Below are positions 1 to 34,295 of a stretch of 34,295 nucleotides of DNA, piece by piece (the first letter of the stretch is position 1; each line of letters begins with the position of its first letter). Position numbers and translations under genes: made by a program. Origin of the DNA: a virus; the IMG/VR virus record IMGVR_UViG_3300024243_000054, positions 1-34,295 of that record; one strand, written 5' to 3'. The notes beneath the pieces are model-generated. The model saw only the letters and a program-made list of their open reading frames with translations. It made no database searches and was not told the DNA's origin.

Positions 1-1
1 G

Positions 2-322
2 GGCGTTGCGGGAGAATATTTCATGGGCTACGCTGGCGCCATCGCAGATGTTGCTATTGCTGGTGTAGCCCCGATCAACATTGGGAAAGCATTGTTGGAT
101 CCAACAACAGCCGAAGACATCAACGCCGCTGCCACAGGTCGCGCAGCCGCTCCAGTCTACGCAACCAACAATGCGATGAGTAATGCTGTCACAAATGCTA
201 CAAATAACGTCTCAAACACCTATCACCAACAAGGGCTACAGGGAATGAAGATAATTATGGACGGCAGAGTAACTGGTCGTCTGACGAACGCACATGCAGC
301 AAAAGAAGCTGCTACCACATAG
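2..322 (+). CDS. C-terminal end of a probable tail tape-measure protein (5' partial)
   Basis: The reading frame is open from base 2, so the ATG at 23 is probably internal and the true start lies upstream of the window. What remains is about 106 residues, rich in Ala and Asn, with an N-terminal stretch of small hydrophobic residues (GAIADVAIAGVAPINIG) that could be a membrane or hydrophobic segment. The end, with KIIMDGRVTGRLTNAH followed by a short charged tail, resembles the beta-hairpin closing many tape-measure proteins. A tape measure sets tail length and enters the tube lumen. The position just before baseplate junction and LysM genes fits. Family assignment is inference from the C-terminus and gene order only; another tail protein remains possible. 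Confidence 0.5.
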   Translation, partial: GVAGEYFMGYAGAIADVAIAGVAPINIGKALLDPTTAEDINAAATGRAAAPVYATNNAMSNAVTNATNNVSNTYHQQGLQGMKIIMDGRVTGRLTNAHAAKEAATT

Positions 323-331
323 GAGTAATAA

Positions 332-1378
332 ATGAGCTTTAACGTAACAAGGTATAAAAAACCAACCAATCAGGATGGTAAACAGTTGCCCGATACTCTC
401 GTAGACGGCAGTGACTATTTAGCAAACGAAAGAGAATTGGTTATTTCCTTTAAGCACGTCCCTTCAAAAGAGGCAGTGTCTTTCAAGGCATTCATAACGT
501 CATTTAACGAAACTTACAGTTCAAACTTCAACCCTACTGTAACATACGGTAGGACCGACCCAATTTATCAGTTTTCAAACACTACTAGAGCAATCTCTTT
601 AGGCTTTAGCGCCCCGGCAGCAAGCGAAAGCGAGGCATACGAAAACCTTATGAGAATCTCAAAACTAGAAAGATTCTTATACGCTTCTTACACCAATTCA
701 GATGTTGCTAACACGATTACTCAGGCACCGTTGATTCGTCTAAAAGTAATGAATCTATTACAGAACTCAAAATTATTAAAAACAGCAGAAGGTGAGAGAG
801 AAATCTATAGTGCCTATACTTCAGATAGCAACCCTGACCAGGGGCTCCTTGGAGTGGTTACTAGTCTTACAGTCGATCACAACCTACAAGATGATAATGG
901 CGTGTTTTATAAACAAGGAACCAAAAACACAATTTTACCAAAACTAATTACAGTTCAGGTCAGTTTCTCTCCGATCCACGAAGAGACCATAGGGTGGAGA
1001 GATCAAGAAGCAATAAATTCTATGTTCCCTTATGGCGCAATCGAAGACGAGGACCGCAGCGCTATTAGAGGTAATAAGAACCAAAGCGATGAAGCAAATA
1101 AAAGAAGTTCGTTTTACTTACCAAAAACATCTACATTTAGAGAACAAGTTGAAAAGGAAAAAGCAGAAGAACAAGCAAGAAGAATAAGACAACAACAATT
1201 CGACAATGCAGAGGCTCGCTACGGCGGTGTCTTGGGAGATCTACGACTTAATAGAGATGAGAGAAGAATGGAAAGGGGTAACCAAAGAGCAGCCAACAGG
1301 CTACAAGATTTGGCAGATGTTTCAGACTATCAAGCAGGCTCAGGACAATTTGAATTTGACAAGGGTTTCATAGAATGA
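332..1378 (+). CDS. Probable baseplate/tail-tube junction protein (T4 gp48/gp54-like)
   Basis: 348 residues, started by an ATG with AGGAG at 321-325. The central part carries the pattern seen in gp48/gp54-type tube-initiation proteins: a beta-rich FKAFITSFNETYSSNF stretch, then YGRTDPIYQFSNTTRAISL, then a helical region with a SEAYENLMRISKLERFLY-type segment, then a PLIRLKVMNLL strand. These proteins cap the baseplate hub and nucleate tail-tube polymerisation. Roughly the last 80 residues are highly charged (Glu/Arg/Gln), probably helical or coiled coil. It lies between the tape-measure end and the LysM gene, the usual place for tail-assembly proteins. The stop codon overlaps the next start (ATGA). 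The family call is pattern recognition by eye; structural role is more certain than the exact homolog. Confidence 0.5.
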   Translation: MSFNVTRYKKPTNQDGKQLPDTLVDGSDYLANERELVISFKHVPSKEAVSFKAFITSFNETYSSNFNPTVTYGRTDPIYQFSNTTRAISLGFSAPAASESEAYENLMRISKLERFLYASYTNSDVANTITQAPLIRLKVMNLLQNSKLLKTAEGEREIYSAYTSDSNPDQGLLGVVTSLTVDHNLQDDNGVFYKQGTKNTILPKLITVQVSFSPIHEETIGWRDQEAINSMFPYGAIEDEDRSAIRGNKNQSDEANKRSSFYLPKTSTFREQVEKEKAEEQARRIRQQQFDNAEARYGGVLGDLRLNRDERRMERGNQRAANRLQDLADVSDYQAGSGQFEFDKGFIE

Positions 1379-1716
1379 GCGATATCAAAAATTTTACATC
1401 ACAAACGATCATAAACGACATAGACTTCTACAGAGAGTTGCGTGAACGCAGAGGTCTAAAGCAAATAGAACAATTTACAACACCACGTTTAAGACAGCCA
1501 TCAGTCTCCGACAGAATAAGACTCAAGACTTCTACGCACATCTGGAAATACGGAGATAGATTCTACAATCTCGCACATCAATACTATGGCGACACCCGCT
1601 ATTGGTGGGTTATCGCTTGGTGGAATGGCATTCCTACAGAAGCTGAAGCAAACACGGGTGATGTGCTTGAGATACCACTAGATTTAAGTGAAACTCTTTT
1701 GGTCTTGGGGGCGTGA
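1375..1716 (+). CDS. LysM-domain baseplate protein (T4 gp53-like)
   Basis: 113 residues. The C-terminal half is a LysM-type fold: the HIWKYGDRFYNLAHQYYGD segment, then WWVIAWWNGIPTEAEANTG, ending in DVLEIPLDL, matching the beta-alpha-alpha-beta pattern in which the last strand carries the L-x-I-P signature. In contractile tails such LysM proteins (gp53 in T4, gpX-type in P2-like phages) join wedge or hub parts rather than digesting peptidoglycan. The N-terminal half (about residues 1-50) is polar and probably an extended clamp. It starts in an ATGA overlap with the previous gene and is followed closely by the large hub-like gene, so the three are probably translated together. Confidence 0.65.
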   Translation: MSDIKNFTSQTIINDIDFYRELRERRGLKQIEQFTTPRLRQPSVSDRIRLKTSTHIWKYGDRFYNLAHQYYGDTRYWWVIAWWNGIPTEAEANTGDVLEIPLDLSETLLVLGA

Positions 1717-1719
1717 TAG

Positions 1720-4700
1720 ATGACTTGTTATGACCCGAATGGACCGCTCACAAAAGAACAATTTGAACAACTTTTTGAATTAGTTCATGCAGAGTCAAAT
1801 GAATGGGGCGAGGTTGCCAAAGAGGTTGTTGCTGAACCTCCTCCCGATGGGTTTCTTGAAACCGCTGGGAATTTTCTTACTGACCTTGTTACGCCGGGCG
1901 TCGAGGATATCAAAAAACCAGATAATTTTGTTTCTTGGATGTCAGAAAACAAAGAGTTGGTCCCCGGCGTTTATCAAATTTATGCTGATTATAACAGGGA
2001 TGTCTTAAAAGATAACTCTTTTGGTCCTCCATCTCAGCGGTCGTTTGAGAATAGATACCAACAATCTAAATGTTCTGTAAATACAAATGGGCTCCTCGAA
2101 CTAATTTTTGAAAAATACGAGTCATCAGTCGGCGGATTCATAAATGCAACCATAATACAGGAGACCAGTCTTGCTGATCAGGGCTTAAACAGTGCTGACA
2201 TTGCCGCTGCAAGCCAATCAAAAGAGCTTACCGATGCGGCGAGCGCTAAATTAAATTTGGAAAGAAGAGAGTCAGAACAGAGACAAAAACAAATTGAAGT
2301 CGCTTTGTTTACGACACCCCCGCCCCAATTCAACGACAGTTGTTTTCTATTATCCAACATTGTAAGTCTAGCAAAATTTAAAAAAAACATGAACCCCGTG
2401 AGGCTTCCCTATGTGGACAGCCTAGATTCAAACTTGGCATCAATTTGTAACCTCAAAAATGCTGACCATTCTCCTGAGAATTTCTATAGAAACTCAAACT
2501 CTCCGATTCCTATGGATGGAGAAGCGTTTGCTTTTATAAATGATTTGACAAAAGCAGAGCATTTTTCAGAAATGTTTAATCTGACAACCGATAAGATTTC
2601 GGCTCTCGTGCCGAGTGTCAGGTTGTATAAAGTAATAACTGACAGTGAGGGAAAGGATGTAGATAACATAGAGATTCAGTTTGATGCCAACCCTTCTGTT
2701 GAGTCGTACAAGGATGGAGACAAGAACGTAAGTGCTCTGGATCTATTCAACAATGGCTCTAAGAGGGGTATGGGTGTTGGATTAAAAAGCTTTACATTTG
2801 AATTTAGAGGCTCAGATCCATTTTCTATTAAAAAAGATATTCGAGCAACTTTGGGAATACACACAACAAGCTTTAACGACTTAATTATAGAAAGAAAGGG
2901 CAAAGGAATGACTTCTGGTAAAGAAGCTCGTTATAGTTTTGCAGAGCTTGCCCTTAAGACAGGAAAAACTCCTGAAGAATTTAGAAAAAAACTATCAACC
3001 ATCCAACAGGAAAATCTGGATAAGCTAAATTTTAGATTAAAGGCTGTAGTTGGGTGGGCAGTGCCAATGAAAACCTCTCTGTCTTTTACAAAATCAGAGT
3101 TCGATGCGATTAGAGACTCTTATATCGTTTTGAATTTAACCCCCGTTACTCATGAATTCAATTTTGGAGAGCAGGGTCAAGTAGATTTTAATATACAATT
3201 CCATGCCTATATAACTGATTATTTTAATAATCCCACTTTTAACATTTTTAGTGATTTTCAGATTGAGTCTAATAGGATTGGAAGAAAACTTCTTTACAAT
3301 TTCTTAAATAAAGTAAACTGTGATAGTGAAGAGTTATCACAAATTAAAAAATCCGACTCCACAGTTATTGCAGCAGAAAAAGTTTCAAGCTTTAAGACGA
3401 TCATCTCAAGTCTAAAAAGTAGAAAAAAGCTATATTTTTATAACCTCACCGACGAGCAGATATTAGAATTTGTAAGAAATGGGTTTATAAAAAATGCGCC
3501 CACACCATCGCAGACTAAAGATAATGGTGTTGATAAGATAAATGAATATTTTGAAACTATTGTTAGCTCGACAGAAGGGTTCAGCGAAGAAGATAAGAAA
3601 AATTTAAAGTTCTCTTTATCTGCCGCAACCTCCCAAAAAGGGGAAGTTAGTTTCTTCTTTTTAACAGATTTGTTAGATGTGATAATGGACAACATTGATC
3701 GCACACTTGATAAGATTTCTACACAGTTACCAAAAGATAAGCAATTTTTGAATTATTTTGATTCGATCTCCAATCAGGGCTACGACATTTCTGAAGGGTT
3801 AAAACAAGATTTCGGAGTCTATCTTGAAGACGGAACGCTTGGGTTAGCCAAAAAAGAATTCCTAAGACTTAAAAAATCTAAAGAACAATTTTCAAAACTA
3901 AGAATCGTTTTAGGTCCAACAGAAATTGTAGATCCATTTGATTCCTCCAAAGTAGTGTTTTGTTCTCTCGGAGACATACCAATTTCTTTGAATTTTTTTG
4001 TTGACTTTATGAGTTCCAAAGTTTTGTCTAGCGAAGAAGTCTACTATCCAATAAACAATTTTATCAAAGATATCACAAGTGAATTACTCAGAAACTTCCT
4101 CAACAATGATTCCTGCTTTGCATTCCAGAACAAGCAGAAAGTTCGAATCTATTCTTCTGTTATTACAGCGTTTAACAAAGAAAAGAATTATGGCTCAAAT
4201 GTTGATCAAATAACAAAGTATATGTTACCAAGCGGAAATAGAATAAATGCTAAAACTTTTCCAATCAAGCCTTTGCTGAATGTATCTGGACCAAGCCGGA
4301 GCCCAGTTGTTCTCACAGAAAACAACAGAGAATATAATTATTTTATTTTTTACGCTGGAAGGTCTTATCCAGTTGACAAGATGAGGGGTAACGAAGCAGA
4401 AGATAATAAGAGAGGAATCTTTCACTATATTCAAGGAAAAGACAGAGGTATTGTCCAGACAATCAATTTACAAAAAACCGATTTGCCGGGTCTCAAGGAG
4501 TTAAGATTTGAAAAAGAGGGGTTTGATGGTCTGACACAATTAAGAGAAGTCTATAATGCAAGCGTGACTTGTTTTCTAAATGTTCAGACATTTCCTGGCA
4601 CTTATATCTATGTAGATCCAAAGGGGTTCATCCCAGAATATCAAAAACCTCAAGACTTTACACAATTTGGAATAGGAGGTTATTATATGGTCACTCGTTC

Positions 4701-4935
4701 TGAACACACAATAGAGGCAGGAAATGCTCAAAGTATTATTACGTCTAAATGGGTAGCAGACACAAATGGCGTTGCTAAAAATGAAGAAGGTTCAGGAAAA
4801 GTAGACAGAAAACCCGATAAACAAGTCAAGTGTGCAGTAAAAACTCAAGCAAGAAAAGAGCAAGCTAACGAATCTTCTACTCCAAAAGCGATAAGCAAAG
4901 TTTCTGATCGTCCAAACACGGAGCCAAAAGCATAA
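1720..4935 (+). CDS. Very large baseplate hub-like structural protein
   Basis: 1071 residues. Most of it is not recognisable by sequence, but the last quarter ends in the signature of phage hub proteins: GIGGYYMVTRSEHTIEAG followed by a strand and a short tail, the pattern of gp27/gpD-type hub barrels, where the closing strand reads roughly YxVTxxxHxI. The rest is Lys/Asn/Phe-rich and mixed alpha/beta; a Glu/Arg/Gln-rich helical stretch lies near residues 160-195 and the final 45 residues are charged and Pro-containing, probably disordered. It is far longer than T4 gp27 (about 390 residues), so it may fuse hub with other baseplate functions. TAATG overlap with the next gene. Codon use is visibly AT-rich compared with dnaE. 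Structural role likely; exact component inferred. Confidence 0.5.
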   Translation: MTCYDPNGPLTKEQFEQLFELVHAESNEWGEVAKEVVAEPPPDGFLETAGNFLTDLVTPGVEDIKKPDNFVSWMSENKELVPGVYQIYADYNRDVLKDNSFGPPSQRSFENRYQQSKCSVNTNGLLELIFEKYESSVGGFINATIIQETSLADQGLNSADIAAASQSKELTDAASAKLNLERRESEQRQKQIEVALFTTPPPQFNDSCFLLSNIVSLAKFKKNMNPVRLPYVDSLDSNLASICNLKNADHSPENFYRNSNSPIPMDGEAFAFINDLTKAEHFSEMFNLTTDKISALVPSVRLYKVITDSEGKDVDNIEIQFDANPSVESYKDGDKNVSALDLFNNGSKRGMGVGLKSFTFEFRGSDPFSIKKDIRATLGIHTTSFNDLIIERKGKGMTSGKEARYSFAELALKTGKTPEEFRKKLSTIQQENLDKLNFRLKAVVGWAVPMKTSLSFTKSEFDAIRDSYIVLNLTPVTHEFNFGEQGQVDFNIQFHAYITDYFNNPTFNIFSDFQIESNRIGRKLLYNFLNKVNCDSEELSQIKKSDSTVIAAEKVSSFKTIISSLKSRKKLYFYNLTDEQILEFVRNGFIKNAPTPSQTKDNGVDKINEYFETIVSSTEGFSEEDKKNLKFSLSAATSQKGEVSFFFLTDLLDVIMDNIDRTLDKISTQLPKDKQFLNYFDSISNQGYDISEGLKQDFGVYLEDGTLGLAKKEFLRLKKSKEQFSKLRIVLGPTEIVDPFDSSKVVFCSLGDIPISLNFFVDFMSSKVLSSEEVYYPINNFIKDITSELLRNFLNNDSCFAFQNKQKVRIYSSVITAFNKEKNYGSNVDQITKYMLPSGNRINAKTFPIKPLLNVSGPSRSPVVLTENNREYNYFIFYAGRSYPVDKMRGNEAEDNKRGIFHYIQGKDRGIVQTINLQKTDLPGLKELRFEKEGFDGLTQLREVYNASVTCFLNVQTFPGTYIYVDPKGFIPEYQKPQDFTQFGIGGYYMVTRSEHTIEAGNAQSIITSKWVADTNGVAKNEEGSGKVDRKPDKQVKCAVKTQARKEQANESSTPKAISKVSDRPNTEPKA

Positions 4936-6113
4936 TGTCAACATTTTACAAAGAAAACAACAATGAAACCTCTCTGGAGTTATTTAATAAGAAGCTTGTC
5001 TACAAATCTGATGTTTTGAAGACAGGTTACTCAAATCTTATAGATTTCAACTTTGCAGAAAAAGCGCTTTATGGAAAAGTAGGCAGGACCTATGTTCCAA
5101 TAACTGCTAATCCAAGCTTGGTTAGGTTTAAAGATTTTAAAAGTTCAGGCAATCCAAGACAAAACTTGCAGGCAATAGGATTTGTTGTGGATGCCTTTGA
5201 GGCTTTAGCTCAACAATTTAAGAAAGCAGAACAATCAGGCAAAATTTATTCTAACGATCCTAATCTTACTAATCTAAAAGTTTATAAAAGTTATAAGTCA
5301 AATAATATTAGTTATGAAGAATATCAAATTAATTTTATTAAAGCTTTAAAGACAAATATGAATATTAATAATATTCATAATTTTCAAACATTCATAAAAG
5401 AACTCCTAGCTACTGTTAGTATTGTAACAAGAACTTACCCGTTGTCAATGCCTGCTTACACAAAAAGTAAACTAAATAGCCTGACCAATAGTGGGCTTGC
5501 TCTTGAGATTGCTGATGCACCCTATGATAACGATGACCAAAAAATAAATGATTTTGTAAACAGCAAGAATTGGGAGTTCTATGTAAACGCTTGTAACTCT
5601 TATGGCTTTATGATCGATATCAATGCTCCCTGGAGATTGATCGCCGACCTTGACTCTGAAGCTATGATGGGTTATGCTAGTGCTTATGGACTTAGAAGTA
5701 CTGATGCAATCTTGACTTTGGGGTTCTCAACAACTCATAACAGATTTTACAACCAATTACCACAGCAGCTATTGAGACTCTACAACGAAATGGTTCCAAC
5801 ACACATTCCATCATTTGATGAATGTGGTTCTAAGATTATAGCCACAGAACGCTATACTCTTCAGTCATTGCAACAAAAATTCTCAAACGATTTCTTCATG
5901 AAGTTTTATTTTGATCTTAGGTTCTCGGAAGAAGAGAACACCTTCAGTATAGCTGAAAAGCAGAGGATCATCAAGGATTGTTTGCAGCTATCAAGATCTT
6001 CAGATAACCGCACTGCTCTGGGAGCTTTCGAGCGCTATGTGAACCAACCGTTTGACTACAGAGGATCCTTGAGTTATCTTATAGAAGCACAGAGACTCAG
6101 AGAGGACACATGA
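4935..6113 (+). CDS. Unknown protein of the tail gene cluster
   Basis: 392 residues; I do not recognise a family. It begins in a TAATG overlap with the hub-like gene and ends in an ATGA overlap with the family-A polymerase gene, so it is translationally linked to both. The sequence is rich in Asn, Tyr, Phe and Lys, has no signal peptide or membrane segment, and contains predicted helices in the middle (for example KNWEFYVNACNSYGFMID) and toward the end. Conserved-looking features are a DLDSEAMMGYASAYG segment and a C-terminal FERYVNQPFDYRG segment. Gene order suggests a virion or tail-assembly protein, but its coupling to a polymerase gene means a non-structural role cannot be excluded. Confidence 0.5.
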   Translation: MSTFYKENNNETSLELFNKKLVYKSDVLKTGYSNLIDFNFAEKALYGKVGRTYVPITANPSLVRFKDFKSSGNPRQNLQAIGFVVDAFEALAQQFKKAEQSGKIYSNDPNLTNLKVYKSYKSNNISYEEYQINFIKALKTNMNINNIHNFQTFIKELLATVSIVTRTYPLSMPAYTKSKLNSLTNSGLALEIADAPYDNDDQKINDFVNSKNWEFYVNACNSYGFMIDINAPWRLIADLDSEAMMGYASAYGLRSTDAILTLGFSTTHNRFYNQLPQQLLRLYNEMVPTHIPSFDECGSKIIATERYTLQSLQQKFSNDFFMKFYFDLRFSEEENTFSIAEKQRIIKDCLQLSRSSDNRTALGAFERYVNQPFDYRGSLSYLIEAQRLREDT

Positions 6114-7300
6114 TTTTCCAAACACTTGACGACAAGTCAGAGTGTGTCGGCATCTACACCAACGGAGCCCTTCATTTTGAGGGCATCCCTGGCGGGCTGA
6201 CCAAGACTTGGAAGTATACTGGATCCATTAAGGATCCTGAAATCAAGTATGCTTGGCTTTACAACGGAGGCAAGAATCTTCAGGAAGCTTGCCCCGAAAG
6301 CCTAAAAGAAGAATTAAACGAGGTTCAGAAAACCTTCAAGGCTTATTTGCTTTCGTTTAAGATAGCTCGCATTGACTTGCGACAGAACTGCTTCTTTGAT
6401 CTCGTCCCATCGGACTTTTTGATGCAGTTTTGCGAGGTTCGTAACAAGATCACCGAGCACGTTTTCGACACTTGTAAGCAGCCAGCCAATTATAATCAGC
6501 TAGACAAGATCTATAAGCTAATCCATAAGATAAGCTACCAGAAACTAAACATCAATGTAGATGGCTGCCGCCACCTGATGACCTCCACGAGCGACCGAGA
6601 AGACATCAAGAACCTTGTAAAAAACAAGCCGCACTACGTGAGCTATAACCTTTTTGGAACGGTTACGGGGCGTCTCACAACCCAGAGAGACAGCAATCCG
6701 ATCCTAACTATGAAGGCGAAGTTCCGAGAACTCATCAAGCCAACAAACGACTGGCTTGTGTCTCTGGATTACAATGGAGCGGAGGTCAGAACTTTCTTAT
6801 CTCTCTCAGGACACGAACAACCACAGGAAGACATTCATAGCTGGAACATGAGACACCTCTATGGAGGTTCTCCCGTAGATCGTGATGAGGCAAAGGTAAG
6901 ATTCTTCTCCACCCTCTACAATGTGAACGATATGTCGCTCAACGGCTCTGTTTATAGCCGAGAAGGCGTGCTTTCTAAATTTTATAAGGGCGGAAAGATC
7001 AACACTCCGACAGGAAGGCAGATTGAAGTAGAACAGCGTAAGGCACTGAGCTACTTGATTCAAAGTACAACATCGGACTTGACCCTAGACCGTGCTGTGG
7101 CGCTGGATAAAGCCCTCGAAGACACAAAATCGAAGGTAGCGTTTATTGTTCACGATGAAGTGGTACTAGACATAGCAGAAGAAGACAAAGAGAGAATTCC
7201 AGAACTGAAAGCTATGTTTGAGAACAATAGTTTGGGTAAATTTATGGCTAACATCAAGGCAGGCAAGGACTATGGGAACTTAAAAGAGTTGAAGCTATGA
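6110..7300 (+). CDS. polA: Family-A DNA polymerase, polymerase domain only (no 3'-5' exonuclease)
   Basis: 396 residues, against about 600 for a Klenow-like fragment. The catalytic motifs of family A are present in order: TGRL at 186-189; motif A with Asp220 (SLDYNGAEVR); the O-helix pattern R258-x3-K262-x3-F266-x3-Y270 within DRDEAKVRFFSTLY; a QSTTSD motif at 318-323; and motif C His-Asp-Glu at 348-350. These residues bind the two metals and the incoming dNTP, so the enzyme is probably active. The first 150 residues show no DEDD exonuclease motifs and are too short for both an exonuclease and a full thumb. The residue after the O-helix Tyr is Asn where Gly is usual. It overlaps the structural gene before it and the tubulin-like gene after it. 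A repair or auxiliary polymerase is as likely as the replicase, since dnaE is also present. Confidence 0.9.
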   Translation: MIFQTLDDKSECVGIYTNGALHFEGIPGGLTKTWKYTGSIKDPEIKYAWLYNGGKNLQEACPESLKEELNEVQKTFKAYLLSFKIARIDLRQNCFFDLVPSDFLMQFCEVRNKITEHVFDTCKQPANYNQLDKIYKLIHKISYQKLNINVDGCRHLMTSTSDREDIKNLVKNKPHYVSYNLFGTVTGRLTTQRDSNPILTMKAKFRELIKPTNDWLVSLDYNGAEVRTFLSLSGHEQPQEDIHSWNMRHLYGGSPVDRDEAKVRFFSTLYNVNDMSLNGSVYSREGVLSKFYKGGKINTPTGRQIEVEQRKALSYLIQSTTSDLTLDRAVALDKALEDTKSKVAFIVHDEVVLDIAEEDKERIPELKAMFENNSLGKFMANIKAGKDYGNLKELKL

Positions 7301-8160
7301 TTTCGCTAATAGGCATAGGCGAAGCTGGCTGCAATGTGGTCTCTCTGTTTGAGAACCATAGAGAATACAACTGCTTTTTGTTCTCAGAAGGTCAGGAGAA
7401 TACGAAATACACACGCAAACTATCAAAAGTAGCAAAAGCAGAGGATTGCGAGGGAAAGGCACCCAAACTATCCTCGTACAAGACGGAAGAGGCAATACAA
7501 GAAAGAGTACAGGTGTTCCTTTGTGGATCATCTTTCTCTGCGAACTACACACTTGCGATTCTACAGCAAATAAGAGATAGAGAGATAGACATCTTCTATA
7601 TCAAACCAGATGTAGATTTCTTGATTGGTAACTCAAAGCTACAAGAGCGAGCGATCTTTGGTATTTTACAGGAGTATGCCCGTTCTGGTTTATTCAAGAG
7701 CTTCACGATCTTGTCCAACCCTTCAATCGAGAAGACAATAGGCGAAATCCCAATAAAAAAATACTTTGATACAATCAATAAAAGCATCTACTATGCGGTT
7801 CATTACCTAAATGTGTTTGATCATACGACTCCGCTTGTAGGTAATCTTTCCAAGCCCTCAGATGTCCAGAGAATCCGCTCTGTAGGCATAGTCTCAGTTG
7901 ATAAACTAACTGAGAATTGGTACTACAAACTAGAGGAAGATCGTGACGTAGCATACTACTTATGTATAGCAAATGAGCGCTTGGAAACGGACGGAAAACT
8001 CCACTCCCGAGTGGTCGAGAGCCTAAAAAACAAACCCCGAAACGCATTCAAAAATGTGACCTATGGAATCTATGAGTCGCCTTATGAAACCGACTTCGGA
8101 TTCTGCGTGGCTCACACAAATTTCGTTCAAGGACAAAAACTACTTGACAGCAAAGGCTGA
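7297..8160 (+). CDS. Divergent tubulin/FtsZ-like protein
   Basis: 287 residues, starting in an ATGA overlap with the polymerase gene. The N-terminus MISLIGIGEAGCNVV has the strand plus Gly-rich T1 loop of FtsZ/tubulin (compare IGVGGAGGNAV). A second loop, LCGSSFSAN at 75-83, sits where FtsZ has the GGGTGTG T4 loop but has lost most glycines. Further on, SFTILSNPSIEKTIGEIPIKKYFDTINKSI (in two parts, 136-164) follows the FtsZ pattern of a strand, an Asn loop, a helix, and the H7 Asn (N161). GNLSKPSD at 182-189 occupies the T7 position, where FtsZ has NxDxxD; only the first Asn and last Asp remain. I infer a tubulin-fold protein with weakened GTP binding or hydrolysis. No signal peptide or membrane segment is seen. 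Its role is unknown. Confidence 0.55.
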   Translation: MISLIGIGEAGCNVVSLFENHREYNCFLFSEGQENTKYTRKLSKVAKAEDCEGKAPKLSSYKTEEAIQERVQVFLCGSSFSANYTLAILQQIRDREIDIFYIKPDVDFLIGNSKLQERAIFGILQEYARSGLFKSFTILSNPSIEKTIGEIPIKKYFDTINKSIYYAVHYLNVFDHTTPLVGNLSKPSDVQRIRSVGIVSVDKLTENWYYKLEEDRDVAYYLCIANERLETDGKLHSRVVESLKNKPRNAFKNVTYGIYESPYETDFGFCVAHTNFVQGQKLLDSKG

Positions 8161-8172
8161 TCACGTTACTTT
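8144..8172 (+). promoter_or_regulatory. Candidate upstream promoter of the ssb unit
   Basis: TTGACA at 8144-8149, 17 bases, then TACTTT at 8167-8172 followed by ATAG. It overlaps the end of the tubulin-like gene. The -10 box is weaker than its siblings, but the GTTAC-TTTATAG context matches other members of the family in this window. Confidence 0.4.
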
Positions 8173-8222
8173 ATAGATGAGCAAGGGAGAAGCTCACAGA
8201 CATCCTCCCAAAACAAATACGC

Positions 8223-8251
8223 TTGACAGGACTTGGACAGCGTGTTACATT
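8223..8251 (+). promoter_or_regulatory. Promoter of the ssb gene
   Basis: Perfect TTGACA at 8223-8228, a 17-base spacer, and an extended -10 TGT-TACATT (8246-8251). It lies about 50 bases upstream of the SSB start codon with an AAGGAG ribosome site (8291) between them. Together with 8144-8172 it gives ssb two possible start points. Confidence 0.7.
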
Positions 8252-8302
8252 AAGATGGTAAGGAACGCTTACTATACTATACCCAACAACAAGGAGACTA
8301 CA

Positions 8303-9070
8303 ATGGGAATCAACATGGAGCTAATGCGGAAGAAGCTCGCCGCACTACGAGGAAATGGAAAGAGCGACAGGACAAGCGTCTGGTTCAAGCCAGAAGAGGG
8401 CGACACTGATGTGCGAATCGTCCCTGCCAAGGACGGAGACCCTCTGAAGGGGGTGTTCTTTCACTATAACATCGAAGGACATCGCGGCGGCGTTATGTGC
8501 CCTAAGCGTAACTTCGGTGAGGCGTGCCCAATCTGTGATTTCGCTTCACAGCTATGGAAGGACGGCACCGAAAACAACGACGAGGAGACTAAGAAGCTTG
8601 CTAAGTCTCTCTTCATTCGTAATCGTTACTTCTCACCAGTAGTGGTGCGAGGGCTTGAGAGCGAGGGCGTGAAGGTCTATGGTTACGGCAAGCAGGCTTA
8701 TGAGCTTCTGCTGGGTTACATTCTAGACCCCGAGTATGGCGATATCACCGACCCGCATGGCGGCACTGACATCACCATCACTTACACAAAGCCGACTACT
8801 CCGGGCGCTTACCCGAAGACAAACATGAAGATGCGTCGTAACACCAGTCCGCTCCTGCCAGACGCAGATGCCATCCCTGGTCTGCTTCAGAACATGCCCG
8901 ACATTGATGGACTATTCACTCGTCACAGCCCCGATGAGGTGTCAGCCATTCTTGATGGTATGCTCTCTGGCGACAAGTCAGCAGAGAGCCGCTCAAGAGA
9001 GACAACGCAGTACAATCAGGGCGGCAAGTCCAGTGTTGATAAGGCATTCAACGATCTAATGGCTGGCTAG
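8303..9070 (+). CDS. Single-stranded DNA-binding protein, T4 gp32-like
   Basis: 255 residues from the ATG at 8303, chosen because AAGGAG lies 7 bases upstream and because the open frame upstream of it crosses the promoter region. The N-terminus (NMELMRKKLAALRG) resembles the basic cooperative-binding region of gp32. A zinc site is visible: His60 (or His54), Cys66, Cys75 and Cys78, the last pair as CPIC; gp32 uses His64, Cys77, Cys87 and Cys90. The C-terminal third is acidic then Ser/Gly-rich and ends with VDKAFNDLMAG, like the flexible tail that contacts other replication proteins. It coats ssDNA at forks and in recombination. Two promoters upstream and a strong terminator downstream make it an isolated, probably highly expressed transcription unit. 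Confidence 0.85.
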   Translation: MGINMELMRKKLAALRGNGKSDRTSVWFKPEEGDTDVRIVPAKDGDPLKGVFFHYNIEGHRGGVMCPKRNFGEACPICDFASQLWKDGTENNDEETKKLAKSLFIRNRYFSPVVVRGLESEGVKVYGYGKQAYELLLGYILDPEYGDITDPHGGTDITITYTKPTTPGAYPKTNMKMRRNTSPLLPDADAIPGLLQNMPDIDGLFTRHSPDEVSAILDGMLSGDKSAESRSRETTQYNQGGKSSVDKAFNDLMAG

Positions 9071-9093
9071 TAAAAGCTCCAAGCTCCAGTCTG

Positions 9094-9121
9094 CCCCCAC
9101 CCCTAAAAAGGTGGGGGTTTT
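9094..9121 (+). terminator. Rho-independent terminator after ssb
   Basis: Perfect 8-bp stem CCCCCACC (9094-9101) with GGTGGGGG (9110-9117), loop CCTAAAAA, followed by TTTT and further T-rich bases. It ends the ssb unit just before the recA promoter. Confidence 0.85.
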
Positions 9122-9124
9122 CTG

Positions 9125-9153
9125 TTGCGCTTTTAGTAAATCTGTGTTATAAT
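9125..9153 (+). promoter_or_regulatory. Promoter of the recA/uvsX operon
   Basis: TTGCGC at 9125-9130, a 17-base spacer, and a perfect extended -10 (TGT-TATAAT, -10 at 9148-9153). It directly follows the ssb terminator. The leader of about 55 bases is A-rich and ends with AAGGAG before the ATG at 9217. Confidence 0.75.
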
Positions 9154-9216
9154 TACTACTGGGCTTCGGCTCAAAAATAAATAAAGAAAAGAAAAGTTAA
9201 AAATAAGGAGAACTTA

Positions 9217-10335
9217 ATGACTAAAGCAAAAGCTAAGGCTGGACGTGTATCTATGTCCGATCTTAGAGCGATGATAAACAAAAAAGCAGGTCGCAATGTC
9301 GCTCACGACCTACGAGAAGACAATCCCACAGAAGTAAAACAGTGGATTCCAACAGGATCCCGATGGCTTGATTCTATCGTTTGTAAGGGAAAATACGCTG
9401 GCATTCCTGTCGGTAAGGTAACAGAGTTAGCTGGCTTAGAAGCGACAGGTAAGTCGTTCTTAGCAGCCCAGTGTGCCGCAAATGCACAAAAGATGGGAAT
9501 TGGAGTAATCTACTTTGATTCCGAGTCTGCGATTGATCCAACCTTCTTGGAGAAGGCTGGGTGTGATATTGGAGCTATGATGTATGTTCAAGCTCAATCT
9601 GTAGAGTTTGTGCTTGAGACTATTGAAGAATTATTAGGAGCAGCAGACGAGCAATTACTATTTATCTGGGACTCTCTAGCATTCACTCCGTCAGTTTCAG
9701 ATGTAGCAGGTGACTTCAATCCTCAGTCATCGGTGGCAACCAAGGCTCGCATTCTTGCGAAGGCGATGTCAAAGTTGGTTATTCCTCTAGCAGACAAGAA
9801 AGCCACGTTCCTTGTTCTCAATCAGTTGAAGACTAACATCCCCCACGGACCAATGGCAAGACAGATTGCAATGACAACGCCCTACATCACCCCCGGTGGA
9901 AAGGCTATGCACTATGCTTACTCTCTTCGTATCTGGCTTACAGGTCGTAAGAGCAAGGCAGCCTATGTGCTTGATGATAATGGTTTTCGCATTGGTTCGG
10001 AAGTCAAGGTCAAACTTGAAAAGTCTCGCTTTGGAACACAGGGTAGGACTTGCACATTCCGAATCTTATGGGGAACAGAATCAATTGGTGTGCAATGTAC
10101 GGAAAGTTTATTTGAGGCTCTTAAGAATTTTATGTCTGTTGCTGGCTCTTGGTACACGTTTGAGCACAATGGTTATTCTAAGAAATTCCAGCCTAGCAAG
10201 TGGGTTGAAGTAATGGATTCTGACCCGGAGTTTAGGCAACATGTTTATGATTTTATGGATGAAGTCGTGATTCAAAAGTTTGACAAGCGAGAAGGAGAAG
10301 CGTCAGATTTCTATGAAGTAGACAAAGCCTCTTGA
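9217..10335 (+). CDS. uvsX: RecA/UvsX-type recombinase
   Basis: 372 residues. The RecA-fold ATPase core is clear: Walker A GLEATGKS at 73-80, the catalytic strand with DSES at 101-104, Walker B LLFIWDSL with Asp152, and the loop region after VLNQLKTNIPHGP that corresponds to the motif coupling ATP to DNA binding. Before the core is a 45-residue basic N-terminal segment for monomer-monomer contact. It forms filaments on ssDNA, catalyses strand exchange and, in T4-like phages, starts recombination-dependent replication with the gp32-like SSB encoded just upstream. The start has AAGGAG 7-8 bases upstream. Its stop codon lies inside the -35 box of the promoter for the next gene. Confidence 0.9.
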   Translation: MTKAKAKAGRVSMSDLRAMINKKAGRNVAHDLREDNPTEVKQWIPTGSRWLDSIVCKGKYAGIPVGKVTELAGLEATGKSFLAAQCAANAQKMGIGVIYFDSESAIDPTFLEKAGCDIGAMMYVQAQSVEFVLETIEELLGAADEQLLFIWDSLAFTPSVSDVAGDFNPQSSVATKARILAKAMSKLVIPLADKKATFLVLNQLKTNIPHGPMARQIAMTTPYITPGGKAMHYAYSLRIWLTGRKSKAAYVLDDNGFRIGSEVKVKLEKSRFGTQGRTCTFRILWGTESIGVQCTESLFEALKNFMSVAGSWYTFEHNGYSKKFQPSKWVEVMDSDPEFRQHVYDFMDEVVIQKFDKREGEASDFYEVDKAS

Positions 10336-10360
10336 CAGCACGCCTCCACCCTGTTATGTT
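10332..10360 (+). promoter_or_regulatory. Promoter embedded in a hairpin upstream of the GIY-YIG gene
   Basis: Perfect TTGACA (10332-10337) overlapping the recA stop codon, a 17-base spacer, and extended -10 TGT-TATGTT (10355-10360). The -10 box lies in the loop of the inverted repeat 10343-10372, so RNA from this promoter (start near 10367) would contain only part of the right arm. Confidence 0.75.
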
Positions 10361-10372
10361 ATAGGGTGGAGG
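10343..10372 (+). promoter_or_regulatory. Perfect 10-bp inverted repeat, putative translational switch
   Basis: CCTCCACCCT (10343-10352), a 10-base loop GTTATGTTAT, then AGGGTGGAGG (10363-10372). The right arm includes a Shine-Dalgarno sequence (GGAGGT, 10368-10373), 8 bases before an in-frame TTG (10382) of the GIY-YIG gene. Read-through RNA from recA can hide this site; RNA started at the promoter in the loop cannot. There is no U-run, so it is not a standard terminator. Confidence 0.6.
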
Positions 10373-10402
10373 TAACCTATTTTGTTAGAGCATAAATTGA
10401 AG

Positions 10403-10444
10403 ACCCGACTACTTACTGTGGAGGACATAGAAATGAAGTCGGGT
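10403..10444 (+). promoter_or_regulatory. 8-bp inverted repeat enclosing the GIY-YIG start codon
   Basis: ACCCGACT (10403-10410) pairs with AGTCGGGT (10437-10444). The 26-base loop holds the GGAGG (10420-10424) and the ATG at 10433. Initiation could be modulated by this fold. It may be chance, but a similar arrangement occurs at the HNH gene (16825-16886). Confidence 0.4.
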
Positions 10445-11263
10445 ATCTATCAAATCAAAAATTTAACAAATAATAAAATCTACATAGGCAGTTCTGTTGA
10501 CATAAAGGCACGCTGGGCAGGTCATCGAAGCGACCTGAAAAACAAAAAGCACCACTCAAAACACCTACAGCGCTCTTGGGAGTTGCATGGTTCTAATGCT
10601 TTTGAATTTATGATCTTGGAGGTTGTGAAAGATTCTGAATTGCTCTTGGAAAGAGAGCAACATTATCTAGACACCCTCAGACCTTATGAGAGGGAGGTAG
10701 GCTATAATAATTGCAGAGAAGCAGGAAGACCTACTGGCTATAAACATTCGGAAGAAACTAGAAGAAAAATGTCTGAAACAAAAAAAGGACATAAACATAG
10801 TGAAGAAACGAAAAGAAAAATAGGGATTTCACAAAAAGGGAAGCACATTTCTGATGAAACAAAAATAAAACAAAGCATTTCTGCCAAAAAACGATGGAAA
10901 AGGACAGATGCCTGTACGGAGGAAACGAGAAAGAAAATGTCCGAAGCACATAAAGGTAGAAAGCCTTGGAACAAGGGCATAAAAACTCCGCAAGAAGTTA
11001 AAGACAAAATTAGCAAAACCCTCAAAGGTAGACCCTCTCCAATGAAGGGAAACAGGCACTCCGAAGAGACAAAGAGGCTAATGAGTGAAGTAAGAAGCGG
11101 CGAGAACAATGCCAGATCAATAATGACTTGGGAAAAAGTTAGAGAAATAAGAAGGCTTTATGCCGCTGGCGGCATCAGCCAACAAAAACTAGCAGACCAA
11201 TTTGGGTGCTCCAAGGGCTGCATTAAACACATTCTAAAAAACAGATCATGGAGAGAACAATGA
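10433..11263 (+). CDS. GIY-YIG homing endonuclease with NUMOD3 repeats
   Basis: 276 residues from the ATG at 10433, which has GGAGG 8 bases upstream and begins right at the GIY-YIG domain. A TTG at 10382 with GGAGGT 8 bases upstream is an alternative start adding 17 residues. The nuclease domain covers residues 1-95: GIYQI and KIYIGSS (the GIY-YIG pair), the conserved Arg in the following helix, and a Glu near ERE (catalytic metal ligand). Then come repeated NUMOD3 units (HSEETRRKMSE, HSEETKRKIG and similar) that contact DNA in the minor groove, and a C-terminal helix-turn-helix (residues about 235-275). SegA/I-TevI-like enzymes cut intron- or gene-less alleles to spread themselves. The gene is A-rich compared with recA, a sign of transfer. 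Its end overlaps the flap-nuclease start. Confidence 0.88.
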   Translation: MKSGIYQIKNLTNNKIYIGSSVDIKARWAGHRSDLKNKKHHSKHLQRSWELHGSNAFEFMILEVVKDSELLLEREQHYLDTLRPYEREVGYNNCREAGRPTGYKHSEETRRKMSETKKGHKHSEETKRKIGISQKGKHISDETKIKQSISAKKRWKRTDACTEETRKKMSEAHKGRKPWNKGIKTPQEVKDKISKTLKGRPSPMKGNRHSEETKRLMSEVRSGENNARSIMTWEKVREIRRLYAAGGISQQKLADQFGCSKGCIKHILKNRSWREQ

Positions 11264-12225
11264 AGAGAGTTATGATAATAGACGGCCTAAATCATTTTTT
11301 AAGGGCGTTCATAGTCGATCCCAGTCTGTCTAATCATGGACAGCCAATCGGTGGCATCAAAGGATCTATGAAGATTCTGCAAAAACTCGTAAGAATGACA
11401 AAGCCAAACGAGATTGTAATATGCTGGGACGGACCAAATGGTTCACAAAAACGTAAGGCTCTCAATTCAAATTATAAGCAAGGTCGCAAACCACTGCGCC
11501 TCAATCGTTCTGTTCATAATCTAACTGAGAACGAAGAACTACAAAACAAAGTTTGGCAACAAATGAGAACAATTGAATATCTCAATCAAATGCCAATCAT
11601 CCAGCTTATTCTTGAGAGAGTTGAGGCTGACGACATCATCTCTTATGTCTGTAATTCATCGCACTACAAGGGTTGGCAGAAAGTAATTGTCTCAAATGAC
11701 AAAGACTTTTTACAGCTTTGTGACGAAGAGACTGTGGTTTATCGCCCAACCACAGATAAGATTGAAACCAAGAAGACTGTGATTGAGTCTATGGGGGTTC
11801 ATCCCACCAACATGGCGCTCGCCCGCGCTATGGACGGAGACGCCAGCGACAATCTTCCAGGCGTCAATCGTGTTGGAATGAAGACGATCGCCACCAAGTT
11901 GCCGTTTATGAAAGACGAGCGAACCATTACGATCGATGAGCTACTTGATTACTGCGAGAGCATTGATTCAAAGCTGAAAGTCTACAAGAACATCTCAGAG
12001 TCAAAAGCACTTATCGAACACAACTATCAGATGATGCAGTTGTATGCTCCGCTGATCTCCATCCAGGGCAAGCAGACTATTGACTATGCCCTTGAGAACT
12101 TTGAGTGCGAATTCAACAAGACCGAACTGCTAAAACTAATGATGGAAGACGGCTTTGGAGAACTAAACTGGGAAGAATTGAAGACATTTCTAAACCGAAT
12201 TTCTAGGGAGTGTAACGATAAGTAG
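11260..12225 (+). CDS. 5'-3' exonuclease / flap endonuclease (T4 RNase H-like)
   Basis: 321 residues from the ATG at 11260, preferred over 11248 because GGAGAG lies just upstream and it gives an ATGA overlap with the GIY-YIG stop. PIN/FEN motifs are in order: IIDGLNH with the first Asp near residue 8, ICWDGPNGSQKRK (second metal Asp and basic helix), VEADDIISY (Asp-Asp pair), SNDKDFLQL (two Asp), then DGDASDNLPGVNRVGMKTI, which joins the last acidic ligand to the H3TH DNA-binding element. Such enzymes remove RNA primers and 5' flaps during lagging-strand maturation; the family-A polymerase in this window lacks this domain, as in T4-type systems where it is a separate protein. It follows recA and the homing endonuclease in the same transcript. 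Confidence 0.85.
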   Translation: MKRVMIIDGLNHFLRAFIVDPSLSNHGQPIGGIKGSMKILQKLVRMTKPNEIVICWDGPNGSQKRKALNSNYKQGRKPLRLNRSVHNLTENEELQNKVWQQMRTIEYLNQMPIIQLILERVEADDIISYVCNSSHYKGWQKVIVSNDKDFLQLCDEETVVYRPTTDKIETKKTVIESMGVHPTNMALARAMDGDASDNLPGVNRVGMKTIATKLPFMKDERTITIDELLDYCESIDSKLKVYKNISESKALIEHNYQMMQLYAPLISIQGKQTIDYALENFECEFNKTELLKLMMEDGFGELNWEELKTFLNRISRECNDK

Positions 12226-12230
12226 TACTA

Positions 12231-12252
12231 TTTACTACCGAGGTATAGTAAA
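12231..12252 (+). promoter_or_regulatory. 7-bp inverted repeat presenting a ribosome site in its loop
   Basis: TTTACTA (12231-12237) and TAGTAAA (12246-12252) flank CCGAGGTA, which contains the weak Shine-Dalgarno GAGG of the gene starting at 12252. The last base of the right arm is the A of its ATG. Short and AT-rich, so it could be chance. Confidence 0.3.
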
Positions 12253-13355
12253 TGAGAGAAGAAACAATAAGCCTATCCTTATCAGATGATAACGGTGCCG
12301 AACACAAGGTTGTGTTTAGGAAAGGTATTTATGATAGCAATCTGTGGATAGCTGAGATTGGTGAGCTTTATGCAAAAATTCTAATAAGAAAAACACAGCG
12401 TAGATATGCTGGGACACTGAAGGATATTTTTGAGTGGCATTCCTACCAGCGAGAAGATGAATATGAGAAAGAAGAATTGATAGCTGAAGATTTGGATTAT
12501 TCTTTCGAGAAGGCTGCCCAAAGTGCAATGTTCAGTCTGGAAAAGAAAAGCGTTCCAAGTATCCCTCTTGCCGCCCAACACCTTCCGCTTGTAAAGAGCG
12601 AGGTCGCGGTAAGTCTTGGGGCAAGAAGTCAAAAGCAGGAAATGAATGAGTCTCTGTTTGATTTAAGAACTATTTACAACGAGGGCAAAACTATGGAATT
12701 TACAGAAGACTACACCAAGCAGGTTATCAAAGAAGAACTTACAAAAATTGTTAAAGAAGGAGAAATTGTAGATTTACATCCAGATCCTTTTCCAGAAATA
12801 CCTGATAGTGAAATAAGCAGGCAAGACAAAAGAAAACTTGCGGACGCGGCGCTCGACTATGATTTAGGATCTGAAGTTGATGATCTTGAGTGGAATATAT
12901 CCAACATCTTAAACAATAGAGGAGAAATTTTAAGTAAACCTGAATTGTATAATTGGCTTAAGGAAACCCATTCTTTTGAGTACCCACAGGCATTCGATAT
13001 GGCAATTCACAATTTATTGATGAGTTCGGAGATTTTCTATAACAAAAAGACTAAAGAATACTTTGGCAAACAGTTTGCAGACTCTTTTCCATCTGAGAAA
13101 ATTTTGCCTCTTTCATATTACAGAAAAAAAACAAATCCTTACAACGAGGGCAAAACTATGGAATTTACAGAAGACTACACCAAGCAGGTTATCAAAGAAG
13201 AGTACGAGGCACTTCTTGACGAAAAGAAGAAGAAGCCTTGTAAGACTGCTAAGGGCAAGCGCTCTGCAAAGATCAAGAAGTGCAAGAATCCACCTTGCGC
13301 CAACGCACTATCACGAAAGAAGTGGAAGTGTCGCGGCTCTAAGTCTATGAAATAG
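12252..13355 (+). CDS. Unknown protein with internal duplication and Lys/Cys-rich tail
   Basis: 367 residues, no family recognised. Residues 1-80 form a mixed, acidic N-terminal domain. A 21-residue block (YNEGKT then MEFTEDYTKQVIKEE) appears at about 141-161 and again at about 296-316, encoded by a perfect 63-bp repeat. Between the copies lies an acidic, helical domain of about 135 residues. After the second copy comes a 50-residue tail rich in Lys and Cys (KKKPCKTAKGKRSAKIKKC and KKWKCRGSKS), possibly nucleic-acid or metal binding. Each copy contains an ATG with GAGGG 8 bases upstream (12693, 13158), so the tail may also be made as a separate 65-residue protein. It sits between the flap nuclease and a promoter. 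A composite gene built by recombination between repeats is my best reading. Confidence 0.6.
   Translation: MREETISLSLSDDNGAEHKVVFRKGIYDSNLWIAEIGELYAKILIRKTQRRYAGTLKDIFEWHSYQREDEYEKEELIAEDLDYSFEKAAQSAMFSLEKKSVPSIPLAAQHLPLVKSEVAVSLGARSQKQEMNESLFDLRTIYNEGKTMEFTEDYTKQVIKEELTKIVKEGEIVDLHPDPFPEIPDSEISRQDKRKLADAALDYDLGSEVDDLEWNISNILNNRGEILSKPELYNWLKETHSFEYPQAFDMAIHNLLMSSEIFYNKKTKEYFGKQFADSFPSEKILPLSYYRKKTNPYNEGKTMEFTEDYTKQVIKEEYEALLDEKKKKPCKTAKGKRSAKIKKCKNPPCANALSRKKWKCRGSKSMK
12674..12736 (+). repeat. 63-bp direct repeat, copy 1
   Basis: Identical at all 63 positions to 13139-13201. The offset is 465 bp, a multiple of three, so both copies are read in the same frame. It contains GAGGG and an ATG (12693), i.e. 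what looks like an internal translation start. Confidence 0.9.
13139..13201 (+). repeat. 63-bp direct repeat, copy 2
   Basis: Second copy of the block at 12674-12736. The internal ATG at 13158 could start a 65-residue product consisting of the repeat peptide and the Lys/Cys-rich tail. Confidence 0.9.
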
Positions 13356-13394
13356 ATAGACAGCGCCAAGAGTAAAAATAAAGCGTAACTCGCC

Positions 13395-13422
13395 TTGACT
13401 TTTTATCTAGGTGTGTTATATT
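13395..13422 (+). promoter_or_regulatory. Promoter of the helicase-RNR operon
   Basis: TTGACT (13395-13400), a 16-base spacer, and extended -10 TGT-TATATT (13417-13422), 26 bases before the helicase ATG with AAGGAG between. It lies in the 92-base gap after the duplicated-repeat gene; no terminator is visible in that gap. Confidence 0.7.
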
Positions 13423-13447
13423 TAGTAGTGCGAGACCAAGGAGCGTT

Positions 13448-14845
13448 ATGCTTGCACACAAGGCAGACTTTGGAAGGTACGGAAAGTCCTTCCAAGAGGG
13501 GTTGGTTCAACTCATTTTTGAGGACCGACCCTTCGCAGATCAAATAACCGAAGTTCTAGATGTTGAGTTTCTAGAACTTGAATACCTCCGCACATTTGTT
13601 GCGAAGATAGTCCATTACAGGACAAAATACGGGAAACATCCATCCACAAATGCGATGATCTCTATCTTACGGACAGAACTTGACCGCGAGAGCGAAGTAA
13701 CACAGCAGCAGGTTCGTGACTACTTTGCGAGAGTCCACACAAATGAAATTGCTGACGACATAGATTACATCAAAGAGACTTCTCTTGACTTCTGCCGCAA
13801 GCAGAAGTTGAAGGAAGCAATGATGAAGTCAGTCAATCTTCTACAGACCTGTTCTTTTGACGAGATCTCAAAGGTAATCAACGATGCCCTAAAGCTGGGC
13901 TCTGAGAATAACTTTGGTCACGACTTCATTGCAGACTTTGAAGAGCGCTACAAGCCGAAGTTTAGACTCCCAGTTACAACAGGATGGAAAGAGATTGATA
14001 CTATCACAAGTGGTGGACTTGGTAGAAATGAGCTTGGCGTCGTTATTGCCCCTACTGGTGCAGGTAAGTCTATGGCTCTTGTTCACCTTGGATCTCAAGC
14101 TATTAAAGAGGGCAAGACTGTTGTTCATTACACTCTGGAGTTGCAGGATATGGTTGTTGCTTGTCGCTATGACTCTTGTATCACACAGTATCCTTTGTCC
14201 GATCTCACAAACTTCAAAGACGAGATCTTTGAAGAGATCAGCAATCTTGACGGAACTCTAATCGTCAAGGAATACCCAACCAAGTCTGCCTCAACGAACA
14301 CCATCAAATCACACCTCGCCCGTCTAGTAAAGAGGGGCATAACGCCCGGTCTAATCATCGTAGACTACGCAGATTTGTTGAGACCCGTCGTAGTGCGGAA
14401 AGAAAAAAGAACAGAACTGGAGTCAATCTACGAGGAGCTACGAGGACTATCCAATGAAATGAATTGTCCTGTCTGGACCGCCTCACAGACCAATCGCTCT
14501 GGTCTAAATGCTGAAGTTGTTACTATGGAGCAGATCTCTGAGGCATTCAACAAATGCTTCGTGGCTGACTTCATCTGCACTTTGTCTCGCACCATCGAAG
14601 ACAAGCAAAACAACAAAGCAAAGATGTTTATTGCAAAGAATCGCAATGGACCTGATGGGATCATCTATGACTTGTTCATGGACACATCAAGTGTAAACAT
14701 CAAAATGTTGCCTAAGCCGGCTATTCCTGCTGGTGCTGGACTACAAGTTGCAATGAATCCCGTTGCAATTGGCGCGAAGGAACAAAAAGAAATCTTAAAA
14801 AACAAGTATGACAAGTTCAGAAAGCTAAGGAGTAACAGCAAATGA
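13448..14845 (+). CDS. Replicative DNA helicase, DnaB/T4 gp41-like
   Basis: 465 residues. The RecA-fold motor begins near residue 175: TTGWKEIDTITSGGLGRNEL, Walker A APTGAGKS at 201-208, the LEL segment at 230-232 with the Glu that activates water, Walker B LIIVDYADL with Asp306, the QTN sensor region (WTASQTNRSG), and a KNRNGPDG arginine-finger-like motif near the end. Residues 1-170 are helical, as in the N-terminal hexamerisation and primase-contact domain of gp41/DnaB. It would unwind the fork as a hexamer on the lagging strand. No separate primase is visible in the window. AAGGAG precedes the start; the stop overlaps the RNR start (ATGA). Confidence 0.88.
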   Translation: MLAHKADFGRYGKSFQEGLVQLIFEDRPFADQITEVLDVEFLELEYLRTFVAKIVHYRTKYGKHPSTNAMISILRTELDRESEVTQQQVRDYFARVHTNEIADDIDYIKETSLDFCRKQKLKEAMMKSVNLLQTCSFDEISKVINDALKLGSENNFGHDFIADFEERYKPKFRLPVTTGWKEIDTITSGGLGRNELGVVIAPTGAGKSMALVHLGSQAIKEGKTVVHYTLELQDMVVACRYDSCITQYPLSDLTNFKDEIFEEISNLDGTLIVKEYPTKSASTNTIKSHLARLVKRGITPGLIIVDYADLLRPVVVRKEKRTELESIYEELRGLSNEMNCPVWTASQTNRSGLNAEVVTMEQISEAFNKCFVADFICTLSRTIEDKQNNKAKMFIAKNRNGPDGIIYDLFMDTSSVNIKMLPKPAIPAGAGLQVAMNPVAIGAKEQKEILKNKYDKFRKLRSNSK

Positions 14846-16803
14846 GAACACACATTCGTAGATTTAAACTATCAGATACATTTATAGAGCAATACAAAGA
14901 TCGTGAAGTCCCGTGGGGTCCTCTCGGTTATGTAACTTTTAAACGCACCTATGCACGCCGCCTAAGTGAGTTCAACGAGGAGGCTACTGGAACTGAGGAG
15001 TGGTTCCAGACTTGTAGGCGAGTCATCGAGGGAATGTTTGACATGCAGAAGCAGCACGTCTACAAACTCGGTCTTGAGTGGAATGACGCAAAGTCACAGA
15101 AGACCGCTAAAGATGCCTATGACAGACTATTCACTCTAAAGTGGACACCACCCGGTCGTGGACTGTGGATGATGGGCACCAAGTTTGTAAACGAGCGCAC
15201 AGCCGCTGGCTTATTTAACTGCGCTTTCCGCTCCACTAGAGAGGTAGGTACCAAGGGTGGCTACTTGTTCTCTTGGATGATGGACGCTCTTATGTTGGGC
15301 ATTGGTGTCGGTTTCGACACACTAGGTGCTGGCACGCTGACTATTCAGAAGCCCGACCTAACAGAAGACATTTACACCGTTCCAGATTCTCGCGAAGGCT
15401 GGGTCGATTCAGTGAAGATTCTGCTAAATGGATTCTTCCACGGCGCTAAGGTTCCAAAGTTTGACTATTCAGCCATTCGCCCCTACGGCGCACCAATTCA
15501 CGGCTTTGGTGGAACATCAAGCGGCTCTGGACCTCTTGAAGAACTACACGCTAGCTTGGTAGAGCTTTACACTGGTCGCATCGGTCAGGAGATCACATCT
15601 GTTGACATCGTAGACACAGAGAACCTCATCGGTCGTTGTGTTGTCGCCGGCAATGTTCGTCGTTCTGCGGCGTTGGCTCTCGGAAATCACGAAGATCGTG
15701 ATTACCTACAGATGAAGAACGATCCAGAGAAGCTGGCTCACCATCGCTGGGGTTCTAACAACTCTTTCCACGCCATCGTCGGTCAGGATTACACTTGGCA
15801 CGCAGAGCAGTCACAGAATAACGGCGAGCCCGGCTACATCTGGCTAGACAACGCAAGAACTCGCGGTCGTTTTGCTGATCCTCCGAGAGACGACGATAAG
15901 AATGTTATGGGCTTCAACCCGTGCGTCGAGCAGCAGCTTGAGGATGCCGAGCTTTGTTGTCTTGTAGAGACATTCCCGGCTAAGCACGAGACTTACGAGG
16001 ATTACCTCGCTACCCTCAAGATTGCCTACCTTTACGGCAAGACCGTTACCCTCGCCAACACACATTGGGCTGAGACCAACGCAAAGATGCTAAAGAACCG
16101 CCGCATTGGACTCTCCCAGTCCGGTGTTGTTCAGGCATTCAACAAGTTTGGTCGCCGTAAGTTGATGGAATGGTGCGACAATGCTTATGAGCACGTTAAG
16201 GGTCTTGACGCAAAGTATTCTGATTGGCTTTGTATTCCAAAGTCTGTCCGAATGACCAGCATTAAGCCTTCTGGCACGGTCTCTCTTCTCAATGGCTCAA
16301 CCCCCGGCATCCACTACCCCGAAGATGAATACTACATTCGTCGCATTCGCTTTGCGGCTGATAGTGACATGCTCCGTGCCCTCAAAGAAGCAGGATACAA
16401 GATTGAGCCTGACCACTACTCTCCGAACACTATGTGTGTTGAGTTCCCCGTTCACGAGGAGCACTTTGTTAAGGGCAAGAGAGAGATCACAATGTGGGAG
16501 CAACTAGAGATAGCAGCACAATACCAACACTACTGGGCTGACAACTCTGTTTCTATCACAGTCACCTTCAAGCCAGAAGAAGCGGCAGACATAAAGACTG
16601 CCCTTGAGATGTATGAGACGAGATTGAAGGCTGTTTCTTTCCTTCGCTATGAAGAGACTGGTTATGTCCAGGCTCCTTATGAGCCCATTGACCAAGAGGA
16701 ATACGAAGCTCGGATTAATACAATCACTCCGATTGTTCGTCTTGCGACTAATGAGGGCGGCGCAGGAACTAAATTTTGTGATAGTGAGTCGTGCTCTCTA
16801 TAA
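14842..16803 (+). CDS. nrdJ: Adenosylcobalamin-dependent ribonucleotide reductase (class II, monomeric RTPR type)
   Basis: 653 residues, slightly shorter than the Lactobacillus enzyme (about 740). The catalytic residues are visible: Cys127 in NCAF and Cys372 form the redox pair, Cys361 within NPCVE carries the thiyl radical, with Asn359 and Glu363 beside it; the 11-residue spacing between 361 and 372 equals that of Cys408/Cys419 in L. leichmannii RTPR. PSGT and the phosphate-binding loop follow near residue 480. The C-terminus ends CDSESC (646-651), the C-x4-C shuttle that is re-reduced by thioredoxin; a thioredoxin-like gene lies at the end of the window. It makes deoxynucleotides without oxygen or a second subunit but needs host or environmental B12. 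It is co-transcribed with the helicase. Confidence 0.92.
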   Translation: MRTHIRRFKLSDTFIEQYKDREVPWGPLGYVTFKRTYARRLSEFNEEATGTEEWFQTCRRVIEGMFDMQKQHVYKLGLEWNDAKSQKTAKDAYDRLFTLKWTPPGRGLWMMGTKFVNERTAAGLFNCAFRSTREVGTKGGYLFSWMMDALMLGIGVGFDTLGAGTLTIQKPDLTEDIYTVPDSREGWVDSVKILLNGFFHGAKVPKFDYSAIRPYGAPIHGFGGTSSGSGPLEELHASLVELYTGRIGQEITSVDIVDTENLIGRCVVAGNVRRSAALALGNHEDRDYLQMKNDPEKLAHHRWGSNNSFHAIVGQDYTWHAEQSQNNGEPGYIWLDNARTRGRFADPPRDDDKNVMGFNPCVEQQLEDAELCCLVETFPAKHETYEDYLATLKIAYLYGKTVTLANTHWAETNAKMLKNRRIGLSQSGVVQAFNKFGRRKLMEWCDNAYEHVKGLDAKYSDWLCIPKSVRMTSIKPSGTVSLLNGSTPGIHYPEDEYYIRRIRFAADSDMLRALKEAGYKIEPDHYSPNTMCVEFPVHEEHFVKGKREITMWEQLEIAAQYQHYWADNSVSITVTFKPEEAADIKTALEMYETRLKAVSFLRYEETGYVQAPYEPIDQEEYEARINTITPIVRLATNEGGAGTKFCDSESCSL

Positions 16804-16824
16804 CTCGCAAAAATAAATAAATAA

Positions 16825-16886
16825 AAACCGGACATTTGTTTTTTATAAAACTACTTATGTATGAAGGAGAAGCAGATGTCCGGTTT
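16825..16886 (+). promoter_or_regulatory. 11-bp inverted repeat across the HNH gene start
   Basis: AAACCGGACAT (16825-16835) is a perfect reverse complement of ATGTCCGGTTT (16876-16886). The right arm begins with the start codon; the 40-base loop holds the AAGGAG site and a TATAAA box (16844-16849). Long transcripts from RNR could hide the start codon in a stem, while transcripts begun inside the loop would not. Confidence 0.65.
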
Positions 16887-17604
16887 ACCTTTTAATGAAA
16901 AAGAGATCTCTTTTATAAAAGAGAGTTATGGCGAACTCACAGGGGCAGAAATAGCCAAAAGAATTGGAAGACCAAAGAGTTCTGTTTACTATCAAGCAAG
17001 AAAACTTGGTTTACATAGAACTTGTACTTCTGAATGGCCAAGAAATAAAATCCCACTCGGCAGGAAAGTAGGAAAACTAACCATAATTGGTGCTGCTGAA
17101 GCTACCAGAAAAGGCTATAAAAAATGGCTATGTGAATGTGATTGTGGAAACAAGAAGGCAATCTTGGCTTCTCACTTAAAGCAAGGAAATACCAAGTCTT
17201 GTGGCTGTATTAACAAAAAATCAGGTCAAAAACATTTTAATTTTAGAGGTGTTGGAGAAATTCACCAGAATACTTTCAATAACTATAAAAGATCGGCTAA
17301 TTTACGTGGCTCCAAAAGCCACAGAGAGACGATAGAGTTCTCAATAACAATTGGCTTTGTATGGAATCTTTTCTTAAAACAAGATAGAAAATGTGCCCTC
17401 TCGGGTTTGCCAATAGAATTTGGGCGTAGGGCGTGTGATCCTTCAACCGCTTCTCTAGATAGAATTGATAGCGCTAAGGGTTATACCGAGAATAATGTAC
17501 AATGGGTTCATAAAGATATAAATTATATGAAACGAACTTATAGCCAAGATTATTTCAAATCTTTATGCACCGCAGTGGCTAATAATGATAAGATAGAAAT
17601 ATGA
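16876..17604 (+). CDS. HNH homing endonuclease with N-terminal helix-turn-helix
   Basis: 242 residues from the ATG at 16876, which has AAGGAG 6 bases upstream; the ATG at 16861 would include the ribosome site. Domains in order: a GcrA/sigma-like helix-turn-helix (GAEIAKRIGRPKSSVYYQARKLG, split about residues 23-45), a four-Cys zinc element (CECDCGNKK then SCGC, about 89-115), and a C-terminal HNH nuclease with CALSGLPIEF, the SLDRID loop holding the catalytic Asp-Arg-Ile-Asp, GYTENNVQWVHKDIN and a following helix. It most likely cuts a ribonucleotide reductase or neighbouring allele lacking it and spreads by repair. The gene is strongly AT-rich beside nrdJ, a sign of recent arrival. Expression may be controlled by the inverted repeat at its start. 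Confidence 0.85.
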   Translation: MSGLPFNEKEISFIKESYGELTGAEIAKRIGRPKSSVYYQARKLGLHRTCTSEWPRNKIPLGRKVGKLTIIGAAEATRKGYKKWLCECDCGNKKAILASHLKQGNTKSCGCINKKSGQKHFNFRGVGEIHQNTFNNYKRSANLRGSKSHRETIEFSITIGFVWNLFLKQDRKCALSGLPIEFGRRACDPSTASLDRIDSAKGYTENNVQWVHKDINYMKRTYSQDYFKSLCTAVANNDKIEI

Positions 17605-17613
17605 GAGGTAAAA

Positions 17614-17844
17614 ATGAAGTTCAATCACTTGCTCAATGAAAAAGAGCGATTACAATTTTGTAAAAATAGAAACCTTGTTGTTTGTAAATGGAAGCCTGTC
17701 TCTGAAGGGCAGGCAACCGCAGGCAACAATGTTTGCGTAAGTATGCTATGCGATGAGTGTGGAGCAAGAACTGAAAAGTTCCTACACTCTGAAGACTACA
17801 AAACACACGAAAAAGTTATTTTAAAAGAGGTAAATGATGATTAG
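17614..17844 (+). CDS. Small protein of unknown function with a CxxC motif
   Basis: 76 residues, started by an ATG with GAGAGG 5 bases upstream. It contains two clusters of Cys: an early Cys16/Cys24 pair and LCDECGARTEKFLH, which together with nearby His residues could bind zinc. The last 10 codons overlap the start of the GroES-like gene in another frame, suggesting translational coupling. No family recognised; a small regulator or adaptor protein is possible. Confidence 0.6.
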   Translation: MKFNHLLNEKERLQFCKNRNLVVCKWKPVSEGQATAGNNVCVSMLCDECGARTEKFLHSEDYKTHEKVILKEVNDD

Positions 17845-18106
17845 ACCAGTAAACAGACACATCCTAGTTGATTACAATCCCCCACAGGAGAAATCAGACT
17901 CTGGGATCTTATTGCCAGATGACTACAAAGCTCCAGAAGAGAACCACATCATAGTAAAAGTTCTTGGCGTGGCTGACGATGTGTCATTTGAATGCGAAAA
18001 AGGTGATCAAATCGTGATTGATAAGAAGATGTTGAGCGATTTAGTTATCGATCATTCTACTTATTACACGATTTTAGAGAACTATGTAATAGGGGTAATC
18101 GATTAA
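17837..18106 (+). CDS. groES: GroES-like co-chaperonin (T4 gp31 analogue)
   Basis: 89 residues from the second of two adjacent ATGs (17837), which is better spaced from AGAGG than 17834. It follows the Cpn10 pattern: MIRPVNRHILVDYNPPQEKSD for the first strands, then SGILLPDDYKAPEE, which corresponds to the mobile loop with its hydrophobic Ile-Leu-Leu contact to GroEL, then VKVLGV, KGDQIVID and a closing strand YYTILENYVIGVI. In T4, gp31 replaces host GroES so that GroEL can fold the large major capsid protein; the same job is likely here. It directly abuts the endolysin gene, which starts at the next base after its stop. Confidence 0.85.
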   Translation: MIRPVNRHILVDYNPPQEKSDSGILLPDDYKAPEENHIIVKVLGVADDVSFECEKGDQIVIDKKMLSDLVIDHSTYYTILENYVIGVID

Positions 18107-19000
18107 ATGAATAAAGACTTTTACAACCAGTCATCAGCATCCAACCTTGGCTGGGATCCAACTTGGTTTGGTGAGAAGTATTTTGATGATAAACTTGTAA
18201 GAGCAGTAAAGCGATTTCAAAAGCGCTATGGGTTGAAGGCTGATGGGCTTTGCGGTCCATCTACCTTCCGCCGCCTTTGGGTTGAGAGACAAGAAAACAT
18301 TGACGATCACAAACCTGAAGATCCACACTATTCAAACTACATTGTTTACAATGGCGAGTTTACCCCTATTAAGTGGGACAAATTAGTTCTATGGTCGGAG
18401 CGTGGTGGTCTTGCCGCCCGCTCCGGCACTTACTATGATTACACAGGCAGACCAAAGCGCGACGTTAAGTTGTTCGTCAACCATTGGGATGTCTGTTTGT
18501 CCTCAACACAATGTCAGAAGGTTCTAGATAAACGCGGCATTTCCGTCCACTTCTTGATTGACAATGACGGCACAATTTACCAGACCCTAGACCTCCAGCA
18601 CGCAGCATTCCACGCAGGTAATGTAAACCGCAAGTCCGTTGGCGTTGAGATCACAAACGCTTACTACCCAAAGTATCAGAGCACCTATGTTCGCAAGGGC
18701 TTTGGCGAAAGACCCGTGGTAGAAGATGCTTGGGTTCATAACAGCAAATTAGATCCGTTCCTTGATTTCTACCCAGTCCAGATCCAAGCACTCCAAGCAC
18801 TATGGCAAGCTATTCATAACGCTTGCGATGTTCCATTGGACACCCCAACGAACCAATTCGGTAAAACCTCCACAGGTTACGAGCAGGCTTGGACTTACGG
18901 CAAGGAACGCGGATTCGTCAGCCACTACCACGTCAACAAGAAGAAGATTGACTGCGCAGGGCTAGACATAAAAACCTTGCTTCAAGACCTTGACGACTGA
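18107..19000 (+). CDS. Endolysin: peptidoglycan-binding domain plus N-acetylmuramoyl-L-alanine amidase
   Basis: 297 residues. Residues about 20-60 form a peptidoglycan-binding (PG_binding_1) domain: VRAVKRFQKRYGLKADGLCG followed by PSTFRRLW. Residues about 120-290 are an Amidase_2/PGRP fold: NHWD with zinc ligand His126, SVHFLIDNDGTIYQ, then HAAFHAGNVNRKSVGVEI, and a C-terminal SHYHVNKKKIDCAG with His273 or His275 and Cys283 completing the site as in T7 lysozyme. It would cut the amide between N-acetylmuramic acid and the peptide stem. No signal peptide is visible, so a holin is presumably needed, and I see no clear holin here. Binding domain at the N-terminus is common in phages of Gram-negative hosts. 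Confidence 0.88.
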   Translation: MNKDFYNQSSASNLGWDPTWFGEKYFDDKLVRAVKRFQKRYGLKADGLCGPSTFRRLWVERQENIDDHKPEDPHYSNYIVYNGEFTPIKWDKLVLWSERGGLAARSGTYYDYTGRPKRDVKLFVNHWDVCLSSTQCQKVLDKRGISVHFLIDNDGTIYQTLDLQHAAFHAGNVNRKSVGVEITNAYYPKYQSTYVRKGFGERPVVEDAWVHNSKLDPFLDFYPVQIQALQALWQAIHNACDVPLDTPTNQFGKTSTGYEQAWTYGKERGFVSHYHVNKKKIDCAGLDIKTLLQDLDD

Positions 19001-19018
19001 CCTGCGACCTGTTATGTT
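18990..19018 (+). promoter_or_regulatory. Promoter of the thyX operon
   Basis: TTGACG (18990-18995) overlapping the endolysin end, a 17-base spacer, and extended -10 TGT-TATGTT (19013-19018), identical to the -10 of the GIY-YIG promoter. A 6-bp inverted repeat GTTATG/CATAAC (19011-19016, 19024-19029) overlaps it. GGAGG and the ThyX ATG follow. Confidence 0.7.
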
Positions 19019-19038
19019 ATAGACATAACGGAGGATAG

Positions 19039-19761
19039 ATGTATAGCAAGTCAATTGAGATCTACAGCGATGGCATTGGTCGCGTAGATTATGTAAATCA
19101 CATGGGAGACGATCTCACAATCGTAAACGCTGCACGAGTATCATTCGGCGTAGAAAAGGAAGAACTAGATGGAAGAGACAAAAAGCTTATCAGCTACCTC
19201 ATCAAACACAGGCACACTTCGACTTTGGAGCATAATCTCATTACTTTCAGGTTCAGTGTTCCTCTTTACGTTCGGTCTCAGCACCATCGCCATAGAACAT
19301 GGTCTTATAACGAGATTAGTAGACGTTACACTGATGTGAACATTAAGTTCTATGAACCAGAAGCGTTCAGAACTCAACACAAGAGCAACCGACAGGCAAG
19401 CAATGCCGAAGAGTTGATTGATCCAGAGATTATGCGTAAGCACCCAGAGATGGCACACGAAACTCCCTATACGGCGTCCAAACTCATCACCCAACATCAC
19501 GAAATTTCTTTAAAGTTGTTTGATGATTTGATTGCTGCTGGCGTTTGCCGAGAACAAGCCCGTGGAGTTCTACCACAGAACCTCTACACCGAATACTACG
19601 GCACGGTTTCACTGTCAAATTTGCTAAAATTCATTGATCTTCGCACCCACGAAGGGGCACAATGGGAGATTCAAAAGGTTGCCGAGGCTTGCTTGGAGAT
19701 TGCTACGGATCTGTTCCCTGTAACCGTGGGTGCTTATCGTAGGATTAGAGAAAATGCTTAG
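19039..19761 (+). CDS. thyX: FAD-dependent thymidylate synthase
   Basis: 240 residues, the usual length. The ThyX signature is complete at 84-97: RHRTWSYNEISRRY (RHR-x3-S-x4-S-x-R). Upstream, HRHTSTLEHNLITFRF and later EQARGVLPQNLYTEYYGTVS and LRTHEGAQWEIQKVAE carry the other FAD- and dUMP-binding residues. It methylates dUMP to dTMP using methylene-tetrahydrofolate and reduced flavin, releasing tetrahydrofolate, so the phage need not carry a dihydrofolate reductase. It is unrelated to the ThyA of T4. Driven by the promoter at 18990-19018 with GGAGG before the start; its end overlaps a 34-residue open frame. Confidence 0.93.
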   Translation: MYSKSIEIYSDGIGRVDYVNHMGDDLTIVNAARVSFGVEKEELDGRDKKLISYLIKHRHTSTLEHNLITFRFSVPLYVRSQHHRHRTWSYNEISRRYTDVNIKFYEPEAFRTQHKSNRQASNAEELIDPEIMRKHPEMAHETPYTASKLITQHHEISLKLFDDLIAAGVCREQARGVLPQNLYTEYYGTVSLSNLLKFIDLRTHEGAQWEIQKVAEACLEIATDLFPVTVGAYRRIRENA

Positions 19762-19858
19762 TAGATTCTTTTTATACCTGTCCCGACTGTTTGATACAAA
19801 CAAAGACAGAGGACACGAAAGAGATGGAACTTACCACAATTGGGAGAACGAAGAATGA
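19754..19858 (+). CDS. Possible 34-residue protein coupled to thyX
   Basis: ATG at 19754 lies inside the last codons of thyX; the frame ends in a TGA that overlaps the ATG of the next gene (ATGA). It therefore fills the 93-base gap exactly, linking both neighbours by overlap. The first 14 residues are hydrophobic and basic (MLSRFFLYLSRLFD), the remainder polar and charged. No family recognised. The overlap at both ends supports it more than the sequence does; no clear Shine-Dalgarno. Confidence 0.45.
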   Translation: MLSRFFLYLSRLFDTNKDRGHERDGTYHNWENEE

Positions 19859-20103
19859 CAAAAGAAATAGCAGAGACGATAATAAAAGAAATAAACACAG
19901 ATCTTGAAACAATTTCTGATTTCTGTCATTATAATCGAATGTCCGAAGAAATTACTTTTATGGAAAATGCCACAGAGATTTTCAAAAAGCACATCAATCT
20001 CAGCGAAGAAGAAGAAATGCTAATTCGTGTGGCTCTGTCTGTTGGATACTCAGCCCGCTCAAGGAGAACGAAGAATGAAAATCGAAGGACCACTTTGGAT
20101 TGA
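19855..20103 (+). CDS. Small acidic helical protein, unknown
   Basis: 82 residues starting at the ATG at 19855, just after GGGAGAACGAAGA. The protein is almost entirely helical by composition, Glu/Ile-rich in the first 60 residues, with a basic end (ARSRRTKNENRR). No family recognised. The 16-base stretch around its start (GGAGAACGAAGAATGA, 19843-19858) is repeated exactly at the start of the next gene (20063-20078), pointing to reuse of one ribosome-site cassette. It overlaps the next gene by 29 bases in another frame. Confidence 0.6.
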   Translation: MTKEIAETIIKEINTDLETISDFCHYNRMSEEITFMENATEIFKKHINLSEEEEMLIRVALSVGYSARSRRTKNENRRTTLD

Positions 20104-20440
20104 ATCCAAGCCCGAAGAGGGCGAATTCAGCGGCAGCACAATTTACATCCAGTTTATCTCTTTTAATGACAAAGAGATAGACTATGAAAATCCTCATCAC
20201 ACAGCAAAGGTTATGAGTGCTATGCTGACGCCGAATGATGTAGAGACAATGGGCGACAAAGACCCAAGCTCTCTTTTCACCACCATCGCTACTACTCGCT
20301 GGGCAACAATCCCAGACTATTTACAGAAAAGCATAGCAGCGCTGAAGGTGTTTGGAGAAGACACAGTAGTCGCTAGGCGTCATTGGTCTCTTGAAGACGA
20401 TAACCTTGTTCCTATTGTTGTGGAGAGAATCAAAGGCTAA
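20075..20440 (+). CDS. Unknown 121-residue protein
   Basis: ATG at 20075 with AAGGAG (20061-20066) upstream; a longer frame from a GTG at 20027 is less likely. The sequence alternates strands and helices: a KIEGPLWIESKPEEGEFSG start, a central SAMLTPNDVETMGDKDPSSL segment, then two helices and a beta strand NLVPIVVERI. Ser/Thr and acidic residues are common. No membrane segment or known motif seen. It lies in the thyX operon among other small genes of unknown role. Confidence 0.6.
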   Translation: MKIEGPLWIESKPEEGEFSGSTIYIQFISFNDKEIDYENPHHTAKVMSAMLTPNDVETMGDKDPSSLFTTIATTRWATIPDYLQKSIAALKVFGEDTVVARRHWSLEDDNLVPIVVERIKG

Positions 20441-20462
20441 CTATTTATACTCGGAGAACAAA

Positions 20463-21095
20463 ATGAAAAAAGTTATAACAGAGTGGAAGGAATTCTTAAC
20501 AGAGAGTTCAATCAGTCGCACCTATGAACACATTCTTAACCACGACACCGGGTTTATGACAGCGTTTCGCGACAACACTAAAGATAGAACAAAGTGTATG
20601 CCTGATCATAGCAACACTATGGAGAACTATGAGCGCAACCGCCAGCTAAAAGCTGTTCTGCTCAACAAGGGCTATGGCGTCACAGATGTTGATGGAACCT
20701 ATATTGAGGATTTTGGAACAGACGCAGCCAAAGAGGTCAAGGAAGACTCCTTCTTTGTTGTGAATCTTAAAGATGATCCAAACTTCAAGGACACAATAAC
20801 TGGTCTCGGCGAGCACTTCTGTCAGGATTCTGTCTTATTTGTTCCTCGCGGCGGCGAGCAATCTTACATTATTGGAACAAACGACGCTGACTTTCCTGGC
20901 TACGGCAACGAAGAAGAGACAGGCGAGTTCCTAGGCGGCAAAGAAGGTGAGTTTATGACTCGCGTTGGTAAGTCAAAGAGACCAATCCAGTTTACCGAGG
21001 GTCTTGAAACTAAAGCAAGAATGCAAAACAACACCAAGTTTCTTATCTCACGACTCGCAAAGCAGGTCCTACAGGAGATGAAGGGGGATAGTTGA
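20463..21095 (+). CDS. Unknown protein, DUF3293-like pattern
   Basis: 210 residues from the ATG at 20463 with CGGAG upstream. A central block reads NRQLKAVLLNKGYGVTDVDG then TYIEDFG, a VKEDSFFVVNL strand, and later LGEHFCQDSVLFVPRGG and YIIGTN. This order (N-R-x-L helix, G-Y strand, E-x-S-F strand, F-x-Q-x-S-V helix-strand) recalls DUF3293, a small family of unknown function in bacteria and phages. The end is a helix with basic residues. The gene stops in a TTGA overlap with the next gene. The family match is by eye and moderate at best. Confidence 0.55.
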   Translation: MKKVITEWKEFLTESSISRTYEHILNHDTGFMTAFRDNTKDRTKCMPDHSNTMENYERNRQLKAVLLNKGYGVTDVDGTYIEDFGTDAAKEVKEDSFFVVNLKDDPNFKDTITGLGEHFCQDSVLFVPRGGEQSYIIGTNDADFPGYGNEEETGEFLGGKEGEFMTRVGKSKRPIQFTEGLETKARMQNNTKFLISRLAKQVLQEMKGDS

Positions 21096-21982
21096 ATCCT
21101 TACTACGATGAAATTGTAGTTGGTTCTTCGCTTCGCGCTCTCCTGTTTGCTTCTCTTAACGATTTCCCGGTGTTTTTTACAACACCAGAGAAGCCCCACC
21201 AATTTGATCACTTCTCGCCTTCTGTTGACTTGTCTAGTTGGGGTCTCCATAATGAGTCACAACTTTGGACGACTCCAATTGGCGAGAGATCAACAGGGCA
21301 GCCTAAGACAGCATTATGGGAGCATCTTCTTTTTGTTCTCGGACTTAAAGGACTTGCTCCGTTCTCTGATCTATGTAGTTCATTACGAATTTACGAAAAT
21401 GAATTGACAGGTCACTCCGACTATGCTAAGTTGAGGACAGTAAGATTTGGCGTGTGCCACTACTTTGATGAGCACGCAACCTATAACCTTTTATCTTGCG
21501 AGGATAAGCCAAAAACCTATCAAGTTTATGACACTTTGGCATTCTCAAGAGGAGGGAAACACCACCTTGATCTAATAGAGACTGAAGATTCATTTTGTAA
21601 CAAGATTTGGTTTTACTTATCACCTAGAATCGATGGCAGGCTGCCCGTGAAGGATGCCTGCGTGCTTTCAATTTTAACAGAAGAGCAGATAGATGACTTT
21701 GATTTTTCAGAGACCATAGTGAGGCTCACAACCGTCAGTAAAATGAGGGAATTAGGACTGAGAGGAACAAAGAATGGATGGCAAGCAGATGGAAAAAGAA
21801 GATACAGAAGTTTCAAGGTTGAAGCGATCAATCGTGATAAATTCCTATCATCTCCTCCAGTTTGGTTGGAGACAGATTCGATCAAAGTTCCGAAGATTAC
21901 TGAAGAAGCACTTCTACTACGACTCCCCGACATAGCGAGAACACAAAAAAGAATTCTGGAAAGATTATGGCTAAACACCTAG
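21092..21982 (+). CDS. Unknown protein with a Rossmann-like N-terminus
   Basis: 296 residues, probably started by TTG at 21092 with AAGGGGG just upstream, overlapping the previous stop (TTGA). The N-terminus YDEIVVGSSLRALLFASLND is a hydrophobic strand, Gly-Ser-Ser turn and helix, as in dinucleotide-binding Rossmann folds, although the GxGxxG pattern is not intact. The rest has mixed strands and helices with aromatic residues and no motif I know. Its last 16 bases overlap the next gene, which looks like a nucleotidyltransferase, so the two may act together. An FAD/NAD-linked enzyme is one possibility; function unknown. Confidence 0.55.
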   Translation: MNPYYDEIVVGSSLRALLFASLNDFPVFFTTPEKPHQFDHFSPSVDLSSWGLHNESQLWTTPIGERSTGQPKTALWEHLLFVLGLKGLAPFSDLCSSLRIYENELTGHSDYAKLRTVRFGVCHYFDEHATYNLLSCEDKPKTYQVYDTLAFSRGGKHHLDLIETEDSFCNKIWFYLSPRIDGRLPVKDACVLSILTEEQIDDFDFSETIVRLTTVSKMRELGLRGTKNGWQADGKRRYRSFKVEAINRDKFLSSPPVWLETDSIKVPKITEEALLLRLPDIARTQKRILERLWLNT

Positions 21983-22851
21983 CAGGCATCATCCCATTAG
22001 CGAACTTTGACGACAACTACAAGTTGCCTTATGATTCGTTTATGCTTCCTATTGAAAACGACTTCACTCTCATCCAGAAGTCTGTGTTTGAGTGCGCCCT
22101 GGCTGGTTGTTCTACGATCTGGATCGTAGCCAACGACGATCTAGCCCCGCTGGTCAAGAAGCACATAGGCGAGTGGGTCTATGATCCTGTTTACTTTTGG
22201 GACGACTACATAAATAATTACGTTGTCCAGAGAAGAACCCACATCCCCATCTATTATGTTCCTATCCTACCAAAAGATAGAGACAAGCGTGATAGTTATG
22301 GCTGGTCTGCTCTATTTGGGATGCATTCTGCTTGGTATACTTCCTACAGGATCTCAAAATGGGTCGTCCCAAAGAAATACTTTGTGTCGTTTCCAAATAA
22401 CGCCTATGATTACTGGTCGTTGCGAGAACAAAGAAAGAAACTTTCCAACACCACAAAGAACTTTTTCTTTACTAGCGAGGGTAAGACAGTAAAGGATAAT
22501 TTACCAATCCCCTTCACTATGAGAGGCGAAGACTTTATCCAGTGCCGCAGAGAAGTCAACAAACTTACAACCCGCGACCATTATCCGCTGGGTCCTAACG
22601 AGACTTGGCGCGACTTAAAGAAAATGCCGAAGGAAGAGCGCTGGACAGCACAGCATTTTGACCTCGCGACAATCTTTGACAAGGTGAGCGAGGACGAGTG
22701 CTTCCGCCAGGAACTCGACTGGTTCTACGATCTCCGCGACTGGGACGGCTACCGAGCCTACCTCGCCTCTGATAATGTCGTGGGATCGCCCAATTGGCGC
22801 TTGACAAAACCGCACCAACTGAATAGATTATGTGTGGAGGAAGAGGAATGA
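21967..22851 (+). CDS. Putative nucleotidyltransferase-like (GT-A fold) protein
   Basis: 294 residues. The first 60 residues follow the sugar-phosphate nucleotidyltransferase plan: LAGIIPLANF strand-loop, LPYDSFMLPIENDFTLIQKS (the position of the PLLPI-dkPli segment), then FECALAGCSTIWIVAND helix-strand. Later YGWSALFGMHSAWY and YFVSFPNNAYDYW resemble the GTA-x-A and the DxxY metal loop, although the usual Gly-rich loop near the N-terminus is degenerate and the Asp is replaced by Asn. The C-terminal 100 residues are charged and aromatic and not recognisable. If active it would move a nucleotide onto a sugar phosphate or similar substrate. It overlaps the gene before it and ends in an ATGA overlap with the gene after it. 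Confidence 0.5.
   Translation: MAKHLAGIIPLANFDDNYKLPYDSFMLPIENDFTLIQKSVFECALAGCSTIWIVANDDLAPLVKKHIGEWVYDPVYFWDDYINNYVVQRRTHIPIYYVPILPKDRDKRDSYGWSALFGMHSAWYTSYRISKWVVPKKYFVSFPNNAYDYWSLREQRKKLSNTTKNFFFTSEGKTVKDNLPIPFTMRGEDFIQCRREVNKLTTRDHYPLGPNETWRDLKKMPKEERWTAQHFDLATIFDKVSEDECFRQELDWFYDLRDWDGYRAYLASDNVVGSPNWRLTKPHQLNRLCVEEEE
22801..22829 (+). promoter_or_regulatory. Candidate promoter inside the end of the nucleotidyltransferase-like gene
   Basis: TTGACA (22801-22806), a 17-base spacer and TAGATT (22824-22829), placing a start about 12 bases before the ATG at 22848. The extended TG is missing and the site is within coding sequence, so it is weaker than its siblings. Confidence 0.35.
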
Positions 22852-23318
22852 ATCTGATAGAACCAACACAATGGGACTCTTACTTTGACCTCATTGGAGG
22901 AGGGAGGGTCTATTTTGGTAGAGCAACCTTCGGCAAAGGAGTGAGAGTTGGGTTTCCTCCCATTATGGCTAAAATCGAAGGCTTGGAGCCTTACTATCCA
23001 AGTCAGCCTTTCATTGTCTCTTCTCTCAAAGCAATGTTGAAGATCAACAAGGCAATGGAAGAGGCAAATGGGGCTATTCCCGATTGGTTGAGAGCAGATT
23101 GTTTTGAGTTTCATAGGAGAAAAGCAATGAGTAAGATATTTTACTGCTGTGGCGTTGATTTTCAGCACGAAAAACGATTTGAAGTTTTTCGCTCAATCTC
23201 AGAACTAAAGAAATATAAAAAATGTTGGGAAGAATGCGGTATAGTAAGGATTTCTCCTGATGCTGTAGAATGGATTGTCGAACAGAATCTATGGAGTTCT
23301 AAGAATGAAAGTCGGTGA
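22848..23318 (+). CDS. Unknown 156-residue protein
   Basis: ATG at 22848 (ATGA overlap with the previous stop), preceded by a GAGG-rich ribosome site. The N-terminal half has a beta-rich segment with FDLIGGGRVYFGRATFGKG and the C-terminal half has helices rich in Lys, Cys and aromatic residues (KIFYCCGVDFQHEKRFEVF, KKCWEECG). Six Cys in 156 residues is unusual for this region. No known motif; no membrane segment. The final 14 bases overlap the first SH3-like gene. Confidence 0.55.
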   Translation: MNLIEPTQWDSYFDLIGGGRVYFGRATFGKGVRVGFPPIMAKIEGLEPYYPSQPFIVSSLKAMLKINKAMEEANGAIPDWLRADCFEFHRRKAMSKIFYCCGVDFQHEKRFEVFRSISELKKYKKCWEECGIVRISPDAVEWIVEQNLWSSKNESR

Positions 23319-23481
23319 TTTGGTAAAACACAGAGACTACCCTTGGTGTTTTGGTATAGTTCTCTCTTATGATGAGTTCGGGACCAACACCATCAGGTGG
23401 CTAACCACCGACACCCCCACGAGAAGAGGTGCGATTAGCAAACACAGCTATCGGATCCTCAAACTACTATCGGAGGCATAA
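23305..23481 (+). CDS. Small SH3-like beta-barrel protein, tandem copy 1
   Basis: 58 residues from the ATG at 23305. MKVGDLVKHRDYPWCFGIV is the typical opening of short SH3-like/KOW-like barrels in phages (strand with VGDLV, then a turn and a GIV strand). The end LLSEA and the start MKVGDLV are shared with the following gene, with 20 identical bases at the start and 17 at the end, so the two arose by tandem duplication. Between these ends the proteins have diverged. Function unknown; a protein- or nucleic-acid-binding adaptor is typical of the fold. Confidence 0.6.
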   Translation: MKVGDLVKHRDYPWCFGIVLSYDEFGTNTIRWLTTDTPTRRGAISKHSYRILKLLSEA

Positions 23482-23669
23482 TGAAAGTCGGTGATTTGGT
23501 GAGAACCAAGAAGATGTATATTTTACCCGTCACGAGAAGGGTGCTCACACCAAAACTAAACGGGATCGTCTTGGAAATCGATAGCACGGATGTTAAAGTA
23601 TCCTTTCTTGGTGGGATGTATCTCTCAACATTCAAAAAAACAGAACTCACCCTACTATCGGAGGCATAG
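23481..23669 (+). CDS. Small SH3-like beta-barrel protein, tandem copy 2
   Basis: 62 residues, starting in a TAATG overlap with copy 1, whose CGGAGG acts as its ribosome site. MKVGDLVRTKKMYILP, then LNGIVLEIDSTDVKVSFLGG and a closing strand give a clearer five-strand barrel than copy 1. Its own tail again encodes CGGAGG for the next gene, so the duplication also copied the ribosome site. Function unknown. Confidence 0.6.
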   Translation: MKVGDLVRTKKMYILPVTRRVLTPKLNGIVLEIDSTDVKVSFLGGMYLSTFKKTELTLLSEA

Positions 23670-24118
23670 TGACTGAAAACCATTACGAAGTCTGTTCTTA
23701 TTGCGAAGGCAACGGTTACGATGAAGAAAGTGAGTGCCCTAACTGCCTCGCTCGTTGTGTTGTTCCTACTCTTGAAGCCCTCGACAAGATCGATAGGCTG
23801 AGAGCAGAAAACAAAAGACTAATCCTGCTGAGAGAAGAACTCCGTGCCGAGATTACTAAACTTGAAATGGAGAGAACAGACGACGAACTACGCGAAATGC
23901 TAGATCTTGCTGCAAAGCATGAAAACGAAGCAACAGCAGAGAACGAGATTATGAGAGAAAGGCTAAAAAAGATCAATAACCTTTCTCGCTATGCCGCAGA
24001 GCAAGTAGTGAGAAAGCCCAAAGAGGCACAACTAATCTTTGAAAAGATTCATGATCTTTCTGGAGGCATGTATGGGAAAACTTGCAATTGTGGTTTCTTT
24101 GATGGAGAAGAAGAATGA
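23669..24118 (+). CDS. Zinc-finger plus coiled-coil protein, unknown
   Basis: 149 residues with a GTG start at 23669 (TAGTG overlap) after CGGAGG. Residues 8-26 (CSYCEGNGYDEESECPNC) form a four-Cys zinc site like half of a DnaJ zinc finger (CxxCxGxG then CxxC). Residues about 35-105 are a long Glu/Arg/Leu coiled coil, suggesting a dimer or filament. Two more Cys near the end (KTCNCGFF) precede an acidic tail. The first 58 bases after the start region recur at 24338-24395. It could bridge proteins or nucleic acid; role unknown. Ends in an ATGA overlap with the next gene. Confidence 0.6.
   Translation: MTENHYEVCSYCEGNGYDEESECPNCLARCVVPTLEALDKIDRLRAENKRLILLREELRAEITKLEMERTDDELREMLDLAAKHENEATAENEIMRERLKKINNLSRYAAEQVVRKPKEAQLIFEKIHDLSGGMYGKTCNCGFFDGEEE
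23675..23732 (+). repeat. 58-bp direct repeat, copy 1
   Basis: Identical to 24338-24395. It encodes the zinc-finger start (ENHYEVCSYCEGNGYDEES) of the coiled-coil protein. Confidence 0.9.
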
Positions 24119-24333
24119 AGTTTGAAAAAACTACTCATTGGCGCACCGAGATTGAAAACTGGGTCGCTACGATTACAAAATACAGCGACGCTGATGATTA
24201 TTTCTGGAAAATCCAAACCAGAACTTTAGATTTTGGATTTGGTGATAGCTGGGAATGGAAGATTCTTGCTGAGGGAAAAGAAGAATCTCTTGCTAAGGCT
24301 AAAAGTGCGATTAAAGAATGGAGACATAAATAA
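24115..24333 (+). CDS. Small aromatic protein, unknown
   Basis: 72 residues, ATGA overlap with the preceding gene. It is rich in Trp (six) and Lys/Glu: a beta-rich first part (HWRTEIENWVATITKYSD, DDYFWKIQTRTLDFGF) and a C-terminal helix (ESLAKAKSAIKEWRHK). The layout of strands and one helix resembles small phage DUFs of beta-alpha type, but I cannot name one. It lies between the two copies of the 58-bp repeat. Confidence 0.55.
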   Translation: MKFEKTTHWRTEIENWVATITKYSDADDYFWKIQTRTLDFGFGDSWEWKILAEGKEESLAKAKSAIKEWRHK

Positions 24334-24334
24334 A

Positions 24335-24448
24335 ATGGAAAACCATTACGAAGTCTGTTCTTATTGCGAAGGCAACGGTTACGATGAAGAAAGTGCTTGC
24401 GCCCACCGCCCTGCCGTGTTACATTATGAATGTAAGCAGCGGCACTGA
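24335..24448 (+). CDS. Truncated duplicate of the zinc-finger gene (37 residues)
   Basis: ATG at 24335; residues 2-20 are identical to those of the coiled-coil protein at 23669 because of the 58-bp repeat. After the repeat the frame runs into the dnaE promoter region and stops at 24448, losing the second CxxC and the coiled coil. Its four remaining Cys/His do not reproduce the zinc site. It may be a remnant, or a short leader peptide. No clear Shine-Dalgarno sequence. Confidence 0.4.
   Translation: MENHYEVCSYCEGNGYDEESACAHRPAVLHYECKQRH
24338..24395 (+). repeat. 58-bp direct repeat, copy 2
   Basis: Second copy of 23675-23732. It ends two bases before the -35 box of the dnaE promoter, so the junction of the duplication lies at the promoter edge. 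Confidence 0.9.
24397..24425 (+). promoter_or_regulatory. Promoter of dnaE
   Basis: TTGCGC (24397-24402), a 17-base spacer, extended -10 TGT-TACATT (24420-24425). It matches the recA promoter -35 and the ssb promoter -10. The leader of about 45 bases ends with AAGGA before the ATG at 24475. Confidence 0.65.
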
Positions 24449-24474
24449 CGCCCCCCACCGACGAAGGACACAGA

Positions 24475-27400
24475 ATGACTGAGAGAACACAGAGCAAGAT
24501 CAAGTTTGTTGGGCTACACGCCCACAGCGTAGCGGGTTCCATCTTTGATGGTCTCGGCTTCCCGCAAGACCACATGGACTTCGCCTACCAGAATGGAATG
24601 GATGCCCTCGCCCTAACAGACCACGGCAACCAGAATGGTCTAGCCTATCAGGTCCTTCACGCAAAGAAGATGAAGGCAGAAGGCAAGGACTTCAAGCCGA
24701 TCTTTGGTTGCGAGGCTTACTTCATCCCTTCTATTGAAGAGTGGAAGGAGGAATACGAACAGACTATGCTTGATAAGAAGAAGGCACGGGCAGCCAAGAA
24801 GGCTGGTGCGTCTGCTGCTTCTGTCGAGGATGAAGGTGCGAGCAAGGGTAAGAGCAGCAATGTTCTACGCCGCCGTCGCCATCTTGTGCTCCTCGCACAG
24901 AACCAGACCGGGCTGAACAACCTATTCAAGCTTGTGTCTGAGAGCTACAAAGATGAGAACTTCTATCGCTATCCTCGCATGGACTACAAGATGCTCAAGG
25001 AGCACGGCGAAGGCATCATCGCTTCGTCTGCTTGTCTTGGCGGTGTCTATGCTGGAAACTACTGGGAGAACCGAGAAGAAGGTTCAGAAGCAGTTCTTGA
25101 GGCTATGCGGGAAACTACACGCAACATGCTTGATGTGTTCGGTGATCGCTGGCACGGCGAGATTCAGTGGAACAATGTCCCAGAGCAGCACGAACTCAAC
25201 AAGTTTGTTATTCAGGTTTGTGATGAGTTTGGTGTGAAGGTTATTTCTACCGCAGACTCACACTATCCTAATCGTGATGCTTGGAAGGATCGCGAACTCT
25301 ACAAGCGCCTTGGTTGGCTTGGTAAGGGTCGCCCGCAGTGGGCAGACACCGAGAGTGAACTGCCTATCTCTGTTGACGAGATTGGCTATGAACTCTACCC
25401 CAAGAACGGGGACGAGATGTGGGAAAGCTACAAGAGCTACTCGCAGATGTGTGGTGCGACTTATGATGACGACCTTGTTCTGCGTTCTATTGAGGAGACT
25501 CATAAGATTGCGTTTGATCGCATCGAGAACTTCCTTCCAGACAACACTGTTCGGCTCCCTTCATTCGTTGTGCCTGCTGGACACACCGCAACCGAGGCGC
25601 TAATCAACTTCTCGCTTGAAGGTCTGCGTAAGTTGGGTCTTGCCGACAACCAGCAGTACCTTGCGAGACTAAAGGAAGAACTCCACGTCATTGACGACCG
25701 AGGCTTCTCAAAGTACTTCTTGACTATGAAGGCAATCGTTGATGTTACTGACACAATGATGCTCGCTGGTCCCGGTCGCGGTTCCGCTGCTGGCTCACTT
25801 GTTGCGTATGCTCTCGGCATTACGCAGGTTGATCCTATCAAGTATGACCTCCTATTCTCTCGCTTCTTGCGTTCCGACGCCAAGGATTACCCAGACATCG
25901 ACTATGATGTCAGTCGTCCTATGGAACTGAAGGATAAGTTGATTGAGTTGTGGGGCGAGGATTGCGTTGCGCCTATCTCCAACTGGAACACTCTTCAGTT
26001 GAAGTCTCTTATCAAGGACATTTCCAAGCTCTATGGTATTGAGTTTGGTGAGGTCAACTTGGTTACGAATGCGATGCTTAAGGAGGCAACACCTCTCGCC
26101 AAGCAGAAGCATGGCATCAAGGCTGGAATGTATACTCCAACCTGGGAAGAGGTGCTTGAGTTCTCTAGTTCTCTCAAGAATTTCCTGAGCAAGTATCCCA
26201 ATGTAAAGACGCACGTTCGCGCTCTTGTTGGTCAGGTTCGCTCTGCGTCCCGCCACGCTGGTGGTGTTGTGATTGCCGAGGATCTCGACAAGAATATGCC
26301 CCTAATCAACTCCAAGGGTGTGCGCCAGACTCCTTGGTCAGAGGGTCAGAACGTCCGTCACCTTGAGCCGATGGGCTTTATCAAGTTCGATCTTCTTGGT
26401 CTCTCGACCCTTGCTATGATGGAGACTGCGATTGAGCTAATCCTCAAGCGCCACCACGGCATCGCAGAGCCAACCTTCAAGCAGGTCAAGGACTTCTACG
26501 ACACAAAGCTCCACCCCGATGTTATCAACCTTGATGACGAGAAGGTTTACAAGAATGTTTTCCACAAGGGTAACTTTGTAGGGACTTTCCAGTTCACTGA
26601 GGATGGGGCTCAGAACTTCGCAGAGAGAGTAAAGCCTAACAACATCATTGATGTCTCGGCTATCACCTCTATCTATCGTCCCGGTCCTCTGTCCGCAAAT
26701 GTTCACGAGGATTACATTGAGGCAAAGGAGAGTCCACAATACATTAAGTATCTTACACCCGAGGTCCAAGAGATCACTGAAGAAACATTCGGTTTCTTGA
26801 TCTTTCAGGAACAAATCGCTAAGATTGCCCACGCACTCGGCAAGGATCTGTCTCTTGACGAGGGCAACTTGCTTCGTAAGCTTCTAACTAAGAAGGGGAC
26901 GGGCAAGGGTTTTGAAGTCAAGGATGCGATTCACAAGAAGTTCATTGATGGATGCCTGGAGAAGAACATCGCTAGGTCTGAAGCACAGAGTCTATGGGAA
27001 AAGTTTGAATACTTCTCTGGCTATGGCTTCAACAAGTCCCACGCTGTTGCCTATTCTATCATTTCTTATCAGTGTGCTTGGCTTCTAACTCACTTTGAGG
27101 CAGAGTGGACTGCTGCCTTCCTCGATAAAGAGCCAGAGAAGAAGAAGGAGAATGCGATTAACATCGCCAAGTCTCTTGGCTACGACATCCAGCCAGTTGA
27201 GGTCAACACTTCTGGTCGCGTCTGGGGGATTGGTGCTGATGGAAAGACCCTCATTCAGCCTCTAACTAGCATCAAGGGCTTTGGTGATGCCGCTATGGAT
27301 CAGATTCTAGATAATCGCCCATTCGCCGACATCGAAGACCTTTTGTTCCGAGATGAGATCAAGTACGCGAAGCTGAACAAGAAGGCTCTGGATGCCCTAT

Positions 27401-27918
27401 GCCGAGCGGGTGCTATGGATTCTCTTATTGATGAAAGATTCACAGGTCGCAAGCACTTCTGGTCTGCCTCAGTTATCGATCGTCCGAAGACTAAAAAGAA
27501 ATTCCATGACAACATCGATCTATACAGACCCGAAGGTGACTTTAGCGAAGAAGAGATTATCCAGTTTAAGACAGACCTCACAGGGGTGTTCCCAATGTCA
27601 CTGGTTGTGAGTCCAGAGATGATTCAGGACTTGCGAGACAAGTACATCCCGCCAATTTCAGAGTTCGATGAGGAACTACAGATTTGCTGGTTTATTCCAC
27701 GCAAGGTTGTGTCCAAGAAGACGAAGAAGGGCAAAGACTATTGGATTCTAGAAGTGATTGATTCCAATAACGAGACAGAGAAGATTAGATGTTGGGGAGT
27801 TGATGTAAAGAAAGACAGAATTCACATCAATCGCCCCTATCTATCACGGCTGAGTTATGATCCGAAGTGGGGTTTCTCCACTAGGTCAGTTTACAGAAAC
27901 TTTAGACTACTGGGGTAA
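24475..27918 (+). CDS. dnaE: DNA polymerase III alpha subunit (DnaE type)
   Basis: 1147 residues, close to bacterial DnaE. The PHP domain (about 1-300) keeps the metal ligands of active PHP exonucleases: HAH at 15-17, TDHGN, CEAYF, RHLVLLA, SACLGG and TADSHY; E. coli DnaE has lost several. A low-complexity Ala/Lys/Ser insertion lies within it near residues 100-125. The catalytic palm has AGPGRGSAAGSLVAYALG and PDIDYD with Asp474 and Asp476, and a third Asp639 in KFDLLGL. Later come FGFLIFQEQ, the fingers/thumb-type segments and GYGFNKSHAVAYS. The C-terminal 150 residues (after a helix-hairpin-helix-like region) may be an OB domain. It is a replicase candidate, perhaps proofreading through PHP. 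GC-richer than the tail genes. Own promoter upstream. Confidence 0.93.
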   Translation: MTERTQSKIKFVGLHAHSVAGSIFDGLGFPQDHMDFAYQNGMDALALTDHGNQNGLAYQVLHAKKMKAEGKDFKPIFGCEAYFIPSIEEWKEEYEQTMLDKKKARAAKKAGASAASVEDEGASKGKSSNVLRRRRHLVLLAQNQTGLNNLFKLVSESYKDENFYRYPRMDYKMLKEHGEGIIASSACLGGVYAGNYWENREEGSEAVLEAMRETTRNMLDVFGDRWHGEIQWNNVPEQHELNKFVIQVCDEFGVKVISTADSHYPNRDAWKDRELYKRLGWLGKGRPQWADTESELPISVDEIGYELYPKNGDEMWESYKSYSQMCGATYDDDLVLRSIEETHKIAFDRIENFLPDNTVRLPSFVVPAGHTATEALINFSLEGLRKLGLADNQQYLARLKEELHVIDDRGFSKYFLTMKAIVDVTDTMMLAGPGRGSAAGSLVAYALGITQVDPIKYDLLFSRFLRSDAKDYPDIDYDVSRPMELKDKLIELWGEDCVAPISNWNTLQLKSLIKDISKLYGIEFGEVNLVTNAMLKEATPLAKQKHGIKAGMYTPTWEEVLEFSSSLKNFLSKYPNVKTHVRALVGQVRSASRHAGGVVIAEDLDKNMPLINSKGVRQTPWSEGQNVRHLEPMGFIKFDLLGLSTLAMMETAIELILKRHHGIAEPTFKQVKDFYDTKLHPDVINLDDEKVYKNVFHKGNFVGTFQFTEDGAQNFAERVKPNNIIDVSAITSIYRPGPLSANVHEDYIEAKESPQYIKYLTPEVQEITEETFGFLIFQEQIAKIAHALGKDLSLDEGNLLRKLLTKKGTGKGFEVKDAIHKKFIDGCLEKNIARSEAQSLWEKFEYFSGYGFNKSHAVAYSIISYQCAWLLTHFEAEWTAAFLDKEPEKKKENAINIAKSLGYDIQPVEVNTSGRVWGIGADGKTLIQPLTSIKGFGDAAMDQILDNRPFADIEDLLFRDEIKYAKLNKKALDALCRAGAMDSLIDERFTGRKHFWSASVIDRPKTKKKFHDNIDLYRPEGDFSEEEIIQFKTDLTGVFPMSLVVSPEMIQDLRDKYIPPISEFDEELQICWFIPRKVVSKKTKKGKDYWILEVIDSNNETEKIRCWGVDVKKDRIHINRPYLSRLSYDPKWGFSTRSVYRNFRLLG

Positions 27919-27920
27919 CG

Positions 27921-28712
27921 ATGCCGAGTAAAGAATTGATTGATGGCGAGTGGATGAAGATCTGTTCTTGTAAAGAATGTGATTTAGCAGGACAATATCA
28001 GCCCATAGGCAGTTTTCACAATAAAAGACATAGTAAAGACAAGCTTGCCTCTCAATGTAAGGCGTGTGTTAATGAACACAAGAGGATTTTTAACAAAAAA
28101 CCAGAAGCGAAAAAGAGACAGTCGGAAAATCATAAAAAGTGGTACGCAAAAAACAGAGAAGGACAGAGAGAGTATAGGAAACAATATAATTCTTCTGAAC
28201 AAGGAAGAAGAAAAAAGAAAGAATATCAACATAATTGGAGAGCAGACAACAAAGAACCTATAAAAAATTACCAGCGGGAGTATCGCCAAACTAAGCAACA
28301 TAAAGAAACTAGAAAAAGATGGAGATCTCAGCCTCACATAAGATGTATGTTAGCAGTCTCAGAGTGCGTAAGACAGGCATTGAAGAAGCAGGGAGCAAAA
28401 AAAGATTACAAAACTTTTCAAATGTTGCCCTACTCTCCACAAGATTTAAAGGAGCATATTGAGAAGCAGTTTGACGAGAAGATGAACTGGGATAACTATG
28501 GAGATTATTGGCACATAGACCACATAATTCCACAAGCAGCACTACCCTATGAGTCATTAGAAGATAAAAACTTCCAGAAATGTTGGGCTCTTGAGAACCT
28601 ACAGCCTCTGGAAGCAGTAGAGAATATTAGAAAAGGCTCTCTTTATGAAGGAGAGCGACACACTTATACTAACAACAAGGAGACAAGCAATGGCTACGAA
28701 GAAGACACATAA
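27921..28712 (+). CDS. HNH endonuclease with N-terminal zinc element
   Basis: 263 residues, beginning two bases after the dnaE stop. Residues 13-51 hold Cys pairs (CSCKEC and CKAC) typical of a zinc element found in front of some phage HNH nucleases. The middle is very Lys/Arg/Tyr-rich (about 55-135), a likely DNA-binding helix. The HNH core is GDYWHIDHIIPQAALPY, then NFQKCWALENLQPLEAVEN and IRKG; the His-Ile-Asp-His pair and the Asn in LENLQPL supply the metal site. It probably acts as a free-standing homing endonuclease against dnaE alleles without it. The A-rich composition contrasts sharply with dnaE. Its last 23 bases overlap the next gene. Confidence 0.85.
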   Translation: MPSKELIDGEWMKICSCKECDLAGQYQPIGSFHNKRHSKDKLASQCKACVNEHKRIFNKKPEAKKRQSENHKKWYAKNREGQREYRKQYNSSEQGRRKKKEYQHNWRADNKEPIKNYQREYRQTKQHKETRKRWRSQPHIRCMLAVSECVRQALKKQGAKKDYKTFQMLPYSPQDLKEHIEKQFDEKMNWDNYGDYWHIDHIIPQAALPYESLEDKNFQKCWALENLQPLEAVENIRKGSLYEGERHTYTNNKETSNGYEEDT

Positions 28713-28833
28713 CAAGGCAGCTAAGAAAAAGACTACTATTGGGAAGAGCCCATTAACAAAGCGTAAGCAACCGGGTCCGCACGGCGGAAACAAGGGCTAC
28801 AAGAAGAAGTATCGCGGTCAAGGTAAGGCTTAG
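28690..28833 (+). CDS. Tiny highly basic protein
   Basis: 47 residues from the ATG at 28690 with AAGGAG upstream. About 17 Lys/Arg and many Gly: TKKTHNKAAKKKTTIGKS, then KRKQPGPHGGNKGYKKKYRG. No hydrophobic core, so it is probably disordered and nucleic-acid binding, like small basic phage proteins or protamine-like tails. It overlaps the HNH gene and is followed by a terminator 7 bases after its stop codon. Confidence 0.6.
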   Translation: MATKKTHNKAAKKKTTIGKSPLTKRKQPGPHGGNKGYKKKYRGQGKA

Positions 28834-28839
28834 GACTAA

Positions 28840-28869
28840 CCCCTCAACTATTTAAGTTGGGGGGTTTTT
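28840..28869 (+). terminator. Rho-independent terminator whose stem carries the next gene's ribosome site
   Basis: Stem CCCCTCAACT (28840-28849) with AGTTGGGGGG (28855-28864), one T-G pair, loop ATTTA, followed by TTTTT. GGGGG of the right arm is also the only Shine-Dalgarno candidate for the ATG at 28872. Confidence 0.8.
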
Positions 28870-28871
28870 CT

Positions 28872-29558
28872 ATGAGAGCAAGAGATTTAGTAAAGTGGAA
28901 GCGCGCTTTAAACGAGATCAAGTTTAAGCACGAAGAATTATCTCTTGTAAAAGAAATATGTAATGACCACGGCAGAGACTTCCAAATGTTTATGGAAGAA
29001 TATTGTGCCAAAAACGGGATAGATCTCAAAGCTTTAAACCAGAAGAAGGCTGCCAATACACCACAACAGCAAACAAGCGAGAACCAAATAAAAGAAATCG
29101 AAGATAAGCAACAAGAAACCTTATCCCGTATGCTAAACCCCCCAATCCAGGGCGCACCAGTTGTTGAAGACATCGAAGTAGAATCTGGCGACAAAGATCA
29201 GATGCTCAAAACTTTCAAAGATTTATTCAAGAAGCTAGCATTAAATTTACATCCAGATCGAGCCAATGGCTTGACAGCAGAAGAGCGAGAGGTTAGATTA
29301 TCTATGTTCAAGGATGCTAAACAGGCTCTCGATGATGGAGATTATTTCTTGCTTCTTGAAATGTCCGAGAGGTTCAACATACGAATCCCGAAGAACTTCA
29401 AGCAGCAAACTCGCTGGATGAAAGCAAGAATAAAGCAACTTGATCAGGAGATACAGAAACAAAAACACACTTACAATTATATTTTTTCCGAGTGTGAAAC
29501 CGAAAGCGAAAAAGCTAAGATCGTTAAAAATTTTTTGAGTCAAATTTTCCAGATTTAG
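28872..29558 (+). CDS. J-domain protein
   Basis: 228 residues from the ATG at 28872; a longer frame from TTG at 28857 would begin inside the terminator. Residues about 110-165 are a J domain: MLKTFKDLFKKLALNLHPDR with the HPD at 127-129, then a helix (EREVRLSMFKDAKQALDDGD) and a further helix-turn segment. The N-terminal 60 residues are charged and helical and the next 40 Gln/Pro-rich and probably disordered; the last 60 residues form a coiled-coil-like helix. J domains stimulate DnaK ATPase, so the protein may recruit host Hsp70 to phage assembly or replication. It follows the terminator without a visible promoter. Confidence 0.75.
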   Translation: MRARDLVKWKRALNEIKFKHEELSLVKEICNDHGRDFQMFMEEYCAKNGIDLKALNQKKAANTPQQQTSENQIKEIEDKQQETLSRMLNPPIQGAPVVEDIEVESGDKDQMLKTFKDLFKKLALNLHPDRANGLTAEEREVRLSMFKDAKQALDDGDYFLLLEMSERFNIRIPKNFKQQTRWMKARIKQLDQEIQKQKHTYNYIFSECETESEKAKIVKNFLSQIFQI

Positions 29559-29566
29559 AGGTTATA

Positions 29567-29677
29567 ATGGAACACTTAGTGAATTGCCACGGAGAGTGGG
29601 CAGCACTTTTCGCTTGCATTAGTTCGCTCCCTATGTTAAGTTATTGGTACAAGTTCAGAAACAAGGAGGAAACTTGA
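29567..29677 (+). CDS. Small single-span membrane protein (36 residues)
   Basis: ATG at 29567; residues 11-28 (WAALFACISSLPMLSYWY) form one membrane segment with a polar His/Cys/Glu start and a basic end (KFRNKEE). It fits the gap between the J-domain gene and purA exactly, and its TGA overlaps the TTG start of purA. Such short proteins with a C-H-x-E-W-A-A start are common in related phages by my recollection, but their role is unknown. No strong Shine-Dalgarno site is seen. Confidence 0.55.
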   Translation: MEHLVNCHGEWAALFACISSLPMLSYWYKFRNKEET

Positions 29678-30681
29678 TTACCGACGTTGTTATTGGTCTC
29701 CAACACGGAGACGAGGGTAAAGGAAAGGTTACCCACCACTTGCTCAAGAGTGGAGAATACACCCATTGCGTTAGATTCAATGGGGGTTGTAATGCGGGAC
29801 ACACGATCTTCCATAATGGAAAAAAGTTTGTCACCCATCACATCCCAGCAGGCGTCTTTTTCGGAGTTACATCAGTAATCGGCAACGGTTGCGTGATTGA
29901 TCCGATGAAGTTAGAAGAAGAGATAGACTACTTAGAATCCCACGGAATCCCCGTGCGGCAACATCTAAGGATCGCAAAAAATGCTCATGTTATCACCGAA
30001 GACCACAAAATCGAAGACGGCGCTGACGAGAAGATTGGAACAACTAGAACTGGTAATGGACCTGCTTATCGTGATAAGTATGGTCGGACTGGCATTCGCG
30101 CCTGCGACGTACTTAACTTCCAACCTTATCTAGTAGACATTTACGAAGAGCTATCAGGCGACACGGTAATCCTAATGGAAGGGGCGCAAGGCTTCTGGCT
30201 TGACCCTGACTGGGGCGATTACCCGTTTGTAACGTCTTCACACACAGGCACGGCTGCCGCCATCCAGAACGGCATCAGCCCCCGCTCTATTCGCAATGTC
30301 TGGGGCATCATCAAGGCTTACGAGACCTATGTAGGAGCCCGTAGCTTCCAGCCAGCCTCTGAAATCTTCAACCGCATCCAAGAGGTCGGGCAGGAATTTG
30401 GAGCCACCACAGGGCGTGTGAGGCAGTGTAATTGGATAAACGTGAAGGAGGTCCAGCGCGCCATTAGCATGAACGGAGTCAACCGCCTTGTTATAAACAA
30501 AGTGGACATTTTGCGAGAGGTCGGCTCTTGGGGAACAACTGAGGCTTATGTTGAGAATGAATCATCATTTCGGTCATTCTTGCAAGAACAGTTTAGTGCG
30601 AGACTAGGAATAGATAAGATTTATTTCTCTGACAACCCCCGCACGATCTCGGACGAAAAGGGCTTGACAGAAGCAGCGTGA
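29674..30681 (+). CDS. purA: Adenylosuccinate synthetase (short phage/archaeal type)
   Basis: 335 residues from TTG at 29674 with AGGAGG (29664-29669) upstream, overlapping the previous stop (TTGA); a longer frame from TTG at 29644 lacks a good site. The GTP loop is GDEGKGK (12-18) with catalytic Asp13, and His43 follows in NAGHTIF; both residues are used by PurA. IGTTRTGNGPAYRDKYG is the IMP-binding segment, ATTGRVRQCNW the aspartate-binding loop, and NKVDIL the guanine-specificity motif. Bacterial PurA has about 430 residues; archaeal and phage enzymes are near 340. It would join IMP (or, in PurZ relatives, dGMP) with aspartate. Since it retains Asp13 I call it PurA-like, not PurZ. Confidence 0.85.
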   Translation: MITDVVIGLQHGDEGKGKVTHHLLKSGEYTHCVRFNGGCNAGHTIFHNGKKFVTHHIPAGVFFGVTSVIGNGCVIDPMKLEEEIDYLESHGIPVRQHLRIAKNAHVITEDHKIEDGADEKIGTTRTGNGPAYRDKYGRTGIRACDVLNFQPYLVDIYEELSGDTVILMEGAQGFWLDPDWGDYPFVTSSHTGTAAAIQNGISPRSIRNVWGIIKAYETYVGARSFQPASEIFNRIQEVGQEFGATTGRVRQCNWINVKEVQRAISMNGVNRLVINKVDILREVGSWGTTEAYVENESSFRSFLQEQFSARLGIDKIYFSDNPRTISDEKGLTEAA

Positions 30682-30692
30682 CCGGTTACATT
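30664..30692 (+). promoter_or_regulatory. Promoter of the dUTPase operon
   Basis: TTGACA (30664-30669) overlapping the end of purA, a 17-base spacer and TACATT (30687-30692), matching the ssb and dnaE -10 boxes. AAGGAGG and the ATG at 30716 follow. Confidence 0.65.
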
Positions 30693-30715
30693 ACATACAT
30701 AACAAGGAGGACTAA

Positions 30716-30976
30716 ATGTCTACATCAACCGAAGAGAAGAAGCGCTACGTTCTGGAGTACATCCGGTCACTCGTGGCAATCGAAGAGGCTATCGAGCCTT
30801 ACAAGGAGCAGAAGCGAGAGCTACGCACCGAGTACCGAGAGCAGGGCTGGCTTAACACCGACGAGATCCGTGCGGCTGTGAAGGCTTACCGTCTGTTCAA
30901 GGGCAAGGTAGACATCGAGGATGTTTACGACAACTTCAAGATGCTCTCTGGTGAGGGCACCCCGGAGGATTCATGA
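30716..30976 (+). CDS. Small helical protein, GapR/DUF2312-like pattern
   Basis: 86 residues with AAGGAGG before the ATG at 30716. Two long helices (about 5-45 and 48-75): VLEYIRSLVAIEEAIEPYKE and LRTEYREQGWLNTDEIRAAV, then AYRLFKGKVDIEDVYD. The helix-turn-helix with E-x-G-x-D/N-x-x-x-I-R-x-x-V-K near the turn resembles GapR, a DNA-clamping protein of Alphaproteobacteria and its phage relatives. The match is weak and charge-based. It is followed by dUTPase in an ATGA overlap. Confidence 0.5.
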   Translation: MSTSTEEKKRYVLEYIRSLVAIEEAIEPYKEQKRELRTEYREQGWLNTDEIRAAVKAYRLFKGKVDIEDVYDNFKMLSGEGTPEDS

Positions 30977-31428
30977 TTATTGAATTTCACCGTCTTGACG
31001 AGTATGTAAAACACCCAACTCGATCAAATCCTTCTGACGCTGGTCTAGATGTGTATGCCAACCTTCGTGACCCTATGGTGATCGAACCCGGTGGATCTGC
31101 AATCATTCCTACTGGACTTCGTTTTGGTATTCCGCACGGATACATGCTACAGGTAATGAATCGCTCCAGTGTGGCTGCAAAGCGTAGCTTGATTGTTGGA
31201 GCACACGTTGTAGACTCTGGCTATGATGGAGAGGTTTTCATCAATCTACACAATGTTGGGACAGAGTTACAGCAAGTCAAGTTCGGTCAGAAGATTGCCC
31301 AACTAGTTATGATCCCAGTTGTTCATTTCCGAGCACTAGAAGAAGTTGATGGGCTGATCTATGATGATCGCCAACCAATCACTATTTCAGACCGTGGAGA
31401 GGGAGCACTAGGTAGCACAGGAGCATAA
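30973..31428 (+). CDS. dut: dUTP pyrophosphatase (trimeric dUTPase)
   Basis: 151 residues, the usual length. The five motifs are present: NPSDAGLDVYA (1), NRSSVAAKR with the Arg-Ser-Ser (2), VGAHVVDSGYDGE with the catalytic Asp (3), QKIAQLVMIPV (4), and DRGEGALGSTGA (5, normally RGxxGFGSTG, so Phe is replaced by Leu). It hydrolyses dUTP to dUMP, keeping uracil out of phage DNA and feeding ThyX. It starts in an ATGA overlap with the preceding gene, and the GHKL gene follows one base after its stop. Confidence 0.93.
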   Translation: MIIEFHRLDEYVKHPTRSNPSDAGLDVYANLRDPMVIEPGGSAIIPTGLRFGIPHGYMLQVMNRSSVAAKRSLIVGAHVVDSGYDGEVFINLHNVGTELQQVKFGQKIAQLVMIPVVHFRALEEVDGLIYDDRQPITISDRGEGALGSTGA

Positions 31429-31429
31429 A

Positions 31430-32950
31430 ATGGCACAGACAATTTTGACAGAAGCAGCACCACCCGAGAAAGAAGCCCTATATGGCGCTTTGGGTGTTTA
31501 TCCAGACAAGAACACTGCACTTGCAGAGTTAATTGATAACTCTGGAGAATACGGGAACACTACTACCATTAAGATTGTCTGTAAGCCAGATCGAATCATC
31601 ATCAGTGATGATGGTGCTGGCTTGAACCCAGAAACCATGGTATCTATGTTTCGCATTAAGAGAAGTGAACATTCCGAGGGCGAAACAGGAAAATTTGGCT
31701 ATGGGTTCAAGTCAGCCACCAGCTTTCTTGGAGACGGAACAACAGTTCTATCACTTCAGAGAGGAACCTTTACTTGGGGTAAAGCAGAGCCAAACAATAA
31801 TTGGCAATATGAAATCAAGTCAATCCCGCAGACTGATCCCGAGTTCGGGCATTATCAGTCTATCTGGAACGCCGATAAAGCAGCCAATTCTACAAGTGGG
31901 ACAATTATCGTAATTCCAAAACTGAAAGAGCAGTTTAGCGATGTTGATGCTGCTACTCTTCAGACATTCATCTCAAGAACCTACGCTATCAACTTCAAGC
32001 AGAAAAACATAAGAGTAGAGTTGAATGGCAGCGACATCAAATTCACAAAGTTGTTCGGCAAGCCCATAATTCCAGAGTTTGATAAAAAGACCGCAAAGTT
32101 CAACGACATTGAATTCGGGATCTCAATCCTCCTCCGCGACAACGATAGTATGCTTTCTGGCTTGACCATCGTTAGAAACGACAGGATTATCGCCAGCGGC
32201 TACACACTTGGAATCCCAGGCATTTCAGACCCAGCCATGGCTGAATACCAGATTGTCTTATGGGGGAATGATAAGCTTGATGATTGCTTAAAGATGACCC
32301 CGATGAAGACGATTAGCCCCAATCAGGCTATTGATAGGGGGTTCAGACGCGCCTTCTTTTTCAATTCCGGGCTTGTTGCCGAGATAAAGAAGATTATTGA
32401 ATTAACTCCACAGGCAAGTGAAGTTTTCGTGCCCCTCTCGCAGCACACCCGATTGCTTACAGGATTGGAGAGTCTCCGCGAGAATCTGCCGCAAAAATTC
32501 TCATCCTATGTTACCACAAGGGAAGCGGATTTTGAACAAAAGCCACCACCCCCGGCAATCCTCAAGGAAATAGACAAAGTTATCAGCATCGTTTCCGCGC
32601 CAAAATTTCCACCCAACCCACAAACAAAAGTCACAACGACATCGGTAAACTTTACACAAGGTCTGTTTAACATCGACCTAAAGCCGCTTGGACCAAACAA
32701 TTTTATGTGGGACGTAGAGGAGCGCCTAATCAATAACAAACTGCAAATCGTTGCAGTTTTCAACTACGACATCGCATTTGTTCGCGGCATCATTTCAGGA
32801 CCTCGAAACGATGTAGCCAAGGACTTCATCAACGATGCTATCGCCCAGATAGTTTATTCCAAGATTCACCTTGACAACACGATTCATAGCGGTTACAAGA
32901 ATACATACCGCAACATCTCGCGAATCAAAACACAAATTTTTGGAGGATAA
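31430..32950 (+). CDS. GHKL-type ATPase (Hsp90/MORC-like), role unknown
   Basis: 506 residues. The Bergerat ATP site is complete: N box with Glu33 and Asn37 in LAELIDNSGE, DDGAGL (60-65) as the G1 box and GKFGYGFKSA (87-96) as the G2 box, followed by a Thr-containing strand region. After about residue 200 comes a transducer-like segment with strands and helices, and an Arg/Lys-rich helix near 295-305. The C-terminal 150 residues include a Pro-rich linker (KPPPPAIL) and a beta-rich domain I cannot name. It lacks histidine-kinase and toprim parts, so MORC- or MutL-like DNA clamping is a better guess than signalling. It lies between dUTPase and the Dam-type methylase. Possible jobs: DNA topology, anti-defence or packaging. 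Confidence 0.75.
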   Translation: MAQTILTEAAPPEKEALYGALGVYPDKNTALAELIDNSGEYGNTTTIKIVCKPDRIIISDDGAGLNPETMVSMFRIKRSEHSEGETGKFGYGFKSATSFLGDGTTVLSLQRGTFTWGKAEPNNNWQYEIKSIPQTDPEFGHYQSIWNADKAANSTSGTIIVIPKLKEQFSDVDAATLQTFISRTYAINFKQKNIRVELNGSDIKFTKLFGKPIIPEFDKKTAKFNDIEFGISILLRDNDSMLSGLTIVRNDRIIASGYTLGIPGISDPAMAEYQIVLWGNDKLDDCLKMTPMKTISPNQAIDRGFRRAFFFNSGLVAEIKKIIELTPQASEVFVPLSQHTRLLTGLESLRENLPQKFSSYVTTREADFEQKPPPPAILKEIDKVISIVSAPKFPPNPQTKVTTTSVNFTQGLFNIDLKPLGPNNFMWDVEERLINNKLQIVAVFNYDIAFVRGIISGPRNDVAKDFINDAIAQIVYSKIHLDNTIHSGYKNTYRNISRIKTQIFGG

Positions 32951-33430
32951 ATGGACAAGAACACAACGCAGGTAATGTTTAGCTCAAAGTCAAACGAGTG
33001 GACTACACCACAATCATTCTTTGACAAGCTTGACAGCATCTTTGGACCATTCACCCTAGATGCCGCAGCATCGGCTGATAACTACAAGGTCGCCAACCAC
33101 TACACCGAAGCAGATGATTCACTTGCTCAGGACTGGTCTGGTAATCGTGTCTTCCTAAACCCACCTTATGGTCGAAACCTCAAGGATTGGATCAAGAAGG
33201 CTTACGAGGAAGGGCAGAACGACGACACGACAGTTGTAATGCTTATTCCTGCTCGCACCGACACCAAGTATTGGCACGACTATGTGATGAAAGCAGATGA
33301 AATTCGCTTTGTCCGTGGTCGCATCAAATTTGGCGACGAAACCAACTCCGCACCATTCCCATCAGCAGTAGTGGTGTTCCGCCAGTCATCGTTCAACGGA
33401 CCCCGGATTACCGGAATGGAGCGACCGTGA
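32951..33430 (+). CDS. Dam-type phage N6-adenine methyltransferase
   Basis: 159 residues, the compact form of the phage DNA N-6-adenine-methyltransferase family. VMFSSKSNEWTTPQSFFDKL is the characteristic opening, FTLDAAAS a SAM-site strand, and FLNPPYG (NPPY at 70-73) the catalytic motif. RTDTKYWHDYVMKADEIRFV and RIKFGDETNSAPFPSAVVVF complete the fold. It methylates adenine in DNA, probably protecting phage DNA from restriction or marking it; the target site cannot be told from sequence. The ATG follows the GHKL stop directly, with GGAGG before it. Confidence 0.85.
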   Translation: MDKNTTQVMFSSKSNEWTTPQSFFDKLDSIFGPFTLDAAASADNYKVANHYTEADDSLAQDWSGNRVFLNPPYGRNLKDWIKKAYEEGQNDDTTVVMLIPARTDTKYWHDYVMKADEIRFVRGRIKFGDETNSAPFPSAVVVFRQSSFNGPRITGMERP

Positions 33431-33684
33431 ATAGAGCCCAGCGCAGATGCCTCAAGAAGAAGAACAAGGGTAACGAGAAGCTAGTAAAAAAAATGGAAAC
33501 TTTTGGGCACCGACCCGGTGCCTGTTCAACGTGCGACGCCCCATTTGATAAAAAATCAAAACAACACGCACTAACTTGGCGAGTAGTGGTGCGCGAGAAT
33601 CCCACCCACGTTTCACTATTTTGCCCCCAATGCATCGAGATAACCCAAGGAGCACTCAATGCCCACGCCAACACAAAAGATTGA
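33427..33684 (+). CDS. Small zinc-ribbon protein, conserved in phages
   Basis: 85 residues with a GTG start at 33427 (overlapping the methylase TGA). The N-terminus MNRAQRRCLKKKNKGNEK is basic and helical. CSTCDAPFDKKSKQ and FCPQC give a four-Cys zinc ribbon with a TWRVVVRENPTHVSLF strand pair between. From memory this layout occurs in small proteins of many aquatic phages without assigned function. It overlaps the DUF3310 gene by 26 bases. Confidence 0.65.
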   Translation: MNRAQRRCLKKKNKGNEKLVKKMETFGHRPGACSTCDAPFDKKSKQHALTWRVVVRENPTHVSLFCPQCIEITQGALNAHANTKD

Positions 33685-33991
33685 CCTATTTGATTCACAA
33701 GGGATGGACGACCCTCCTCCCACCGAAGAAGTAGCAGCAAGCTACTTGCAGCAGCTAGAGGGATTAGAAGGTCTAGCACGACGCGAAGCAGTCAATAGCC
33801 CCTCACATTACAATCAAGGCAAGATAGAAGTAATTGACGCAATCGAAGATTGGGGACTTGACTTCAACGCCGGCAACGTGATAAAGTATGTTGCGAGACA
33901 CCGACACAAGGCAGAAGCCCTTGAGGACCTCAAAAAAGCACGTTGGTATCTCGACCGCATCATAGAAGGATATGAAAATGACAATAGATAG
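33659..33991 (+). CDS. DUF3310 protein
   Basis: 110 residues, ATG at 33659 with AAGGAG 9 bases upstream. The C-terminal 60 residues carry the DUF3310 pattern: SPSHYNQGKIEVIDAIEDWG, then FNAGNVIKYVARHRHKA, then LEDLKKARWYLDRIIEGY. Such proteins are common in phages, are sometimes labelled nucleotide kinase without proof, and their true activity is unknown. The first 45 residues are acidic and Pro-containing, probably flexible. It overlaps the thioredoxin gene after it. Confidence 0.8.
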   Translation: MPTPTQKIDLFDSQGMDDPPPTEEVAASYLQQLEGLEGLARREAVNSPSHYNQGKIEVIDAIEDWGLDFNAGNVIKYVARHRHKAEALEDLKKARWYLDRIIEGYENDNR

Positions 33992-34295
33992 GATAAACAG
34001 AAAGAACCTAGAGCAAATTCTAGGCGGAAAAGTTGACGGCGAACATGAAGTCGTAATTAAGTTCTATGGCTCTAATTGCCATCTATGCCACGCCCTCAAG
34101 CCAAAGTTCGTAGACCTTTCCGACGACTATGAGGACATCCACTTCTATGCTTTCAACATGGAAGAAGGCGATGGACTTGAGAAAAAATACGGCTTCCAAG
34201 GTGTTCCGTCCATCTGTTACATCAAGACTGGTGGCATTAGACCAAAGGTTCGCTTTATGGAGGACCCCAAGAAGCCTCACGATGAAACTTGGTTT
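33978..34295 (+). CDS. Thioredoxin-like protein (3' partial)
   Basis: 106 residues seen; the gene runs off the window. ATG at 33978 is preferred over 33972 because AAGGA lies 7 bases before it. The active site is CHLC (34-37) following FYGSN, and GVPSI has the cis-proline of the thioredoxin fold. CHLC is a non-standard dipeptide (usual CGPC or CPPC). It may be the reductant that reloads the C-terminal Cys pair of the ribonucleotide reductase, but glutaredoxin-like roles are possible. Confidence 0.75.
   Translation, partial: MTIDRINRKNLEQILGGKVDGEHEVVIKFYGSNCHLCHALKPKFVDLSDDYEDIHFYAFNMEEGDGLEKKYGFQGVPSICYIKTGGIRPKVRFMEDPKKPHDETWF

Follow-up and report, generated by a model that had tools for sequence, protein, structure and literature searches.

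The locus studied here raises the question of why a protein with tubulin-like motifs should be encoded between a DNA polymerase and a single-strand DNA-binding protein in a viral genome. The DNA analysed, called the window, is a stretch of 34,295 nucleotides (IMG/VR record IMGVR_UViG_3300024243_000054, positions 1 to 34,295). The original prediction, made from the letters alone, described the product of one of its ORFs as tubulin/FtsZ-like, with degenerate GTP and T7 loops, and as coupled to a family-A polymerase; from this coupling it suggested a part in replication or positioning, or as an assembly factor that does not hydrolyse GTP. This ORF runs from an ATG at 7297 to a stop at 8158-8160, and its 287-aa product is named TUB. 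Positions of its main features are given in Table 1.

Homologues of TUB were found across IMG/VR at 32-100% identity (family length range 272-312 aa), and dN/dS against close relatives was 0.035-0.07, a value of purifying selection. TUB is thus not a chance ORF; it is a real, functional and strongly constrained gene. Curated libraries gave it no name when the single protein or marine profiles were compared with Pfam, PHROGs, NCBIfam and PDB.

Two models were generated with AlphaFold. Window TUB was modelled with AlphaFold2 from 26 family sequences (mean pLDDT 91.1, pTM 0.90), and L149, a distant member of the family with 28% identity to it, from 18 sequences (pLDDT 91.9, pTM 0.90). The two proteins represent divergent halves of the family and the models are independent. 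Both have tubulin topology, with H7 as the core helix between a nucleotide-binding domain at the N-terminus and an activation domain at the C-terminus. Foldseek yielded 650-880 PDB matches per model at E<=0.001, with FtsZ, TubZ and tubulin ranked first; the best E values were 5.3e-12 for window TUB, with FtsZ/TubZ on top, and 2.5e-11 for L149. All matches listed (50 per model) were FtsZ, TubZ or other tubulin-family entries, and among these the query-normalised TM was ~0.62-0.75 at 9-16% identity in both models. In the viral structure library BFVD, the best matches were phage FtsZ/tubulin-like proteins, at ~1e-6.

Sequence searches alone (PDB, Pfam, NCBIfam) never returned tubulin significantly. 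No PF00091 match was obtained for window TUB, and the best Pfam Tubulin match in the family (L308, E 0.01) scored 16.6 bits against a curated cut-off of 33 bits. The TIGR00065 equivalog cut-off of 295 bits was missed by L149 (11.1 bits, E 0.18, over T6-H7), and window TUB gave no match. Using hhalign, the freshwater subfamily was aligned to FtsZ in register, weakly (p 0.006), and freshwater members to a canonical FtsZ-like protein of the same phages (p 0.005). Both values are similar to that of the FtsZ-PhuZ control with the same shallow profiles (p 0.013), and neighbour families gave 0.1-0.8.

Weak Rossmann-type matches (TrkA_N, GARS_N and similar) are all that favours an ordinary Rossmann-like protein with a superficial likeness to tubulin. 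This reading is largely refuted by the Foldseek ranking, the alignments of which take in H7 and the C-terminal activation domain, and we regard it as very improbable. Fold prediction, proposed from the outset as a check, returned a tubulin fold and not an unrelated one, and the tubulin/FtsZ fold of TUB is well supported by the models.

Table 1. Positions of the features discussed (window coordinates unless a record is named; residues are those of TUB)
Feature	Position	Strand	Basis
Short family-A DNA polymerase (PolA), 396 aa, polymerase domain only	6110-7300	+	Pfam DNA_pol_A 1.7e-14
polA/TUB stop-start overlap ATGA	7297-7300	+	sequence
TUB, tubulin/FtsZ-fold protein with degenerate GTPase motifs	7297-8160	+	AlphaFold, Foldseek, purifying selection
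T1 loop IGIGEAGCN, residues 5-13	7309-7335	+	model, alignment
T4 position CGSSFSANY, residues 76-84	7522-7548	+	alignment
T5 position KPDV, residues 103-106	7603-7614	+	model, hhalign register to FtsZ
QEYARSG motif, end of helix H5, residues 125-131	7669-7689	+	alignment; model helix 111-129
T6 Asn N141	7717-7719	+	aligned to FtsZ T6 Asn
Core helix H7, residues 153-175, with F157, N161, H169, N172	7753-7821	+	model, alignment
T7 position GNLSKPSDV, residues 182-190, without catalytic D-x-x-D	7840-7866	+	model, alignment
C-terminal activation-type domain, short form without H9, residues 193-274	7873-8118	+	DSSP
Promoter-like site TTGACA-17-TACATT, before gp32	8223-8251	+	consensus match only
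gp32-like single-strand DNA-binding protein	8303-9070	+	family searches
Second FtsZ-like protein	L366:5312-6445	+	
Second FtsZ-like protein	L367:4915-6039	+	
Second FtsZ-like protein	L368:5092-6225	-	
Second FtsZ-like protein	L369:6194-7231	-	
Second FtsZ-like protein	L370:4890-5981	-	

Conservation was counted over 184 TUB homologues, with the FtsZ register taken from the hhalign alignment. T1 occupies the S1/H1 turn of the model (S1 = 2-7, H1 = 8-18), and its glycines G8 and G6 are present in 184/184 and 174/184 homologues. CGSSFSAN sits at the S4/H4 turn, the place of T4 (S4 = 70-75, H4 = 80-91), and NLSKPSD (183-189) directly follows H7, at the position of T7. The motifs named in the original prediction (T1, T4, an H7 Asn and T7), which had read their order and spacing as right, therefore do fall in matching model elements. 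The T6 residue N141 is kept in 169/184 homologues and N161 of H7 in 171/184, and position 157 is mostly aromatic (F/Y). In the hhalign alignment these three positions match the T6 Asn, H7 aromatic and H7 Asp/Asn of FtsZ, which we take to be the residues that hold the base in FtsZ structures. Some freshwater members have also lost a T1 glycine or N161.

The signature GGGTG(S/T)G of T4 was found in none of the 184 homologues, and the stretch aligned with the T7 acids (NxDxxD) has an acidic D-x-x-[DE] in only 21. Loss of the T7 acids had been predicted and holds for most of the family. The predicted loss of the Gly-rich T4 is greatest in the window's own clade, with its CGSSFSAN, but does not extend to many other lineages, in which a Gly-rich remnant is kept (VGGSGxISGAS or GGSGxISGA); phosphate binding, and even a slow GTPase activity, may therefore persist. 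Degeneracy of T4 and T7 is well supported by the alignments, and TUB is likely to be non-hydrolysing.

Helices H8 and H9 are absent from both models. Strands of the C-terminal domain were assigned by DSSP to residues 193-199, 206-208, 217-224, 253-260 and 267-274, and no extension past the last strand was found in the TUB family. In phiKZ TubZ, FtsZ and tubulin the protofilament interface consists of the T7 loop, the base of H8 and S9 (PMC3678025). Canonical polymerisation of TUB is unlikely because the T7/H8 protofilament face is gone.

These losses bear on the possibility that TUB is a cytomotive filament of the PhuZ/TubZ type that has an atypical active site and centres or segregates the DNA of the phage. 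Phage tubulins with such filament roles exist (PMC4244570, PMC3678025), and the tubulin fold, the conserved T1 and base-pocket residues and the Gly-rich T4 of many relatives would suit one of them. Against this stand the missing GGGTG, the scarcity of T7 acids, the T7/H8 face lacking in both models, and an end at the last strand where PhuZ and TubZ continue into H11 and a tail. Some of the same phages, moreover, carry a separate canonical FtsZ-like GTPase. Taken together, a cytomotive role appears quite unlikely.

A set of polar residues stands out in the same count: Q125, R129 and S130 are present in 184/184 homologues, Y127 in 182, H169 in 164/184 and N172 in 168/184. They form a new conserved set at the end of H5 and in lower H7. 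Judged by the known topology, the patch is expected at the bottom of the fold, close to where T7 has been lost.

The polymerase upstream of TUB was identified by a PHROG match as well (4e-22), and its catalytic residues are conserved in the alignment (motif A D220, motif B R258/K262, motif C H348-D349). PolA proteins of TUB loci are without exonuclease. PolA was the nearest tested upstream gene in 177 of the 179 loci having upstream room, and the overlap between polA and TUB was exactly 4 nt in 123 of these 177. In the two exceptions, L149 and L155, PolA would fall past the contig end because the gap in their clade, seen also in L158 and L159, is ~2.5 kb. Downstream, gp32 was the nearest tested gene in 191/191 TUB loci. 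Searches seeded with PolA recovered TUB in 57/57 and then 73/73 new loci (130/130). The ATGA coupling to a family-A polymerase first read from the window is confirmed by these counts, and TUB is strictly linked to PolA and gp32. No gene of the module evolves faster than the 392-aa ORF just upstream of polA (4935-6113; mean distance 2.2, against 0.9 for PolA), for which no family match was found.

TUB is best viewed as an operon partner of polA, because the promoter-like site parts it from gp32. In a distance-matrix (mirror-tree) comparison the partial correlation was 0.30 for TUB-PolA and 0.47 for TUB-gp32; PolA was not singled out, and on these values the gp32 protein could equally be the partner of TUB. 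The tie to PolA might also reflect operon membership only, with TUB a nucleotide- or nucleic-acid-binding regulator or a nucleotide-supply enzyme. Nucleotide-metabolism genes abound in the module around TUB, and the invariant polar set (Q125, Y127, R129, S130, H169, N172) could be a new active site. However, no known enzyme motif is present, the linkage is specific to PolA and gp32, and the promoter-like site separates TUB from gp32. We consider this reading improbable.

A second FtsZ-like ORF of about 365-378 aa was detected with PF00091 in five of 12 long TUB relatives, and the TUB of one such contig is 88% identical to that of the window; copies of the ORF from related phages of 165-203 kb are listed in Table 1 (L366-L370). 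Its motifs were intact in 80/80 loci (T1 GVGGGG/GIGGGG, T4 GGGGTGS, T7 FDSKD/FDSRD/FDGKD), and it matched FtsZ structures at 5e-8 and FtsZ families at 5e-13. The protein has 215 relatives in IMG/VR and an acidic N-terminal extension of ~50-60 aa; its sole GenBank phage match is gp138 of Bacillus phage G (25.6%). An SbcCD-like gene lies directly or one gene before the ORF in the two copies with typed neighbours. A single virus can thus encode two proteins of the tubulin fold, one of them apparently live and the other apparently dead, and both lie among genes of DNA metabolism.

As a decoy or cap, TUB might bind the FtsZ of the host, or else the second FtsZ-like protein of the phage, and block or regulate its filaments. 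An end-capping subunit would be expected to keep the fold and the nucleotide face and to lose the T7 face, as TUB does, and TUB is also present in six of nine long records selected for the canonical protein. The canonical protein occurs in only 5/12 long TUB records, however, and so is not a universal partner; its lack of detection in the other 7/12, some of which may be incomplete records, makes TUB unlikely to be a mere regulator of it. Anti-host genes, in addition, rarely keep one polymerase-cotranslated position across a family, and identity of TUB to FtsZ is low (about 10-15%). On balance, a decoy or cap is unlikely.

FtsZ was also encountered in records deposited as phage. Those in MT835756 and OR846604 are typical FtsZ (45-55% identity) in what look like bacterial contigs, and were used for the FtsZ profile only. 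INPHARED entries MT835756, OR846604, OR849061, CAKLQH020000013 and others contain typical bacterial FtsZ and are probably bacterial contigs deposited as phage; in CAKLQH020000013, FtsZ is followed by lpxC.

The reading that we favour, with moderate confidence, is that TUB is a non-filamentous pseudo-tubulin kept as a replication accessory of PolA and the single-strand DNA-binding protein. GTP hydrolysis would have been lost, and end-to-end filament formation probably as well. TUB would be made in step with the adjacent exonuclease-less PolA, most likely acting jointly with it and possibly also with gp32. Its top pocket, formed by T1, T6 and H7 residues, may bind a guanine nucleotide, either for structure or for sensing. 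In FtsZ and tubulin, the T7/H8 face completes the active site of the subunit that follows; in TUB this face appears to be gone, and the conserved patch (QEYxRS with the H7 His/Asn) probably docks a partner in place of another subunit. TUB would thereby act as an accessory or a tether of the polymerase, its partner most likely PolA, alternatively gp32. Nucleotide binding, absence of polymerisation and docking to PolA are what we infer for the protein. Tentatively, TUB may work within a DNA polymerase or replisome as a tubulin-fold subunit that forms no filaments, the first replication-accessory case of this fold, with an intact FtsZ-like GTPase kept in some carriers.

If this is true, the tubulin fold has been uncoupled from filament formation and recruited to DNA replication, and a widespread dark-matter phage gene would be explained. 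A large viral lineage keeps the fold under strong selection after loss of the signature loops, always beside a DNA polymerase. The family also provides a natural series of T4 and T7 erosion, in which it can be asked what each part of the fold is needed for.

Simple patterns located TUB in 77 IMG/VR loci, and two wider scans each gave more than 500 confirmed stretches; as the two sets probably overlap, a safe count is at least several hundred loci. Carriers are T4-like viruses, both marine and freshwater. Long TUB relatives (155-203 kb) contained T4 gp23 in 12/12, a family-C polymerase in 11/12 and a family-B polymerase in 0/12; gp23 was not identified in the window itself, a 34-kb fragment. 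GenBank phages (INPHARED, tblastn) contained no TUB at E<=1, and a prokaryote scan of one genome per species, with a pattern that reaches only QEYARS-motif members, found no relative.

The gp23 of one TUB phage (L457) was compared with named-host records, and the closest were Flavobacterium phage immuto, Microcystis phage Mel-JY01 and Rhodothermus phage RM378; by this one gp23, TUB phages appear to group with the Far-T4 phages. Far-T4 phages (RM378, immuto, Mel-JY01) share with TUB phages the T4-like gp23 capsid, a short PolA and a gp32-UvsX module. The arrangement PolA - x - gp32 - UvsX is common to immuto and Mel-JY01, but x is not TUB: the slot holds 151- and 171-aa ORFs in immuto and 129- and 110-aa ORFs in Mel-JY01. 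In LR756508 the slot is filled by a highly acidic 358-aa ORF, again not TUB. Because the module of immuto and Mel-JY01 is without it, TUB was either acquired in this lineage or lost in others; and since these two cultured Far-T4 phages have PolA-gp32 without TUB, it is not essential to this polymerase type generally. Slot proteins of immuto and Mel-JY01 (L460:1346-1801, L459:5675-6064) share the motif ILVHRKKESNTxYTINxLN and form an unannotated family. Motif C of PolA in these two phages appears to be YD instead of HD.

Further genes of the window were recorded. A PurZ-type (2-aminoadenylosuccinate synthetase) gene at 29644-30681 (PHROG 2e-66) co-occurs with a family-C (DnaE) polymerase at 24475-27918 and the short PolA, a gene content with which this T4-like phage might have a genome containing 2-aminoadenine (Z). 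A GIY-YIG/NUMOD3 homing endonuclease gene (10382-11263) is inserted between uvsX and a 5'-3' exonuclease gene, and a GroES-like co-chaperonin gene (17834-18106, PHROG 7e-12) lies directly upstream of an endolysin-like gene.

To our knowledge, the tubulin homologues characterised in prokaryotes, phage tubulins included, are GTPases that form filaments. In the literature searched, no paper on a phage tubulin linked to a polymerase was found, which is not proof that none exists, and the words FtsZ and tubulin were absent from two papers on Far-T4 or aquatic lineages that might have mentioned TUB. With bacterial FtsZ (PF00091/TIGR00065) TUB has in common two domains joined by H7 (Foldseek E 5e-12, TM ~0.7) and, in register, the GxG of T1, the T6 Asn and the base-pocket aromatic and Asn of H7. 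Unlike FtsZ, it is without the GGGTG of T4, the catalytic acids of T7 and H8/H9, is ~280 aa long, scores far under the family cut-offs and belongs to a replication operon of a phage. TubZ of Bacillus plasmids and phages, the top structural match of the L149 model (4ei7), is extrachromosomal like TUB. It is the intact GTPase of the tubZRC partition system, whereas TUB has a degenerate active site and PolA and gp32 as neighbours. PhuZ/phiKZ TubZ of jumbo phages resembles TUB as a phage-encoded tubulin fold of similar core size, found among the BFVD matches. In PhuZ the catalytic Asp of T7 is retained, along with H8, H11 and a tail at the C-terminus (PMC3678025), whereas both TUB models end at the last strand, without H11 or tail, catalytic T7 or the H8 protofilament face. 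With the phiKZ DNA around PhuZ as reference, the PhuZ gene adjoins genes unrelated to the neighbours of TUB. FtsZl-1 and FtsZl-2 are divergent FtsZ-tubulin families with a GGGTG(S/T)G loop, in membrane-remodelling contexts (Makarova and Koonin, 2010; PMC2875224). TUB is similarly divergent and in a non-division context, but is without the GGGTG loop and found in phages only. Because TUB fails two defining GTPase motifs and the curated cut-offs, it is placed by its structure in the tubulin superfamily, as a degenerate variant, and not under FtsZ, PhuZ or TubZ.
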